From Bacteroidia bacterium (GTDB lineage Bacteria > Bacteroidota > Bacteroidia > Bacteroidales > Prolixibacteraceae), in assembly GCA_026391315.1 (NCBI GenBank), contig JAPLDT010000050.1, forward strand, positions 1-48,486: DNA of 48,486 nucleotides, written 5' to 3'. The position numbers and the translations under genes were made by a program. The notes below the pieces were generated by a model. That model was not told where the DNA came from, did no database searches, and worked only from the letters and a program-made list of their open reading frames with translations. Numbering within the stretch: the first letter of the stretch is position 1; every line of letters begins with the position of its first letter. Below are positions 1 to 48,486 of this stretch, in pieces.

Positions 1-519
1 ACCAGACTTATTAATGATGTCAATGCATCATGGTTTTGACGGTTTTTACTGCATGGGGCAATGCTTAAATTTACATAGCTTCTTCCAGTTATTCTATTTG
101 GGGCCATATTCCCATATACTGAGGGACTTATTACCTTATTATTTGGCTGCATTTTGAATTAGCCCACGGATAATGTAGTTAAGGTATTAGAAACAAGGTA
201 ATAAGGTTTAGGTCAGGTGGGGAGATTGCTTTTCTACTAAGGTTGCCTACAGAAATAAGGTTTTCAAATCCAAACATTCCAATTTCTGCAATTTCGGAGA
301 AGGTCAATAATTTCTTCCGAACACCCCTAATTTATAATCTGACCAATTACCGAAGATAAATTGTATGTTGTGAGATTCATCCCCGCCAATTTTCTACGGG
401 ATAGAAAAGATATCAATATTGCCAAAAACATCCGGTGTGAAGCTTGCAGCTAATTTGATATGATTATCTATATTTTTTAATCAAACTTGGTAATTTAGCA
501 ATAAATTGGAACTTGACTT
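1..519. other. Intergenic leader region, no gene seen
   Basis: I see no reading frame with protein-like character in this stretch. It is A+T-rich with scattered stops in all frames. No convincing TAnnTTTG promoter element with a partner box is visible directly before the next gene. It may hold the upstream part of a neighbouring gene's regulatory region outside the window. Confidence 0.5.
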
Positions 520-2199
520 ATGAATATTGATCCCAGTCTTATTCTTTATGATGAAATTTTTGATGATAAAGAACAAAACATAAATGAATTATTAGAGAAC
601 ATTCCTTCTGATTTGATAATTAAGTTTTTATGTTATGTAAATGCATTGTTATCTGGATCCGATGTTGCTGATATCAAAGCAAAGCAGATCAAGATATTTA
701 AGAAGTTTTTTGACCGCTTTCAAGAGAGCCTTAAGTTGAAAATAATAACACACCTTAAGGATAATCGAATTTTCTTTTTAAGACCGTTTCTTCTTGAATT
801 TATTCATAGGGAATTAATTCGTAATAAAGACATTCCCGATTTTATTGACACTGATCCACAACGTGAAATAAACATATTTAAAGCATATTTATTAATATCC
901 CAAGAAGTTCAAAAAAAATATTCTACAATCGATGAAGAAATTGACAGAGAAAATCTTTTTGCTCAATCGTTTTGGCCCTTAATGGCATATCAATATGATC
1001 TAGATGGAAATTTTAATGCCAATTTCCAATTACTCAAAGGCGCATTATATTTGAGCCACTTCAAAAAGAACTCCCAGCTTTCAAAATATTATGATGAATT
1101 CATCAAAAGGAATAGCTGTAGTTCAGGTATGGAATATTTTCTTAAGTTAGTTAGTTTTTTATTTCAAGCATATTCGCAAAATGAAGTCAAATTCATTTGT
1201 AAGGATAACACAGATGCAACTTATGTCCATTTTATTCTTGACAGAATTCAATACATAAGTGATTCTCGAAATTTTTTAACATATAATGGTCTTAAAGAAC
1301 ATCCAATCTATGAAGCAATTAATGGAGAGCTTTATATTATTGATTGGAATTTTTGGGGAAGAAAGCTTTATGATGGACTAATTCGCGATTTTTATCAACA
1401 GACCTCAATCTCTAATGAGTTTAAAACATTCCCTGATTTTTTATCAAAATTTTCTAAGGATATAGCAGAGGATCAATTATTCAAAAAGGTAATGGGGTTG
1501 TGCTTTTGTAAAAAATATTGTGAATATTCTTTCGATGAATTTCCAACTAAAAATCCTGTTGACTTTTATCTACGATATAACCAATATATTTTCCTCTTTG
1601 AATTTAAGAACAACTATTTTTCTTCAGGGCCTCTTTCAACTGGAAAATATGATTCAATTATTGAGGAGATCAATAAAAAAATGAATTTCTCAAAAAATGG
1701 TAAGAAAAGAGCAAAAGGGATTCCTCAGATCGTGAGACAAATGAAAGAGGTATCAGATATCTTTAAAACTAAAGATGGTAAAATCACTAGAAAAATAAAA
1801 ATCCGTAATGTGGTAATATTTCCGATAATAGTTTATTCAGACAAATTTTTTGGAATGCCAGGTGTCAATGACTATTTAAATGGTGAATTTAGAAAACAAA
1901 TTCAAGGCATGAATGAGCTAAATTTTGGAAAAATTGAAAACTTAATTCTCATTAGCATCGATTTCTTTTTTTACAATTTGAAATTATTGGCAGGTTGCAC
2001 AATTACTGATTTTATTGGTCAGATTAAAACTTTTAACTATCAAATAGAAAAAAGCAAAAAGATTCATAGCAAGAGCCATGATCAAAAAGATTATTTGAGA
2101 ATATTTAGGACATTTGAAGAGATTAATGAAGACAAAAAAGCACATAATCAATTGACGCTAAAAGAATTATTTAAACATTTTGATATTTCCTTATTATAA
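520..2199 (+). CDS. Hypothetical protein with PD-(D/E)XK nuclease-like core
   Basis: 559 residues, no signal peptide, largely helical N-terminal two thirds that I do not recognise. Near residues 346-363 a Pro-Val-Asp segment (D348) is followed by a hydrophobic strand ending in E361-F-K363. A helix with Q403 and Q407 follows. This is the D...ExK layout of PD-(D/E)XK nucleases, so a DNA- or RNA-cleaving role is possible, but this is inferred from one motif. The gene is strongly A+T-rich compared with the rest of the window and ends 15 bp before a small membrane-protein gene on the same strand, so the two may be one transcript. tRNA genes lie just downstream, a common site for acquired DNA. Could also be a non-catalytic protein with a chance motif. 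Confidence 0.55.
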   Translation: MNIDPSLILYDEIFDDKEQNINELLENIPSDLIIKFLCYVNALLSGSDVADIKAKQIKIFKKFFDRFQESLKLKIITHLKDNRIFFLRPFLLEFIHRELIRNKDIPDFIDTDPQREINIFKAYLLISQEVQKKYSTIDEEIDRENLFAQSFWPLMAYQYDLDGNFNANFQLLKGALYLSHFKKNSQLSKYYDEFIKRNSCSSGMEYFLKLVSFLFQAYSQNEVKFICKDNTDATYVHFILDRIQYISDSRNFLTYNGLKEHPIYEAINGELYIIDWNFWGRKLYDGLIRDFYQQTSISNEFKTFPDFLSKFSKDIAEDQLFKKVMGLCFCKKYCEYSFDEFPTKNPVDFYLRYNQYIFLFEFKNNYFSSGPLSTGKYDSIIEEINKKMNFSKNGKKRAKGIPQIVRQMKEVSDIFKTKDGKITRKIKIRNVVIFPIIVYSDKFFGMPGVNDYLNGEFRKQIQGMNELNFGKIENLILISIDFFFYNLKLLAGCTITDFIGQIKTFNYQIEKSKKIHSKSHDQKDYLRIFRTFEEINEDKKAHNQLTLKELFKHFDISLL

Positions 2200-2214
2200 C
2201 TTAATAAAACAAGA

Positions 2215-2577
2215 ATGGCTAATATATTGAATGACAATGCTATGGACAAATTTATTGTATTGCTAAGAGAAAATATATTTTGGATCATTTTGTATGCCAT
2301 AGCTGTAACATTGGCTATTCTTATAATTGCAATTACTAAACAGAATAGGAAAAGGAAATACATGCTATGGAAAAAAGACACAATAAATCTATATGTCTTT
2401 AAAAGGGAATGGGAGTTCAACGAAGATAAATTTATTGAAGAATTATTTTCTGCAAATGAATCATTAACCAATGAAAATAAACTTCTTAAGCAAAAGGTAA
2501 ACGATCTCTCAATTGCGTCTTTGTTGTTGCTCTTAATAGTTGCATTTATATCTAAATTTAAAGGAAAGGCCAAATAG
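2215..2577 (+). CDS. Small two-TM protein with coiled-coil middle
   Basis: 120 residues. A hydrophobic segment lies at about residues 18-40, a charged middle section (about 44-98) rich in Lys, Glu and Asn looks coiled-coil-forming, and a second hydrophobic segment is at about 99-114 with a basic tail. It starts just after the upstream PD-(D/E)XK-like gene and shares its low G+C, which suggests they were acquired and are transcribed together. No family recognised. A frame of similar size on the other strand over the same DNA is less likely because it would run against the upstream gene. A membrane partner of the upstream protein is an inference from position only. Confidence 0.5.
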   Translation: MANILNDNAMDKFIVLLRENIFWIILYAIAVTLAILIIAITKQNRKRKYMLWKKDTINLYVFKREWEFNEDKFIEELFSANESLTNENKLLKQKVNDLSIASLLLLLIVAFISKFKGKAK

Positions 2578-2773
2578 ATGAAATAGCCATTGTTTTGTTA
2601 TCTCAATACATCATTTTCTCCCAATCGTAAACACCCAATTTTTGATTTTGAAAACCAGGAGGATGAAGAGTAATTTGAATCAAAAAAACTTTGTTTAGGA
2701 TTGGAGAAATCCAACAAGTTATTAGCACCTAATTTGACACCTCTAAATAATCAATTAATGGCAGAGGTAACAG

Positions 2774-2844
2774 TTGCCCGACCAGGATTCGAACCTAAAC
2801 ACTCAGAGTCAGAGTCTGATGTACTACCATTATACTATCGGGCA
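2774..2844 (-). tRNA. tRNA-Gln (anticodon CTG)
   Basis: Read on the minus strand, the 7-bp acceptor stem TGCCCGA/TCGGGCA closes the cloverleaf. The anticodon stem TCAGA/TCTGA holds loop CTCTGAC, giving anticodon CTG. The T arm contains GGTTCGAATCC. The discriminator is A, and CCA is not encoded. Confidence 0.93.
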
Positions 2845-2864
2845 ATGTAAAGTTCAAAAAAAAG

Positions 2865-2937
2865 TGACCCCGGAGGGGCTCGAACCCTCGACCCGTTGAT
2901 TAAGAGTCAACTGCTCTACCAGCTGAGCTACGGAGTC
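2865..2937 (-). tRNA. tRNA-Lys (anticodon CTT)
   Basis: On the minus strand, acceptor arms GACTCCG and CGGGGTC pair with one G-U. The D arm has AGCTCAGCTGGTAGAGC. Anticodon stem GTTGA/TCAAC holds loop CTCTTAA with anticodon CTT. The T loop is GGTTCGAGCC. Discriminator A, no encoded CCA. It lies 20 bp from tRNA-Gln on the same strand, so they probably share a transcript. Confidence 0.95.
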
Positions 2938-3066
2938 ATTTTTTAATTGAGGTGCAAATTTACAACAAAAATCAATATTGGCATAGAATTTTTTGCAAAG
3001 GATTTTTGGAAAGTTGCTGTATTACTCTATCAGAAATTAAATTGTCCACCTGAGATGTTTTTAAGA

Positions 3067-3432
3067 TCAGATTCCAAGTATGATACGGGGACTGATATCC
3101 AGTTTAACACAGATTTCACGGGCAACCTTCAATGTTGGTTCACTTTTACCGGTAAGGTATTCACTTATACGAGACGGACTCACGCCGATGATTTCTGACA
3201 ACTTCGCTTGTGTCAGCTCTCTTTCATACATCTTCAGCTTCAAAACTTCAGATAATGTAGGCGTTTTTATCGGGAAATGGGTTTCATCATAATCGGCAAC
3301 GAGATTCGATAGTAATTCCAATTCCACCAGGTTCTTGTCGTATATAGGAGTTTCCTCTTTCACCAATGGCAAAAGTTCTTCGATTCTTTCTAATGAGGCT
3401 TTATACTGCCTTTCATTTTCGATTTTCGTCAT
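3067..3432 (-). CDS. higA: HigA-like antitoxin, XRE-type HTH
   Basis: 121 residues. The C-terminal half carries an XRE/Cro-type helix-turn-helix, with the recognition region around LTQAKLSEIIGVSPSRISEY and a following helix ending near residue 121. The N-terminal half is acidic and helical. It starts 3 bp after the stop of the toxin gene on the same strand, so the order is toxin first, as is usual for HigBA modules. By family knowledge it would bind and neutralise the toxin and repress their shared promoter. The toxin-first order and the partner's family make an antitoxin more likely than a free-standing regulator. Confidence 0.88.
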   Translation of the reverse strand: MTKIENERQYKASLERIEELLPLVKEETPIYDKNLVELELLSNLVADYDETHFPIKTPTLSEVLKLKMYERELTQAKLSEIIGVSPSRISEYLTGKSEPTLKVAREICVKLDISPRIILGI

Positions 3433-3435
3433 GGC

Positions 3436-3729
3436 TTAAATATTTGTGCAGTCAATTGTATTGGATTCATTATGCGTACCGATAAATCGGATGTAAACCA
3501 TCTTTATTTGAAACTTGATCACAACCACCAAACGGTATTCATTACCCTTTAAATTAAACACATAGTGCTGGTTACCCACACTGTCGACACTGTTGAAATC
3601 TTTCTTTATGTCAGCGAAGAATTGCCAGTCAGCACAACTGGTTTTGGTGTACCAGTTCTCAATGGCAGTCCTGGCATCGGGCCTTTCTGAGTAAAATTTC
3701 ACCAGCGTCCGGTGTGCTATTACCCTCAT
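3436..3729 (-). CDS. higB: HigB-family mRNA interferase toxin
   Basis: 97 residues, the normal size for HigB-type toxins (RelE superfamily). Typical features are the start MRVIAHRTLVKFYSERPDA, a central W(Y/F) segment, the strand FNLKGNEYRLVVVI and the ending VYIRFIGTHNESNTID, which carries the conserved Arg, Thr-His and Asp positions of this family. The family cleaves mRNA, usually on the ribosome. It is the first gene of the operon and has a near-perfect Bacteroidetes promoter 20 bp upstream. The frame is intact and nothing suggests decay. Confidence 0.9.
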   Translation of the reverse strand: MRVIAHRTLVKFYSERPDARTAIENWYTKTSCADWQFFADIKKDFNSVDSVGNQHYVFNLKGNEYRLVVVIKFQIKMVYIRFIGTHNESNTIDCTNI

Positions 3730-3749
3730 AGGTTCTTTGTATTATTTGT

Positions 3750-3780
3750 CAAAGTTAACGAATATATTTTGATTTACAAA
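3750..3780 (-). promoter_or_regulatory. Consensus Bacteroidetes promoter of higBA
   Basis: On the minus strand, TTTG is followed after exactly 19 bp by TAACTTTG, matching the TTTG-N19-TAnnTTTG consensus for the housekeeping sigma factor of this phylum. The -7 box ends about 20 bp before the toxin ATG. Confidence 0.75.
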
Positions 3781-3871
3781 ATAATATTCCAAAAAACAAA
3801 TATTTTAAATCTTCATGGTACTTAAAAACTGTGTTGTTTAATCCTCCATTCATTCACGACTTCTTTATATT

Positions 3872-3901
3872 TTTGTTCATTATATAAAATGAATAGGTTT
3901 G
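3872..3901 (+). promoter_or_regulatory. Probable promoter of the sigma factor gene
   Basis: TTTG (3872-3875) and TAGGTTTG (3894-3901) are 18 bp apart, close to the TTTG-N19-TAnnTTTG consensus. The element sits 38 bp before the TTG start of the ECF sigma gene. It implies that the regulator pair is transcribed by the primary sigma factor. Confidence 0.6.
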
Positions 3902-3939
3902 TTAAATTTACCGGGACAAATTAAACTAATTAGACAACA

Positions 3940-4542
3940 TTGAATAAAGTCCCAAGAAATAAAGATTATTGGGAACTCATCTGGTTAAAATTCAAAAACG
4001 GAGATCGCGACTCGTTTGAAGAGATTTACAATGAGTTTACCGATCAACTGTTCGCTTATGGCTCGAAGATTACAACCGATCGTGAACTGCTGAAAGATTG
4101 CATTCAGGATCTTTTTGTGGATCTCTACAGATACAGGCCCAATCTAAAGAATCCAGAACTTTTGGAGTATTATCTGTACAAATCCCTGAAGCATTCGATT
4201 GTCAAAAGAGTTCAAAAGGAAAAACGGTTGGAACACTTTAATCAGGAGTATAATTCTTTTGATCTTTCATTTTTCGCTGAAAGTGAAGGCTTCCAGGATG
4301 ATTCTCAAAATGAACAGATAGAATCACTTCAAAAAGTTTTGAATACACTGGACAGTAAAAAACGGGAACTGCTTTTTCTGAAATTTGATAGTGGTCTAAA
4401 TTACAATGAAATAGGTGATTTGCTCAACATGAAACCGGACACTGTAAAAAAACAGATTTACCGGATTATTCATTATCTCCACAAAAACTACAAAACTAAT
4501 ATTCTGACTCTTTTCGGCATGTTGTACAACATGAAAAATTAG
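3940..4542 (+). CDS. ECF RNA polymerase sigma factor, FecI-type
   Basis: 200 residues. Region 2 lies at about residues 15-90 (SFEEIYNEFTDQLFAYGSKI, then LLKDCIQDLFVDLYR). Region 4 is at about 125-190 with the HTH LNYNEIGDLLNMKPDTVKKQ. This is the Bacteroidetes sigma-70 subfamily that pairs with FecR anti-sigma factors and controls SusC/SusD genes. The start appears to be TTG: no in-frame ATG exists before region 2. A FecR gene follows after 64 bp and a SusC/SusD pair after that, so it most likely directs transcription of this transport locus when a ligand binds the outer-membrane receptor. Confidence 0.93.
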   Translation: MNKVPRNKDYWELIWLKFKNGDRDSFEEIYNEFTDQLFAYGSKITTDRELLKDCIQDLFVDLYRYRPNLKNPELLEYYLYKSLKHSIVKRVQKEKRLEHFNQEYNSFDLSFFAESEGFQDDSQNEQIESLQKVLNTLDSKKRELLFLKFDSGLNYNEIGDLLNMKPDTVKKQIYRIIHYLHKNYKTNILTLFGMLYNMKN

Positions 4543-4606
4543 GGAATTTTTTTGTCCCCTTTTGCGTATCATCCGGCTCTTATCGTAAATACATTCATCC
4601 GACCTT

Positions 4607-5794
4607 ATGGATATTTACGAAAGATTAGTAGAGAATCCCCTGTTTTTCAAGTGGATTTACCATCCGGGACCTGAAATTGATTCATGGTGGAAAACATATT
4701 TGGAGCTGAATCCGACGGAAGCCGATCAAATACTCCTCTTCAAACAACGGTTCAAGGCGCTGGGATATTCAGTTGAAAAATTAAGTACCCCTGAAAAGAA
4801 AATACTGGCCAGAAAGATTGTCAGTGGACTCGAATCGATTGACGCGAAAAGAAATCGTCGCCTGTTGATGGTTGGGTTGGCTAAATATGCGGCAATTGCA
4901 CTTTTGTTCTTTTCGATTGGGAGCGTTTTTGTTTATCTCAAGATGGATAAGCAGACCAGAAAATGGGTGATTGCAGAATCCAGCATTCCTACCCAGCTTC
5001 AGGGACCGGTATTGATACTTCCTGAAGGCAGCAGCATCCCATTAAAAAAGACAGAGTCGTCACTGGATTATTCTAAACCTGATCAGATACTCCTGAACAA
5101 TGAGGCGGTGATTAAACAAAGCAGGGAGAGCGAAAAGATAGCCAACAATCAGTTGATCATTCCTTTTGGAAACAGGTCCAAAGTAACGCTGAGCGACAAT
5201 ACCATCGTATGGCTTAATGCAGGCAGCCGACTGATCTATCCTTCCAGATTTACAGGAGAACGACGTGAAGTTTTGCTCTTTGGAGAGGCCTATTTTGAAG
5301 TTGCCAAAAATGCTGAGATGCCTTTTGTGGTAAAAACCACATCGATTGAAGTGAAAGTTCTTGGAACCGAATTCAACGTTTCAGCGTATCCGGATGATAA
5401 TGTTGTTCAGACCGTTTTGAAAAATGGAAGCGTTTCTATTCGTAGGAATCATGGTAATATTTTCGAAAAGGAGCTGGTGCTAATCCCTAATCAGATGGCA
5501 TTGTTTGACAAAACAACTCAGGACTCCAAAATATACACAGTGGATGCAAATGATTACATCATATGGACCAAAGGCTTGCTGAGTTTTGATGATCTGGAAA
5601 TGAGCAGGGTACTAAAGAGTCTGGAGCGATATTATAACATCCAGATACGTTATGCAGACCCGATGGTTGGCTCACAAAGAATTAGCGGGAAACTGGATTT
5701 AAACAAAAGTTTGAATGAGGTTTTTGAGTATATGTCAAAAGTCTCCTATGCGAAATTCAAGAAATTGGATGATCGGAATTATCAAATAAAATAA
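4607..5794 (+). CDS. FecR-family anti-sigma factor
   Basis: 395 residues. The cytoplasmic N-terminal part (1-85) would hold the sigma factor, one TM segment lies at about 88-110, and the periplasmic FecR domain begins near 185 with the segments VTLSDNTIVWLNAGSRLIYP and FGEAYFEVAKNAEMPFVV. The C-terminal 70 residues (from about 325, FDDLEMSRVLKSLERYYNI) match the DUF4974 domain that is thought to contact the STN domain of the receptor. It is followed by a SusC with STN domain, so the set is a complete trans-envelope signalling unit. The frame is intact. Confidence 0.93.
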   Translation: MDIYERLVENPLFFKWIYHPGPEIDSWWKTYLELNPTEADQILLFKQRFKALGYSVEKLSTPEKKILARKIVSGLESIDAKRNRRLLMVGLAKYAAIALLFFSIGSVFVYLKMDKQTRKWVIAESSIPTQLQGPVLILPEGSSIPLKKTESSLDYSKPDQILLNNEAVIKQSRESEKIANNQLIIPFGNRSKVTLSDNTIVWLNAGSRLIYPSRFTGERREVLLFGEAYFEVAKNAEMPFVVKTTSIEVKVLGTEFNVSAYPDDNVVQTVLKNGSVSIRRNHGNIFEKELVLIPNQMALFDKTTQDSKIYTVDANDYIIWTKGLLSFDDLEMSRVLKSLERYYNIQIRYADPMVGSQRISGKLDLNKSLNEVFEYMSKVSYAKFKKLDDRNYQIK

Positions 5795-5824
5795 ACCGGA
5801 AAATGCGGGAACATTTGCCGGTTT
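5793..5824. terminator. Hairpin between the anti-sigma and SusC genes
   Basis: AAACCGGAAAATG and CATTTGCCGGTTT pair with one mismatch around the 6-nt loop CGGGAA, directly overlapping the FecR stop. The T-run after it is weak (TTTAATAC). It probably ends or attenuates the regulator transcript so that SusC can be controlled separately. Confidence 0.6.
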
Positions 5825-5881
5825 AATACAAATACCATCAAAATTAATTTTCACAGTATTCATTTAACACACGTCAAATTT

Positions 5882-8800
5882 ATGAAAAAAAAATGGCATC
5901 CGGATTTTTCCGATGGGGAAAATCTTAAAAAATTTCTACGAATCATGAGAATAACATTTTTCCTTGTTTTAGGGCTGTGCTTTTCTGTTTCGGCGAAAAG
6001 CTACTCACAAACCAAACTCTTTGATGTCAACCTAAACAGCAAAACCATTCTTGAAGTAATGGGGTATGTGGAAGAACACAGTGATTTTGTATTTCTCTAC
6101 AAGAAAGAGGATTTGCATTTGGACAAAAAAGTTGATGTTCAACTAACTGGTGTTACCATTGACGCGATTTTGGAGCAAATTTTGAAAGAAGAAAAAGTGA
6201 CTTATGACGTCTATGACAGGCAGATCGTTATTCGAAAGGCGGAGTCTGTATTATCTGTTGAGCCAAAGAAGAAATCAGTTACAGGTAAAGTAACCGATGC
6301 TAACGGGCTGTCAATTCCGGGCGTTTCGGTGGTATTGAAAGGTACTACCAATGGGACTGTATCGGATAGCAACGGTAACTATACCATATTTAATATTCCG
6401 GAAAATTCTGTCTTGCAATTTTCATTCATGGGAATGAAAACGCAGGAAGTTGAGGTGGGTGGTAAAACGACGATTTACGTTTCCCTGGCAGAGGATGTAG
6501 TTAGAATTGAAGAAGTTGTAGCGGTTGGTTATGGCACGCAGAAAAAGGTGAATCTATCCGCAGCCTTGTCGGTGGTTTCAGGAAAAGCGTTGAACAACGC
6601 GAAGATTAGCAATCTTGCGGAAATGCTTCAAGGACAATTAGCCGGGCTCTCAGTTATTCAAAGTACCGGTGAACCGGGAAATGAAGATGTAAATTTAGTG
6701 CTCAGAGGTCGTGGATCTTTTGGAGGTAATCTTTCTCCATTGATTATCGTTGACGGAATCCCTGTTGCGAATATGACTTCTATTAACCCAACGGCCGTCG
6801 AGTCGGTCACTGCTCTTAAGGATGCAGCCTCATGTGCAATTTATGGTTCACGGGCTGCCGGCGGGGTAATTCTAATTACCACCAAACAAGGGAAAGAGGG
6901 CAAAGAAGTTATTACCTACGATGGAAGCGTCGGAGTTTATTCTCCAACAAGAATGCCTGACTTGATAACTAACTCTGCTGAATACATGCAAATGTACAAC
7001 CAGGCAAAAATGAACAGGTACGGCCCCAATGTCGCAAATCTGTATAGCCAAACCGATATTGATAAGTACAAAAATGCAAATGGTGACCCAAGGTATCCCA
7101 ATACAGATTGGGCAAACGCATTATTCAATACTGTGGTTGGACAAAATCATAACATTAATATTTCAGGAGGTAACAAAAATTCATCCCACAATATTTCGCT
7201 GGGCGTTATCGACCAACCTGGTACGATGCCGGGATTTGGCTATAAGAAATATACACTTCAAATAAATATAACCTCGAAACTTTCTGACAGAGTACAAGTA
7301 GGCATCTCGGCAAGAGCATTGTATAGCGACAGAAAGGGGGCAGGCGGAAGTGTTAGAGCTCCGGCAGGCTCAGAATCTGTTATACAATTCTCATCCTCCA
7401 GGGACATATTGAATCAAGCTATTAACCAGGCACCCACTTATGGGCCAAAATTGGCGGATGGCAGCTATGTTATTAATGCATTCCGCACCATTGAAACCCC
7501 AAGTGGAAATCCATTCGCAACGATTGAAAACACACCGGTAACCGAAAGGGACCTGCGATTGGAAACTTCTGCGTTTTTAAAGGTATCCTTTACTGATTGG
7601 CTAACCTGGGAAACAAGAGGAGGTTTTAACACAGACGATGACAATATGCACTCATTCGCAGGTAAGACATTGCAATATTATTGGGATGGTACTTTGCCCC
7701 CGCGTGCCCAGCCCTGGGGTGTAGGTGGAGATCTTGGAGTCAGTGATGCAAACAGAAGGATGATAAACCCCGTCTTCTACTCAACACTTAACTTTCAAAA
7801 AAAATTGGGAAACCACCAGTATTCTGGTATGGCCGGTTACCAAATGGAGTACACCAGAAACGATTTCTTTTCTGCCCGGAGGCAGGACTATCTTACAAGT
7901 GTCGCCCAGCAAATTGATGCCGGGGTAAATAACTCGAATCAATTTACACAAGGTAATGCGCAAGAGCTGGCATTGATGTCATTCTTTGGCCGCCTCAACT
8001 ACAACTACAAGGAAAAATATTTGCTGGAGATTGATGCCCGTGCCGATGGTTCCTCCCGATTTTCTCCCCAAAAGCGTTGGGGCGTCTTCCCTTCTGCTTC
8101 TTTGGCGTGGCGTCCCCTCAAAGAATCGTTTATGCCAGAGATTTCCTGGATGAGCGACCTTAAGTTTCGTGGATCCTTCGGTGTCTTAGGGAACCAAAGC
8201 GTTGGCGACAATTATCTCTACCAGAAGGTATTATCATCAGCTCAGATTCCAGGGTCGGCATGGGGCGCACAGCCTATGTATGCCTTCGATAAAACAAGTC
8301 CGACGCAGGGTTTTGCCTCTCCCAAATTAGTTGACCCCAATCTTTCATGGGAAACAACCTATTCAACGAATCTTGGCACCGACCTTTCTTTGTTCAAAAA
8401 CAGTTTAACCATAAACTTTGACTACTACTACAAGAAAACCGTTAATATTTTGGTTCCTGATGCAAAACTTCCCTACTCTTCAGGTTTTGGTACTCAGGTG
8501 CAAGCCCTTGGATCCATGCAAAATAAAGGTTTCGAGTTAGTTGTCGGCTATAAGGGACATATAAAAGACTTTAATTATGGAGCCAACTGGTCCATTCAGG
8601 CAAATAGGAATAAGGTGCTAACCTACCCAACTCCGGGTCCGTGGGGAATGCAATTGTATGCTCCCGGTTATGAGTATGGTACATTCTTCCTCAATATCTT
8701 TGATGGAATTCGTCAGGTACCTGAAGTCGTTAAATTAGGGAATGGAACACCATATACCCTTCCAGCAGGGACAATGATAATCAGGGACATTCATGGACCT

Positions 8801-9424
8801 TCAACCGCTGCAAACTATGGCATGGGGGTTGGTGGACCTGATGGAATTGTCAACAGAGACGGTGACAGAGTGGTAGTACAGGGAATGTATCCTAAGTTTG
8901 AATCAGGCCTGACGCTAACAGCATCATGGAAAGGGCTTGATGTCACATGTTCTTTCTACGGTGTTTACGGTGTTAAGCATTACCTTCAAGGTGCAGGTTG
9001 GATACCATTTGATGGTAATACAGCTCCTCCGTCAACCATGTGGAGAGACGCCTGGACACCAACAAACCATTCCACGAAGCTGCCAATGTTGGCTTTTGGT
9101 AGTGGGGGTACAGGAGTTTGGTATAATCCACTAGTCCAGGATGACAACTTGGGGAGAAACACTTTCAACCTCGTAGATGGTTCATACGTTCGTTTGAAAA
9201 ATATCAATGTAGGCTACACCTTCAACTTTCAGAAATTTGGTGTTCAGGCGCTAAGGGTTTATTTTTCAGGAGATAACCTATTAACCTTTACAAAATTTCC
9301 GGGTGACCCGGAACGTCAAACTGGCGTTTATAATGAAGGTACAGCAGCCCGGGCGTTTCAAAGCCAATTCCTTCGTTACCCACAAAACAAGATACTTTCA
9401 ATGGGGGTAAGTCTAAAGTTCTAA
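5882..9424 (+). CDS. SusC/RagA-family TonB-dependent transporter with STN domain
   Basis: 1180 residues. After a signal sequence (about residues 20-43) comes an STN domain (about 45-118), a carboxypeptidase-regulatory-like domain (about 133-205: GKVTDANGLSIPGVSVVLKG), the SusC TonB-box region EEVVAVGYGTQKK near 210, a plug domain with LIIVDGIPV, and a long beta-barrel ending in a C-terminal aromatic strand. It imports an oligomeric nutrient across the outer membrane with the SusD lipoprotein encoded 26 bp downstream. The STN domain fits control by the FecI/FecR pair upstream. The substrate cannot be read from the sequence. No glycosidase is adjacent, so a non-glycan ligand should be considered. 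Confidence 0.95.
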   Translation: MKKKWHPDFSDGENLKKFLRIMRITFFLVLGLCFSVSAKSYSQTKLFDVNLNSKTILEVMGYVEEHSDFVFLYKKEDLHLDKKVDVQLTGVTIDAILEQILKEEKVTYDVYDRQIVIRKAESVLSVEPKKKSVTGKVTDANGLSIPGVSVVLKGTTNGTVSDSNGNYTIFNIPENSVLQFSFMGMKTQEVEVGGKTTIYVSLAEDVVRIEEVVAVGYGTQKKVNLSAALSVVSGKALNNAKISNLAEMLQGQLAGLSVIQSTGEPGNEDVNLVLRGRGSFGGNLSPLIIVDGIPVANMTSINPTAVESVTALKDAASCAIYGSRAAGGVILITTKQGKEGKEVITYDGSVGVYSPTRMPDLITNSAEYMQMYNQAKMNRYGPNVANLYSQTDIDKYKNANGDPRYPNTDWANALFNTVVGQNHNINISGGNKNSSHNISLGVIDQPGTMPGFGYKKYTLQINITSKLSDRVQVGISARALYSDRKGAGGSVRAPAGSESVIQFSSSRDILNQAINQAPTYGPKLADGSYVINAFRTIETPSGNPFATIENTPVTERDLRLETSAFLKVSFTDWLTWETRGGFNTDDDNMHSFAGKTLQYYWDGTLPPRAQPWGVGGDLGVSDANRRMINPVFYSTLNFQKKLGNHQYSGMAGYQMEYTRNDFFSARRQDYLTSVAQQIDAGVNNSNQFTQGNAQELALMSFFGRLNYNYKEKYLLEIDARADGSSRFSPQKRWGVFPSASLAWRPLKESFMPEISWMSDLKFRGSFGVLGNQSVGDNYLYQKVLSSAQIPGSAWGAQPMYAFDKTSPTQGFASPKLVDPNLSWETTYSTNLGTDLSLFKNSLTINFDYYYKKTVNILVPDAKLPYSSGFGTQVQALGSMQNKGFELVVGYKGHIKDFNYGANWSIQANRNKVLTYPTPGPWGMQLYAPGYEYGTFFLNIFDGIRQVPEVVKLGNGTPYTLPAGTMIIRDIHGPSTAANYGMGVGGPDGIVNRDGDRVVVQGMYPKFESGLTLTASWKGLDVTCSFYGVYGVKHYLQGAGWIPFDGNTAPPSTMWRDAWTPTNHSTKLPMLAFGSGGTGVWYNPLVQDDNLGRNTFNLVDGSYVRLKNINVGYTFNFQKFGVQALRVYFSGDNLLTFTKFPGDPERQTGVYNEGTAARAFQSQFLRYPQNKILSMGVSLKF

Positions 9425-9450
9425 TATTTAGCAATAAAAAACACATTACA

Positions 9451-11025
9451 ATGAAAAATATATTTAATAAAACGGTCGTTTTTCTGACATTGGCATTTGG
9501 TCTCATGTCTTGCAAAGGCTACTTCGATCTTCAGCCCCTAACTCAAGTACCGGCGGCCACCTACTTTCAAGATGAACCAACGATTCAAAGTGGTTTAGCG
9601 GCGTGCTATGCAGGACTATATATGGTTACCAACAATGGAATGAGGGAATTGGATAATTTTCCAGGGATAACTGATGATGGGTACACTGATCATCCATCAT
9701 GGCAATCGTTCCTTCAAAATACGTTAAACAACAACATGACCGGTGACCTTAATGTTATGTACTCAAATACCTATGAAGCTATTTACAAGGCAAATAATTT
9801 CATTGCCATGGTATCTCCGACAAATGTGATTGACCCAACTAAAAAAGCTCAATACATAGCTGAAGCAAAGGTGCTTAGGGCATATGAGTACTTCTTTATT
9901 ACCAATATTTTTGGAGATGCAGTTTTAACACTTAAACCCGAAGCACAAAGAGATGCGATTCTAAAATTCACCCGTATTTCAAGAATCATCATCAAAGACT
10001 CTATGGTCAACGATTTAACGAATGCCATAAAAATTCTGCCCAAAACATCTTATAACAGTGGACATATTGTAAGTGGTACCGCCGCTGCATTGGCTATGAG
10101 ATATAAGATAATGGATTATGGAACTCCCGATTATGCAGGTATTATCAAATTGTTTGAAGATAATTTTAAGGTTACCGCGGATCCGAATTTTGCTTTAGTA
10201 ACCAAGAGACAATTCAAATCAATGTTTGATGGAAATACTGTGAAAAATACCGCAGAATCGGATGTTCTTGTTCCGACTGACAACAAGGAGGTTATGTTGA
10301 GCGCTCGCTACAGTACTTCTGCTAACCTTGCTTTTCCATATATGGGAGGACTGGTTTCGGCTACTACTTGTGCCCGTCCGAACCTTTTTAACGCTTTTCA
10401 ATTTGATGACGGAACAACCTATGATACTTCGGGCGCCAATCCAAAATACAATCCGGCCGATCCTTTCAAAAACAGGGATGCCCGTTTGATGTATACCATC
10501 GCCAACAAAAACTCTTTGGATACGATGGCGGCTTATCCGGTAAAGGATTTTTTAAAAACCAATCCGACCTATTTTGCATGGAAGAAATATACTCCATACT
10601 ATATCTTATATGAGCGGCCTCTTAAGGTTGGTGAGATACTGACACAAGATGTCATATTGATGCGTTTCCCGGAAGTTTTGCTGATGTATGCAGAAGCGCT
10701 GAACGAAACTGGTCGTCTGTCAGATGCGTTAACTGCGCTCAATGCTGTACGTACCAGATTTCTGCCAGCTTCTGCAGCCCAGTCAAAAAGTGCCATTTCA
10801 GCGGCCATTCAATATGAGCGCAGGGCGGAGTTTGCCGAAGAAGGTACAATACGTTATTATGACTTGCAAAGATGGAATACGATGAAGGATATTTTGCCAA
10901 CTCTACCTGTTTCCGTTTTGCAGAAATCCACCATGTGCACATTTACGTCCAGACAACGTTACTGGCCTATTCCGGAATTCGAAAGGATCGCGAATCCGAA
11001 TATCACACAAAATCCAGGCTACTAA
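9451..11025 (+). CDS. SusD/RagB-family nutrient-binding lipoprotein
   Basis: 524 residues. The lipoprotein signal ends at C21 (FGLMSCKGYFDLQP). The SusD N-terminal region has the usual YFQDEPTIQSGLAACYAGLY segment. The TPR-like helices contain AKVLRAYEYFFITNIFGDAVL, and the C-terminal part carries RFPEVLLMYAEALNETGR and IQYERRAEFAEEGTIRYYDL (family hallmarks), ending in RYWPIPEFE. It caps the SusC barrel and delivers ligand. A strong terminator hairpin follows about 75 bp after the stop, so the operon appears to end here with no co-transcribed enzyme. Confidence 0.95.
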   Translation: MKNIFNKTVVFLTLAFGLMSCKGYFDLQPLTQVPAATYFQDEPTIQSGLAACYAGLYMVTNNGMRELDNFPGITDDGYTDHPSWQSFLQNTLNNNMTGDLNVMYSNTYEAIYKANNFIAMVSPTNVIDPTKKAQYIAEAKVLRAYEYFFITNIFGDAVLTLKPEAQRDAILKFTRISRIIIKDSMVNDLTNAIKILPKTSYNSGHIVSGTAAALAMRYKIMDYGTPDYAGIIKLFEDNFKVTADPNFALVTKRQFKSMFDGNTVKNTAESDVLVPTDNKEVMLSARYSTSANLAFPYMGGLVSATTCARPNLFNAFQFDDGTTYDTSGANPKYNPADPFKNRDARLMYTIANKNSLDTMAAYPVKDFLKTNPTYFAWKKYTPYYILYERPLKVGEILTQDVILMRFPEVLLMYAEALNETGRLSDALTALNAVRTRFLPASAAQSKSAISAAIQYERRAEFAEEGTIRYYDLQRWNTMKDILPTLPVSVLQKSTMCTFTSRQRYWPIPEFERIANPNITQNPGY

Positions 11026-11102
11026 AGAAAAGGAAGGAGCTTACTAATACAGGCGTTTAACAAGAATCCAAGTTGACTAACAGATGTTGAACATGTAGTT
11101 TT

Positions 11103-11127
11103 GGGGTCGAATATTTCATTCGGCCCC
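11103..11127 (+). terminator. Terminator after SusD
   Basis: GGGGTCGAAT and ATTCGGCCCC pair over 10 bp (one G-U) around a 5-nt loop and are followed by ATTTCTTTT. Position and shape fit an intrinsic terminator of the SusC/SusD transcript. Confidence 0.75.
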
Positions 11128-11166
11128 ATTTCTTTTATGCTATGCTCATTTCGCAGGGCTCATTTT

Positions 11167-11188
11167 CCCCTTCGACTTCGCTCAGGGA
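11167..11188. repeat. Short dispersed-type repeat
   Basis: The stretch CCCTTCGACTTCGCTCAGGG lies between the terminator of SusD and the end of the convergent amidase gene. Its ends can pair (CCCT/AGGG). From memory, closely similar sequences recur in intergenic regions of many bacterial genomes; copy number here is not visible because only one copy lies in the window. Confidence 0.4.
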
Positions 11189-11254
11189 CCGGTTCTTCTT
11201 CCGTCATTCCGTCGCTCCGTCTTTTTAGTCAATTTGATCTTTTCAATTGAATCG

Positions 11255-12859
11255 CTACACCTTCAGGGTACTCAAAAACTGCGGCGCTCTTCTGTTCTTC
11301 GATTTTTGTTCATATGCATATCCGATGGCAATCAAGGCCTGTTCATTAAATACCTGCCCTATAAATGATAATCCGACCGGAAGACCGCTCAGAAACCCCA
11401 TCGGAACGGTGATAGATGGATAACCAACAATGGCAGCCGGTGTGTAGGCCCCATAACCGGTCCAGTGATCACCGTTGATGACATCGTTGCACCAGGCAGT
11501 TCCGGTTGCCGGTCCGCACAAGGCATCCAGGTCTTTCGTGATAAACAACTCATTGATAAAGGATTTCAGTTTATCCATCTGAAGATTACCGGCAATGTAC
11601 TCTTTACTGGTTAAATCACCCTTTTTTTCGGAGCTCTCCAGGATCTCCTGTTTGAACCAGGGCATGGCAGTTGATTCGTTTTGACTGTTGAACGCTATGA
11701 CTTGCTTCAGTGACTTCACTTTGGCATTGGCAGTTGAAAGGTATTTGTTGAGGCCGTCCTTGAATTCGAACTCCAACCGCTCAAATTCGGCTTTCCCAAA
11801 TTCAGCGGTCTTGGCCATAAACTCAACCTCCACGATGGTGGCGCCTGCCTGTTCCATCTGCGCCAGCGCCTCTTTCAGGATTTTGTCGATACCTTCGTGG
11901 TGTTTAAGAAAGGTTTTTTCGATACCGATTCTTTTTCCTTTTAAACTGTTTGCATCCAAATATTTGGTATAATCAACGGATTGAAATTTGTTTTTGGTGG
12001 TGGATTCATCCTTTGGATCCATTCCTGTCATTGCATTGAGCAAAATAGCCGCATCGGCAACTGTGCGTGCCAGAGGGCCCGAAGTGTCCTGGGTGGCAGA
12101 GATGGGAATGATTCCCGTGCGGCTCACCAGTCCAATCGTCGGTTTGATGCCAACCACTCCGTTCATGGAGGCCGGACAGGCGATAGAACCGTCTGTCTCT
12201 GTGCCAACGGCTACGGCACAAAGATTTGCCGAAACTGCGGCTCCCGAACCGGAGCTTGATCCGCAGGGGGAGCGATCAAGAATGTATGGGTTTCTGGTCT
12301 GGCCACCACGACTGCTCCAGCCACTGGTCGAACGGGTGGATCTGAAGTTGGCCCACTCACTGAGATTGGTCTTGCCCAATAGAACAGCGCCGGCCTCCCT
12401 GAGTTTTTTCAGCACAAAGGCATCCTCTTTGGCCACATTTCCTACCATCGCCAGCGATCCGGCAGTTGTCTGCATTTTGTCGCCGCTGTCGATGTTGTCC
12501 TTGATCAGAATGGGAATTCCATGCAGGAGACCCCGCCATTTGCCTGACTTCAACTCCTTGTCCATGGATTCAGCGATGGCCAAAGCATCCGGATTCAGTT
12601 CGATGACGGTATTCAATCCCGGACCGGCTTTGTCAATTTCCTGAATCCGTTTCAGATAGATTTGAGTAAGTCCGACATAGGTGAGCAAACCTGCTTTAAC
12701 CTTTTCCTGTAACTCCGGTATCGTTAATTCATCCAGGTTTTCCAACGATTTTTTATCGTTGTTTCCGCTTTGCGGGGAAAAGCGGCAGGAGGAGAGCGGT
12801 AAGGCGGCAAAAGAGATTCCTGCTATAACGCTGTTTGTTAGAAAGTGTCTTCTTTTCAT
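11255..12859 (-). CDS. Exported amidase (amidase signature family)
   Basis: 534 residues from the chosen ATG (MKRRHFLTNS); a longer start 21 bp upstream only adds non-conserved residues. The N terminus has a twin-Arg-like KRRHF motif and a lipobox-like LSSC with C25, so it is probably exported and lipidated. The Ser-cisSer-Lys triad is visible as K120 (GIPILIKDN), S201 (CGSSSGSGAA) and S225 (GTETDGSIACPA). The C-terminal GYPSITVPMGFLSGLPVGLSFIG is typical. The family hydrolyses amide bonds of small amides or peptides. It converges with the SusC/SusD operon, and an exported enolase-superfamily gene lies upstream on the same strand, so the pair may process one imported compound. Confidence 0.92.
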   Translation of the reverse strand: MKRRHFLTNSVIAGISFAALPLSSCRFSPQSGNNDKKSLENLDELTIPELQEKVKAGLLTYVGLTQIYLKRIQEIDKAGPGLNTVIELNPDALAIAESMDKELKSGKWRGLLHGIPILIKDNIDSGDKMQTTAGSLAMVGNVAKEDAFVLKKLREAGAVLLGKTNLSEWANFRSTRSTSGWSSRGGQTRNPYILDRSPCGSSSGSGAAVSANLCAVAVGTETDGSIACPASMNGVVGIKPTIGLVSRTGIIPISATQDTSGPLARTVADAAILLNAMTGMDPKDESTTKNKFQSVDYTKYLDANSLKGKRIGIEKTFLKHHEGIDKILKEALAQMEQAGATIVEVEFMAKTAEFGKAEFERLEFEFKDGLNKYLSTANAKVKSLKQVIAFNSQNESTAMPWFKQEILESSEKKGDLTSKEYIAGNLQMDKLKSFINELFITKDLDALCGPATGTAWCNDVINGDHWTGYGAYTPAAIVGYPSITVPMGFLSGLPVGLSFIGQVFNEQALIAIGYAYEQKSKNRRAPQFLSTLKV

Positions 12860-12875
12860 GTTTTTAATTTTTAAC

Positions 12876-12933
12876 CACAATAGTCACATAGATCACATTA
12901 GTTTCTATTGTGTTCTATTGCGTCTAAAGTGGT
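12876..12933. repeat. Palindromic element E built of 9-bp units
   Basis: The left arm is three 9-mers in register (CACAATAGT, CACATAGAT, CACATTAGT). The right arm (12905-12933) is the inverse type (CTATTGTGTT, CTATTGCGT, CTAAAGTGG). The ends read ACCAC...GTGGT. It fills the gap between the amidase and the enolase-superfamily genes. The build matches elements A-D further on although the sequence differs. Confidence 0.65.
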
Positions 12934-12962
12934 GTATTCCAAAATCGAAAATTATATTATTG

Positions 12963-14222
12963 TCAGTCTGTTACAACCTTGTATTTCTTCAGATAATCCG
13001 GATCAACGTCTACTCCGGATCCTGGTCCTGTTGGTACTTTGATAATCCCGTCTTCGATCAAAAGGGACGATGTTTTGCACTCCATCGGCAGTTCCTTGTT
13101 GTCTCCCTTGAATTCGTGGTAAGTCCCGGCATTTGGCAAAACGGAGACAAAATGCATCATATAGAGGTAGCCAAGTCCGCCGGATATGTGGGGTGTAACT
13201 GGTTTTCCCAGGGCTGCTGCCATACGCGCCACCCTCATCGACCGGATCATCCCACCAAAATAGTAGACATCGGGCTGTACAATTTGAAGGGCGTCATGGG
13301 CAATCAACCACCTGAAGTTGTGCATGCTGGACTCCTGCTCCCCTCCCGCAATCGGGATAGTGAGTGCATCGGCCACCTGTTTGGTTTCTTCGTACCAATC
13401 GAATGGGACCGGTTCCTCATAATGTTCGTATTTGTACTCCTGCAATAGTTTCCCTATCCGGATGGCCTCCGCTGTATCATAGGAACCGTTCGAATCGGCA
13501 AAAAGATGCATATCATCGCCAAAAATTTTACGCATTTGCGGAATAAGCTTATCCGATCTGCCTATGGGAAATTCCGGATGACTCATCCTGCCTCCCACCT
13601 TAAATTTCAGCGCCTTGGTTTTGGATGCTGCTGCCTCCTGCTGAAGGTGTTGGAGCACCTCTTCTCCTGATATATCCCTTTCGCTGTTTGCCTGGTAAAA
13701 GGAGACGGTTGGATGGTGGATCTCACCGATTAGCTGCCCCAATGATCTGCCGGCCATGCGTCCCAGCATATCCAAAATGGCAAATTCGATGGTGGCGATC
13801 GGTACCCATAGCGCCAGACTCTGAAATTTGTAATTGCTCTGGTAAACATAGGCCTCCTCGAGCAGAGCCTCCAACTCTCTGGCATCTTTACCGATAAAAT
13901 AGGGTTGTAAACGGTTAACAAATACAGGGTAAAATGATTTCATCGGACCATCGTTCGAGAACGACCACCCCTCGGCACCCTCTTTCGAACGCACCCGGCA
14001 CAAAAAACTATTCTTATACCGAAGTAATTCAAGCGATTCTATGATGACTGGTGCGGTAAACAGCTCCTTTTTCAACACAGGTTTTTGAAGAACTTCGTCG
14101 AGTTTGGTATAGATAGTTTCAATGCCTGCATCGGAATTTTTTCCAATTGCAGAGCCTGGCAATGTTGCAGCCAGTCCGCCGGTCAGGGAGGTGGCAATAA
14201 ATTTTCGACGGGAGGTATGCAT
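12963..14222 (-). CDS. Exported enolase-superfamily enzyme, mandelate-racemase-like
   Basis: 419 residues. The Tat-type signal MHTSRRKFIATSLTGG places it in the periplasm. Mandelate-racemase-subgroup residues are all visible: K206-x-K208 (ALKFKVGG), metal ligands D243 (LFADSNGSYD), E269/E270 (HYEEPV) and E295 (IAGGEQ), D318 (QPDVYYFGG) and H345 (PHISGGLG). It should abstract a proton next to a carboxylate, giving a dehydration or epimerisation. Acid-sugar dehydratase is the common activity of close shapes, but the substrate is not readable. Its neighbours are an exported amidase and an XRE regulator on the same strand. Confidence 0.9.
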   Translation of the reverse strand: MHTSRRKFIATSLTGGLAATLPGSAIGKNSDAGIETIYTKLDEVLQKPVLKKELFTAPVIIESLELLRYKNSFLCRVRSKEGAEGWSFSNDGPMKSFYPVFVNRLQPYFIGKDARELEALLEEAYVYQSNYKFQSLALWVPIATIEFAILDMLGRMAGRSLGQLIGEIHHPTVSFYQANSERDISGEEVLQHLQQEAAASKTKALKFKVGGRMSHPEFPIGRSDKLIPQMRKIFGDDMHLFADSNGSYDTAEAIRIGKLLQEYKYEHYEEPVPFDWYEETKQVADALTIPIAGGEQESSMHNFRWLIAHDALQIVQPDVYYFGGMIRSMRVARMAAALGKPVTPHISGGLGYLYMMHFVSVLPNAGTYHEFKGDNKELPMECKTSSLLIEDGIIKVPTGPGSGVDVDPDYLKKYKVVTD

Positions 14223-14300
14223 GATATATTATAAGTGTCTGAATTTGAATAGTATGAAGTTATTTATTTGTACCTTGGACAATTAATATTCTTGGAGAAT

Positions 14301-14657
14301 TCACTCTTCCAGGGATGTATAAGGCATTCCCGGTTCGGCAACTCTGTCTAATGAGGATGATGAGGGCAAAGAAAACTCTTCTTTATCGGATTTAGTTGTA
14401 TCTTCCAATGGTTTAAATACGATTACAGGTGCTTTTCCGACAGCCAAAGAAAGTTCGATTAGTTTTTTAAGGGTATAATTGAATTCTCCCTTCATCACTT
14501 GAGATATATATCCTTTAGATACCCCAAGCTGAATGGCCAACTGGGTTTGAGTCATGTTGTTATCCTTCAGGTAGGCGGCAACCTGACGATATATTTCATT
14601 TTGTATGGTTTCAAGCCAATACTCAGGTCGTTTCACTAACTCGGCTTCTTTAAGCAT
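14301..14657 (-). CDS. XRE-family HTH protein
   Basis: 118 residues. A central HTH (about residues 32-70: MTQTQLAIQLGVSKGYISQV) is followed by a helix with KLIELSLAVGKAPVIVFKPLE and a short Ser-rich tail. It resembles stand-alone XRE regulators and solitary antitoxin-like proteins. No toxin gene is next to it: upstream there is a repeat-filled gap and a GxxExxY gene, downstream the enolase-superfamily gene after 78 bp. It may regulate the downstream exported enzymes, but nothing in the sequence proves this. Confidence 0.75.
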   Translation of the reverse strand: MLKEAELVKRPEYWLETIQNEIYRQVAAYLKDNNMTQTQLAIQLGVSKGYISQVMKGEFNYTLKKLIELSLAVGKAPVIVFKPLEDTTKSDKEEFSLPSSSSLDRVAEPGMPYTSLEE

Positions 14658-14769
14658 GGTTTATTGCTATTAGTTGAAGTGCACTGAAAATCTTAAGAAC
14701 CTATTCAATGAATTGTAACAAATATAAGGAAAAAGTTTAGTTGCAACTATACAGCGAAAACAGTCTTAA

Positions 14770-14871
14770 CCACTGATTTTAATGATTTGGATGATTTCAT
14801 TGATACGATTTAATTAGGCTAATCATAATCAAACTTATCACGTTCATCACTAAAATCAATGGTTCAGACCT
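14770..14871. repeat. Palindromic element A built of 9-bp units
   Basis: The left arm has TGAT at 14774, 14783, 14792 and 14801: exact 9-bp steps. The right arm has ATCA at 14828, 14837, 14846 and 14855, again 9-bp steps. The outer ends CCACTGATTT and AAAATCAATGG pair. The right end GGTTCAGACC contains the TGA stop of the GxxExxY gene, so element and gene interlock. Confidence 0.75.
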
Positions 14872-15250
14872 TGTTATTCACTAACCTTTTATACTGCAAG
14901 CTTCTTGCCCCAAAGTTGATCAGTAACCCAACTTCCAGATTGTATGCTTCCAGATAATTGATAGCCTGGGCAAGATGGACATCTTCCAACGCTGTTACCG
15001 CTTTAATCTCAACAGAGATAACTTCTGCTACAAGAAAATCTACTCTTCGGGTACCAATATTGTGGTTTTTATAAAAAATTGGCATTTCATGCTCCCGGCT
15101 GAAACTTAATCCACTGTCAGTCATTTCAAATACGAGGGCCCTTTGATAAATAACTTCCTGAAAACCATTGCCCAAGGCAGAGTGAACACGCATCGCGCAA
15201 CCGATAATTTTTTCGGTAAATGCGGAGTATTTGTATTCTGGTTTAATCAT
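14864..15250 (-). CDS. GxxExxY protein, PD-(D/E)XK fold
   Basis: 128 residues. The family motif is G29-F-Q-E32-V-I-Y35. A PD-(D/E)XK core follows: D71 in RRVDFLVAE, then E81-I-K83 in SVEIKAV. The C terminus ends with LEVGLLINFGARSLQYKRL, as usual for this family. It is common in Bacteroidota and its role is unknown. The start ATG lies 2 bp from palindromic element B and the stop codon lies inside palindromic element A, so the gene is bracketed by these repeats. This suggests it moves with them or acts on them. The frame and catalytic-type residues are intact. Confidence 0.9.
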   Translation of the reverse strand: MIKPEYKYSAFTEKIIGCAMRVHSALGNGFQEVIYQRALVFEMTDSGLSFSREHEMPIFYKNHNIGTRRVDFLVAEVISVEIKAVTALEDVHLAQAINYLEAYNLEVGLLINFGARSLQYKRLVNNKV

Positions 15251-15251
15251 T

Positions 15252-15401
15252 GTCAGACCACTGATTTGGGTGATTAAGGTGATTATTATGATTGGATAGT
15301 GACGTTACTTAAAGATAATCAAAAAAATCATCAAAATCGAATAAACCAGTACTCTAAAAATCATTCAATCATCTTAATCATTTAAATCAGTGGTTCAGAC
15401 C
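15252..15401. repeat. Palindromic element B built of 9-bp units
   Basis: The left arm has TGAT at 15262, 15271, 15280 and 15289 (9-bp steps). The right half has ATCA/ATCG at 15318, 15327 and 15336 and ATCA at 15368, 15377 and 15386. The outer ends GTCAGACCACTGATTT and AAATCAGTGGTTCAGACC pair imperfectly. It lies between the GxxExxY start and the ccoI end, and its right end repeats the end of element A. Confidence 0.75.
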
Positions 15402-15462
15402 GCTGCCAAATGCTCCTCTCTCACCTTTTCAGCCAATGCTTCCAGCTGCACAATACTATATG

Positions 15463-17847
15463 CTACAACGCCCTCCTCGCCTTCCAGCTTGTCGCAAACG
15501 TGGCAAAAGCGACCACCGAAACTGAGCTGACCGGCATCAGGATGGCAGCAACAACAGGGGAGAGTTCTCCCGATAAGGCAAAACTCAGACCTACCAGGTT
15601 GTACAGGAAAGAGATGGCAAAGCTGATACGAACGATCGAGAGCGATTGGCGTGCGAAAAGGATAAAGCGATAGAGCTGCCCTAGTTTTGAGGCCTCCACG
15701 ATGGCATCACCAGCTGGGGAGAAATGGTAGATATCGTCGGCGATGGAAAGGGCTACCTCACTTTGAAGGAAGGCTCCCGCATCGTTGAGACCGTCGCCAG
15801 TCATCAGTACATTTTTCCCTTTTTGCTGCAAGTTTCGGATGAAATCCATCTTCTCCTGCGCTTTCTGGTTGAAATGCATTTTTGCCGGTTCAAAATAGTG
15901 GGACAGCTTCTCCCGTTCAGAATCGTTATCGCCCGACAGAAGGTATATATCGAAATGGCCTTTCAACTCTTGCATCAGGTTGTCAAATCCTTCGCGGTAC
16001 TGATTTTGGATGGTGAAATACCCTTTAATTTTCGCATCGATTGACAGATATACATTTGATGCGTGCTGTTGGGATGTATCAGCTGTTCCGGTAACATATT
16101 CCACCGAACCCATTTTGCAGTTTCGGTTCTGCACTTTTCCGAAAATTCCCCTGCCGTGGATCTCGACGAAACCTTCAGTCTCCACAGGTTCTATCGACTG
16201 GAAATTGCGGGCGATGGCATTGCTTAGGGGGTGAGTGGATTGCCTGGCAAGGGAATAGACAGCGGCGATTTCTGCTTCCGTCAATTTCTCTCCGACGAAT
16301 TCAATTCTGTTGGCATCAGGTTTGGTGATGGTTCCGGTTTTGTCGAAGACGATGGTGTCGATCTTCACCAGCTTCTCTATGACCGTTGTATTTTTCAGGT
16401 AGATCCCCTTTTTGCCAAAGATACGCATCGCAGTGCCCAGCGTGAAGGGTAGTGACATGGAGAGGGCGCAGGGACAGGCAACGATTAATACAGAGGTGAA
16501 AACTTTTAATGCTGTTTCAAGCGAATCTTTCCATATCCACCACGAAAAACCAAGCAGTGCAAGTACCAGGATGACAATGGTAAAGGTGACGCTTAGCCGG
16601 TCGGTCAGGTTGACAAACGATTTGGCAGCATTTGATTTCTCCTCCTCCTGGTTCCAGAGCTGGGTGAGGTGGCTCTGTTTGACAGATTTCTCTACTTTGA
16701 CAGTAATAGCTCCACCTGTCTGCCGTCCGCCTGCATAGATAAATTCTCCAACGCTTTTTCGGATGGTTGTGGATTCACCGGTAACGAAGCTATAGTCGAT
16801 CAGGGCTGTACCGCTTACCAGGATGGCATCGGCAGGAATTAGTTCTTTGTTCCGGATCAATAGCTCGTCACCGACAGCGATCTCTTCGAGTAATGTGCTT
16901 TGTTCGAGGTTATTCACCATCTTGCTGACGGCTACCGGGAAATAGGATTTGTAGTCGCGGTCAAAGGCAAGCGCCTGGTAACTCTTGCTTTGGTACCAGC
17001 GGCCCAAAAGTAAGAAGAAGAGAAAACCTGCCAGCGAGTCGGAATAACCCGGCCCCTTCAAGGTAAATACGTCAAAAGTCGTCACCGTAAATAGTGCGAT
17101 AATTCCCAGTGCGATCGGGAGATTGATGTTGACAATTCCCCGTTTAAGGCTCTGCCAGGCTGAGATCAGGTAGTCGCTGCCGCTGTAAAAAACGAGCGGA
17201 ATCAACAAGGCATAGCTCATGAAATAGAGGAAGGTTCCCAACGATTCTCCCAGGGGTTTGTGGTTGAGGTATTCGGGAAGGCTGTAAAGCATCACATTGC
17301 CAAAGACAAATCCAGCTACCCCAATTTTGTACAAAAGGGACTTATCTCCGGTAGCTTCCTTCTTTTTCTCAAGCGTCTGCTGCGAAATATCCGGGATATA
17401 ATGAATAGCCACCAGTAACTCTACCAGTTGACGCAGGGTAATTTCGTCAGAATTAAAGGTGATTGTGACCTTCTTCGAAATGAAGTTGACAGTTGAGTTG
17501 AGGATTCCCGAATTGATTTTATTCAGGTGTTCCAACAGCCATATACAGGAGATGCAATGGATAACCGGAATGTAAAGCGTCACCTTGGCAATGTTCCCTT
17601 CGTGAAATTCAAACAGTTTGGATTTTACCTCCTCCTTATCCAGAAAAGCGTATTTGCTGTCGTAGGACAAATCTTCGAGCTTGATGCCCGGAGTCTTTTC
17701 CAGAGAGTAGTATTGTGTCAGCTTGTTTTCGTGCAGAATTCCATAGACAAGACTACAGCCATTGCAGCAAAATTGATTTTTCTCAACCACAACAGGTACT
17801 TTCCCGCAATCGGAGCCACAGTGAACACATTGGTTATTGGACGACAT
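15463..17847 (-). CDS. ccoI: CcoI/FixI-type copper P1B-ATPase
   Basis: 794 residues. The N-terminal Cys-rich metal-binding part has C7xxC10, C27-C28 and C31. An HMA-like domain has H97-C98-I-S-C101. Transport and catalytic motifs are TGES (356-359), CPC (458-460), D502-KTGT, HP (539-540) and TGDGLNDAGAF. About eight TM segments are evident. This family delivers copper for assembly of the CuB site of cbb3 oxidase. It is the last gene of the cco operon on this strand. The stop lies about 60 bp before element B; another frame stays open past it (see findings). Confidence 0.95.
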   Translation of the reverse strand: MSSNNQCVHCGSDCGKVPVVVEKNQFCCNGCSLVYGILHENKLTQYYSLEKTPGIKLEDLSYDSKYAFLDKEEVKSKLFEFHEGNIAKVTLYIPVIHCISCIWLLEHLNKINSGILNSTVNFISKKVTITFNSDEITLRQLVELLVAIHYIPDISQQTLEKKKEATGDKSLLYKIGVAGFVFGNVMLYSLPEYLNHKPLGESLGTFLYFMSYALLIPLVFYSGSDYLISAWQSLKRGIVNINLPIALGIIALFTVTTFDVFTLKGPGYSDSLAGFLFFLLLGRWYQSKSYQALAFDRDYKSYFPVAVSKMVNNLEQSTLLEEIAVGDELLIRNKELIPADAILVSGTALIDYSFVTGESTTIRKSVGEFIYAGGRQTGGAITVKVEKSVKQSHLTQLWNQEEEKSNAAKSFVNLTDRLSVTFTIVILVLALLGFSWWIWKDSLETALKVFTSVLIVACPCALSMSLPFTLGTAMRIFGKKGIYLKNTTVIEKLVKIDTIVFDKTGTITKPDANRIEFVGEKLTEAEIAAVYSLARQSTHPLSNAIARNFQSIEPVETEGFVEIHGRGIFGKVQNRNCKMGSVEYVTGTADTSQQHASNVYLSIDAKIKGYFTIQNQYREGFDNLMQELKGHFDIYLLSGDNDSEREKLSHYFEPAKMHFNQKAQEKMDFIRNLQQKGKNVLMTGDGLNDAGAFLQSEVALSIADDIYHFSPAGDAIVEASKLGQLYRFILFARQSLSIVRISFAISFLYNLVGLSFALSGELSPVVAAILMPVSSVSVVAFATFATSWKARRAL

Positions 17848-17876
17848 AGAATAATCGGTTTTTCAGCAGGAAGCTT

Positions 17877-18641
17877 TTACTGTACTTTTACTGTATCTTT
17901 CTGACAGCAAGAATGTTGGATTTCTTTGGTGTCACTGGTTTTCCCTGTATTCATTTGAACCGTGGGGGTGAGTTTCTCTTTTGGCGGACTCAGATATGGA
18001 ATTCCCAGGCTCAATCCTCTGAGGATAAATATCATTCCGATCAATACAATGACAATAGGTATGATTTTGTTGATTGGGTTACGGAGGCTTTGACTGATGA
18101 CATTCCCAAGCAGGGAGATCAATAGAAGCATAGGCAGAGTGCCAAGTCCGAAAAGGGCCATGTATCCTACGGCAGATACCAGATCAGCGCTTGCAATAGC
18201 CCCGGCAATGGCAAAATAGACCAACCCGCATGGCAGCAGTCCATTGAATATTCCAATCAGAAAGAGCGCACGGTTATTCTTTTCCTGAAACAACCGTTGC
18301 ATCCCTTTTCGGATGGGGTTAAAGATGGAAAGCAAAGCGCCAAAAGTAAATTTCTTAAAGAGCGATGGCAGGATGACAGAAAGAATCATTCCCACTCCTA
18401 TGGCAATTGAAATAATCTGTTGATACCCCAGCATTTTAAATCCGGCGCCTATCAGTCCGAAGAGCGCCCCCATAAGGCTGTAGGTTACTATCCTGCCGAG
18501 ACTCCAAAGTGTGCTGCCCCAAATTTTCCGAAGGATTGTATTGCCCTGCAACGGCAAACTCAAGGCTATGGGTCCGCACATGCCAACGCAGTGAAGGCTG
18601 CCCATGAGGCCAAGGAGGAAGGCGGTTATCAGGATTGTCAT
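17877..18641 (-). CDS. TauE/SafE-like (DsbD_2-type) membrane protein of cco operons
   Basis: 254 residues with six or seven TM segments. The starting helix has the GLMGSLHCVGMCGPIALSLP motif, and a second repeat holds GIFNGLLPCGLVYFAIAGA; these paired CxGMC and LPCG motifs mark the sulfite-exporter/urease-accessory-like family near PF13386. The hydrophilic tail ends in HSCCQKD, a possible copper-binding site. In Bacteroidota it is regularly found between fixH and ccoI, as here (29 bp before ccoI), so a role in copper or redox handling during cbb3 assembly is likely. The substrate is unproven. Confidence 0.85.
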   Translation of the reverse strand: MTILITAFLLGLMGSLHCVGMCGPIALSLPLQGNTILRKIWGSTLWSLGRIVTYSLMGALFGLIGAGFKMLGYQQIISIAIGVGMILSVILPSLFKKFTFGALLSIFNPIRKGMQRLFQEKNNRALFLIGIFNGLLPCGLVYFAIAGAIASADLVSAVGYMALFGLGTLPMLLLISLLGNVISQSLRNPINKIIPIVIVLIGMIFILRGLSLGIPYLSPPKEKLTPTVQMNTGKTSDTKEIQHSCCQKDTVKVQ

Positions 18642-18670
18642 ATAATGATCATTTGTTATTTTTTCATTGA

Positions 18671-18784
18671 GTGCCTAAAGTATTTAAAGTGCCTAGAATG
18701 ACTAAAGTTATGGACTCCGAACAAATAATGATTGTGGCGTAAATACTCTAGGCACTTTAGACACTTTAAATACTTTAGGCACTC
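18671..18784. repeat. Palindromic element C built of 9-bp units, inside the cco operon
   Basis: The left arm is GTGCCTAAA, GTATTTAAA, GTGCCTAGA, ATGACTAAA in perfect 9-bp register. The right arm is TACTCTAGG, CACTTTAGA, CACTTTAAA, TACTTTAGG, CACTC. The arms pair, with one extra unit on the right. It fills the gap between fixH and the TauE-like gene and would form a long hairpin in the cco mRNA. Confidence 0.75.
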
Positions 18785-18788
18785 CCTA

Positions 18789-19226
18789 TTAAATATCCAC
18801 AATTTTTGTAATACTGTAATTTTCGTTCTTCAAACTCCATGAGAGGTACACCTGGTATCTGCCATGCATGAGTTGCGTTTTATCAATCAGAAATGGCGAT
18901 TCTGCAGCTTTGAAACGGAGTCTGAGATCTTTCGTTTTGTCGGACGACCGGAAGAAATAAACCTGTACGGAATCAGCAGATTTCACCAATCCTTTGGACA
19001 GAGCAATTTGCACCTGTTTACCGGTTGTGCTGATTTTAATACTATCCTGGTAAGTTACTGACCTTTGGTTGATGTTAATCTGATCGGTGTATTTTGCGCC
19101 TTTCTGGTAATAATCATCCGTTACAAGGTCGTTGTTTTGTCTCATTGCGAAAAAGACAAAGGAAAAAACCCAGACAAAGAAGATGATAAAAAATATAATA
19201 AGAGCCCTGCCCCAGTTGATTTTCAT
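18789..19226 (-). CDS. ccoH: FixH/CcoH family protein
   Basis: 145 residues. One TM helix near the N terminus (about residues 7-28: ALIIFFIIFFVWVFSFVFFA) is followed by MRQNNDLVTDDYYQKGAKYTDQI, the conserved start of the FixH periplasmic domain. The rest is a beta-rich domain. FixH is needed for assembly or copper loading of cbb3 oxidase. It lies between ccoG and the TauE-like gene, with palindromic elements in both gaps. Confidence 0.9.
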   Translation of the reverse strand: MKINWGRALIIFFIIFFVWVFSFVFFAMRQNNDLVTDDYYQKGAKYTDQININQRSVTYQDSIKISTTGKQVQIALSKGLVKSADSVQVYFFRSSDKTKDLRLRFKAAESPFLIDKTQLMHGRYQVYLSWSLKNENYSITKIVDI

Positions 19227-19258
19227 GATAAGCTGTATTTCAATTTAGTGAGAGTAAT

Positions 19259-19345
19259 CCTTTGTGAACCTTTGTGACCTTGGTGTCTTAGTGGCAGGGA
19301 AAAAATAGCAACAAAGGCACCAAGACACTAAGGTTTCACAAAGTA
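19259..19345. repeat. Palindromic element D built of 9-bp units, inside the cco operon
   Basis: The left arm reads CCTTTGTGAA, CCTTTGTGA, CCTTGGTGT, CTTAGTGGC. The right arm, read in reverse complement, is CTTTGTGAAA, CCTTAGTGT, CTTGGTGCC, TTTGTTGC. The element lies between ccoG and fixH. From memory, sequences of the CCTTTGTGAACCTTTGTG type recur in many Bacteroidota genomes. Confidence 0.7.
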
Positions 19346-19351
19346 AAATTT

Positions 19352-20722
19352 TTATGGTCCAAGGAAATTAGTGGTTACTGTCTCTTTAAGTTCATCACCG
19401 CTGAACAAACCAATTTTACATTCGGTTTCTTTTCCGGTTAAGTCTCTCTTTTTCAGTTTGATGATCAACGCCTCCTTCATCTTTCCTCCGGGTGGCAATA
19501 CAACCTTTCCATCTGCTATAGAGACTTCACCGTTGGGAATATTGAGTAACCGAAGTGTCAATTCGAGCGGTTCATTCCCTTTGTTCAAAAACATGATTTG
19601 ATAAATATTGGAATATGTTTCGCTGTCAAGCTGCTGATAAAGTGTTCCTTGCGCTCTCCACAAGGTAACATCAATGGTTGTTCTCTTCCCTACCGTGAAG
19701 GCCAGAATCACCATCAGCAAAACCAACACAGCAGTATAGGCTACCGACCTGGCATTTAACAGTTTCCGTTTACCATTTTCCACCCCCTGTACCGAATCGT
19801 AACGAATAAGGTTATAAGGTTTATTGATTTTTTTCATCACCAGGTTACATTCATCGATGCAGTCAGCACAATGGATACATTCGAGCTGGGAACCATCCCG
19901 AATATCTATCCCAGTAGGACAGACTGAGACACATTGCCGGCAGTTGATGCAATCGCCTCCTTCTGTAACCTTTGAATTTCGGGGCTCTCCCCGTTTGTAA
20001 TCATAGATCACAGAGATGGAGTTGTTGTCGAGTAATACCCCCTGCATCCTACCATAGGGGCAAAATAACGTGCAAACCTGCTCCCTGAAGTTGGCATAAA
20101 TCCAATAGTAGAAACCAGAGAGTGCAAGCATAATGGAGAATCCTGCCAGATGCATTCCAACAGGCTCTGTAACGATTTCAAACAACTGCTGCGGTCCGAT
20201 GAACCACATCAGAAACACATTGGTAAAAAAGATTGAGATGAGGATAAAGATGGTGTGTTTTACCAATGTCCGAATTTGGGAGGTGTCAGAGGGTCCTCTT
20301 CTTCTCTTGCTATTTCTACCGTTCCCTTCAAAAAGAAATTCAATTTTTCGGTAAACAAGTTCCAGGAAAAGTGTTTGCGGACAGGCCCACCCGCACCATA
20401 CACGTCCGAAAACTACCGTGAAAAGCATGATGGAAACCACCGTGACCGCCATGACAAGGGCTAGAATGTAGGTGTCCTCCGCAAAGACCATCTGACCGAA
20501 AAGGAAAAATTTCCGGTTGAGAATGTCAAGCAACATAAAGGGGTGCCCGTTCACTTTGAGAAAGGGGGCGATCACCAAAAAAGTCAGCAATATGTACCCG
20601 ACTATGTTTCTTCGCAGATACCATTTACCCTGAGGTTTTTTGGCATTGATCCACTTTCGTTGACCCGTAGCGTCAATGTTGTTCGGCCGGTCCCGAAAAT
20701 CCTGATCGCTTAGTTTGTCCAT
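19352..20722 (-). CDS. ccoG: Cytochrome c oxidase accessory protein CcoG (Fe-S membrane protein)
   Basis: 456 residues. Four to five TM helices come first, with C110-G-W-A-C114-P and C221-P motifs. A bis-[4Fe-4S] ferredoxin domain follows: C258, C261, C264, C268-P and C282, C285, C288, C292. A last TM helix (about 310-330) leads to a periplasmic Ig-like domain (FixG_C). CcoG acts in copper reduction for cbb3 oxidase assembly. It starts 5 bp after ccoP, a typical operon spacing. Confidence 0.95.
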   Translation of the reverse strand: MDKLSDQDFRDRPNNIDATGQRKWINAKKPQGKWYLRRNIVGYILLTFLVIAPFLKVNGHPFMLLDILNRKFFLFGQMVFAEDTYILALVMAVTVVSIMLFTVVFGRVWCGWACPQTLFLELVYRKIEFLFEGNGRNSKRRRGPSDTSQIRTLVKHTIFILISIFFTNVFLMWFIGPQQLFEIVTEPVGMHLAGFSIMLALSGFYYWIYANFREQVCTLFCPYGRMQGVLLDNNSISVIYDYKRGEPRNSKVTEGGDCINCRQCVSVCPTGIDIRDGSQLECIHCADCIDECNLVMKKINKPYNLIRYDSVQGVENGKRKLLNARSVAYTAVLVLLMVILAFTVGKRTTIDVTLWRAQGTLYQQLDSETYSNIYQIMFLNKGNEPLELTLRLLNIPNGEVSIADGKVVLPPGGKMKEALIIKLKKRDLTGKETECKIGLFSGDELKETVTTNFLGP

Positions 20723-20727
20723 GAAGG

Positions 20728-21315
20728 TTATTTACACTCTACTCCTTGTGGCGCTTTTGCATTTGGAGGATTTGATCCTGCTAAGGTACCCAAAATATAG
20801 GCAATAACGCTCTTTATCTGGGCTTCTGTCATCATACTTTTGTATGGCGCCATCCCTTTTGCTGGAACGCCGTCCGTTATCACTTTCTGCAGATCTGTAG
20901 GTTTGCATCCATTGATCCAGTATTTATCTGTCATGTTCGGACCAATGGCGTTTCCTTCACCTTTGGCTCCGTGACAGGCAATGCAACCTTTCTCAGTGAA
21001 TAGTTTGGCCCCTGCATCCATTTGCGCTTTATCCATAACAAAAACCCCGGCTTGTTCAGAAGGATTTTGGTTTGACTGCTTTCCGGCCATGGCCATCTGC
21101 TTGTTGTATTCGCTGTACTGATCCCGGCCATTGTCGGGATAGCCAAAATAGCGGACCGCATAAAAAAGCGAAAAACCAATGGTCGCAAGGAAAAGCAAGA
21201 GTACCCAATAGGGTGATGGATTATTTAGCTCTTTGATCCCGTCGTAATCATGATCTGAAATATATTTTTCATGCTTAGGATTGTCGTCCATATTTTGCTT
21301 GATGTTATCTGTCAT
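20728..21315 (-). CDS. ccoP: cbb3 oxidase subunit III, CcoP, mono-heme form
   Basis: 195 residues from the ATG that gives MTDNIKQNMD; an upstream ATG would add 12 non-conserved residues. A TM helix lies at about 36-55, then a linker, then one cytochrome c domain with C111-I-A-C114-H115 and a later Met (GMAPYKSMM). Only one heme-c site is visible, whereas the proteobacterial CcoP has two. It passes electrons to the CcoNO core. The gene lies between ccoQ and ccoG. Confidence 0.9.
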   Translation of the reverse strand: MTDNIKQNMDDNPKHEKYISDHDYDGIKELNNPSPYWVLLLFLATIGFSLFYAVRYFGYPDNGRDQYSEYNKQMAMAGKQSNQNPSEQAGVFVMDKAQMDAGAKLFTEKGCIACHGAKGEGNAIGPNMTDKYWINGCKPTDLQKVITDGVPAKGMAPYKSMMTEAQIKSVIAYILGTLAGSNPPNAKAPQGVECK

Positions 21316-21369
21316 AACTAAATATTTTAAGGTATTTCTTTGTTTTCTCAACTTCTCATTTTCTCCGTT

Positions 21370-21552
21370 TCACTGTTTTCCAACCTCCTCTTGTTCGAAA
21401 ATTGAGGATTTGAATTTGATCAGATCTTTTTTGGGAATGGTGTAGGTATGGATAACCATTCCAATAAACAATCCGACAAATATGATGATGCCTACAATGT
21501 AGTACCACTCTATTCCGTCAATTTTCGACAAGGTATCGTTTACAAATCCCAT
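21370..21552 (-). CDS. ccoQ: CcoQ/FixQ-like small subunit
   Basis: 60 residues. One TM helix (about 18-38: YYIVGIIIFVGLFIGMVIHTY) is followed by a polar tail with IPKKDLIKFKSSIF. Size, topology and position between the ccoNO fusion (6 bp) and ccoP (54 bp) identify it as the small stabilising subunit of cbb3 oxidase. Sequence identity in this family is low, so the call rests mainly on context. Confidence 0.8.
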   Translation of the reverse strand: MGFVNDTLSKIDGIEWYYIVGIIIFVGLFIGMVIHTYTIPKKDLIKFKSSIFEQEEVGKQ

Positions 21553-21558
21553 GATGAT

Positions 21559-23715
21559 CTATTGTTTTACGTTTGAGGCAGGTGATCCTGCAGGCGAAAT
21601 ATCCCTTCCAAGTTTGTGCAGGTATGCAATCACAGCAATCACCTCTTTGGTCGGTTTGATGTCGATGCCAGCAAGTTTTAGTTCATCAGCTATTTTCTGG
21701 GCATCTGCCATATAGGAGGCAACAGCTTGTTTGTCAAATCCTTCCTGGTAAGGTACACCCAACATGCGCATGGCCCTGATCTTTGCTGGAACTCCGTTAA
21801 CATCCACTTCGTTTGCCATCAGGAACGGATAGGCCGGCATGATCGATCTTGGATTAACTGCATTGGGCTTAAAGAAGTGGTTGTAGTGCCAAATCGATGT
21901 TTTGTAGGTTGAACTACCTAAGTACCCGGCTCTTGCCAAATCGGGTCCGGTACGTCGGGAACCCCACTGGAACGGATGATCGTAAACAAATTCACCGATC
22001 TTGGAATATTCGCCATAACGATCTGTCTCGAAACGCAATGGACGAACCTGCTGTGAGTGACAGTTGTAACAACCATTGGCGATGTAGATGTCTCTTCCTG
22101 CAAGTTCAAGCGGGGTATATGGTGTCACAGTGGAGATAGTCGGGATGTTGGACTGAACCTTCATCATCGGGATGATCTCCACGATCCCACCTATGGAAAG
22201 GAGGATAAACGCGATTATGGCCAGTCGTACGCCTTTTCTTTCCAACCAGCGGTGAGGTGTTTCACCCGCTTCTGCCCTGGTTTCGGTATTGACCAGTGCA
22301 GGAGCTTCGGCTGCTTCGTTTGCGACAATGCTACCAACAGAGATTGTTTTGACCATATTGACCAGGAAGATAATATAACCGGTAAAGTAGAGTAAACCCC
22401 CAACTATCCTGATGTGGTACATCGGAAGAATCCGGTTGGTGGTTTCCATGAATATTGGATAGGCAAGTAAGCCATCTGGTGTATACTCCCTAAGCATCAG
22501 CCATTGTGTAATTGCCGCCCAGTACAATGGAATCGCAAAAAGCAGAATTCCGAGCGTGGCAATCCAAAAGTGGGTATTGGCCAGCTTTTTGGAATAAAGC
22601 GGAGTTTTGAAAAGCTTTGGAACCAGCCAGTAAAACACTCCGAAGATCATGCCCCCATTCCAGGCCATCCCGGCAATATGGGTATGGGCAATGGTCCAGT
22701 CGGTGAAGTGGCTGATGGCATTGACACTCTTGAGCGACATCATTGGTCCTTCGAAAGTAGCCATACCATAAGCAGTGATGGCAATTACCATGAATTTTAG
22801 TCCGGGATCTTCCCTTACCTTATCCCATGCACCGCGCAAGGTCATCAGACCATTGACCATACCACCCCAGGAGGGGGCAATCAGCATGATGGAGAATGTA
22901 ACTCCCAAAGCCTGTACCCAGTCGGGCAGCGCTTGATATAAAAGGTGGTGGGGTCCAGCCCACATATAGAGGAATATCAGTGACCAGAAATGAATAATTG
23001 AAAGCTGGTAGGAATAAATTGGCCTGCCTGAAGCCTTTGGCAGGTAATAATACATCAGACCCAAAAATGGGGTTGTCAGGAAGAAGGCTACGGCATTGTG
23101 TCCGTACCACCACTGAACTACTGCATCCTGTGCCCCGGCATAGATGGGATAACTTTTAAGCAACGATACCGGAAGTTCAATGGAGTTGACAACGTGAAGA
23201 ATGGTTACACCGATAAAGGTGGCAAGATACCACCAGACGGCGGCATAGATATGCTTTTCACGACGTTTGACGACCGTCCCGATCATGTTTACCCCAAAAC
23301 TGAGCCAGGCAACTGCAATCAGGATGTCGATAGGCCACTCGAGTTCAGCATACTCTTTTCCGGTTGTGAAACCGGCAAGTAGCGTAACTGCTGCCAGTAC
23401 AATGATCAATTGCCATAGCCCAAAATGGATCTTTCCAAGCATATCATTGAACAACCGGGCTTTTAGTACCCGTTGCAATGAATAGTAAATGCCTGCAAAC
23501 ATGGCATTTCCGATAAAGGCGAAGATGACAGCATTGGTATGAAGCGGCCGAACCCTTCCAAATGAGGTGTACTCTATTCCAAGATTGAGGGCAGGAAAGG
23601 CTAGCTCCAGTGCGGCAACCAACCCTACCAACAGGGCGACGGCACCCCACACCAGCGTTGCAAGAATAAAATTCCTTACAATCGCATTGTCGTAGTTAAA
23701 TTTTTGTACTTCCAT
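21559..23715 (-). CDS. ccoNO: cbb3 oxidase subunits I and II fused (CcoN-CcoO)
   Basis: 718 residues. The CcoN part (about 1-460) has twelve TM segments and the heme and copper ligands H59 (PLHTNAV), H206 (WWYGHN), H256-H257, and H344/H346 (AHTHIAGMAWNGG). After a linker and one TM helix (about 498-516) comes the CcoO cytochrome c domain with C549-Y-N-C552-H553-SQQVRP and the Met ligand region SIMPAYPFL. The fusion is common in Bacteroidota. The enzyme is the high-affinity terminal oxidase that pumps protons at low oxygen. Confidence 0.97.
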   Translation of the reverse strand: MEVQKFNYDNAIVRNFILATLVWGAVALLVGLVAALELAFPALNLGIEYTSFGRVRPLHTNAVIFAFIGNAMFAGIYYSLQRVLKARLFNDMLGKIHFGLWQLIIVLAAVTLLAGFTTGKEYAELEWPIDILIAVAWLSFGVNMIGTVVKRREKHIYAAVWWYLATFIGVTILHVVNSIELPVSLLKSYPIYAGAQDAVVQWWYGHNAVAFFLTTPFLGLMYYYLPKASGRPIYSYQLSIIHFWSLIFLYMWAGPHHLLYQALPDWVQALGVTFSIMLIAPSWGGMVNGLMTLRGAWDKVREDPGLKFMVIAITAYGMATFEGPMMSLKSVNAISHFTDWTIAHTHIAGMAWNGGMIFGVFYWLVPKLFKTPLYSKKLANTHFWIATLGILLFAIPLYWAAITQWLMLREYTPDGLLAYPIFMETTNRILPMYHIRIVGGLLYFTGYIIFLVNMVKTISVGSIVANEAAEAPALVNTETRAEAGETPHRWLERKGVRLAIIAFILLSIGGIVEIIPMMKVQSNIPTISTVTPYTPLELAGRDIYIANGCYNCHSQQVRPLRFETDRYGEYSKIGEFVYDHPFQWGSRRTGPDLARAGYLGSSTYKTSIWHYNHFFKPNAVNPRSIMPAYPFLMANEVDVNGVPAKIRAMRMLGVPYQEGFDKQAVASYMADAQKIADELKLAGIDIKPTKEVIAVIAYLHKLGRDISPAGSPASNVKQ

Positions 23716-23745
23716 AAGCGGTTTAAAATGAATTCTATAGGTTTG

Positions 23746-23907
23746 TTAATTTTTCATTTCTTCTTCTTCATCTTCATCGAACAAAATGCGAATCGACGGG
23801 GTATAATTGTCATCGTATTGGCCGGTTTTAACGGCCCAAATAAACATGGCCAAAAAAATCAAGGCAGCAAACAGACTTACTCCTATCAAAATAAAAAGTA
23901 TGTTCAT
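23746..23907 (-). CDS. ccoS: CcoS, cbb3 oxidase assembly protein
   Basis: 53 residues, first gene of the cco operon. It begins MNILFILIGVSLFAALIFLA (one TM helix) and continues with FIWAVKTGQYDD and the conserved TPSIRILFDED ending in an acidic run. CcoS is needed for insertion of heme and copper into cbb3 oxidase. The gene ends 30 bp before ccoNO. A consensus promoter lies 44 bp upstream of its ATG. Confidence 0.93.
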   Translation of the reverse strand: MNILFILIGVSLFAALIFLAMFIWAVKTGQYDDNYTPSIRILFDEDEEEEMKN

Positions 23908-23950
23908 GGATTGAAATTTGGGCTCCGAAACGTTGGTATTTTCAGAAGGT

Positions 23951-23984
23951 CAAAATTAATAATAATTTTAAAATGTACTACAAA
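23951..23984 (-). promoter_or_regulatory. Likely promoter of the cco operon
   Basis: On the minus strand TTTG is followed after 22 bp by TAATTTTG, matching the -33 and -7 boxes of Bacteroidetes promoters with a long but allowed spacer. It lies 44 bp before the ccoS start. I see no clear FNR/CRP-type palindrome near it. Confidence 0.6.
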
Positions 23985-24307
23985 TGTCTATTTTTTGAAG
24001 CTTGGGTTGGGTGGTTCGCCATTGCACCCCGGGATCATCGTCTGATGCATATTTAATGAACAGAAAACTAATATGATACATGAAAATATTGGGCATTTCC
24101 CTTGCATCTTTCTTCGCTTTTTGGGGTCATTTTTATGGTATTGGTAGAAATTTAGAACCATTACAAATACCAAAATTGGTTTGTGAGCAGGTCTAATCCC
24201 TTAAACTAAAGATAGAGATTCCCTCCAATTGCGAATCAGAGGTGTGGGTTCCAAATGACGGTCGATCATCAATTATCGAGTCAGGAAAAACAATTGCTTC
24301 AAAAAGG
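23985..24307. other. Gap with no gene between ccoS promoter and terminator
   Basis: No reading frame here looks protein-like. The stretch between the two minus-strand transcription units carries A+T-rich sequence and several weak inverted repeats, none of which I can assign. Confidence 0.5.
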
Positions 24308-24340
24308 GAAATCACCCTGCTCAGGAAGGAGGGTGATTTC
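24308..24340 (-). terminator. Intrinsic terminator after the GNAT-like gene
   Basis: GAAATCACCCT and AGGGTGATTTC form a perfect 11-bp stem with an 11-nt loop. Read on the minus strand, it is followed by CCCTTTTTG, a T-run. It lies 40 bp after the stop of the minus-strand gene. Confidence 0.8.
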
Positions 24341-24380
24341 AATGTGTATCATACAGGATTGGGAATTTATCTTTTCGAGG

Positions 24381-25515
24381 TCAGATATCCCGCTGAAAAA
24401 TTCTGAATTTTTTGTAGACTTTTCCGCCAAACTTCTCCATCTCGGCCCTGACTTTGGTATTGTACTCCAGCTCGAGGTGAGAGTCCATCACGACCTTTCC
24501 GGCATCCCTGGCTGATTTGACCAGACTAAGCCCCATCCAGACATCCAGTCCGCGTCCCTGGTAGCGCGGGTCGATGGCTCCCAGAAGCAGATTGATCTGT
24601 TTGGTCTTACGGGCTGCTGCGAAAATCTGGAATATTCCGAAAGGGAAGAGGTAACCCTTTGACTTTTTGATTCCTTCGCTGATGTCGTCCATGGCGATAA
24701 ACAGCGCAATGATTTCGTTCTCTTCGTTGGCGATCAGTTTAACAAACCTGGGATTGATCAAAAAGAGATATTTGTTGGCAAAGTCGTCCATCTCTTTTTC
24801 GTTGAACGGGAGAAAGCCGTAGATGTCGGTGAAAGTTTTGTTTACAAGGTGCAGCGCCGGCCTGATCAATGGTTTAATTTTATTTAATTTTACGTCTGGA
24901 GGTAAATTGAAGCAGTTTCAGGTTGGTATTTTGCTTCTCTGCACGTTCCAGGATTTTTTGGTGAAGCGGGGGAATCTCATCCGGAATCGGAATCTGATAA
25001 ACGACACAGTCCACCTTCTTGATAAATCCGGCTGCCTCTGTCAAATCCACCATATAAGGAAAATTGCAGTTAGAGGCAATCACAACCGGTTTGTCGTAGC
25101 CCTCAATTAAAAATCCCTGGGGGTCTTTATCTGAAAAGGCCAGAGGTCCGACCATCTTATCCATTCCCAAAGACTTACCCCAATCAGCCACATGGTTAAC
25201 CAAAGCGTTAAAAACTTCCGGATCGTTATAGGTTTCCAGGTTTGAGAAGCGCACATGGTTTTCATTGTGCGATTTGTTGTAGTCCTTGCTGATCAGTCCC
25301 ATGCAGCGACCCACACACTTGTCACCCTTGAAGGCCAGTAGCAGGAGATGCTCGCAATGGGCGAACAACAGGTTTTTCTTTGGGTTGAAATATTCCCACT
25401 CATCCATGTAAAGCGGTGGCACCCAGTTTGAGTGATCTTTGTGAATTTCGGCAGGGAGATGGATAAAAAGACGAAGATCTCTCTTCTTTTCTACTTTTCG
25501 GATAGTTATTGTCAT
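24381..25515 (-). pseudogene. GNAT-like protein, frameshifted by a 10-bp tandem duplication
   Basis: Two consecutive frames together make one protein of about 370 residues. The first begins MTITIRKVEKKRD (the upstream ATG gives an unlikely hydrophobic extension), contains the family segments HSNWVPPLYMDEWEYF and MVGPLAFSDKDPQG, and stops after TSRRKIK. The second resumes with PLIRPALHLVNKTFTDIYGF and includes the acetyl-CoA-type segment PRYQGRGLDVWMG. At the break the 10-mer TTTAATTTTA (plus strand) occurs twice in tandem; removing one copy restores a single frame reading KIKPLIRP. The second part might still be made separately, since it has its own ATG, but this is unlikely to give activity. 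The function of the intact family is not established. Confidence 0.85.
24873..24892. repeat. 10-bp perfect tandem duplication inside the GNAT-like gene
   Basis: TTTAATTTTA occurs twice back to back (24873-24882 and 24883-24892). One copy is in frame with both halves of the protein, so the second copy shifts the frame by +1 and brings in a TAA stop. Slipped-strand loss of one copy would repair the gene. Confidence 0.95.
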
Positions 25516-25556
25516 AGTGAAGCAAAAATAAAAAAAGTTTTGAGACGTCAGCAAAA

Positions 25557-25587
25557 GACCTGAAAGGTTTCGGAAACCTTTCAGGTC
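25557..25587 (-). terminator. Perfect hairpin after the GH3 gene
   Basis: GACCTGAAAGGTTT and AAACCTTTCAGGTC form a perfect 14-bp stem around a 3-nt loop. On the minus strand it lies just after the GH3 stop and is followed by TTTTGC, so it can end that transcript. From memory, this palindrome type (ACCTGAAAGGTTT...) recurs in many Bacteroidota genomes, so it may be both a dispersed repeat and a terminator. Confidence 0.7.
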
Positions 25588-25594
25588 TGCACCC

Positions 25595-27769
25595 CTATTC
25601 CAGTACCCGGATCGTTTCCTTTAGTTTAATATCTGAAGAAGAGGTGCCCACCATGATTTGAACCTGATCCGGTTCTACCACAAAACGGTGTTTGGCAACA
25701 TTCCAATAGGCAAGAGTTTCGGCTTTTAACGAAATTTCAACGACACGGCTTTCGTTGGTTTTCAAGGTAACGCGTCTAAATCCCTTAAGCTCTTTTAAAG
25801 GCCGTTCAACCTTAGAATCAAGATGTTTGACATAGAGCTGAACCACTTCGTCTCCGGTACGCTTCCCGGTATTCCGGACGGTTACCCGGACGGTAATTTC
25901 ACCATCCGTTTTTATTTTTTCAGCGCTGAGCTTCAGTTTCGAATAGTCGAATGTGGTATAACTCAGGCCGAATCCAAACGGATAAAGCGGTTCACCTTTG
26001 AAATACATATAGGTGTGGCCGTTCCTGATGTTGTAATCCATCATTGGTGGCAGCTGATCCATTGATTTTGGCCAGGTTTGTACCAGCCGACCACCCGGAT
26101 CAAAATCTCCGAACAGAACATCGGCCAACGCATTGCCCATCTCCTCACTGGCATGGGTCATGTGCAGGATGGCCGGAACATTTTCCTGCGTCCAGTTGAT
26201 TGCATAAGGGAAACTGCTTACCAACACGACAATGGTGTTCGGATTTGCCTGATATACTGCTTTAATCAACTCTTCCTGCTCGAGATTGATGGATTTCCTG
26301 TCCACAGCTTCCCTGCCATCGCTGGGAGTCGGGCACTTTCCCCAGCCGGCGCCATCACAGGTTGGATGGTTTCCTACGATTACAATCGCTGCTTCTGCTG
26401 ATTTTGCAAGCGCAACAGCAATTCCGTCCTTGTTGTCGATGGCATATTTTACATCCACAGCAGATCCCAATTTGTTTTTAATACCGTCCAGCGGCGAAAT
26501 GGTATAAGGAGGCGTTCCGCTGTACCAATCCAACAGCACTTCACCGGCACGCGGGCCGATTACAGCAATGGATTTGATTTTCCCCTTATCCAACGGAAGC
26601 AAGTTTTTCGAATTCTTCAGCAAAACAATGGTTTTCTGCGTCACCTCCCGTGCTGCCTGATGGTTTTCTTTGGTCGTCCACGGATCAATCGTATCGGCAA
26701 TTCCGATCTTGCTGTAAGGCACCATTTCGGGAGGATTCAGCTGACCAAGTTTTATCATCACCCTGAAATTTCCTTTCAACACATTGTCGAGATCTGCTTC
26801 ATTGATATCTTTTTTATCAAGGGCTGCCCTGATGCCAGCCGGATAGATACGGTCGAGAAACTGGTTGATGCCCGCTTTGATACAGGCTGCAGCTGCTTTT
26901 TCGGCATCCGGAAAATACTTGTGGGCATTGACCAGAAGCGCGAAAGCGCCTCCGTCGGTACAAATAATCCCGTCTTCACCCCATTCTTTTACGGTAATTT
27001 CTTTCAGTATCGGATGAACTGTCATCGGAATACCGTTGTAACCGTTGTAAGATGCCATGTAGGCCCGCGAACCGCCTTCAACAACGCCTCTCCAGAAGGG
27101 ATAAGCATAGTATTCGCGTAACAACCGTTCGTCGAAGTTGGAAGAGGAGCTGTCGCGGCCATTTTCATTGCTGTTCGCCAGAAAATGTTTCATCAGCGAA
27201 GCATTTCGCCAGTATTTCGGATGATCGCCCTGTAGCCCTTTCACAAAAGCAACGGTCATGGTTCCATTGAGCCAGGCATCTTCGCCGTAACATTCTTCGG
27301 TACGTCCCCAGCGCGGATCGCGGCCAAGGTCGGCATTCGGCGCCCTGGTCACGAGACCACCCTTGCGGTATTTGGGCGATTGAAAGATGTAGCGCGTTTC
27401 ATAACTTTCGATCGTTGCTACACGCCTCAGCACTTCAGGATCCCACGATTCGGCCAGACCAATTGCCTGTGGAAAAATGGTAGTCGTCACCGGATCCCGT
27501 TGTCCCCAGTTGCTGGGACCGCCTTTTGCCAGTCCATGCAGGCCCTCAGCATGCCCCGTCCCTTTAATGCCAAGACGTGGAACGCTGGGATTGGTACTTA
27601 AACAGGATATTTTTTCATCCAAAGTAAGTAAAGAGATGATGTTGTCAACCCGTTCATTGATTGACAGATTTGGATTCTGAAACGGATAGTTCTGAGCGGA
27701 CAGCGTTACGGGTATGGACAGCGCAAATGCTATCAAGCTACTTACAAGGATTAGCTTTTGAATCTTCAT
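25595..27769 (-). CDS. Secreted glycoside hydrolase family 3 (beta-glucosidase-like)
   Basis: 724 residues. A signal peptide ends near residue 26 (VTLSAQ). The GH3 N-terminal barrel has the substrate-binding K194-H195-FLANSNENGRD pattern and the nucleophile D272 in GIICTDGGA, where most relatives have SDW. The C-terminal alpha/beta domain contains KTIVLLKNSKNLLPLDKG and VIVGNHPTCDGAGWG. A fibronectin-III-like domain ends the protein (GDEVVQLYVKHLDSKVERP). It likely releases sugars from non-reducing ends in the periplasm. It stands alone between a broken GNAT-like gene and a toxin-antitoxin pair, with no carbohydrate transporter beside it. Confidence 0.92.
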   Translation of the reverse strand: MKIQKLILVSSLIAFALSIPVTLSAQNYPFQNPNLSINERVDNIISLLTLDEKISCLSTNPSVPRLGIKGTGHAEGLHGLAKGGPSNWGQRDPVTTTIFPQAIGLAESWDPEVLRRVATIESYETRYIFQSPKYRKGGLVTRAPNADLGRDPRWGRTEECYGEDAWLNGTMTVAFVKGLQGDHPKYWRNASLMKHFLANSNENGRDSSSSNFDERLLREYYAYPFWRGVVEGGSRAYMASYNGYNGIPMTVHPILKEITVKEWGEDGIICTDGGAFALLVNAHKYFPDAEKAAAACIKAGINQFLDRIYPAGIRAALDKKDINEADLDNVLKGNFRVMIKLGQLNPPEMVPYSKIGIADTIDPWTTKENHQAAREVTQKTIVLLKNSKNLLPLDKGKIKSIAVIGPRAGEVLLDWYSGTPPYTISPLDGIKNKLGSAVDVKYAIDNKDGIAVALAKSAEAAIVIVGNHPTCDGAGWGKCPTPSDGREAVDRKSINLEQEELIKAVYQANPNTIVVLVSSFPYAINWTQENVPAILHMTHASEEMGNALADVLFGDFDPGGRLVQTWPKSMDQLPPMMDYNIRNGHTYMYFKGEPLYPFGFGLSYTTFDYSKLKLSAEKIKTDGEITVRVTVRNTGKRTGDEVVQLYVKHLDSKVERPLKELKGFRRVTLKTNESRVVEISLKAETLAYWNVAKHRFVVEPDQVQIMVGTSSSDIKLKETIRVLE

Positions 27770-27976
27770 GGTATTTGTGGTTAATTATTAACAACATGCA
27801 GTTTTATTACTGATTGAGATAATCCCGAAGAACGTTCGGTTTCTTCCCAATAGGTTTGTGCAGTTTGGTTTTGAACAAGCTTAGTGTTTTCGATATTGAA
27901 AACTTGCCGGATTTTTCACATTAAAGATACAATATTTTGAGGTTAAGGATTTAATAGATTAGGAAATGTCTAAAAA

Positions 27977-27994
27977 AGTACGTAATTTTGTACT
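27977..27994 (+). promoter_or_regulatory. Operator-like palindrome over the yefM-yoeB promoter
   Basis: AGTAC and GTACT flank an 8-bp centre, and the -7 box TAATTTTG (27983-27990) lies inside. GTAC cores match the known preference of YefM-YoeB for TGTACA-like sites. The ATG of yefM is 20 bp downstream. No good -33 box is visible. Confidence 0.55.
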
Positions 27995-28013
27995 GAATTA
28001 ATAGGATAATATC

Positions 28014-28268
28014 ATGAGAGCCGTTAACTATTCAGAACTAAGGCAAAATTTAAAATCCAGTCTCGATGCGGTTTCCAATGATGATGAGTTGCTGGTTGTT
28101 CACCGGCCCAAAGGGAAAAGTATTGTCATGATGCCTTTGGATGAATACAATTCCCTTCAGGAAACTTATCATCTGAACCGGAGCAAATCCAACCGGCAGC
28201 GTCTTGAAGCGTCCATTGAAAACATTAACGAGAAGCACAATTTGTTAAAGCGTTCCATTATTGAGTAA
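28014..28268 (+). CDS. yefM: YefM/Phd-family antitoxin
   Basis: 84 residues. The Phd/YefM fold is recognisable in MRAVNYSELRQNLKSSLDAV, then LLVVHRPKGKSIVMMPLDEYNSLQET, with a charged, flexible C-terminal tail that would wrap the toxin. The YoeB gene begins 5 bp after its stop. The family binds DNA through its N-terminal part and neutralises YoeB through its tail. A GTAC palindrome just upstream fits autoregulation. Confidence 0.95.
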   Translation: MRAVNYSELRQNLKSSLDAVSNDDELLVVHRPKGKSIVMMPLDEYNSLQETYHLNRSKSNRQRLEASIENINEKHNLLKRSIIE

Positions 28269-28273
28269 CAGAT

Positions 28274-28528
28274 ATGGATATTCTTTGGGACAAATCGGCC
28301 TGGGATGATTATCAATTTTGGATTGATTCCGACCGTAAAGTATTTCAAAAGATAAATTCCTTGATTAAAGAGTGCCAGCGTACGCCTTACACCGGATCGG
28401 GAAAACCTGAAGCATTGAAACAAAACTTATCCGGGTTTTGGTCCCGAAGGATTACCGGTGAACACCGGCTTGTTTACAAAGTTGATGATGATATTTTATA
28501 CATTGCCCAATGTAGGTATCATTATTAA
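28274..28528 (+). CDS. yoeB: YoeB-family mRNA interferase toxin
   Basis: 84 residues, the same length as E. coli YoeB. All known catalytic positions fall at the same numbers: E46 (GKPEALK), R65 (GEHRLVYK), H83 and Y84 at the C terminus (CRYHY). It cleaves mRNA in the ribosomal A site. The intact active site and the paired antitoxin indicate a working module. About 40 bp separates its stop from the end of a convergent gene. Confidence 0.97.
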   Translation: MDILWDKSAWDDYQFWIDSDRKVFQKINSLIKECQRTPYTGSGKPEALKQNLSGFWSRRITGEHRLVYKVDDDILYIAQCRYHY

Positions 28529-28570
28529 AAAAAACCGCGGGCGCAGACATGTAATCCGAGCCAGTGGGGG

Positions 28571-29422
28571 TTATTGGATTGTTATCCTTTTGTTTAAAGA
28601 AATGTCGCCAAGCCAAATTCTACTATTTCCTTGATAAAGTTGTTCTTTTGTCACCTGATATGCCAATCCGGGGAATTCAAAAGTAGTATCATACTCTCCG
28701 GGACTTATCGGATTATTGATTGCATAGTTTATTGTGAATTGTTTGGAATCACCTGATTTTAATTCAGATAACCACTCACTTTTCCAACTGTTCCATGGGT
28801 CAGGTGCCAGATGTTGAATATTACCCGAAAACACTTCGTTATGACCCAGATCATATATACTTAGTCCATTTGTAAAGTAGTGAAAAAGATTGGGTCCTGT
28901 TTTGTCAAAATCTATAATCATAAGATCTGATTGATCTTGGTTGGTAACTGTAAACTTGAAGGTTAGTTGAGTCCCGGAAATTACTATTGAACTGGATGAA
29001 ATTACAAGTCCCGGATGTAATAGATCATGCTGTTTTAAAATGTCAATCATTCTGGGATCATTCCTTATGTCGGTTTTATCAGAATGCCAATTCAAAATCC
29101 TTAAAGCGTAGTTTCCGTACATAAGTGGCGCCGACATAATGAATGGGCCATTTGGAATAGAACTTGAATAGCCGGGTACAAAACTGCCCTGATAAATAAG
29201 CCCTCCATCGTCCATAAAGGCGAAAGAACTCGCCAGAATGTCTTTAAATTCGTACTGCACATTCTTGAAATATAGAATGTGAGTTGATGAATCATATAGT
29301 TCGATATCACTGAATTTATATTCGTACCCACCTCCAATTTTGAAGAAAACTTCATTTTCGAGTTTCTTACAAGAAGTCATCATTAATAGAACTATTAATC
29401 CAAAGAGCAGAGATTTTTTCAT
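28571..29422 (-). CDS. Hypothetical lipoprotein
   Basis: 283 residues. The lipoprotein signal is clear (LLMMTSC, C18). The mature part is beta-rich with segments such as TFKFTVTNQDQSDLMIIDFDKTG and SGDSKQFTINYAINNPISPGEY, which look like an Ig-like or DUF-type domain. I do not recognise the family. The gene begins 5 bp after the stop of the DinD gene on the same strand, so the two are probably co-transcribed, though a shared function is not apparent. Confidence 0.8.
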   Translation of the reverse strand: MKKSLLFGLIVLLMMTSCKKLENEVFFKIGGGYEYKFSDIELYDSSTHILYFKNVQYEFKDILASSFAFMDDGGLIYQGSFVPGYSSSIPNGPFIMSAPLMYGNYALRILNWHSDKTDIRNDPRMIDILKQHDLLHPGLVISSSSIVISGTQLTFKFTVTNQDQSDLMIIDFDKTGPNLFHYFTNGLSIYDLGHNEVFSGNIQHLAPDPWNSWKSEWLSELKSGDSKQFTINYAINNPISPGEYDTTFEFPGLAYQVTKEQLYQGNSRIWLGDISLNKRITIQ

Positions 29423-29427
29423 GATGA

Positions 29428-30264
29428 CTATTTTTTCTTTTTTGTACCCTTCAGCACTTTTTTCTCATCGCCGTCAAGTTTTCGTTGCAGTTTCTTTACA
29501 TCTTCGGCGGGCGGCAGGTTTTCGGGTACTATGCCTCTTTGGGTAAGCATATTTCGAACTGCGAGGTTATTATCGATATGCTCTTTTTCAATTTTGGGTT
29601 GACCTTTCAAATCCTTGCCCTGTACATTCAGCCCTGTCATTTCAGCAGCTAAATCTTTGGCTTTAATGCTTATTGTAGGCAAGAAATCGGCAACAGGCCG
29701 GCTATCGGGTACACCCATTTTTCGTTTCAGCATTTGGGTATTTAACCTGAAAAGGGCCTGGTCTCCTTTACTTCTGATAATAGCAAAACCTTGGCTGTCA
29801 ACGCCTCTTTCGTACAAAATCCCCGAAAGTTGTTTCTCCGTTTGGCTTAGTTTTTCGCGGGCTTTTACCCGTTCAAATTCTAATATGCGTTGTTCAACCA
29901 ATTCAGCCCTACGTGTTTGCACCGCAAAGTAGTTCTGCGCAAAAGCAATTTCTTCTTTACGGCTGTCGCCATTTTGTGCAATCAAATAACAGGCATAGCG
30001 GGTTAAAAGAATATCATCTATTTCTTTTTCAGCGCCTTTTGGCATTGGTATCGTTTTCCTGACGTCAGGAAAATGATAATCGATTTCCTCACCTGCATTG
30101 TTACAGGCATCCTTTGCTTTTTGGATTACCTTTTCAAAGTTTTCCCATTTGCTGTATCCCAACAAATTTTGTAATTCTCTTGCACTCCAACATTCAACGC
30201 CTTCTAATTCAGAAGCTGCTGCTTCGAATTGGGAAAAAAGTTCTTTTATTTCTTCTGTTTTCAT
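29428..30264 (-). CDS. dinD: DinD-like DNA-damage-inducible protein
   Basis: 278 residues from the ATG giving MKTEEIKELF; the longer start would add 18 unrelated residues. The N-terminal BRO/P22-Ant-type part shows WSARELQNLLGYSKWENFEKVI. Typical DinD segments follow: RKTIPMPKGAEKEIDD, LTRYACYLIAQNGD and FAQNYFAVQTRRAE. In E. coli DinD is SOS-induced and inhibits RecA filaments, a function that may not transfer here. I see no LexA-type box upstream, but the Bacteroidota SOS box is not well known to me. The C terminus is Lys-rich. Confidence 0.92.
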   Translation of the reverse strand: MKTEEIKELFSQFEAAASELEGVECWSARELQNLLGYSKWENFEKVIQKAKDACNNAGEEIDYHFPDVRKTIPMPKGAEKEIDDILLTRYACYLIAQNGDSRKEEIAFAQNYFAVQTRRAELVEQRILEFERVKAREKLSQTEKQLSGILYERGVDSQGFAIIRSKGDQALFRLNTQMLKRKMGVPDSRPVADFLPTISIKAKDLAAEMTGLNVQGKDLKGQPKIEKEHIDNNLAVRNMLTQRGIVPENLPPAEDVKKLQRKLDGDEKKVLKGTKKKK

Positions 30265-30331
30265 ATCACATACTGTAAAAGGAGTTGAGATATTCAGTTC
30301 TATGCAAATTCGCGCCAACGGAGGGTAGAAA

Positions 30332-31300
30332 TTATAATTTCCTAATTAATTCAAGAATTTTAGATTCTTCTTTTGTCAATTTTAAATCAATTGTTGTTAT
30401 CAAGGCTGTAAACTCACGTAATTTATTTATATAATTATTAAGTAAAAAATCATATTTTTTTAATAATTCAGGTAATACGAAAGGTGTTACACTTATATCT
30501 AGCCCTAAAGGATGAGGACTATAAATGTGCTTATCTATGACCTCAATAAATTTTTCGTAAGAATCTAAATCATCGTTTAACAAATCAACAGTGATTTGCG
30601 GTTCAAAGAAGTAACCACTTGCAACTAATAAGATATCGCGCTCAATTCTATTGTCATAAATGGATATATTTAAATAATAAAAGATTCTACAAAAGTCAAA
30701 TATGACTGAATCCCTTAAATTTTCAAAATTGTAATTCGTATGGCTTAAAGTATCTGGCTGCTTACTTGCATCCGTGATAATGTCAAATATTTCATCGCAT
30801 AAATTTTGAAGGCACAGTAAAAGAGCATGATCAATATTAACCCGTTTAAAATTATTGTCAATATTGTCCTGAGATTGATCATATTTATTCGAATTGACAA
30901 CAAAAGATTTTGGTTGTGAATTATCTTCTTTGGTTACAATTATATCAGTCGTTTCTTGTTCATTTTTTCCCCCATTTTTTAATAAATAAACTAAAATGGC
31001 AGATGAGATAATCCCAATATAAATATAAAAAATCCAGGTTGAAAGGAGATAACAAACTACACCTAATAAAGCTATTAGAAAAACAAGAATTAATGATGAG
31101 CCATTCTTAGTCTTAGCGTAATTTTTTGTTTTTTTTAATCCACTTCTATAAGTTAACCCTTTTATTCCAGTTCTGATAGAGTAACCTTTAGCACCAACAG
31201 AACCACCTGAACCTCTCATGCTCCATGATATTCCTGATTTACTTAAATTTAAACCAAATCCACCAAACAACTTGACCCTCTTTTGAAATCTATACCCCAT
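30332..31300 (-). CDS. DUF4236-domain membrane protein
   Basis: 322 residues from the ATG giving MGYRFQKRVKLF, which is the conserved DUF4236 start; upstream codons are not conserved. The DUF4236 domain (1-60) has GGFGLNLSKSGISWSMRG and SIRTGIKGLTYRSGLK. Two hydrophobic segments follow (about 70-110), then a long polar helical region with an unknown C-terminal domain. It is strongly A+T-rich, unlike dinD beside it, which suggests acquisition. Function unknown. It lies upstream of dinD on the same strand, 67 bp away. Confidence 0.85.
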   Translation of the reverse strand: MGYRFQKRVKLFGGFGLNLSKSGISWSMRGSGGSVGAKGYSIRTGIKGLTYRSGLKKTKNYAKTKNGSSLILVFLIALLGVVCYLLSTWIFYIYIGIISSAILVYLLKNGGKNEQETTDIIVTKEDNSQPKSFVVNSNKYDQSQDNIDNNFKRVNIDHALLLCLQNLCDEIFDIITDASKQPDTLSHTNYNFENLRDSVIFDFCRIFYYLNISIYDNRIERDILLVASGYFFEPQITVDLLNDDLDSYEKFIEVIDKHIYSPHPLGLDISVTPFVLPELLKKYDFLLNNYINKLREFTALITTIDLKLTKEESKILELIRKL

Positions 31301-31740
31301 ATTGATATATTTTTTTACGCATAATATCCCCCAGCTACACAAGGCGGGATTTAAACGGTGAACTTCCAATGAAGTGCTGCATTACATCCCGAGTACTCAG
31401 GGTCCTGGCAACGAAGTACTGAAACTTGAAAACCAATTTTCAGAAACATGTCAAACAGCGCGGTTCTGTCAAACCACAAAACTGTTTCTAGTAACCGAAG
31501 CCTTCTAAAGCTTTGTCAAAAAAGCGATATCGTTTCAAGTTGCGATTAAACTGACCGGCACTCGATATACCCAACAAACATGCTTCTATACGCCGAATTT
31601 GGATATGTTAGGGCAGGTTTATCATCGGTTATACAAAAGTAAACTTACCTAATAATATTTGAATGCCAAAGCTTTAGGAAGAGAAATTGTGCTGGGCAAA
31701 CTTGGATGATCCGGTTTGTAACCGCATTTTTTTATTCCTC
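31301..31740. other. Gap with possible gene debris
   Basis: No intact gene. On the minus strand a 39-codon open stretch (about 31488-31606) that ends in FNRNLKRYRFFDKALEGFGY then TAG looks protein-like but is too short to assign, and may be a gene remnant. A 13-bp repeat AAACTGTTTCTAG at 31479-31491 recurs at 32088-32100. Confidence 0.4.
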
Positions 31741-31790
31741 AGCGATTACAAATCGCTGTACGCTGCTCCCGCGCGATTGCATCGCGTGGT
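31741..31790. repeat. REP-like palindromes, left end of the transposase remnant
   Basis: AGCGATT-ACA-AATCGCT is a short hairpin. It is followed by GCGCGATTGCATCGCGTGGT, whose core CGCGAT-TGC-ATCGCG is a second hairpin. The 26 bp at 31765-31790 recur inverted at 32019-32044 with one mismatch. Confidence 0.85.
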
Positions 31791-31842
31791 TGAACAAAAG
31801 TTAATTCCTATTTTTATCAATCACCTTTTATTGCCTGATCTT

Positions 31843-32010
31843 ATGAGCCGCAACTACAAGTTTCATAATCCTGATGGAGTATACTTTATAAGCTTTGCCG
31901 TTGTTGAGTGGCTAGATGTATTTACCAGGGCAGAAGATTACTTATATAGCAGCGCTGCCGATTATGCCGGGGAGAAAGGTATATTGGACGATGTCATTGT
32001 TATTTGGTAG
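31843..32010 (+). pseudogene. REP-associated tyrosine transposase (RAYT), internally deleted
   Basis: 55 codons in one open frame. The first 29 residues (MSRNYKFHNPDGVYFISFAV, then VEWLDVFTR) match the start of RAYT/IS200-like proteins of Bacteroidota. The next residues (AEDYLYSSAADYAGEKGILD) match their C-terminal end. The middle, which holds the HUH and catalytic Tyr motifs, is absent, so it cannot act alone. The reading frame is preserved across the deletion. It sits between inverted REP palindromes, so the whole unit looks like a non-autonomous derivative of a RAYT element. Confidence 0.85.
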
Positions 32011-32018
32011 AGTGGGAC

Positions 32019-32044
32019 ACCACGCGATACAATCGCGCGGGAGC
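32019..32044. repeat. REP-like palindrome, right end of the transposase remnant
   Basis: ACCACGCGATACAATCGCGC with GGGAGC is the inverse of the left 26-bp repeat with a single mismatch. The core CGCGAT-ACA-ATCGCG forms a hairpin. It begins 8 bp after the stop of the transposase remnant. Confidence 0.85.
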
Positions 32045-32096
32045 GGGGAAAGGGTTGAACAGTATAAAAATTATTAGAGTTAAATTTAAACTGTTT

Positions 32097-32630
32097 CTAG
32101 GTACTTCTAATTTTATTGAACAAATCCCATAGAACAATCCCAACACATACCGAGATGTTGAAAGAATGCTTCGTACCATATTGGGGTATCTCGATAGCTA
32201 AATCACATTGATTCACCACATCTTGCTGTACGCCTTTCACTTCGTTCCCGAAAACAAGCGCCAGTTTGGAATTTATAGATGGATGATATTCAGAGAGGCT
32301 GATACTCTTTTCAACCTGCTCAATGGCAATAACTTTGTATCCTTGCGCTTTCAGGGTACTGACAGCCTCGCGTGTGTCGGAATGAAACTCCCATGCAACA
32401 GTGTTTTCTGCGCCCAAGGCTGTTTTGCGGATCTCTTTGTCGGGTGGGGTCGAGCTAATTCCGCAAAGGAAAATCTTCTCTATCAATAGCGCATCCGAAG
32501 TACGAAATACGGAACCGATGTTGTGGCTACTGCGGATGTTGTCCAGAACGACAACGATCGGCACTTTTGCCAACTGTATGAATTCCACTGTGCTGGGTCT
32601 GGAGAGCTCGCTGTTTTCAAGTTTTCTCAT
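32097..32630 (-). CDS. TrmH/SpoU-family RNA 2'-O-methyltransferase
   Basis: 177 residues from MRKLENSELS; this start avoids a 43-bp overlap with the upstream gene. SPOUT motifs are visible: motif 1 IRSSHNIGSVFRTSDAL, motif 2 LALVFGNEVKGVQQ and motif 3 IPQYGTKHSFNISVCVGIVLWD, which form the knotted SAM site. The family methylates ribose in tRNA or rRNA. Which nucleotide is modified cannot be told. It follows the arginine deiminase gene almost directly on the same strand. Confidence 0.92.
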   Translation of the reverse strand: MRKLENSELSRPSTVEFIQLAKVPIVVVLDNIRSSHNIGSVFRTSDALLIEKIFLCGISSTPPDKEIRKTALGAENTVAWEFHSDTREAVSTLKAQGYKVIAIEQVEKSISLSEYHPSINSKLALVFGNEVKGVQQDVVNQCDLAIEIPQYGTKHSFNISVCVGIVLWDLFNKIRST

Positions 32631-32635
32631 TCGGG

Positions 32636-33913
32636 TTACCAACTTACATTTTTTCTCTTGACTGGCATGGTCATGCACCTTGCGCCACCACCTCCGCGGG
32701 CAAGCTCGGACCCGGCAATGGTGATGACAACGCGTTGATAATCTTCGATTTTCACCCTGTTTTCGATCACATCCATTGCTTTTATGATTTCAAAACCATT
32801 CCGGTTCATCTCTTCCATGGTTTTTTCATTTCGCTCGTATCCAATCACCTTTCCGGGAGCAATGGCAAAGAAATTCGCCCCGCTGTGCCATTGTTCGCGC
32901 TCCATGATCCATGGATCTCCATGACCACCACAGTTGATAGGTGTGAGTTCCATCCCGCAACGCTCCAGCGCTTTCAACAGACTGGCCTCTTCCCTGATGG
33001 AAGTTACCTTCCCGTTGTCGATGGTAATCTTAATGGTATGGTATTTGGTCTTTTTCAATATCAATGGCTCGTACACCATGCAGGCGTTAGTGTCGAGGAA
33101 GGTGAAAGTCATGTCGAGGTGGATGAATGACTCGGGTTTTCTGGGCAGCTCCTGTACGATCAGGTGTTTGGTCCCCTCTTTTTTCTCTTTGATGATCTCG
33201 GTCAGCAGATCGATCCCCTCGGTCGAAGTTCTGGCGCCACTGCCAATCAGGATGATGTTTTCGCTGGCAATTTCCACATCGCCACCTTCGATGGTGGCAT
33301 TTCTGAAGGCATTTCTACCCCCGGCAACACGCTCCGGATTGATGGTAGGAACGCCAAAGAAGGGGTGGTCCCTGAAGATCGTCTCCATGATCAATGATTC
33401 ACGTTCCCTTACTTTGCTTGCCATCTTTCCGATCAGTACCTCATTCCAGATGGTCATAGCCGAATCCCGCGTAAAGAGAAAATTGTGAAGCGGCCGCATG
33501 GAGTACCGTTCGTTGCTCAGAAACTTTGTGAGGTTGTCGCGGTTGAGCACGACTCCCTCAATCAATTGTTTTGCCAGGAGAGCAGGCGGCATGTTGAGCA
33601 AAAGATCAAGTTCTTCGTAAGCTCCTTCCTGTTGACAGACATTACGGATCAGCGCCTCTTTTGATATGTCGTTTGAGAGCGTTTCAGTTAAAAGTTGTTT
33701 GATTTCATAGGTCTTGGTTACCTTGTTCAAAACCTCCTTCAGTTCATAATACTCCTTCGACGCGACTGAGAGATTGAGAATATCGCTATAGAGCGCCCTT
33801 TCGGCATTTTCAGGAGTCATATTTTCCACTTCCGAGCCGGGACTGTGAAGAATAACTCCTTCCAATTCACCAATTTCGGAGGTTACATTTACATTGTATT
33901 TAGGCATAAGCAT
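32636..33913 (-). CDS. arcA: Arginine deiminase
   Basis: 425 residues, near the usual 405-420. ADI motifs in order: PLHNFLFTRDSAMTIWNEVL, EGGDVEIASENIILIG, HLDMTFTFLD, NCGGHGDPWIMEREQWHSGA and the catalytic Cys C413 in GGGGARCMTMP near the C terminus. The substrate-guanidinium Asp and His positions are present. It turns arginine into citrulline and ammonia. No carbamate kinase or ornithine transcarbamylase is adjacent. ATG at 33913 or 33907 are both possible. A -7-like TATCTTTG lies about 35 bp upstream without a clear partner. Confidence 0.92.
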   Translation of the reverse strand: MLMPKYNVNVTSEIGELEGVILHSPGSEVENMTPENAERALYSDILNLSVASKEYYELKEVLNKVTKTYEIKQLLTETLSNDISKEALIRNVCQQEGAYEELDLLLNMPPALLAKQLIEGVVLNRDNLTKFLSNERYSMRPLHNFLFTRDSAMTIWNEVLIGKMASKVRERESLIMETIFRDHPFFGVPTINPERVAGGRNAFRNATIEGGDVEIASENIILIGSGARTSTEGIDLLTEIIKEKKEGTKHLIVQELPRKPESFIHLDMTFTFLDTNACMVYEPLILKKTKYHTIKITIDNGKVTSIREEASLLKALERCGMELTPINCGGHGDPWIMEREQWHSGANFFAIAPGKVIGYERNEKTMEEMNRNGFEIIKAMDVIENRVKIEDYQRVVITIAGSELARGGGGARCMTMPVKRKNVSW

Positions 33914-34007
33914 GATTTAAAAATCGGGTGTCCAGCTAATTTTCATGCAAAGATATCGAATATTGGGAAGGTAAAGAATGTTAAACAACCATTATTGGCC
34001 GATCAAA

Positions 34008-34040
34008 TTTGTAAAATCGCTCATTCCTTTCTTAAATTTG
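34008..34040 (+). promoter_or_regulatory. Promoter placed for a near-leaderless mRNA
   Basis: TTTG (34008-34011) and TAAATTTG (34033-34040) are 21 bp apart. The -7 box ends only 6 bp before the ATG of the DUF4294 gene, so transcription would begin at or next to the start codon. Confidence 0.5.
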
Positions 34041-34046
34041 CAGCAA

Positions 34047-34652
34047 ATGAAGGCAACCAACATCACAACATTTTGTTTTCTTCTCTTCCTCCTGATCCTT
34101 CCGGCTGTGACATTCGCCCAGACAACCGGAACCACCACCGGGACAGGAAAAGATACTGTTGTTGCCAGGATTGACACTTCGATGCACTATTTTCTGAAAC
34201 CGATCGATATCTTCCCCGACAAGAAAGACATGAAGCCCCGGCAGTTGAGAGAGTATACCCTGCTGGAATACAAGGTTAAAAAAGTCTATCCGATGGCAAA
34301 AGTGGCAGCCATCAAACTGGCCGAATACAACAGGGTTTACTCCACATTTAAGACGGAGCGCGAACGCAAGAATTATGTCAAGGGAGTTGAAAAGGAGCTT
34401 TTCTCGGAATTTGAAGATGAGATTCGGCGGATGAAAGTTTCGGAAGGGCGCATTCTGATTAAACTGCTGGACAGGGAAACAGGAAATTCATCCTACGAGA
34501 TTATCAAAGAGTTCAAAGGAGGGTTTTCAGCCTTTTTCTGGCAGTCGGTCGCGAAATTGTTTGGCCATGACCTGAAAGCCCAGTATGATCCTTTGATGGA
34601 GGACCGGATGATTGAGAACATTGTCACACAGATTGATCTCGGTTTGATATAA
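34047..34652 (+). CDS. DUF4294 family exported protein
   Basis: 201 residues from the ATG followed by KATNITTFCFLLFLLILP, a signal peptide ending near FAQ; an upstream ATG gives an unlikely extension. The DUF4294 body shows REYTLLEYKVKKVYPMAKVA, KLAEYNRVYSTFKTERERKNY and the acidic-basic stretch KELFSEFEDEIRRMKVSEGRI, then FSAFFWQSVAKLFG. The family is widespread in Bacteroidota and its function is unknown. It is divergent from arginine deiminase and converges with the next gene over a shared terminator. Confidence 0.88.
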   Translation: MKATNITTFCFLLFLLILPAVTFAQTTGTTTGTGKDTVVARIDTSMHYFLKPIDIFPDKKDMKPRQLREYTLLEYKVKKVYPMAKVAAIKLAEYNRVYSTFKTERERKNYVKGVEKELFSEFEDEIRRMKVSEGRILIKLLDRETGNSSYEIIKEFKGGFSAFFWQSVAKLFGHDLKAQYDPLMEDRMIENIVTQIDLGLI

Positions 34653-34693
34653 AAATAAAATTCCCGCCGAAGCGGGAATTTTATTTTTATATC
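34646..34693. terminator. Perfect bidirectional terminator between convergent genes
   Basis: A 22-bp perfect inverted repeat (arms 34646-34667 and 34672-34693, G+C core TTCCCGC/GCGGGAA) surrounds the tetraloop CGAA. A/T runs flank the core on both sides. Each arm also contains the last codons (Leu-Ile-stop) of one of the two convergent genes, so both genes end inside the terminator. Confidence 0.92.
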
Positions 34694-35556
34694 AAAACCG
34701 AACTGAACTCCAACTTTTGATTGATTTTCTCTATTAGGCGAAAGGTATTGGCTTCATCGTTTAATCCCAGTTGTTGAAATTCCTTGTTTAAAACACTTTC
34801 TGAGAATGATGTTATCTGCTTAAAGAGCAGCTGATTATCTGGTGTGTATTCTTTTTCTTCAACCGATTTAATGGAGTTTTGACGGTAATCGTTTTCAGCA
34901 AAATTAAAGTTGGTCACTCCATATGGGTCATGTACAGAGAAAAGGTGCTCTTTTTCCTTTCCGATAAAGGAGAGGGTTAGGGATGCTGCGGAACCATTGG
35001 GGAAGGTGAGATGCAGGTTCACCACATCGGGTTGGTAGCCAGTATTCGGAATGGCACAAACGCTGATGCGGGATGGCTCAGCGTGAGCAATTTTCAGGAT
35101 CATGAACAGATTTTTGTAAAGCATCTCCTGCAGCGCCCCGGGTCTTCCAGGCTCGACCTGATGAATTTCGATCAGTTTAGATTCTGATTTGCTCTTTGCG
35201 TTGTTTACAAATGTCGGATGAACCAACAGATCGTTGCGAATTTGAATGAAAGTATTGCCCTCTTCTGCCAATTGTATAAGCTTTTCCCGCTCGGAGGAAC
35301 TCATCAGTTGTCTTTCTGTTAAAAAAAGATGACATCCCCGTCTTACCAGGATTGATAAAAATGCAAAAGAGGTGAATTCCGGATCAAGAATGGTTGCAAG
35401 GTTGCAATGCGAGGGAATCAGGTATTCAGGGTTACCAAATAAATTGAGGTTGAAGGAAGGGATTACAGTCTCCCACTTCACCCGTTTGATGGCGTGCAGC
35501 GAGGCGATGAATGAATCATCAGGTTCTCCGGGGTGTATAATAGCTCCGTGTAACAT
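34687..35556 (-). CDS. Degenerate Gfo/Idh/MocA-like protein (tentative)
   Basis: 289 residues. Part of it aligns by eye with Gfo/Idh/MocA dehydrogenases: AFLSILVRRGCHLFLTERQL sits where the family has AAxxGKHVxCEKP, followed by SEREKLIQLAEEGNTFIQI (usual EAxxLIxLAxxxGxxxQV). Later, VNLHLTFPNGSAASLTLSFI and HLFSVHDPYG fit the C-terminal beta domain. The N-terminal GxGxxG dinucleotide motif and the EKP lysine are missing, so it is probably not an active dehydrogenase. It may be a structural or sensor protein of this lineage. A different family cannot be ruled out. Confidence 0.5.
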   Translation of the reverse strand: MLHGAIIHPGEPDDSFIASLHAIKRVKWETVIPSFNLNLFGNPEYLIPSHCNLATILDPEFTSFAFLSILVRRGCHLFLTERQLMSSSEREKLIQLAEEGNTFIQIRNDLLVHPTFVNNAKSKSESKLIEIHQVEPGRPGALQEMLYKNLFMILKIAHAEPSRISVCAIPNTGYQPDVVNLHLTFPNGSAASLTLSFIGKEKEHLFSVHDPYGVTNFNFAENDYRQNSIKSVEEKEYTPDNQLLFKQITSFSESVLNKEFQQLGLNDEANTFRLIEKINQKLEFSSVLI

Positions 35557-35635
35557 CTTGGTGTAAATGTAGTTTTTTTACAAATGTGCCGGAACTTCCC
35601 GATTCTTGCCTATTCTTTTATTTATCAACTTTTCG

Positions 35636-36346
35636 ATGTTGAAAAACCCGTATAGATTGGTATTTTTGCCTTCGGAAACCCCAAAAGCAGTTCAATTGGA
35701 AGATACATTCAGGCACAAAGGACTACGGAAAAAACTGGTGGATGAAATCAGAGACAAAGGGATATCGGATGAAATTGTTCTTCGTGCGATGAACAGGGTT
35801 CCCCGACATCTTTTTATGGACAACAGTTTCGTCGGATTCGCCTATGTCGACAAGGCATTCCCCATCTCCTCCGGGCAGACCATTTCTCAACCCTATACCG
35901 TAGCCTTCCAGACTGAAGCGCTACAAATAAAAAGTACTGACAGGGTTCTGGAAGTTGGCACAGGGAGCGGTTATCAGGCGGCAGTGTTATGCGAAATGGG
36001 GGTGTCGCTGTTTACGATTGAGAGACAGCGGTCGCTCTATGATTTCGCCTGCATTTTGTTGCCAAAGCTGGGTTATCACCCTCAATTCTTTTACGGGGAT
36101 GGTTATTTGGGATTGCCTACCTACGGCCCTTTCGATAAGATCATCGTTACTGCAGGGGCCGCATCGGTTCCGGAAAGCCTGAAGCAGCAACTGGTTGTGG
36201 GAGGAAGAATGGTGATCCCAGTAGGGAATAGGCAGCACCAGGTGATGACAATAGTCGTGAGGGAGGGGGAAAATAAATATTCGGAGCGGGAAGCGGGTAA
36301 TTTTGTCTTTGTTCCGATGCTCCCCGGAATAGCCGATGAAAAGTAA
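35636..36346 (+). CDS. pcm: Protein-L-isoaspartate O-methyltransferase
   Basis: 236 residues from the ATG giving MLKNPYRLVF; an upstream TTG would add 10 residues. Pcm hallmarks are FRHKGLRKKLVDEIRDKGI, VPRHLFMDNSFVGFAYVDKA, the ISSGQTISQPYTVAFQTEAL loop, the SAM motif VLEVGTGSGYQAAVL, DKIIVTAGAASVPESLKQQL and GGRMVIPVGN. It repairs isoaspartyl residues in aged proteins. It is followed by an MBL-fold gene on the same strand after 90 bp. Confidence 0.95.
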   Translation: MLKNPYRLVFLPSETPKAVQLEDTFRHKGLRKKLVDEIRDKGISDEIVLRAMNRVPRHLFMDNSFVGFAYVDKAFPISSGQTISQPYTVAFQTEALQIKSTDRVLEVGTGSGYQAAVLCEMGVSLFTIERQRSLYDFACILLPKLGYHPQFFYGDGYLGLPTYGPFDKIIVTAGAASVPESLKQQLVVGGRMVIPVGNRQHQVMTIVVREGENKYSEREAGNFVFVPMLPGIADEK

Positions 36347-36436
36347 GGGCAATAGGAGACGAGGAGCCGAGGGGCTTTGAGGGAAAGGAGGGTTCATTTT
36401 AAGGGCTCTATTCATTAAATAAATATTGAATATTTC

Positions 36437-37072
36437 ATGATAAATATTAAAAAATTCACCTTTAATCCGGTGGGTGTCAATGCCTACCTTCTCTGGGACG
36501 AAACCAAAGAGGCAGTTATCATCGATCCTGCCTGCTCGAACAGGTCGGAAGAAGCTGTTTTGAGTCGTTTTGTGGAGGAGCAAGGGCTTCAAGTCGTTCA
36601 ACTATTGAATACGCACGGTCATTTCGACCACCTCATGGGAAACAGCTTTGCTGAAACGGAATGGGAATTGAAATGCAGGATTCATCCCGGTGATCTTCCA
36701 ATGGTTAGTAATGCCAAAGAACATGCGATGTTCTTTGGCATCTCCATGGCCAATCCAGCGGAAGCTGTGGCATTGGTTCCAGGAGAAGAGGTCACCTTTG
36801 GTCACTCCGTTTTGAAGGTCATCCATGTACCAGGTCACTCTCCCGGAAGTGTCGCTTACCACAGCGAAGCGGATCAAATGTTGGTTGTCGGGGATATACT
36901 TTTTGAAGGTTCGGTGGGACGAACTGACCTCCCCGGGGGAAACCATGCTCTATTAATCTATGGCATCAAAGAAAAATTGCTGACCTTGAATGACGGTGTA
37001 AAAGTCTATCCTGGACATGGTGGCGATACAACGATTGGTAGAGAGAGAAGATCAAATCCTTATTTACGGTGA
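36437..37072 (+). CDS. MBL-fold metallo-hydrolase, glyoxalase II-like
   Basis: 211 residues. All zinc-binding positions are visible: H60-x-H62-x-D64-H65 (NTHGHFDH), H134 (HVPGHSPGS), D153 (VVGDILFEG) and H194 (VYPGHGGDTTIG). The short C-terminal part lacks the glutathione-binding domain of true glyoxalase II, so this is the smaller, widespread thioester-hydrolase-like type. Substrate not known. ATG starts at 36437; upstream is a 90-bp gap after pcm. Confidence 0.92.
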   Translation: MINIKKFTFNPVGVNAYLLWDETKEAVIIDPACSNRSEEAVLSRFVEEQGLQVVQLLNTHGHFDHLMGNSFAETEWELKCRIHPGDLPMVSNAKEHAMFFGISMANPAEAVALVPGEEVTFGHSVLKVIHVPGHSPGSVAYHSEADQMLVVGDILFEGSVGRTDLPGGNHALLIYGIKEKLLTLNDGVKVYPGHGGDTTIGRERRSNPYLR

Positions 37073-37200
37073 ATTTAGTTGATGTACAAACGGTGTATGT
37101 CATGATTGATGATCGTGTTGACTTGAGTTTTACTTCATATTATATTTTTGGACAATAGTCAATTCGATGACCTCTGGTTAAGATGGATTTCTGCGAGACT

Positions 37201-37246
37201 CAACAGATTGCTTCATTGCGAGGAGGAACGACGAAGCAATCTGTTG
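37201..37246. repeat. Inverted repeat of the GAAGCAATC type
   Basis: CAACAGATTGCTTC and GAAGCAATCTGTTG form a perfect 14-bp stem around an 18-nt loop (GCGAGGAGGAACGAC in it). A partial copy, AGGAGGTACGACGAAGCAAT, lies at 37470-37489. From memory, this sequence type is a widely dispersed intergenic repeat. Confidence 0.75.
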
Positions 37247-37329
37247 ATAATCTGTTAAATATACAACAGATCGACGATTCAAATATTCTTTAACCTTAAC
37301 GTCGCACAATCCCTTTATGACAGTTTTGA

Positions 37330-37471
37330 AAAATCTGTCATTGGTAGTCACCACCCAAATTTTTTGGGCACAATGTGAAGATGACAGAAAATATTTGTGC
37401 ATAATGAAGCTGTTAAATACATTTTTGCACCTATTTGATATTCAGTATATTACAAAATCTGTCATTGGTAG
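37330..37471. repeat. 18-bp direct repeat pair
   Basis: AAAATCTGTCATTGGTAG occurs at 37330-37347 and again at 37454-37471. The second copy is followed directly by the partial GAAGCAATC repeat. No gene is evident in the 446-bp gap from 37073 to 37519; the whole gap looks like repeat debris. Confidence 0.8.
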
Positions 37472-37519
37472 GAGGTACGACGAAGCAATCCTCATCCTAA
37501 CGCTTGATTTCCAGTACAA

Positions 37520-38267
37520 CTAATGCTTTAATGCCTTTCTTATTGCCTCCTCAGCCAGCACTTCCATCACCTTGTATCCCTCCTTGTTGGGATGTACGCC
37601 GTCTTTTGAATACTCAACTTTCATTCCCTTTCTGCTATCTACGACAGAGGAGAAATAATCGAGGTAATCGCATCCGTTTTTGGCTGCATACGCTTTGATC
37701 CACCTGTTAACGGTAACAATTTTCTCAGCAGGTTCGAGTCCTGGTTTCCATGGATAATCATATACCGGCAATATTGAGCAGAGAATCACTTTTATTCCGT
37801 TGGCTTTCCCCAATTCGGCCATTGAAGCAAGGTTGTCTTCAATCATTTCGAGGGTGGAAGGGGATCAGTACTACTTTCGGCTTGAGGTTGATGACATCGG
37901 CCCTAAAACGCACCAGCATTTGAGGGGTAGTTTGTCCACTAATTCCCCTGTCAACATAGGATTTTCCTTTAAAAAATTCGGGCGAAATCCCAATCCAACC
38001 ATCTGTGATAGAGTTACCCATGAAGACAACCCGCTCTTCGTTTGCCGCAGGTAAACCCCGTTTTTCATTGGCTTCCCTGTAACGCTTGAAGTTTGGCCAG
38101 TCATTTTTAATCCATGACAACTGATCATTCTCTTTTTGCAGCTGTTCGATAGTTTTTACTGGTGCAGTGGCGGTTGTCTGAGTGTTTTGCGCTTGTGAAA
38201 AAAGCAAAAAAAACAGCAAAGTTAGAAGGAAATAGAATCTCAATTTCAAGGTAGCCATCTTTTTCAT
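37520..38267 (-). pseudogene. Exported SGNH/GDSL hydrolase with the GTND block deleted
   Basis: The first part (from 38267) has a signal peptide (ending SQAQ), the nucleophile block VVFMGNSITDGW and RGISGQTTPQML. It reads on as VVLI then meets a stop. The second part resumes in another frame with STLEMIEDNLASMAELGKAN, and carries the catalytic Asp-His block SKDGVHPNKEGY. Intact relatives have roughly 12 residues with the AGTND block III between VVLI and PSTLEMIEDN; here they are missing and the join leaves a frameshift. So the catalytic Asn/Gly block and the frame were lost by one deletion. The intact enzyme would be an exported esterase acting on acylated sugars or lipids. Confidence 0.88.
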
Positions 38268-38417
38268 AAATTATAATTTAAATTGTAAACCTATCTAATT
38301 CCATTGACAATATAAAACTGTTGTCTGCATTTTTGAGAGCGACATTGAAATACAAAAAATGATTGAATTCTGTTTTCTGTAAAAAAATATGGATAATTAA
38401 GGTTAGTTAAAAATAAT

Positions 38418-38451
38418 AACATATATTTGTTTTTGAATTCAAATATATGTT
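38418..38451. promoter_or_regulatory. Operator of the GntR-family gene
   Basis: AACATATATTTG and CAAATATATGTT are perfect 12-bp inverted arms around a 10-bp centre. The right arm touches the ATG of the GntR gene. A -7 box TATATTTG (38422-38429) lies inside the left arm, so a bound dimer would block the gene's own promoter. Confidence 0.8.
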
Positions 38452-39093
38452 ATGCTTCAAAAGAATGATAAAGACTTAGTACATCAGGTATACCTCAAAT
38501 TGAAAGAAATGATTTTGAGTGGAGATCTGAAACCAGGGGAGAAAGTTTATCAGGAAAAAATTGCAGAAAAAATAGGCGTGAGCCGAACTCCACTTGTTAA
38601 AGCCTTCCTAGTACTTGAACAAGAGATGCTTTTGCAAAGCAAACCCCACCGGGGCATGTATGTCAGCAATATAAGTGTCTATGACTTGCTCGAGGCTTTC
38701 GAGTGCAGACAGGGAATTGAAACTACAGCTATCCGGATAGTAACGGGTAGGATAACATCTGAGGAACTTGAGGATCTTAAATCAATTTTCAATCCATTTT
38801 TGAATTCAAATAATATAAATAATGAAGATTACTTATTAGCTGATTCTGCTTTTCACCATCAGATAATTAAACTAAGTAATAACAAATATCTGATCAAAAT
38901 GAATCAAATATATGACAGCTTTACTCAAACCTACAAGCTGGGCTTAATTCGGGAACCCTCCCAGACTTTATCAGAGCATTTAATAATATTATCGGCAATC
39001 GAAATGGGAGATGCTAGTTTGGCAGAGGAGTATATGAGGAACCATATCAGAAAATCAATTGAGAGAATTAAATTATCAATAGTTAGAAATTAA
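38452..39093 (+). CDS. GntR-family (FadR/FCD type) transcription regulator
   Basis: 213 residues. The N-terminal winged HTH (about 8-72) contains VYLKLKEMILSGDLKPGEKV, then EKIGVSRTPLVKAFLVLEQE and HRGMYVSNIS. The C-terminal FCD domain (about 75-205) is all-helical with the metal or ligand His positions in DSAFHHQIIKLSNN and SEHLIIL. GntR/FCD proteins usually sense a carboxylate and repress catabolic genes. The gene opens the island of catabolic genes; a strong palindrome overlapping its promoter indicates autoregulation. No copy of the palindrome is seen before the opposite-strand operon. Confidence 0.93.
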   Translation: MLQKNDKDLVHQVYLKLKEMILSGDLKPGEKVYQEKIAEKIGVSRTPLVKAFLVLEQEMLLQSKPHRGMYVSNISVYDLLEAFECRQGIETTAIRIVTGRITSEELEDLKSIFNPFLNSNNINNEDYLLADSAFHHQIIKLSNNKYLIKMNQIYDSFTQTYKLGLIREPSQTLSEHLIILSAIEMGDASLAEEYMRNHIRKSIERIKLSIVRN

Positions 39094-39123
39094 ACAATTT
39101 TCAACAATTAAAATTAGTGAATT

Positions 39124-39801
39124 ATGAAAAAATTGGCGTTAATTCATACAGTGAGCTGGTTCCATCAAGTTGTAATTATTCCGTTTGTAATTCCTTGGCT
39201 GAAAGAAAATCCTGATGTTGAAATTATTAATATCATGGATGATTCATTACTTACAGAATCTTTGGCAAATGGTGGTCCCACAAAAGATGTAACAAGAAGA
39301 ATGCTTAATTATTTCCAGGCAGCAGAAAGTTCCGGAGCAGATGTTATCATGAGTACTTGCACAACTATGGGGTCTTGTACCAGGTTAGCACGGCAAATAG
39401 TCCATAAACCGGTTTTTAATATTGACGAGCCCATGGCAAAAGAAGCTGTCAGCCGAGGTTCTGTGATAGGTATTTTGGCAACAGTACCCACAAGTGCTCC
39501 GGCAACCAAAATGTTATTGGAAACCGAAGCCAGGGAACAAAAGAAAGAAATAGATATTAAAATAACGATTAATGAAGAAGCTTTTAAATATCTGCTCAGC
39601 GGGAAAATAATTAATCATAATGAGCTAATATACCATGAACTGGAAAGACTACAGAATGAGGTTGATGTAATCGTTTTAGGGCAAATTAGCCTGGCTCAAA
39701 TTAAATTCAAAACAAAAGTTCCGATGCTTCAGGTCGGACATTCTGGATTCAACTATGCCCGTAAACTACTTGATCAAAAAGAACCATCTGAAATACAATA
39801 A
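39124..39801 (+). CDS. Asp/Glu/hydantoin-racemase-superfamily protein
   Basis: 225 residues. The first catalytic region is MSTCTTMGSCTRLAR with C79. In the second half, where relatives have the second cysteine (usual GCT motif), the sequence reads VIVLGQISLAQI with Q187. So a classic two-base racemisation is unlikely; a decarboxylase or isomerase-like reaction, as in other branches of this superfamily, is possible. It begins 30 bp after the GntR gene and is followed by a class-C serine hydrolase, so the three genes probably share a transcript. Confidence 0.8.
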   Translation: MKKLALIHTVSWFHQVVIIPFVIPWLKENPDVEIINIMDDSLLTESLANGGPTKDVTRRMLNYFQAAESSGADVIMSTCTTMGSCTRLARQIVHKPVFNIDEPMAKEAVSRGSVIGILATVPTSAPATKMLLETEAREQKKEIDIKITINEEAFKYLLSGKIINHNELIYHELERLQNEVDVIVLGQISLAQIKFKTKVPMLQVGHSGFNYARKLLDQKEPSEIQ

Positions 39802-39824
39802 ATAATAACTTAAAATTTTACTCC

Positions 39825-41108
39825 GTGAAGACATTATTTTTCATTTTAATCTTTTCTTTCAGTACCGGTTATTGGATCAGTGCCCAACAAGCTGCAAAAT
39901 CATCATCAAACAAGAAAGAATACTTCCCTTTACCTGATTCTGTTGGCGGCTGGAGAACCCTGACAGATAATAAAAAAATAAAAAGGGTAACAGGAATAGA
40001 TAAAGTTAAACTGGATCAGGCTTTCGATTTTGTCAGAAGTACAACAAGTAATGGAGGCCTACTCGTTCTTCGTCATGGATGGCTTGTTTATGAAAATTAT
40101 TTTGGAAAAGGACTGCGTGATGCCACCCCAAACCTTGCATCCTGCACTAAGTCGTTTACAAGTATTTCAGTAGGTATACTGATGAGTGAGCGCCCTGATC
40201 TGTTCCCTGACGGTCTGGATCAAAAAGTATATACAACTTTATTAATGCCTTCAGAGGCATTTCCGTTGCCTGATCCACGGATGGCAGATATAAAATTAGG
40301 ACAACTTTTATCATTTTCAGCAGGTATCAGAGGCAACAACCCTGTGTACATCAACGGAAAGCGTTCGACAATTGATCCGGTTGGTCCGGATGGATGGGAA
40401 TCTATGGTTGATGAGTATTCACTGGGCATTAAAGATGGTAAAATGGGTAGTATTCCATTTACAGCAAAAACCCTTTGGTGCGAACCAGGTGGCGGATATT
40501 CATATGCTTCAGCATCTATACACAATGCATCCATTATGTTGCGTCATGTTACAGGTATGGAGTTGGAGGATTATATTGATTCACACCTTGCCAAACCTTT
40601 AGGCTGGGGACGCTGGGGATTTGGATACAAAAACCAGCCACTTGTAACCCATACTCCCGGAGCAGGCGGTATTGCCCTGAGAAGCACTGACATGCTACGC
40701 TTCTGTTATATGTTGTTACACGAAGGAAGATGGGGACAACAGCAAATTGTTCCAAAGGAATACGTTCAAAAGGCTACAAAAAAATCACCATATAATCCTC
40801 ATTATCGTTACAGCTTTCAGTTTCATACGAATACTGATGGGAATATCAGTGAACTACCACGGGATACATTTTGGAAAGGAGGATCGGGACGCCATTACTT
40901 TTGTATTATTCCTTCGTTGGATCTGATAGTATGGAAGCTTGGGGGAGGTGATGGCCAGTATTCTTTTGCCGATACCGGACTTCCGGAACCGCTATACACG
41001 TCAGAGGTCACTAAACCAATAAATGACGGGCAAGTACATGATGAGAGTAGTGATTTTATTAAAATTATGACTATGGTGATAAGTTCTATAGTAGATGAGA
41101 AGAAATGA
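39825..41108 (+). CDS. Secreted class-C beta-lactamase-fold serine hydrolase
   Basis: 427 residues starting with GTG, because no ATG precedes the signal peptide MKTLFFILIFSFSTGYWISA. The catalytic S106-x-x-K109 tetrad start is in ASCTKSFTS. The Tyr motif is in GGGYSYASASIHN, and a late GGSG stretch (KGGSGRHYFCI) fits the third motif. Relatives include esterases, D-aminopeptidases and transesterases; antibiotic resistance is not implied. It is the last gene of the GntR transcript (24 bp after the racemase-fold gene). A weak hairpin with ATAACC/GGTTAT follows the stop. Confidence 0.88.
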   Translation: MKTLFFILIFSFSTGYWISAQQAAKSSSNKKEYFPLPDSVGGWRTLTDNKKIKRVTGIDKVKLDQAFDFVRSTTSNGGLLVLRHGWLVYENYFGKGLRDATPNLASCTKSFTSISVGILMSERPDLFPDGLDQKVYTTLLMPSEAFPLPDPRMADIKLGQLLSFSAGIRGNNPVYINGKRSTIDPVGPDGWESMVDEYSLGIKDGKMGSIPFTAKTLWCEPGGGYSYASASIHNASIMLRHVTGMELEDYIDSHLAKPLGWGRWGFGYKNQPLVTHTPGAGGIALRSTDMLRFCYMLLHEGRWGQQQIVPKEYVQKATKKSPYNPHYRYSFQFHTNTDGNISELPRDTFWKGGSGRHYFCIIPSLDLIVWKLGGGDGQYSFADTGLPEPLYTSEVTKPINDGQVHDESSDFIKIMTMVISSIVDEKK

Positions 41109-41480
41109 GCATAACCAATATCTTGGGTTATAAGGTTGAATTTCCCTCATTAGCGATTATGCAAGAGTGGTAATTTAAGGTAGCTTTACTTTTCAAATGA
41201 GACTGTAAAATGAACTCACGTTAATTAATGCAGGATTATTGGAAATAGATCCACAATTCTGAAATCTTCTCCTTTAGAACAACTTTACGTTCTTCCTGTC
41301 TGGTCGACCAAGTTTTGTCATCCTGCTCAAGGAATTCAGTCAGTATCGCGATTTTTCGTAACAGGAAAGGCTGTGACCGGGTTTGTGTTGGGCTTCGGCT
41401 AAGGATATTCAAGTTCCCTGGATTTCCAATGAATATCCATACTATCTTTAGGATGGAGAGGCAATTTATCAGGATAAAAC
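41109..41480. other. Gap downstream of the serine hydrolase, no certain gene
   Basis: On the minus strand an 83-codon frame (41236-41487) starts inside the last codons of the DUF2264 gene (TCATGTTGA). It has no recognisable features, so I do not call it a gene. The stretch also holds one copy of the GAACTCACGTTAATTA repeat. Confidence 0.4.
41212..41227. repeat. 16-bp repeat bordering the DUF2264 gene (left copy)
   Basis: GAACTCACGTTAATTA here is repeated exactly, in the same direction, at 43630-43645. Its first 12 bp also occur inverted at 43567-43578. The copies enclose the DUF2264 gene. Confidence 0.85.
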
Positions 41481-43550
41481 TCAACATGACCTTTTCCCGT
41501 CGATATCCTTAAAGTCGATCTCAAATATTTCATTGTTATTTAAAGTAAGCTTCGCACCCAAGGCTGAGAAGGAAGATGTAACCTCCATGATTTTCAGTTC
41601 TTTGATGGGCGATAACTCTTCTTCCGTCCATTCGCTGTCATCCATTTTATGCAACATGACTGTTATCATCAACTCCATGGAAGGATTTTTTGCCAACCGC
41701 TTTTTATGGGCATAGATGACCGTGCTTTCGTCAGCCTCTGCATTCCGGTTTTGATGAACAACGCTCTCCAAACTGTCCCAACCCCGATAAATGATTAAAG
41801 CAATCCTCCTGCCTGGGATTGAAGCCGTTATCACTTTTTTGGTGCCATCTTCGAACTGATTGATAATAGCCTTTTGGCCATTCAAATGAGGCATACCAAA
41901 ATGGCCAAGGGTTAACTCATGCTCAAAGGCAAGCCTGGTGCGGTCGACTCTGATCACACCTCCCGGGATGGTTATTTCGGCAAGGTCGATGATATAGCCA
42001 ACCCCGTTGTTTGGCGGTTTCCGCATGATGGCCTGCCTGTACAGCACATCCTTCCGCACGCCGTTGTATAGCATACTCTGGGAGGTTGTATAAACGCTGT
42101 TTTTTTCTGAATCATTGTCAATTTTCTGTCCGGTGAGATAGAAGTTTACGTCATCTCCCCTCAAATCCCTTGGATCCAGGCTGCGGAAACTATATTCCAT
42201 TGATGTTCCTCCCTTGGGATTATGGTCCTCCCACGGAAAATGGGTATTGTAGACCAGCTTGGAATAATTGGGATCATCGTAATAAACTTTCCCGGGAATG
42301 ATCTCAGATGTGCCTGTCTTACCGTGATTGACCAAAACAAGTCCCGGATTTTCCAAAACAATCTTGTTCGAATTGTTTCCCAGATTCTCCCACATTCCGT
42401 CGTTTTCCCTTGCTGTCCAGAAAGGTGAATCATCCGGCAATGCCAGACAGATAAATGGCAGGAACATCAGGAAAGGACTTCCTGCACAACTGTAGTTTTG
42501 AATCATGTACTCCTTTTGCCCATAAAATCCCAGGCTGGGAATATCATTGTAATAGAATTCTTCCCTGGTAACAAATTGAAGCAGGGAACCGGAACAAAGC
42601 CGTCTTGCCCAACCTGCATCAAGCTCTGTTTTCTCCTTCAGCATGAAAGCTACCGGGAAGGCGCCTGAAACCCATGTCCGGTAACAAATACTTCTGGACC
42701 ACATGTTGATATACCCGTTTCGTGCAAAAAAACCTGTGACAGATTCCATCAATTTTCGGGCTGATTTTTCGATTATCTCGGCAATTTCAGGATAATATTT
42801 GTCACCAAATGTCCTGTTCCAGATGGTTGTATAGACAATAAAAAGGCTGATTGAGTAGTAATTATAGGTCTGCTCCAAATACCACCCATCTCCCGAATGA
42901 TAGGATACTACCCATAAAAGATGACTTTTCAATAGGTCATCATCAATTTGGTAACCATACTTCTTTAGAAATGAAAGTGCACAGATATTAAAAATGCGCC
43001 AATTGTTCTGGGTGGTTCTGTGGTGGGCCCATTTTGAAATGGTAATGACCATTTCATCTTTCTGCTTTTCGGAATATTGGGGCCAGATCGTGCCGGGCAA
43101 CAGGAGCAATGTTTTGAACAATCCGCCAAACTCGCAGGTAAACTGGTAATTGGAGTCGGGCAATTCTTCAGGCAATGGGAGTGAATTTGCGTGCCCGGGA
43201 GTGAAGGCATTGTAAAATTGCAGGCAGTAATAATCCCTCAATTTGATATTGTTAATAGTAGTTTCCGGATCAATGTGGATGAGCGGACCTGCCAGTGTGA
43301 ATGTTCTTTCCAGCGCTTCAAATTGAGCGGAACGATAGCGCCAATCAGGAGCTCCGGGCTGTGGATAGGTTTTACCGGGAACTGCCGGAAAGTTTAATGG
43401 GGTTTCAATGGATTCAACATGCTTAAAGGCCCTTTCCAAAAGATACTTAGCCAACTCGATGTAGTGTTTTTTTGACATCCCTGTAAATGGACTCAAATCA
43501 ATGTCGGGGTTTATAACTTCAAAGACTTTATTCATTACTATTTTATCCAT
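41481..43550 (-). CDS. DUF2264 family protein
   Basis: 689 residues, no clear signal peptide. The N-terminal DUF2264 domain (about 15-400) is an alpha/alpha-toroid type with PGAPDWRYRSAQFEALERTF, NNWRIFNICALSFLKKYG and MWSRSICYRTWVSGAFP. The rest is beta-rich. The family is linked to processing of unsaturated or acidic sugars by analogy with toroid lyases, but no activity is proven to my knowledge. It is last in a minus-strand set after an MFS carrier. A perfect palindrome lies just upstream and matching repeats bracket the gene, so it may have arrived as a unit. Confidence 0.88.
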   Translation of the reverse strand: MDKIVMNKVFEVINPDIDLSPFTGMSKKHYIELAKYLLERAFKHVESIETPLNFPAVPGKTYPQPGAPDWRYRSAQFEALERTFTLAGPLIHIDPETTINNIKLRDYYCLQFYNAFTPGHANSLPLPEELPDSNYQFTCEFGGLFKTLLLLPGTIWPQYSEKQKDEMVITISKWAHHRTTQNNWRIFNICALSFLKKYGYQIDDDLLKSHLLWVVSYHSGDGWYLEQTYNYYSISLFIVYTTIWNRTFGDKYYPEIAEIIEKSARKLMESVTGFFARNGYINMWSRSICYRTWVSGAFPVAFMLKEKTELDAGWARRLCSGSLLQFVTREEFYYNDIPSLGFYGQKEYMIQNYSCAGSPFLMFLPFICLALPDDSPFWTARENDGMWENLGNNSNKIVLENPGLVLVNHGKTGTSEIIPGKVYYDDPNYSKLVYNTHFPWEDHNPKGGTSMEYSFRSLDPRDLRGDDVNFYLTGQKIDNDSEKNSVYTTSQSMLYNGVRKDVLYRQAIMRKPPNNGVGYIIDLAEITIPGGVIRVDRTRLAFEHELTLGHFGMPHLNGQKAIINQFEDGTKKVITASIPGRRIALIIYRGWDSLESVVHQNRNAEADESTVIYAHKKRLAKNPSMELMITVMLHKMDDSEWTEEELSPIKELKIMEVTSSFSALGAKLTLNNNEIFEIDFKDIDGKRSC

Positions 43551-43566
43551 TAATTAATTGTTAGAA

Positions 43567-43641
43567 TAACGTGAGTTCGATGTAAGAAAGGGTGAAATAT
43601 TCCTACATATTTTTACCCTTTCTTACATCGAACTCACGTTA
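43567..43641. repeat. Perfect 27-bp inverted repeat upstream of DUF2264
   Basis: The arms 43567-43593 and 43615-43641 match over all 27 bp (outer TAACGTGAGTTCGATG, inner GAAAGGGT/ACCCTTTC), with a 21-nt loop. It lies between the MFS gene and DUF2264 and could stop or weaken transcription. Its outer end is shared with the repeat at 41212. Confidence 0.92.
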
Positions 43642-43653
43642 ATTACTTAAAAA

Positions 43654-44919
43654 TTATTCCCCGACAACCGCCTTTTCAGGTTTCATAAAAAGCCAGATCA
43701 CTGTTGCCATCAAGGATAGTCCGGAACATAAATAAAAAAAAGTCTCGTGACCTCCGGTCCATTTAAAAATATAAGGAAAGGCAATTATTGTAACAAATGC
43801 CCCGAGGTTTCCTGCCATATTCATCGTTCCGGAAACAACCCCTGAGTTTTCCTTCCCAATATCTATACAAAATGCCCATGATGGACTTATAGTCATATCA
43901 GCCCCGAATATCGCAACTGATAAAGCAAATATAGATGCTTCGGGTGATTTGACCACCGAAAGTAATAGTATTCCTGACGCAGCCAGTAAAAAACCGATAA
44001 TTGCAGGTAATTGCCTTGAAAGTTTCGGTTTTCCCTTTTTATAGATAAAATCTACCATAATACCTGAAATCCAGTTACCTGCAGCACCAAAGATTAACGG
44101 TATCATTGCATAAAACCCGGTTTTGACACCATCAAGCATAAACCTTTCCTGAAGGTATGGGTACATCCATGTCAGGGTAAAATAAAAAGTGAAATTGCTG
44201 CAGGTATACTGAATCATAGCCAGCCAGACATTACCTGACCGTAAAATATTTGAAAAGGTAAGTTTTTTCGGTTCTGATCTTCCGGATTTTTGCCGGTTCC
44301 TTATGATGAACTCTTTTTCAGATTGATTGAGTAATTTTGATTCTTCGGGAGTATTTGTGAAGAGAAAGTACCAAAGCAGGGCAAAAACAATACCTATTAT
44401 ACCGAAGAAGACGAAGGTGTTACGCCATCCTATCAGACTTAACATACAAGCGACCAGAGGCATCGCAAAGGCAGCCCCCAGTCTTGATCCTGAAAAATTA
44501 ATACCTTGGACTATGCCTCTTTCACTCATAGGGAACCAGCTATAAACCACTTTTGCCAAACTTGGGAAAGCTCCTGCCTCACCGGCTCCGAATAGGAACC
44601 TTATTATAAGCATGGATGCATAGTTCCAGGTTGCGCCTGTAAGTGAAGTCAATAATGACCAGATGGTAACTATCCCCGCTAATACACTTTTGGGCCCCTT
44701 GTTATCTGCTAATTTACCTGAAGGAAACTGAAATAGGGCATACCCAAGAGTGAATATTGCCATTATCCATCCAAAATCTGTGGGGCCGAAGTTCAGATCC
44801 TTTGAAATTGGTACTTTTGCGGTGGAGATGCAAGCTCTGTCGACATAAAGCAGGACAGTAAGTAAAAAGGTGAAAAACAGTAATATAAAACGTACAGGAA
44901 AGAAGGTCTTCTTAATCAT
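43654..44919 (-). CDS. MFS transporter, anion:cation symporter type
   Basis: 421 residues with twelve TM segments. Family landmarks: a first helix with LLYVDRACIS, the motif DFGWIMAIFTLGYALFQFPS, GKLADNKGPKSVLAG and the RFLFGAGEAGAFPSLAKVV stretch typical of the ACS group (ExuT/GudP-like carriers of organic and sugar acids). The substrate is therefore likely an organic or sugar acid. It follows the BKACE gene by 27 bp and precedes DUF2264. The last helix ends in VIWLFMKPEK. Confidence 0.92.
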   Translation of the reverse strand: MIKKTFFPVRFILLFFTFLLTVLLYVDRACISTAKVPISKDLNFGPTDFGWIMAIFTLGYALFQFPSGKLADNKGPKSVLAGIVTIWSLLTSLTGATWNYASMLIIRFLFGAGEAGAFPSLAKVVYSWFPMSERGIVQGINFSGSRLGAAFAMPLVACMLSLIGWRNTFVFFGIIGIVFALLWYFLFTNTPEESKLLNQSEKEFIIRNRQKSGRSEPKKLTFSNILRSGNVWLAMIQYTCSNFTFYFTLTWMYPYLQERFMLDGVKTGFYAMIPLIFGAAGNWISGIMVDFIYKKGKPKLSRQLPAIIGFLLAASGILLLSVVKSPEASIFALSVAIFGADMTISPSWAFCIDIGKENSGVVSGTMNMAGNLGAFVTIIAFPYIFKWTGGHETFFYLCSGLSLMATVIWLFMKPEKAVVGE

Positions 44920-44946
44920 ATTCCAATTTTTACTTATTAGGCTCTT

Positions 44947-45753
44947 CTATTTCAACAAAATATCCCTTGCTTCATTTGTAGTAGCAATTGAAAAACCCGC
45001 CGATTCAAGTTCTGCACGCAAAGCCCGGACAAGTTCCGCATTATTTGAAGCAACTTTCCCATTATATCGATAAGAGTCTTCAAAACCAACTCGCAATATT
45101 CTTGCGCCTGCCCGAGCGGCTTCGATATGATTAGTAAAGCTGGTACTACCTATTAAAAGTGCACCCCAATTACTATTTTGAGGTACTTTTTCTATTAAAT
45201 ATGCTAATATAGATGGATGAAAGGGCATTCCCCATTTAACATCAAAAATAAAACTAAAATTACAAGGAGTCGAAATCAATCCTTCATTGATAAGGTGTAT
45301 GGCAGTTTCCATGTTTCCACTATCAAATATTTCCAACGAAGGTTTTACTCCCCTTTCTGAAAGTGCTTTTATCCAAAAACGAACATCCTTAAGACTGTTT
45401 TTATATACTTCGTCGCCAAAATTCAATGAGCCAATATTTAATGAACCCATTTGCGCATGAGGGTTTTCAGTAGGTAGTATTCTTTCAGCAGCAATAAATT
45501 CAGAAAGTCCACCTGTTGAAGCTTCGAGAATTATATCGCACGAATCTTTTATTGTCTGAACGGCTTTATTAAATGCAGTTAAATCGGTTGTTAATTTTCC
45601 TTCTTCATCCCTAGCATGCATGTGAACAACTACCGCTCCTGCTTTAGCACAACGAATTACATCTGCAGCAATATCCTTCGATTGTACCAGGTTATTTTCG
45701 CCCTTACCCCAACCACCGGTAGGAGCTAATGCTATAATAATCTTCCTTTTCAT
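44947..45753 (-). CDS. BKACE (DUF849) beta-keto acid cleavage enzyme
   Basis: 268 residues forming a TIM barrel. The metal ligands H44 and H46 lie in VVVHMHARDEEG, and the later strand ILRVGFEDS holds the Arg and Glu that are part of the active site. Other typical parts are ALAPTGGWGKG and EASTGGLSEF. The family joins a beta-keto acid with acetyl-CoA to give acetoacetate and a new CoA ester; members differ in substrate. Its gene follows the transaldolase-like gene by 85 bp and precedes an organic-acid-type carrier. Confidence 0.92.
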   Translation of the reverse strand: MKRKIIIALAPTGGWGKGENNLVQSKDIAADVIRCAKAGAVVVHMHARDEEGKLTTDLTAFNKAVQTIKDSCDIILEASTGGLSEFIAAERILPTENPHAQMGSLNIGSLNFGDEVYKNSLKDVRFWIKALSERGVKPSLEIFDSGNMETAIHLINEGLISTPCNFSFIFDVKWGMPFHPSILAYLIEKVPQNSNWGALLIGSTSFTNHIEAARAGARILRVGFEDSYRYNGKVASNNAELVRALRAELESAGFSIATTNEARDILLK

Positions 45754-45838
45754 GTGTTTATAATTTGTCTTTCAATTGCCACATGGAACTCGCCGATAAT
45801 CATTTTCCTGTGTGACAAATAATTTGCCATGGCTCGTT

Positions 45839-46888
45839 TCATATACTCTTCTTTGTTTCATTAATAAGTTTAAGTGAATCTTTCCAGGCAGTAAGAAACA
45901 TACTTCTGAAAAGTTCTACAGGACCGAATTCTTCGTATTCGTCAACGGTTAGACCGTTTTCCATGTAACCGCGCTTAAACTCAACGATATTTTCCATCAG
46001 GGCATCGATTACCTGCATTGAAACTGGATTGTGTATCCGCGATATGACGGGAGGATCCTGCGCAAGTAATGTATCGGCAGTTCCTTTCCAGTTAATGGTA
46101 AGACAAACATCTCCCCCCACCAACTCGGTAAAGTGGTGCAGACCCCTAATGCCTCCGCCGATAAAGCCCATTTTGGAGCTGCGGTCTTTCATCATATAAT
46201 ACACTTTGCGTGCTACAATTAACCCTGCCTGGTAAAGATAATCGTGAAGAATATCAATTTTATTCTCTTTAACCCAGTTTTCCAGATATTCATCATAGAT
46301 ACCAGCGATATGCGAAATATAGGAGACGGGGTATTTCCCGGTCTTTTGTGTAACTTGTTCATATATGTCCATTACAGCTCGTGCCTGACTTACACCCATT
46401 ACCTCAGTGGCATTGAGGGGTGTATTTTCTTCGAGCAACACTTTCATGGCTTGCAAGCCAGCTTTGGTTGCTGGAATTTTTATCATAATATTGGGACTCA
46501 TCGCCCGGTTTTTCCGCCCCTCATCGATAATGACCTGTGCGTCATCTTCATGAACCGGATCGCCTTGTATACTGACATACCCTTCAAAACCGTGGCTTTT
46601 TTCCCATATAGGCATAAATACCCTGGCAACCCCTGCTACTAGCTTTCGTTGCAATATGCATTCTACTTCGTTGTCATACTGAGTTTCTTTCAGCGTTTCT
46701 TTCAGTAGATTTTTCGCATAATTGCTTTCTGTAGGATGAGTAAGCATTTTCCAAACATAGGCTGGATTTTGGGTGCACCCTGTAGCACCGGCATCAATGG
46801 CCATTTGCGCCTCGTCCCTTGATACGTTATTTATCCAGAATCGTGTGGGTGTCAGCGCTGTAACTCTGTGGAAGTAACCTGTCTTCAT
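45839..46888 (-). CDS. Transaldolase-family enzyme
   Basis: 349 residues. The Schiff-base lysine is K137 in SPNIMIKIPATKAG. Asp in TRFWINNVSRD is shifted from the usual xDxAN position, and NP in CTQNPAYVW matches the TSNP motif with Gln. GGGIRGLHHFTELVGGDV near the C terminus is unlike ordinary transaldolase. It likely performs an aldol cleavage or transfer in this pathway, not in the pentose-phosphate route. It lies between the M24-like and BKACE genes. Confidence 0.85.
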   Translation of the reverse strand: MKTGYFHRVTALTPTRFWINNVSRDEAQMAIDAGATGCTQNPAYVWKMLTHPTESNYAKNLLKETLKETQYDNEVECILQRKLVAGVARVFMPIWEKSHGFEGYVSIQGDPVHEDDAQVIIDEGRKNRAMSPNIMIKIPATKAGLQAMKVLLEENTPLNATEVMGVSQARAVMDIYEQVTQKTGKYPVSYISHIAGIYDEYLENWVKENKIDILHDYLYQAGLIVARKVYYMMKDRSSKMGFIGGGIRGLHHFTELVGGDVCLTINWKGTADTLLAQDPPVISRIHNPVSMQVIDALMENIVEFKRGYMENGLTVDEYEEFGPVELFRSMFLTAWKDSLKLINETKKSI

Positions 46889-46914
46889 ATGTTTATAATT
46901 TGTTTTTTAACATT

Positions 46915-48315
46915 TTAAGTATCCAATGAAAAAACTTGATTAGGGTTTAAAAAGAAGGGTGGCACAATCCCTGGAATATTGGACAATGGCAATATTTCAT
47001 CGGGTAATTCAAAACCTAATTTATCTGTCATAAAAATGCGGCGGCTCATACATCTTTCATAGACTGTCGGAAATTTAGACTGCAATTCCATTCTCAGGGT
47101 CAGATCTGCAATTATTATTCCATCCTCCATCCGGGTAGAAAAGTATTTCTTTGATTTGGGGATTACATCAACCTGAAAATACATACCCGATTGAATTTCT
47201 ATTTCTGATCCCTTATAAATAGGAGAACTTAACCATTCGTCAAAATGGATCAGATGGCCTGGATTTAGAAAAATACCAAATTCTTCAAAAGGTAAGGAAT
47301 CATCAATCAATTGAGCAATTACTTTCCCTTTTACCCCTATCTTAAGATTTTTATACCATTCGCCTATTGACGAAAAATAGGGCCCGGCAAAATTGTCCAC
47401 ATATCCCTGGGCATGATCTGGCAGATCATTTTCGTTTTCAGCTATCCACCCGGCCCTGCAGCAATTACTGCCCCAGTAACCTATATTGGTTGAGAACGGG
47501 TCACCTTTTTTAATTATATAACCTTCCGGGTTTGCTAAACCAATATGTTTATTCCCACCAGAGGTCATTCCGATATGACAATTCAATGGATAACCCGAAT
47601 AATTGTAGTACCGGATCAATTCAAAATCAGTTTTCCCCACCTCAATATTAAACAAGAGGTTTTTCATTCCCTCCGATGCCATCACGCCGGAAAATTCGAA
47701 TAATGCTATTTCAGAAGCAGAACATCTTGACCGAAGGCCACTTTCAGGATGCATAAAAATATGGGTGGAATTAATTACATTTTTATATTTACTTACTTCC
47801 CTTAGCGTATCAACAATAAAACTGGGAATCTCGATAGCATGGGCCGGAGCATGATGTTCAATTTCAGAAAAATATTTCCATCCTACACAACCTATCCTCG
47901 ATTGTGAATTAATACCTTCTGAAATAAAAATATCTTTTAACTGGCGGCTGCTGTCCTTTGGTTGATTTAATAATGAAAATGGTTGATAACGTTCACATCT
48001 CAATCTGTTTCCAATATATAGAGGACTAGCTATAAACCGGCTAACGCATTCATTTCCTACCAATATTATCGGATCATCATGCAAATTTAGAATCAATAGC
48101 GCCTCTTCAAATTTTGGTTCATAGTTCAACAGGTACTTCAGATTGGCAAAATGTTCCCTGTCACCATATACAACCAGATGGGTCAGATTGTTCTTATCCA
48201 TCATTTCGCGCGTTTTTGAAATGCGCTCAATTAATTCGTTCAAACTAAACTGAATTGGGCTGACATTTTTACCAAACTCAGGCCACTCAATCTCTTTTAA
48301 TCTTGCCTTTTTCAT
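46915..48315 (-). CDS. M24 (creatinase/prolidase)-fold protein with metal ligands lost
   Basis: 466 residues. The N-terminal creatinase-like domain begins about residue 28 (ISKTREMMDKNNLTHLVVYG). In the C-terminal pita-bread domain the two Asp ligands appear replaced (usual IDxG reads TNIG; usual SDxTR reads SNCCRAG). The His survives in NPGHLIHFDEW, the first Glu reads Asp (YFQVDVIP), and the last Glu remains in RMEDGIII. So it is probably not a metallopeptidase; metal-free creatinase of the same fold hydrolyses a C-N bond and is the better model. It is first in the minus-strand set. Confidence 0.8.
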   Translation of the reverse strand: MKKARLKEIEWPEFGKNVSPIQFSLNELIERISKTREMMDKNNLTHLVVYGDREHFANLKYLLNYEPKFEEALLILNLHDDPIILVGNECVSRFIASPLYIGNRLRCERYQPFSLLNQPKDSSRQLKDIFISEGINSQSRIGCVGWKYFSEIEHHAPAHAIEIPSFIVDTLREVSKYKNVINSTHIFMHPESGLRSRCSASEIALFEFSGVMASEGMKNLLFNIEVGKTDFELIRYYNYSGYPLNCHIGMTSGGNKHIGLANPEGYIIKKGDPFSTNIGYWGSNCCRAGWIAENENDLPDHAQGYVDNFAGPYFSSIGEWYKNLKIGVKGKVIAQLIDDSLPFEEFGIFLNPGHLIHFDEWLSSPIYKGSEIEIQSGMYFQVDVIPKSKKYFSTRMEDGIIIADLTLRMELQSKFPTVYERCMSRRIFMTDKLGFELPDEILPLSNIPGIVPPFFLNPNQVFSLDT

Positions 48316-48486
48316 GCTTCATCCTTTTGAAATAATTTGTTTTGTTATTATAGGGAGGTTCTAAAAATTCATTTTTTAAAAATTATTTGAAAAGTGGGGC
48401 AGTATAATTTCTGACCTCGATTGATTCAATCTTAGCTCCGGTTAATTTGATCGAAAAAACGCTAAAAAGAATTGCTCTGATTCCGT
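48316..48486. other. Upstream region of the M24-like gene, partial
   Basis: A+T-rich stretch that should carry the promoter of the minus-strand operon. I see no TAnnTTTG box with partner and no copy of the GntR palindrome. The window ends here. Confidence 0.4.

Follow-up and report, generated by a model that had tools for sequence, protein, structure and literature searches.

GxxExxY nuclease-like genes often lie between inverted arms of short repeated units and may be parts of one-gene palindromic elements

A GxxExxY gene enclosed by palindromes

The window, meaning the whole stretch of 48,486 nucleotides of Prolixibacteraceae DNA that was analysed, carries on its minus strand a gene for a GxxExxY protein (14864..15250, 128 aa) placed between two palindromes. 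Read along the gene, palindrome B (15401 to 15251) comes first, followed by the ATG, the gene, its stop codon and palindrome A (14870 to 14763). The protein is a single 128-aa domain that scores 138.2 bits against the TIGR04256 profile (curated cut-off 35) and 132.5 bits against PF13366 (PDDEXK_3, cut-off 22), the sole Pfam family past an E value of 0.001; a sequence search found no related solved structure at E ≤ 1. In an alignment of 78 GxxExxY sequences, E32, K83 and Q95 are invariant and D71 and E81 are kept in at least 90%, and these conserved core residues, together with a model matching nucleases of that fold, identify the protein as a predicted nuclease of the PD-(D/E)XK superfamily. 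GxxExxY matches occur in 120 of the 140 genomes of the window's family, and the own genome (4.69 Mb) has five such genes above the cut-off. The phage collection searched with the window protein gave no match and plasmids gave eight matching records. Clear arms were seen in one of three plasmids examined, that of Bacteroides finegoldii (NZ_OY725952.1, 24.8 kb; locus L309), where the gene is flanked by ACCACAGAGGACGCAGAGGACACGGAG and its inverted partner at a site between radA and a gene for an FAD-dependent protein.

Palindrome B (15251..15401, minus strand) consists of GGTCTGAACCACTGATT, GATT units about 9 nt apart, a loop, AATC units and GGTCTGACA, and its inner end, TCTGACA, abuts the start codon of the GxxExxY gene. 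Palindrome A (14763..14870, minus strand) consists of GGTCTGAACCATTGATT, units, a loop and AATCAGTGGTTAAGAC, and the TGA stop of the gene falls within its outer end, GTCTGAAC. The original prediction had placed the stop codon inside the right end of A, where the plus-strand TCA (14864-14866) indeed lies within GGTTCAGACC (14861-14870). It had also placed the ATG 2 bp from B; the proximity stands, with the plus-strand CAT (15248-15250) touching TGTCAGACC, and the width of the gap depends on how the end is defined. The common unit and end sequence claimed for A and B are supported by BLASTN, in which B finds A with 88% identity over 34 nt. When folded as single-stranded DNA, B has a z-score of -3.72 (equalled by 0 of 200 shuffled sequences) and A of -2.47 (2 of 200), compared with +0.61 for a nearby coding control (146 of 200 as good), and A is thus the weaker palindrome. 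An open frame that ends at the TGA of B overlaps the ATPase gene in another frame and is not claimed as coding.

The GTCTGAAYCNNNGATT pattern is found in the own genome at A and B only (14854-14869 and 15385-15400), with one match of the reversed control there and two across eight genomes, and BLASTN with B recovers A as the sole copy; neither method finds the TGATT unit elsewhere in that genome. In the congener G029, GTCTGAAYCNNNGATT likewise stands directly beside a GxxExxY gene (L246); no GxxExxY gene was found near two further congener matches. A segment of approximately 14240..15462 is missing from three congeners (L123, L124, L125), in which the MR_MLE gene directly follows the ATPase gene. 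This segment is larger than the B-gene-A unit and includes an HTH gene (14301-14657, PF01381), so the locus was dropped as a clean empty site; the HTH gene was possibly co-inserted with the element.

Two further palindromes of the window, at 18669-18784 (z -8.31) and 19260-19343 (z -6.10), are gene-less arrays of units of about 9 nt that surround the FixH gene. The second resembles the CTTTGTG/CTTAGTG arms of elements of the GLLESAY subfamily, and no clear partner was found for the first. The suggestion that the other palindromes of the window are non-autonomous copies of this element is not supported, as their unit differs from that of A and B and neither the pattern search nor BLASTN finds TGATT elsewhere in the own genome. 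Gene-less copies do exist for other elements, as described below. A palindrome with 31-nt arms at 97% identity (43567-43641) and a perfect one with 16-nt arms, AGACCTGAAAGGTTTC (25556-25588), are not of the unit-array kind.

Arms around GxxExxY genes in other genomes

The arms of GxxExxY genes are inverted arrays of short units with a period of 9-10 nt. Repeated 5-mers in the flanks of GNGFQEV genes peak at lag 9 (409 compared with 31 in shuffles; lag 8, 157 compared with 40) and those of GLLESAY genes at lags 9 and 10 (113 compared with 13 and 11), with no excess at lag 7 in either. Short inverted ends close the arms, namely GTCTGAAC...GTTCAGAC in the window's subfamily and TTAACCRC... in another; for GNGFQEV genes these ends are GTCTGAA and TTCAGAC. 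Within 80 loci (1.24 Mb; the best 80 of at least 534), 46 strict matches to GTCTGAA/TTCAGAC ends with GATT/AATC units were found, some of them nested; a GxxExxY gene is enclosed by 17 of them and found no more than 300 nt away from another 25, and four are gene-less. An open frame of at least 70 codons takes its in-frame TGA from the left end in 9 of 44 cases, compared with 654 of 24,473 for random TGAs; an ATG that opens at least 60 codons is found no more than 9 nt from the right end in 12 of 38, compared with 123 of 3,200 random positions. The elements thus tend to be located where genes meet, whether through the choice of target or through selection. For 34 of 44 left ends, the upstream gene stops no more than 30 nt away, a count without a matched control. 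In L095 (10375-10393) and L233, the GxxExxY frame extends into the right arm, whose units encode the C-terminal IPRNRENR.

Enrichment was measured as the best inverted repeat between the 300 nt upstream and the 300 nt downstream of a gene, that is across the gene, with 646 ORFs at least 1 kb away within the same 80 loci as controls. The sample is non-random, comprising the best 80 of at least 534 confirmed relatives of the window's subfamily and the best-scoring loci of a family search. A cross-gene score of at least 14 is reached by 74 of 124 GxxExxY genes compared with 11 of 646 control ORFs, and of at least 20 by 26 of 124 compared with 1 of 646; the remaining 50 of the 124 genes score below 14, and with one gene per homologous context the figure is 44 of 67. 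The palindromes are therefore far more frequent beside GxxExxY genes than beside control ORFs, a comparison that the original prediction had proposed. Local palindromes proved a poor discriminator, a self-complementary score of at least 14 being present in 96 of 124 genes and 267 of 646 controls; the cross-gene repeat alone tells the two groups apart. A simple scan for hairpins with ungapped stems yielded eight hairpins in 36 loci, missing nearly all since the gene itself stands between the arms in most loci, and was replaced by the cross-gene alignment. Loci with short flanks were left out, so that of 138 unique genes 126 were kept for co-variation, 124 for enrichment and 111 for the long-flank test; L006 (a 462-aa ORF below the cut-off) was also left out. 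By eye, several elements (L037, L040, L041, L051, L063 and others) appear to neighbour RhuM-like genes or genes of type I restriction systems (HsdS/HsdR).

The unit of the arms co-varies with the protein, a behaviour that the original prediction had put forward for examination. Across 126 genes, protein distance correlates with shared repeated flank 6-mers at -0.363 (0 of 500 permutations; 129 pairs with homologous distal flanks left out). Among the 111 genes with long flanks, the Mantel correlation is -0.349 within 300 nt (0 of 200 permutations) compared with -0.149 both at 350-650 and at 650-950 nt (each 0 of 200). Since the distal flanks correlate too, host background accounts for part of the relationship, and the remainder is confined to the near flanks. 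CRCAGA-type units occur at least three times beside 35 of 35 GLLESAY compared with 16 of 83 GNGFQEV genes (distal flanks, 2 of 35 and 10 of 74), and GATT occurs at least eight times beside 71 of 83 GNGFQEV compared with 11 of 35 GLLESAY genes (distal flanks, 30 of 74 and 15 of 35). In multi-copy genomes, unit sharing is 0.105 for unlike paralogues (n = 21) compared with 0.165 for like proteins across genomes (n = 105). The five paralogues of the own genome have different flank units, namely the ACACAGAG type (L001), CACAAAT/CACAGAT (L002), TGATT (the window), a GGATT-like unit (L004) and CAGAATT (L005), so that unit and paralogue differ together within one genome. Matching within subfamilies is modest: the mean match to the three nearest proteins is exceeded by that of the own arms in 52 of 83 cases and in 20 of 35. 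Two sub-clades drawn post hoc serve as illustration only, with CGGATT present at least three times in 9 of 11 genes compared with 3 of 72, and CGCAGA in 6 of 6 compared with 3 of 29.

Occupied, empty and gene-less sites

Gene and arms are found together in unrelated places and are variable at one site, the hisB-purU spacer. In ten genomes of the genus g2, this spacer holds the gene plus arms in four, is short and empty in four (G008, G013, G012, G005) and holds arm remnants only in two (G015, G011). The occupied spacers have CACAGAG units in G014 and G010, and CACAAAGG units together with another protein subfamily in G001 and G022. Other genera have a gene-less palindrome (L167), a truncated gene inside a palindrome (L174), a GxxExxY gene with an in-frame stop (L166) and further remnants at this spacer; 4 of 30 hisB-purU loci (L173, L178, L179, L181) were left unparsed. 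These data show presence and absence, without direction.

The genome G148 carries two copies (L095, L233) that are 95% identical up to sharp ends (441 identities, 22 mismatches, 3 gap columns), with homology starting at ATTGTCAGAACC and stopping at GGTTCTGACAA. The left arms differ by two mismatches and a 3-nt gap and the right arms at 0 of 25 positions. The coding changes comprise 19 synonymous and one nonsynonymous difference; the GxxExxY protein is under strong purifying selection, and with 19 synonymous differences the copies are not fresh. The L095 copy lies inside an ORF without a Pfam match that is intact in relatives and from which 564-565 nt are missing. The L233 copy lies inside a multicopy gene lacking about 460-470 nt, a relative of which matches PF04754 (Transposase_31) at 25.1 bits (cut-off 21). 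As each copy replaces about 460-565 nt of its host gene, a clean insertion is not seen, and no target-site duplication is visible at either copy, where target DNA is missing. With the variable hisB-purU spacer and this two-copy genome, traces of movement exist, which the original prediction had implied, and neither of the two outcomes that it had named as contrary to it was observed. Among protein pairs at least 80% identical, 63 of 78 lie in contexts without homologous distal flanks, these contexts having been selected for a lack of flank homology at 350-1500 nt. That no homology reached more than 350 nt past the gene was a consequence of this selection, and the count alone is used.

Arms without a gene are common for the CACAGAG subfamily, not for that of the window. 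The pattern CCACAGAGN{2,4}ACAGAG has 77 matches in 60 genomes, compared with one for its reversed control. Of thirty sampled sites, three have a GxxExxY gene within 700 nt and eight lack the gene but have a complementary arm; many of the other 19 are visible unit arrays. CACAGAG sites were found in 18 of the 48 genomes that have a GxxExxY gene and in 3 of the 12 that have none, which shows no clear dependence on the gene.

Related architectures and possible explanations

Two other families have a similar architecture. S23/four-helix genes (TIGR02436) are present in 129 of 139 genomes and, outside rRNA, are flanked by inverted arms of 7-nt units (GGCAGAA, GTGAGTA, CAAGCTA, GATCAGT; loci L182-L211, with clear cases in L183, L192 and L208). 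Repeated 5-mers in their flanks peak at lag 7 (151 compared with 7 in shuffles), not at lag 9, and the cross-gene score reaches at least 14 in 12 of 27 S23 genes and in 10 of 28 GIY-YIG genes, after 3 of 30 and 2 of 30 loci, respectively, were left out as short. Small GIY-YIG genes (L281-L291, with L285, L287 and L289) lie among palindromes such as CTTCGACTCCGCTCAGG/CCTGAGCGGAGTCGAAG, TTCCCGCATTCGCGGGAA and GCCGAAATAAATTCGGC, and perhaps constitute a third one-gene palindromic family; other GIY-YIG genes adjoin tRNA genes, where a partial repeat of the tRNA end is present. With S23 and GIY-YIG genes sharing it, the palindrome-arm architecture is wider than GxxExxY, which argues for repeats specific to each protein and also for the view that the genes are passengers. 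As S23 proteins are by family not nucleases, a nuclease is not needed for the architecture and another activity may move both.

In Coxiella, the intervening sequence (IVS) of the 23S rRNA has tandem GACAGAT heptamers preceding its S23 ORF, and a Xanthomonas protein of the S23 family is cited as a pentamer (PMC4990558). Each subunit of such a pentamer might contact a single heptamer. The Coxiella heptamers match the 7-nt period of the S23 flanks found here. The window element resembles such an IVS in that a short ORF occupies the loop between long inverted repeats, and differs in its protein family, in a period of 9-10 rather than 7 and in a position between protein genes rather than in rRNA; it has a GxxExxY protein instead of a four-helix ORF and no lag-7 excess. 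RAYTs are described as HUH tyrosine transposases of the IS200/IS605 type that accompany GTAG-tagged REPs of 20-40 bp, and both REP/RAYT elements (REPtrons) and TIRtrons as having a proposed dedicated nuclease or transposase for their palindromes (PMC3733652). The RAYT-like arrangement suggested for the window holds in its architecture, in which palindromes enclose a small gene and are also found elsewhere without it, the latter not for the window's unit in its own genome. It does not hold for the enzyme, an unrelated PD-(D/E)XK protein and no HUH/Y1 transposase, and the arms are arrays of 9-10-nt units ending in GTCTGAAC or TTAACCRC rather than GTAG-tagged palindromes of 20-40 bp. MITEs and insertion sequences likewise have terminal inverted ends (here GTCTGAAC/GTTCAGAC and GTCTGAA...TTCAGAC) and gene-less derivatives, but the GxxExxY elements are without a classical transposase, and no target-site duplication is visible in the single readable case, where target DNA is missing. 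From Cas4/RecB-type nucleases and Holliday-junction resolvases, GxxExxY differs by its single 128-aa domain and its own repeat arms. No paper linking GxxExxY to palindromes was found in the open-access literature searched, where GxxExxY is mentioned in passing and PF13366 also appears.

The reading favoured here, with a probability of roughly 0.6, is that the gene and palindromes A and B are one copy of a small selfish one-gene element whose PD-(D/E)XK nuclease recognises its own arms, acts there and drives the spread. The GxxExxY protein would bind its element's unit array, either as DNA or in the form of an extruded hairpin, and would cut at or near the element ends; we infer both this cleavage and its part in movement. 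Through the resulting breaks the element could reach new locations or convert sites, frequently next to a stop or start codon, and gene-less palindromes and single arms would be deletion products or non-autonomous copies. It is unlikely, by comparison, that GxxExxY, S23 and GIY-YIG genes all ride in the loop of palindromes that something else mobilises, such as a transposase, slippage during replication or repair at hairpins, their proteins just binding or protecting the arms or regulating their own expression. Such passengers would fit the S23 genes in like arms with period 7, the GIY-YIG genes among palindromes of another kind and the 27 of 30 sampled CACAGAG sites without a gene. A passive rider would not, however, predict a unit and a period that are specific to the protein family, a unit that co-varies within the family, or strong purifying selection on the gene.

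Immobile arms that regulate GxxExxY or its neighbours at the DNA or mRNA level, much as type III toxins are paired with repeat RNA antitoxins, would be consistent with arms on both sides within rows of co-oriented genes, with the closeness of upstream gene ends and with the near-identical arms of the G148 pair. This is improbable in view of like arms and gene in unrelated contexts, gene-less arms, presence and absence at the hisB-purU spacer and copies within broken genes. That members of two subfamilies, each with its own unit type, repeatedly occupy the hisB-purU spacer in a single genus could also reflect homing, in which a free-standing GxxExxY nuclease cuts an unoccupied site and gene and arms are copied in during repair, the arms only protecting or terminating; the lack of end duplication and the deletion of target DNA would suit break repair. 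As occupied sites vary widely and the arm unit, not the host flank, co-varies with the protein, homing is very improbable.

If the selfish-element reading is correct, selfish palindromic elements may employ nuclease folds besides HUH, and GxxExxY, a widespread family so far annotated by motif alone, would gain a function. GxxExxY elements are spread over records whose titles name about a dozen phyla or classes and could tentatively, at somewhat less than an even chance, represent a separate class of bacterial mobile DNA in which a single-domain PD-(D/E)XK nuclease reads an iterated code of 9-10 nt in the palindromic arms of its own element. Together with S23 (7 nt) and GIY-YIG (simple palindromes), they would form a set of one-gene elements in which the family fixes the period and the subfamily the unit. 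The natural pairs of unit and protein make such a sequence code readable, and arm swaps between subfamilies in vitro could allow direct tests of specificity. A large class of interspersed palindromes would then be explained, many of those in Bacteroidota that are so far without an explanation being relics of such elements.
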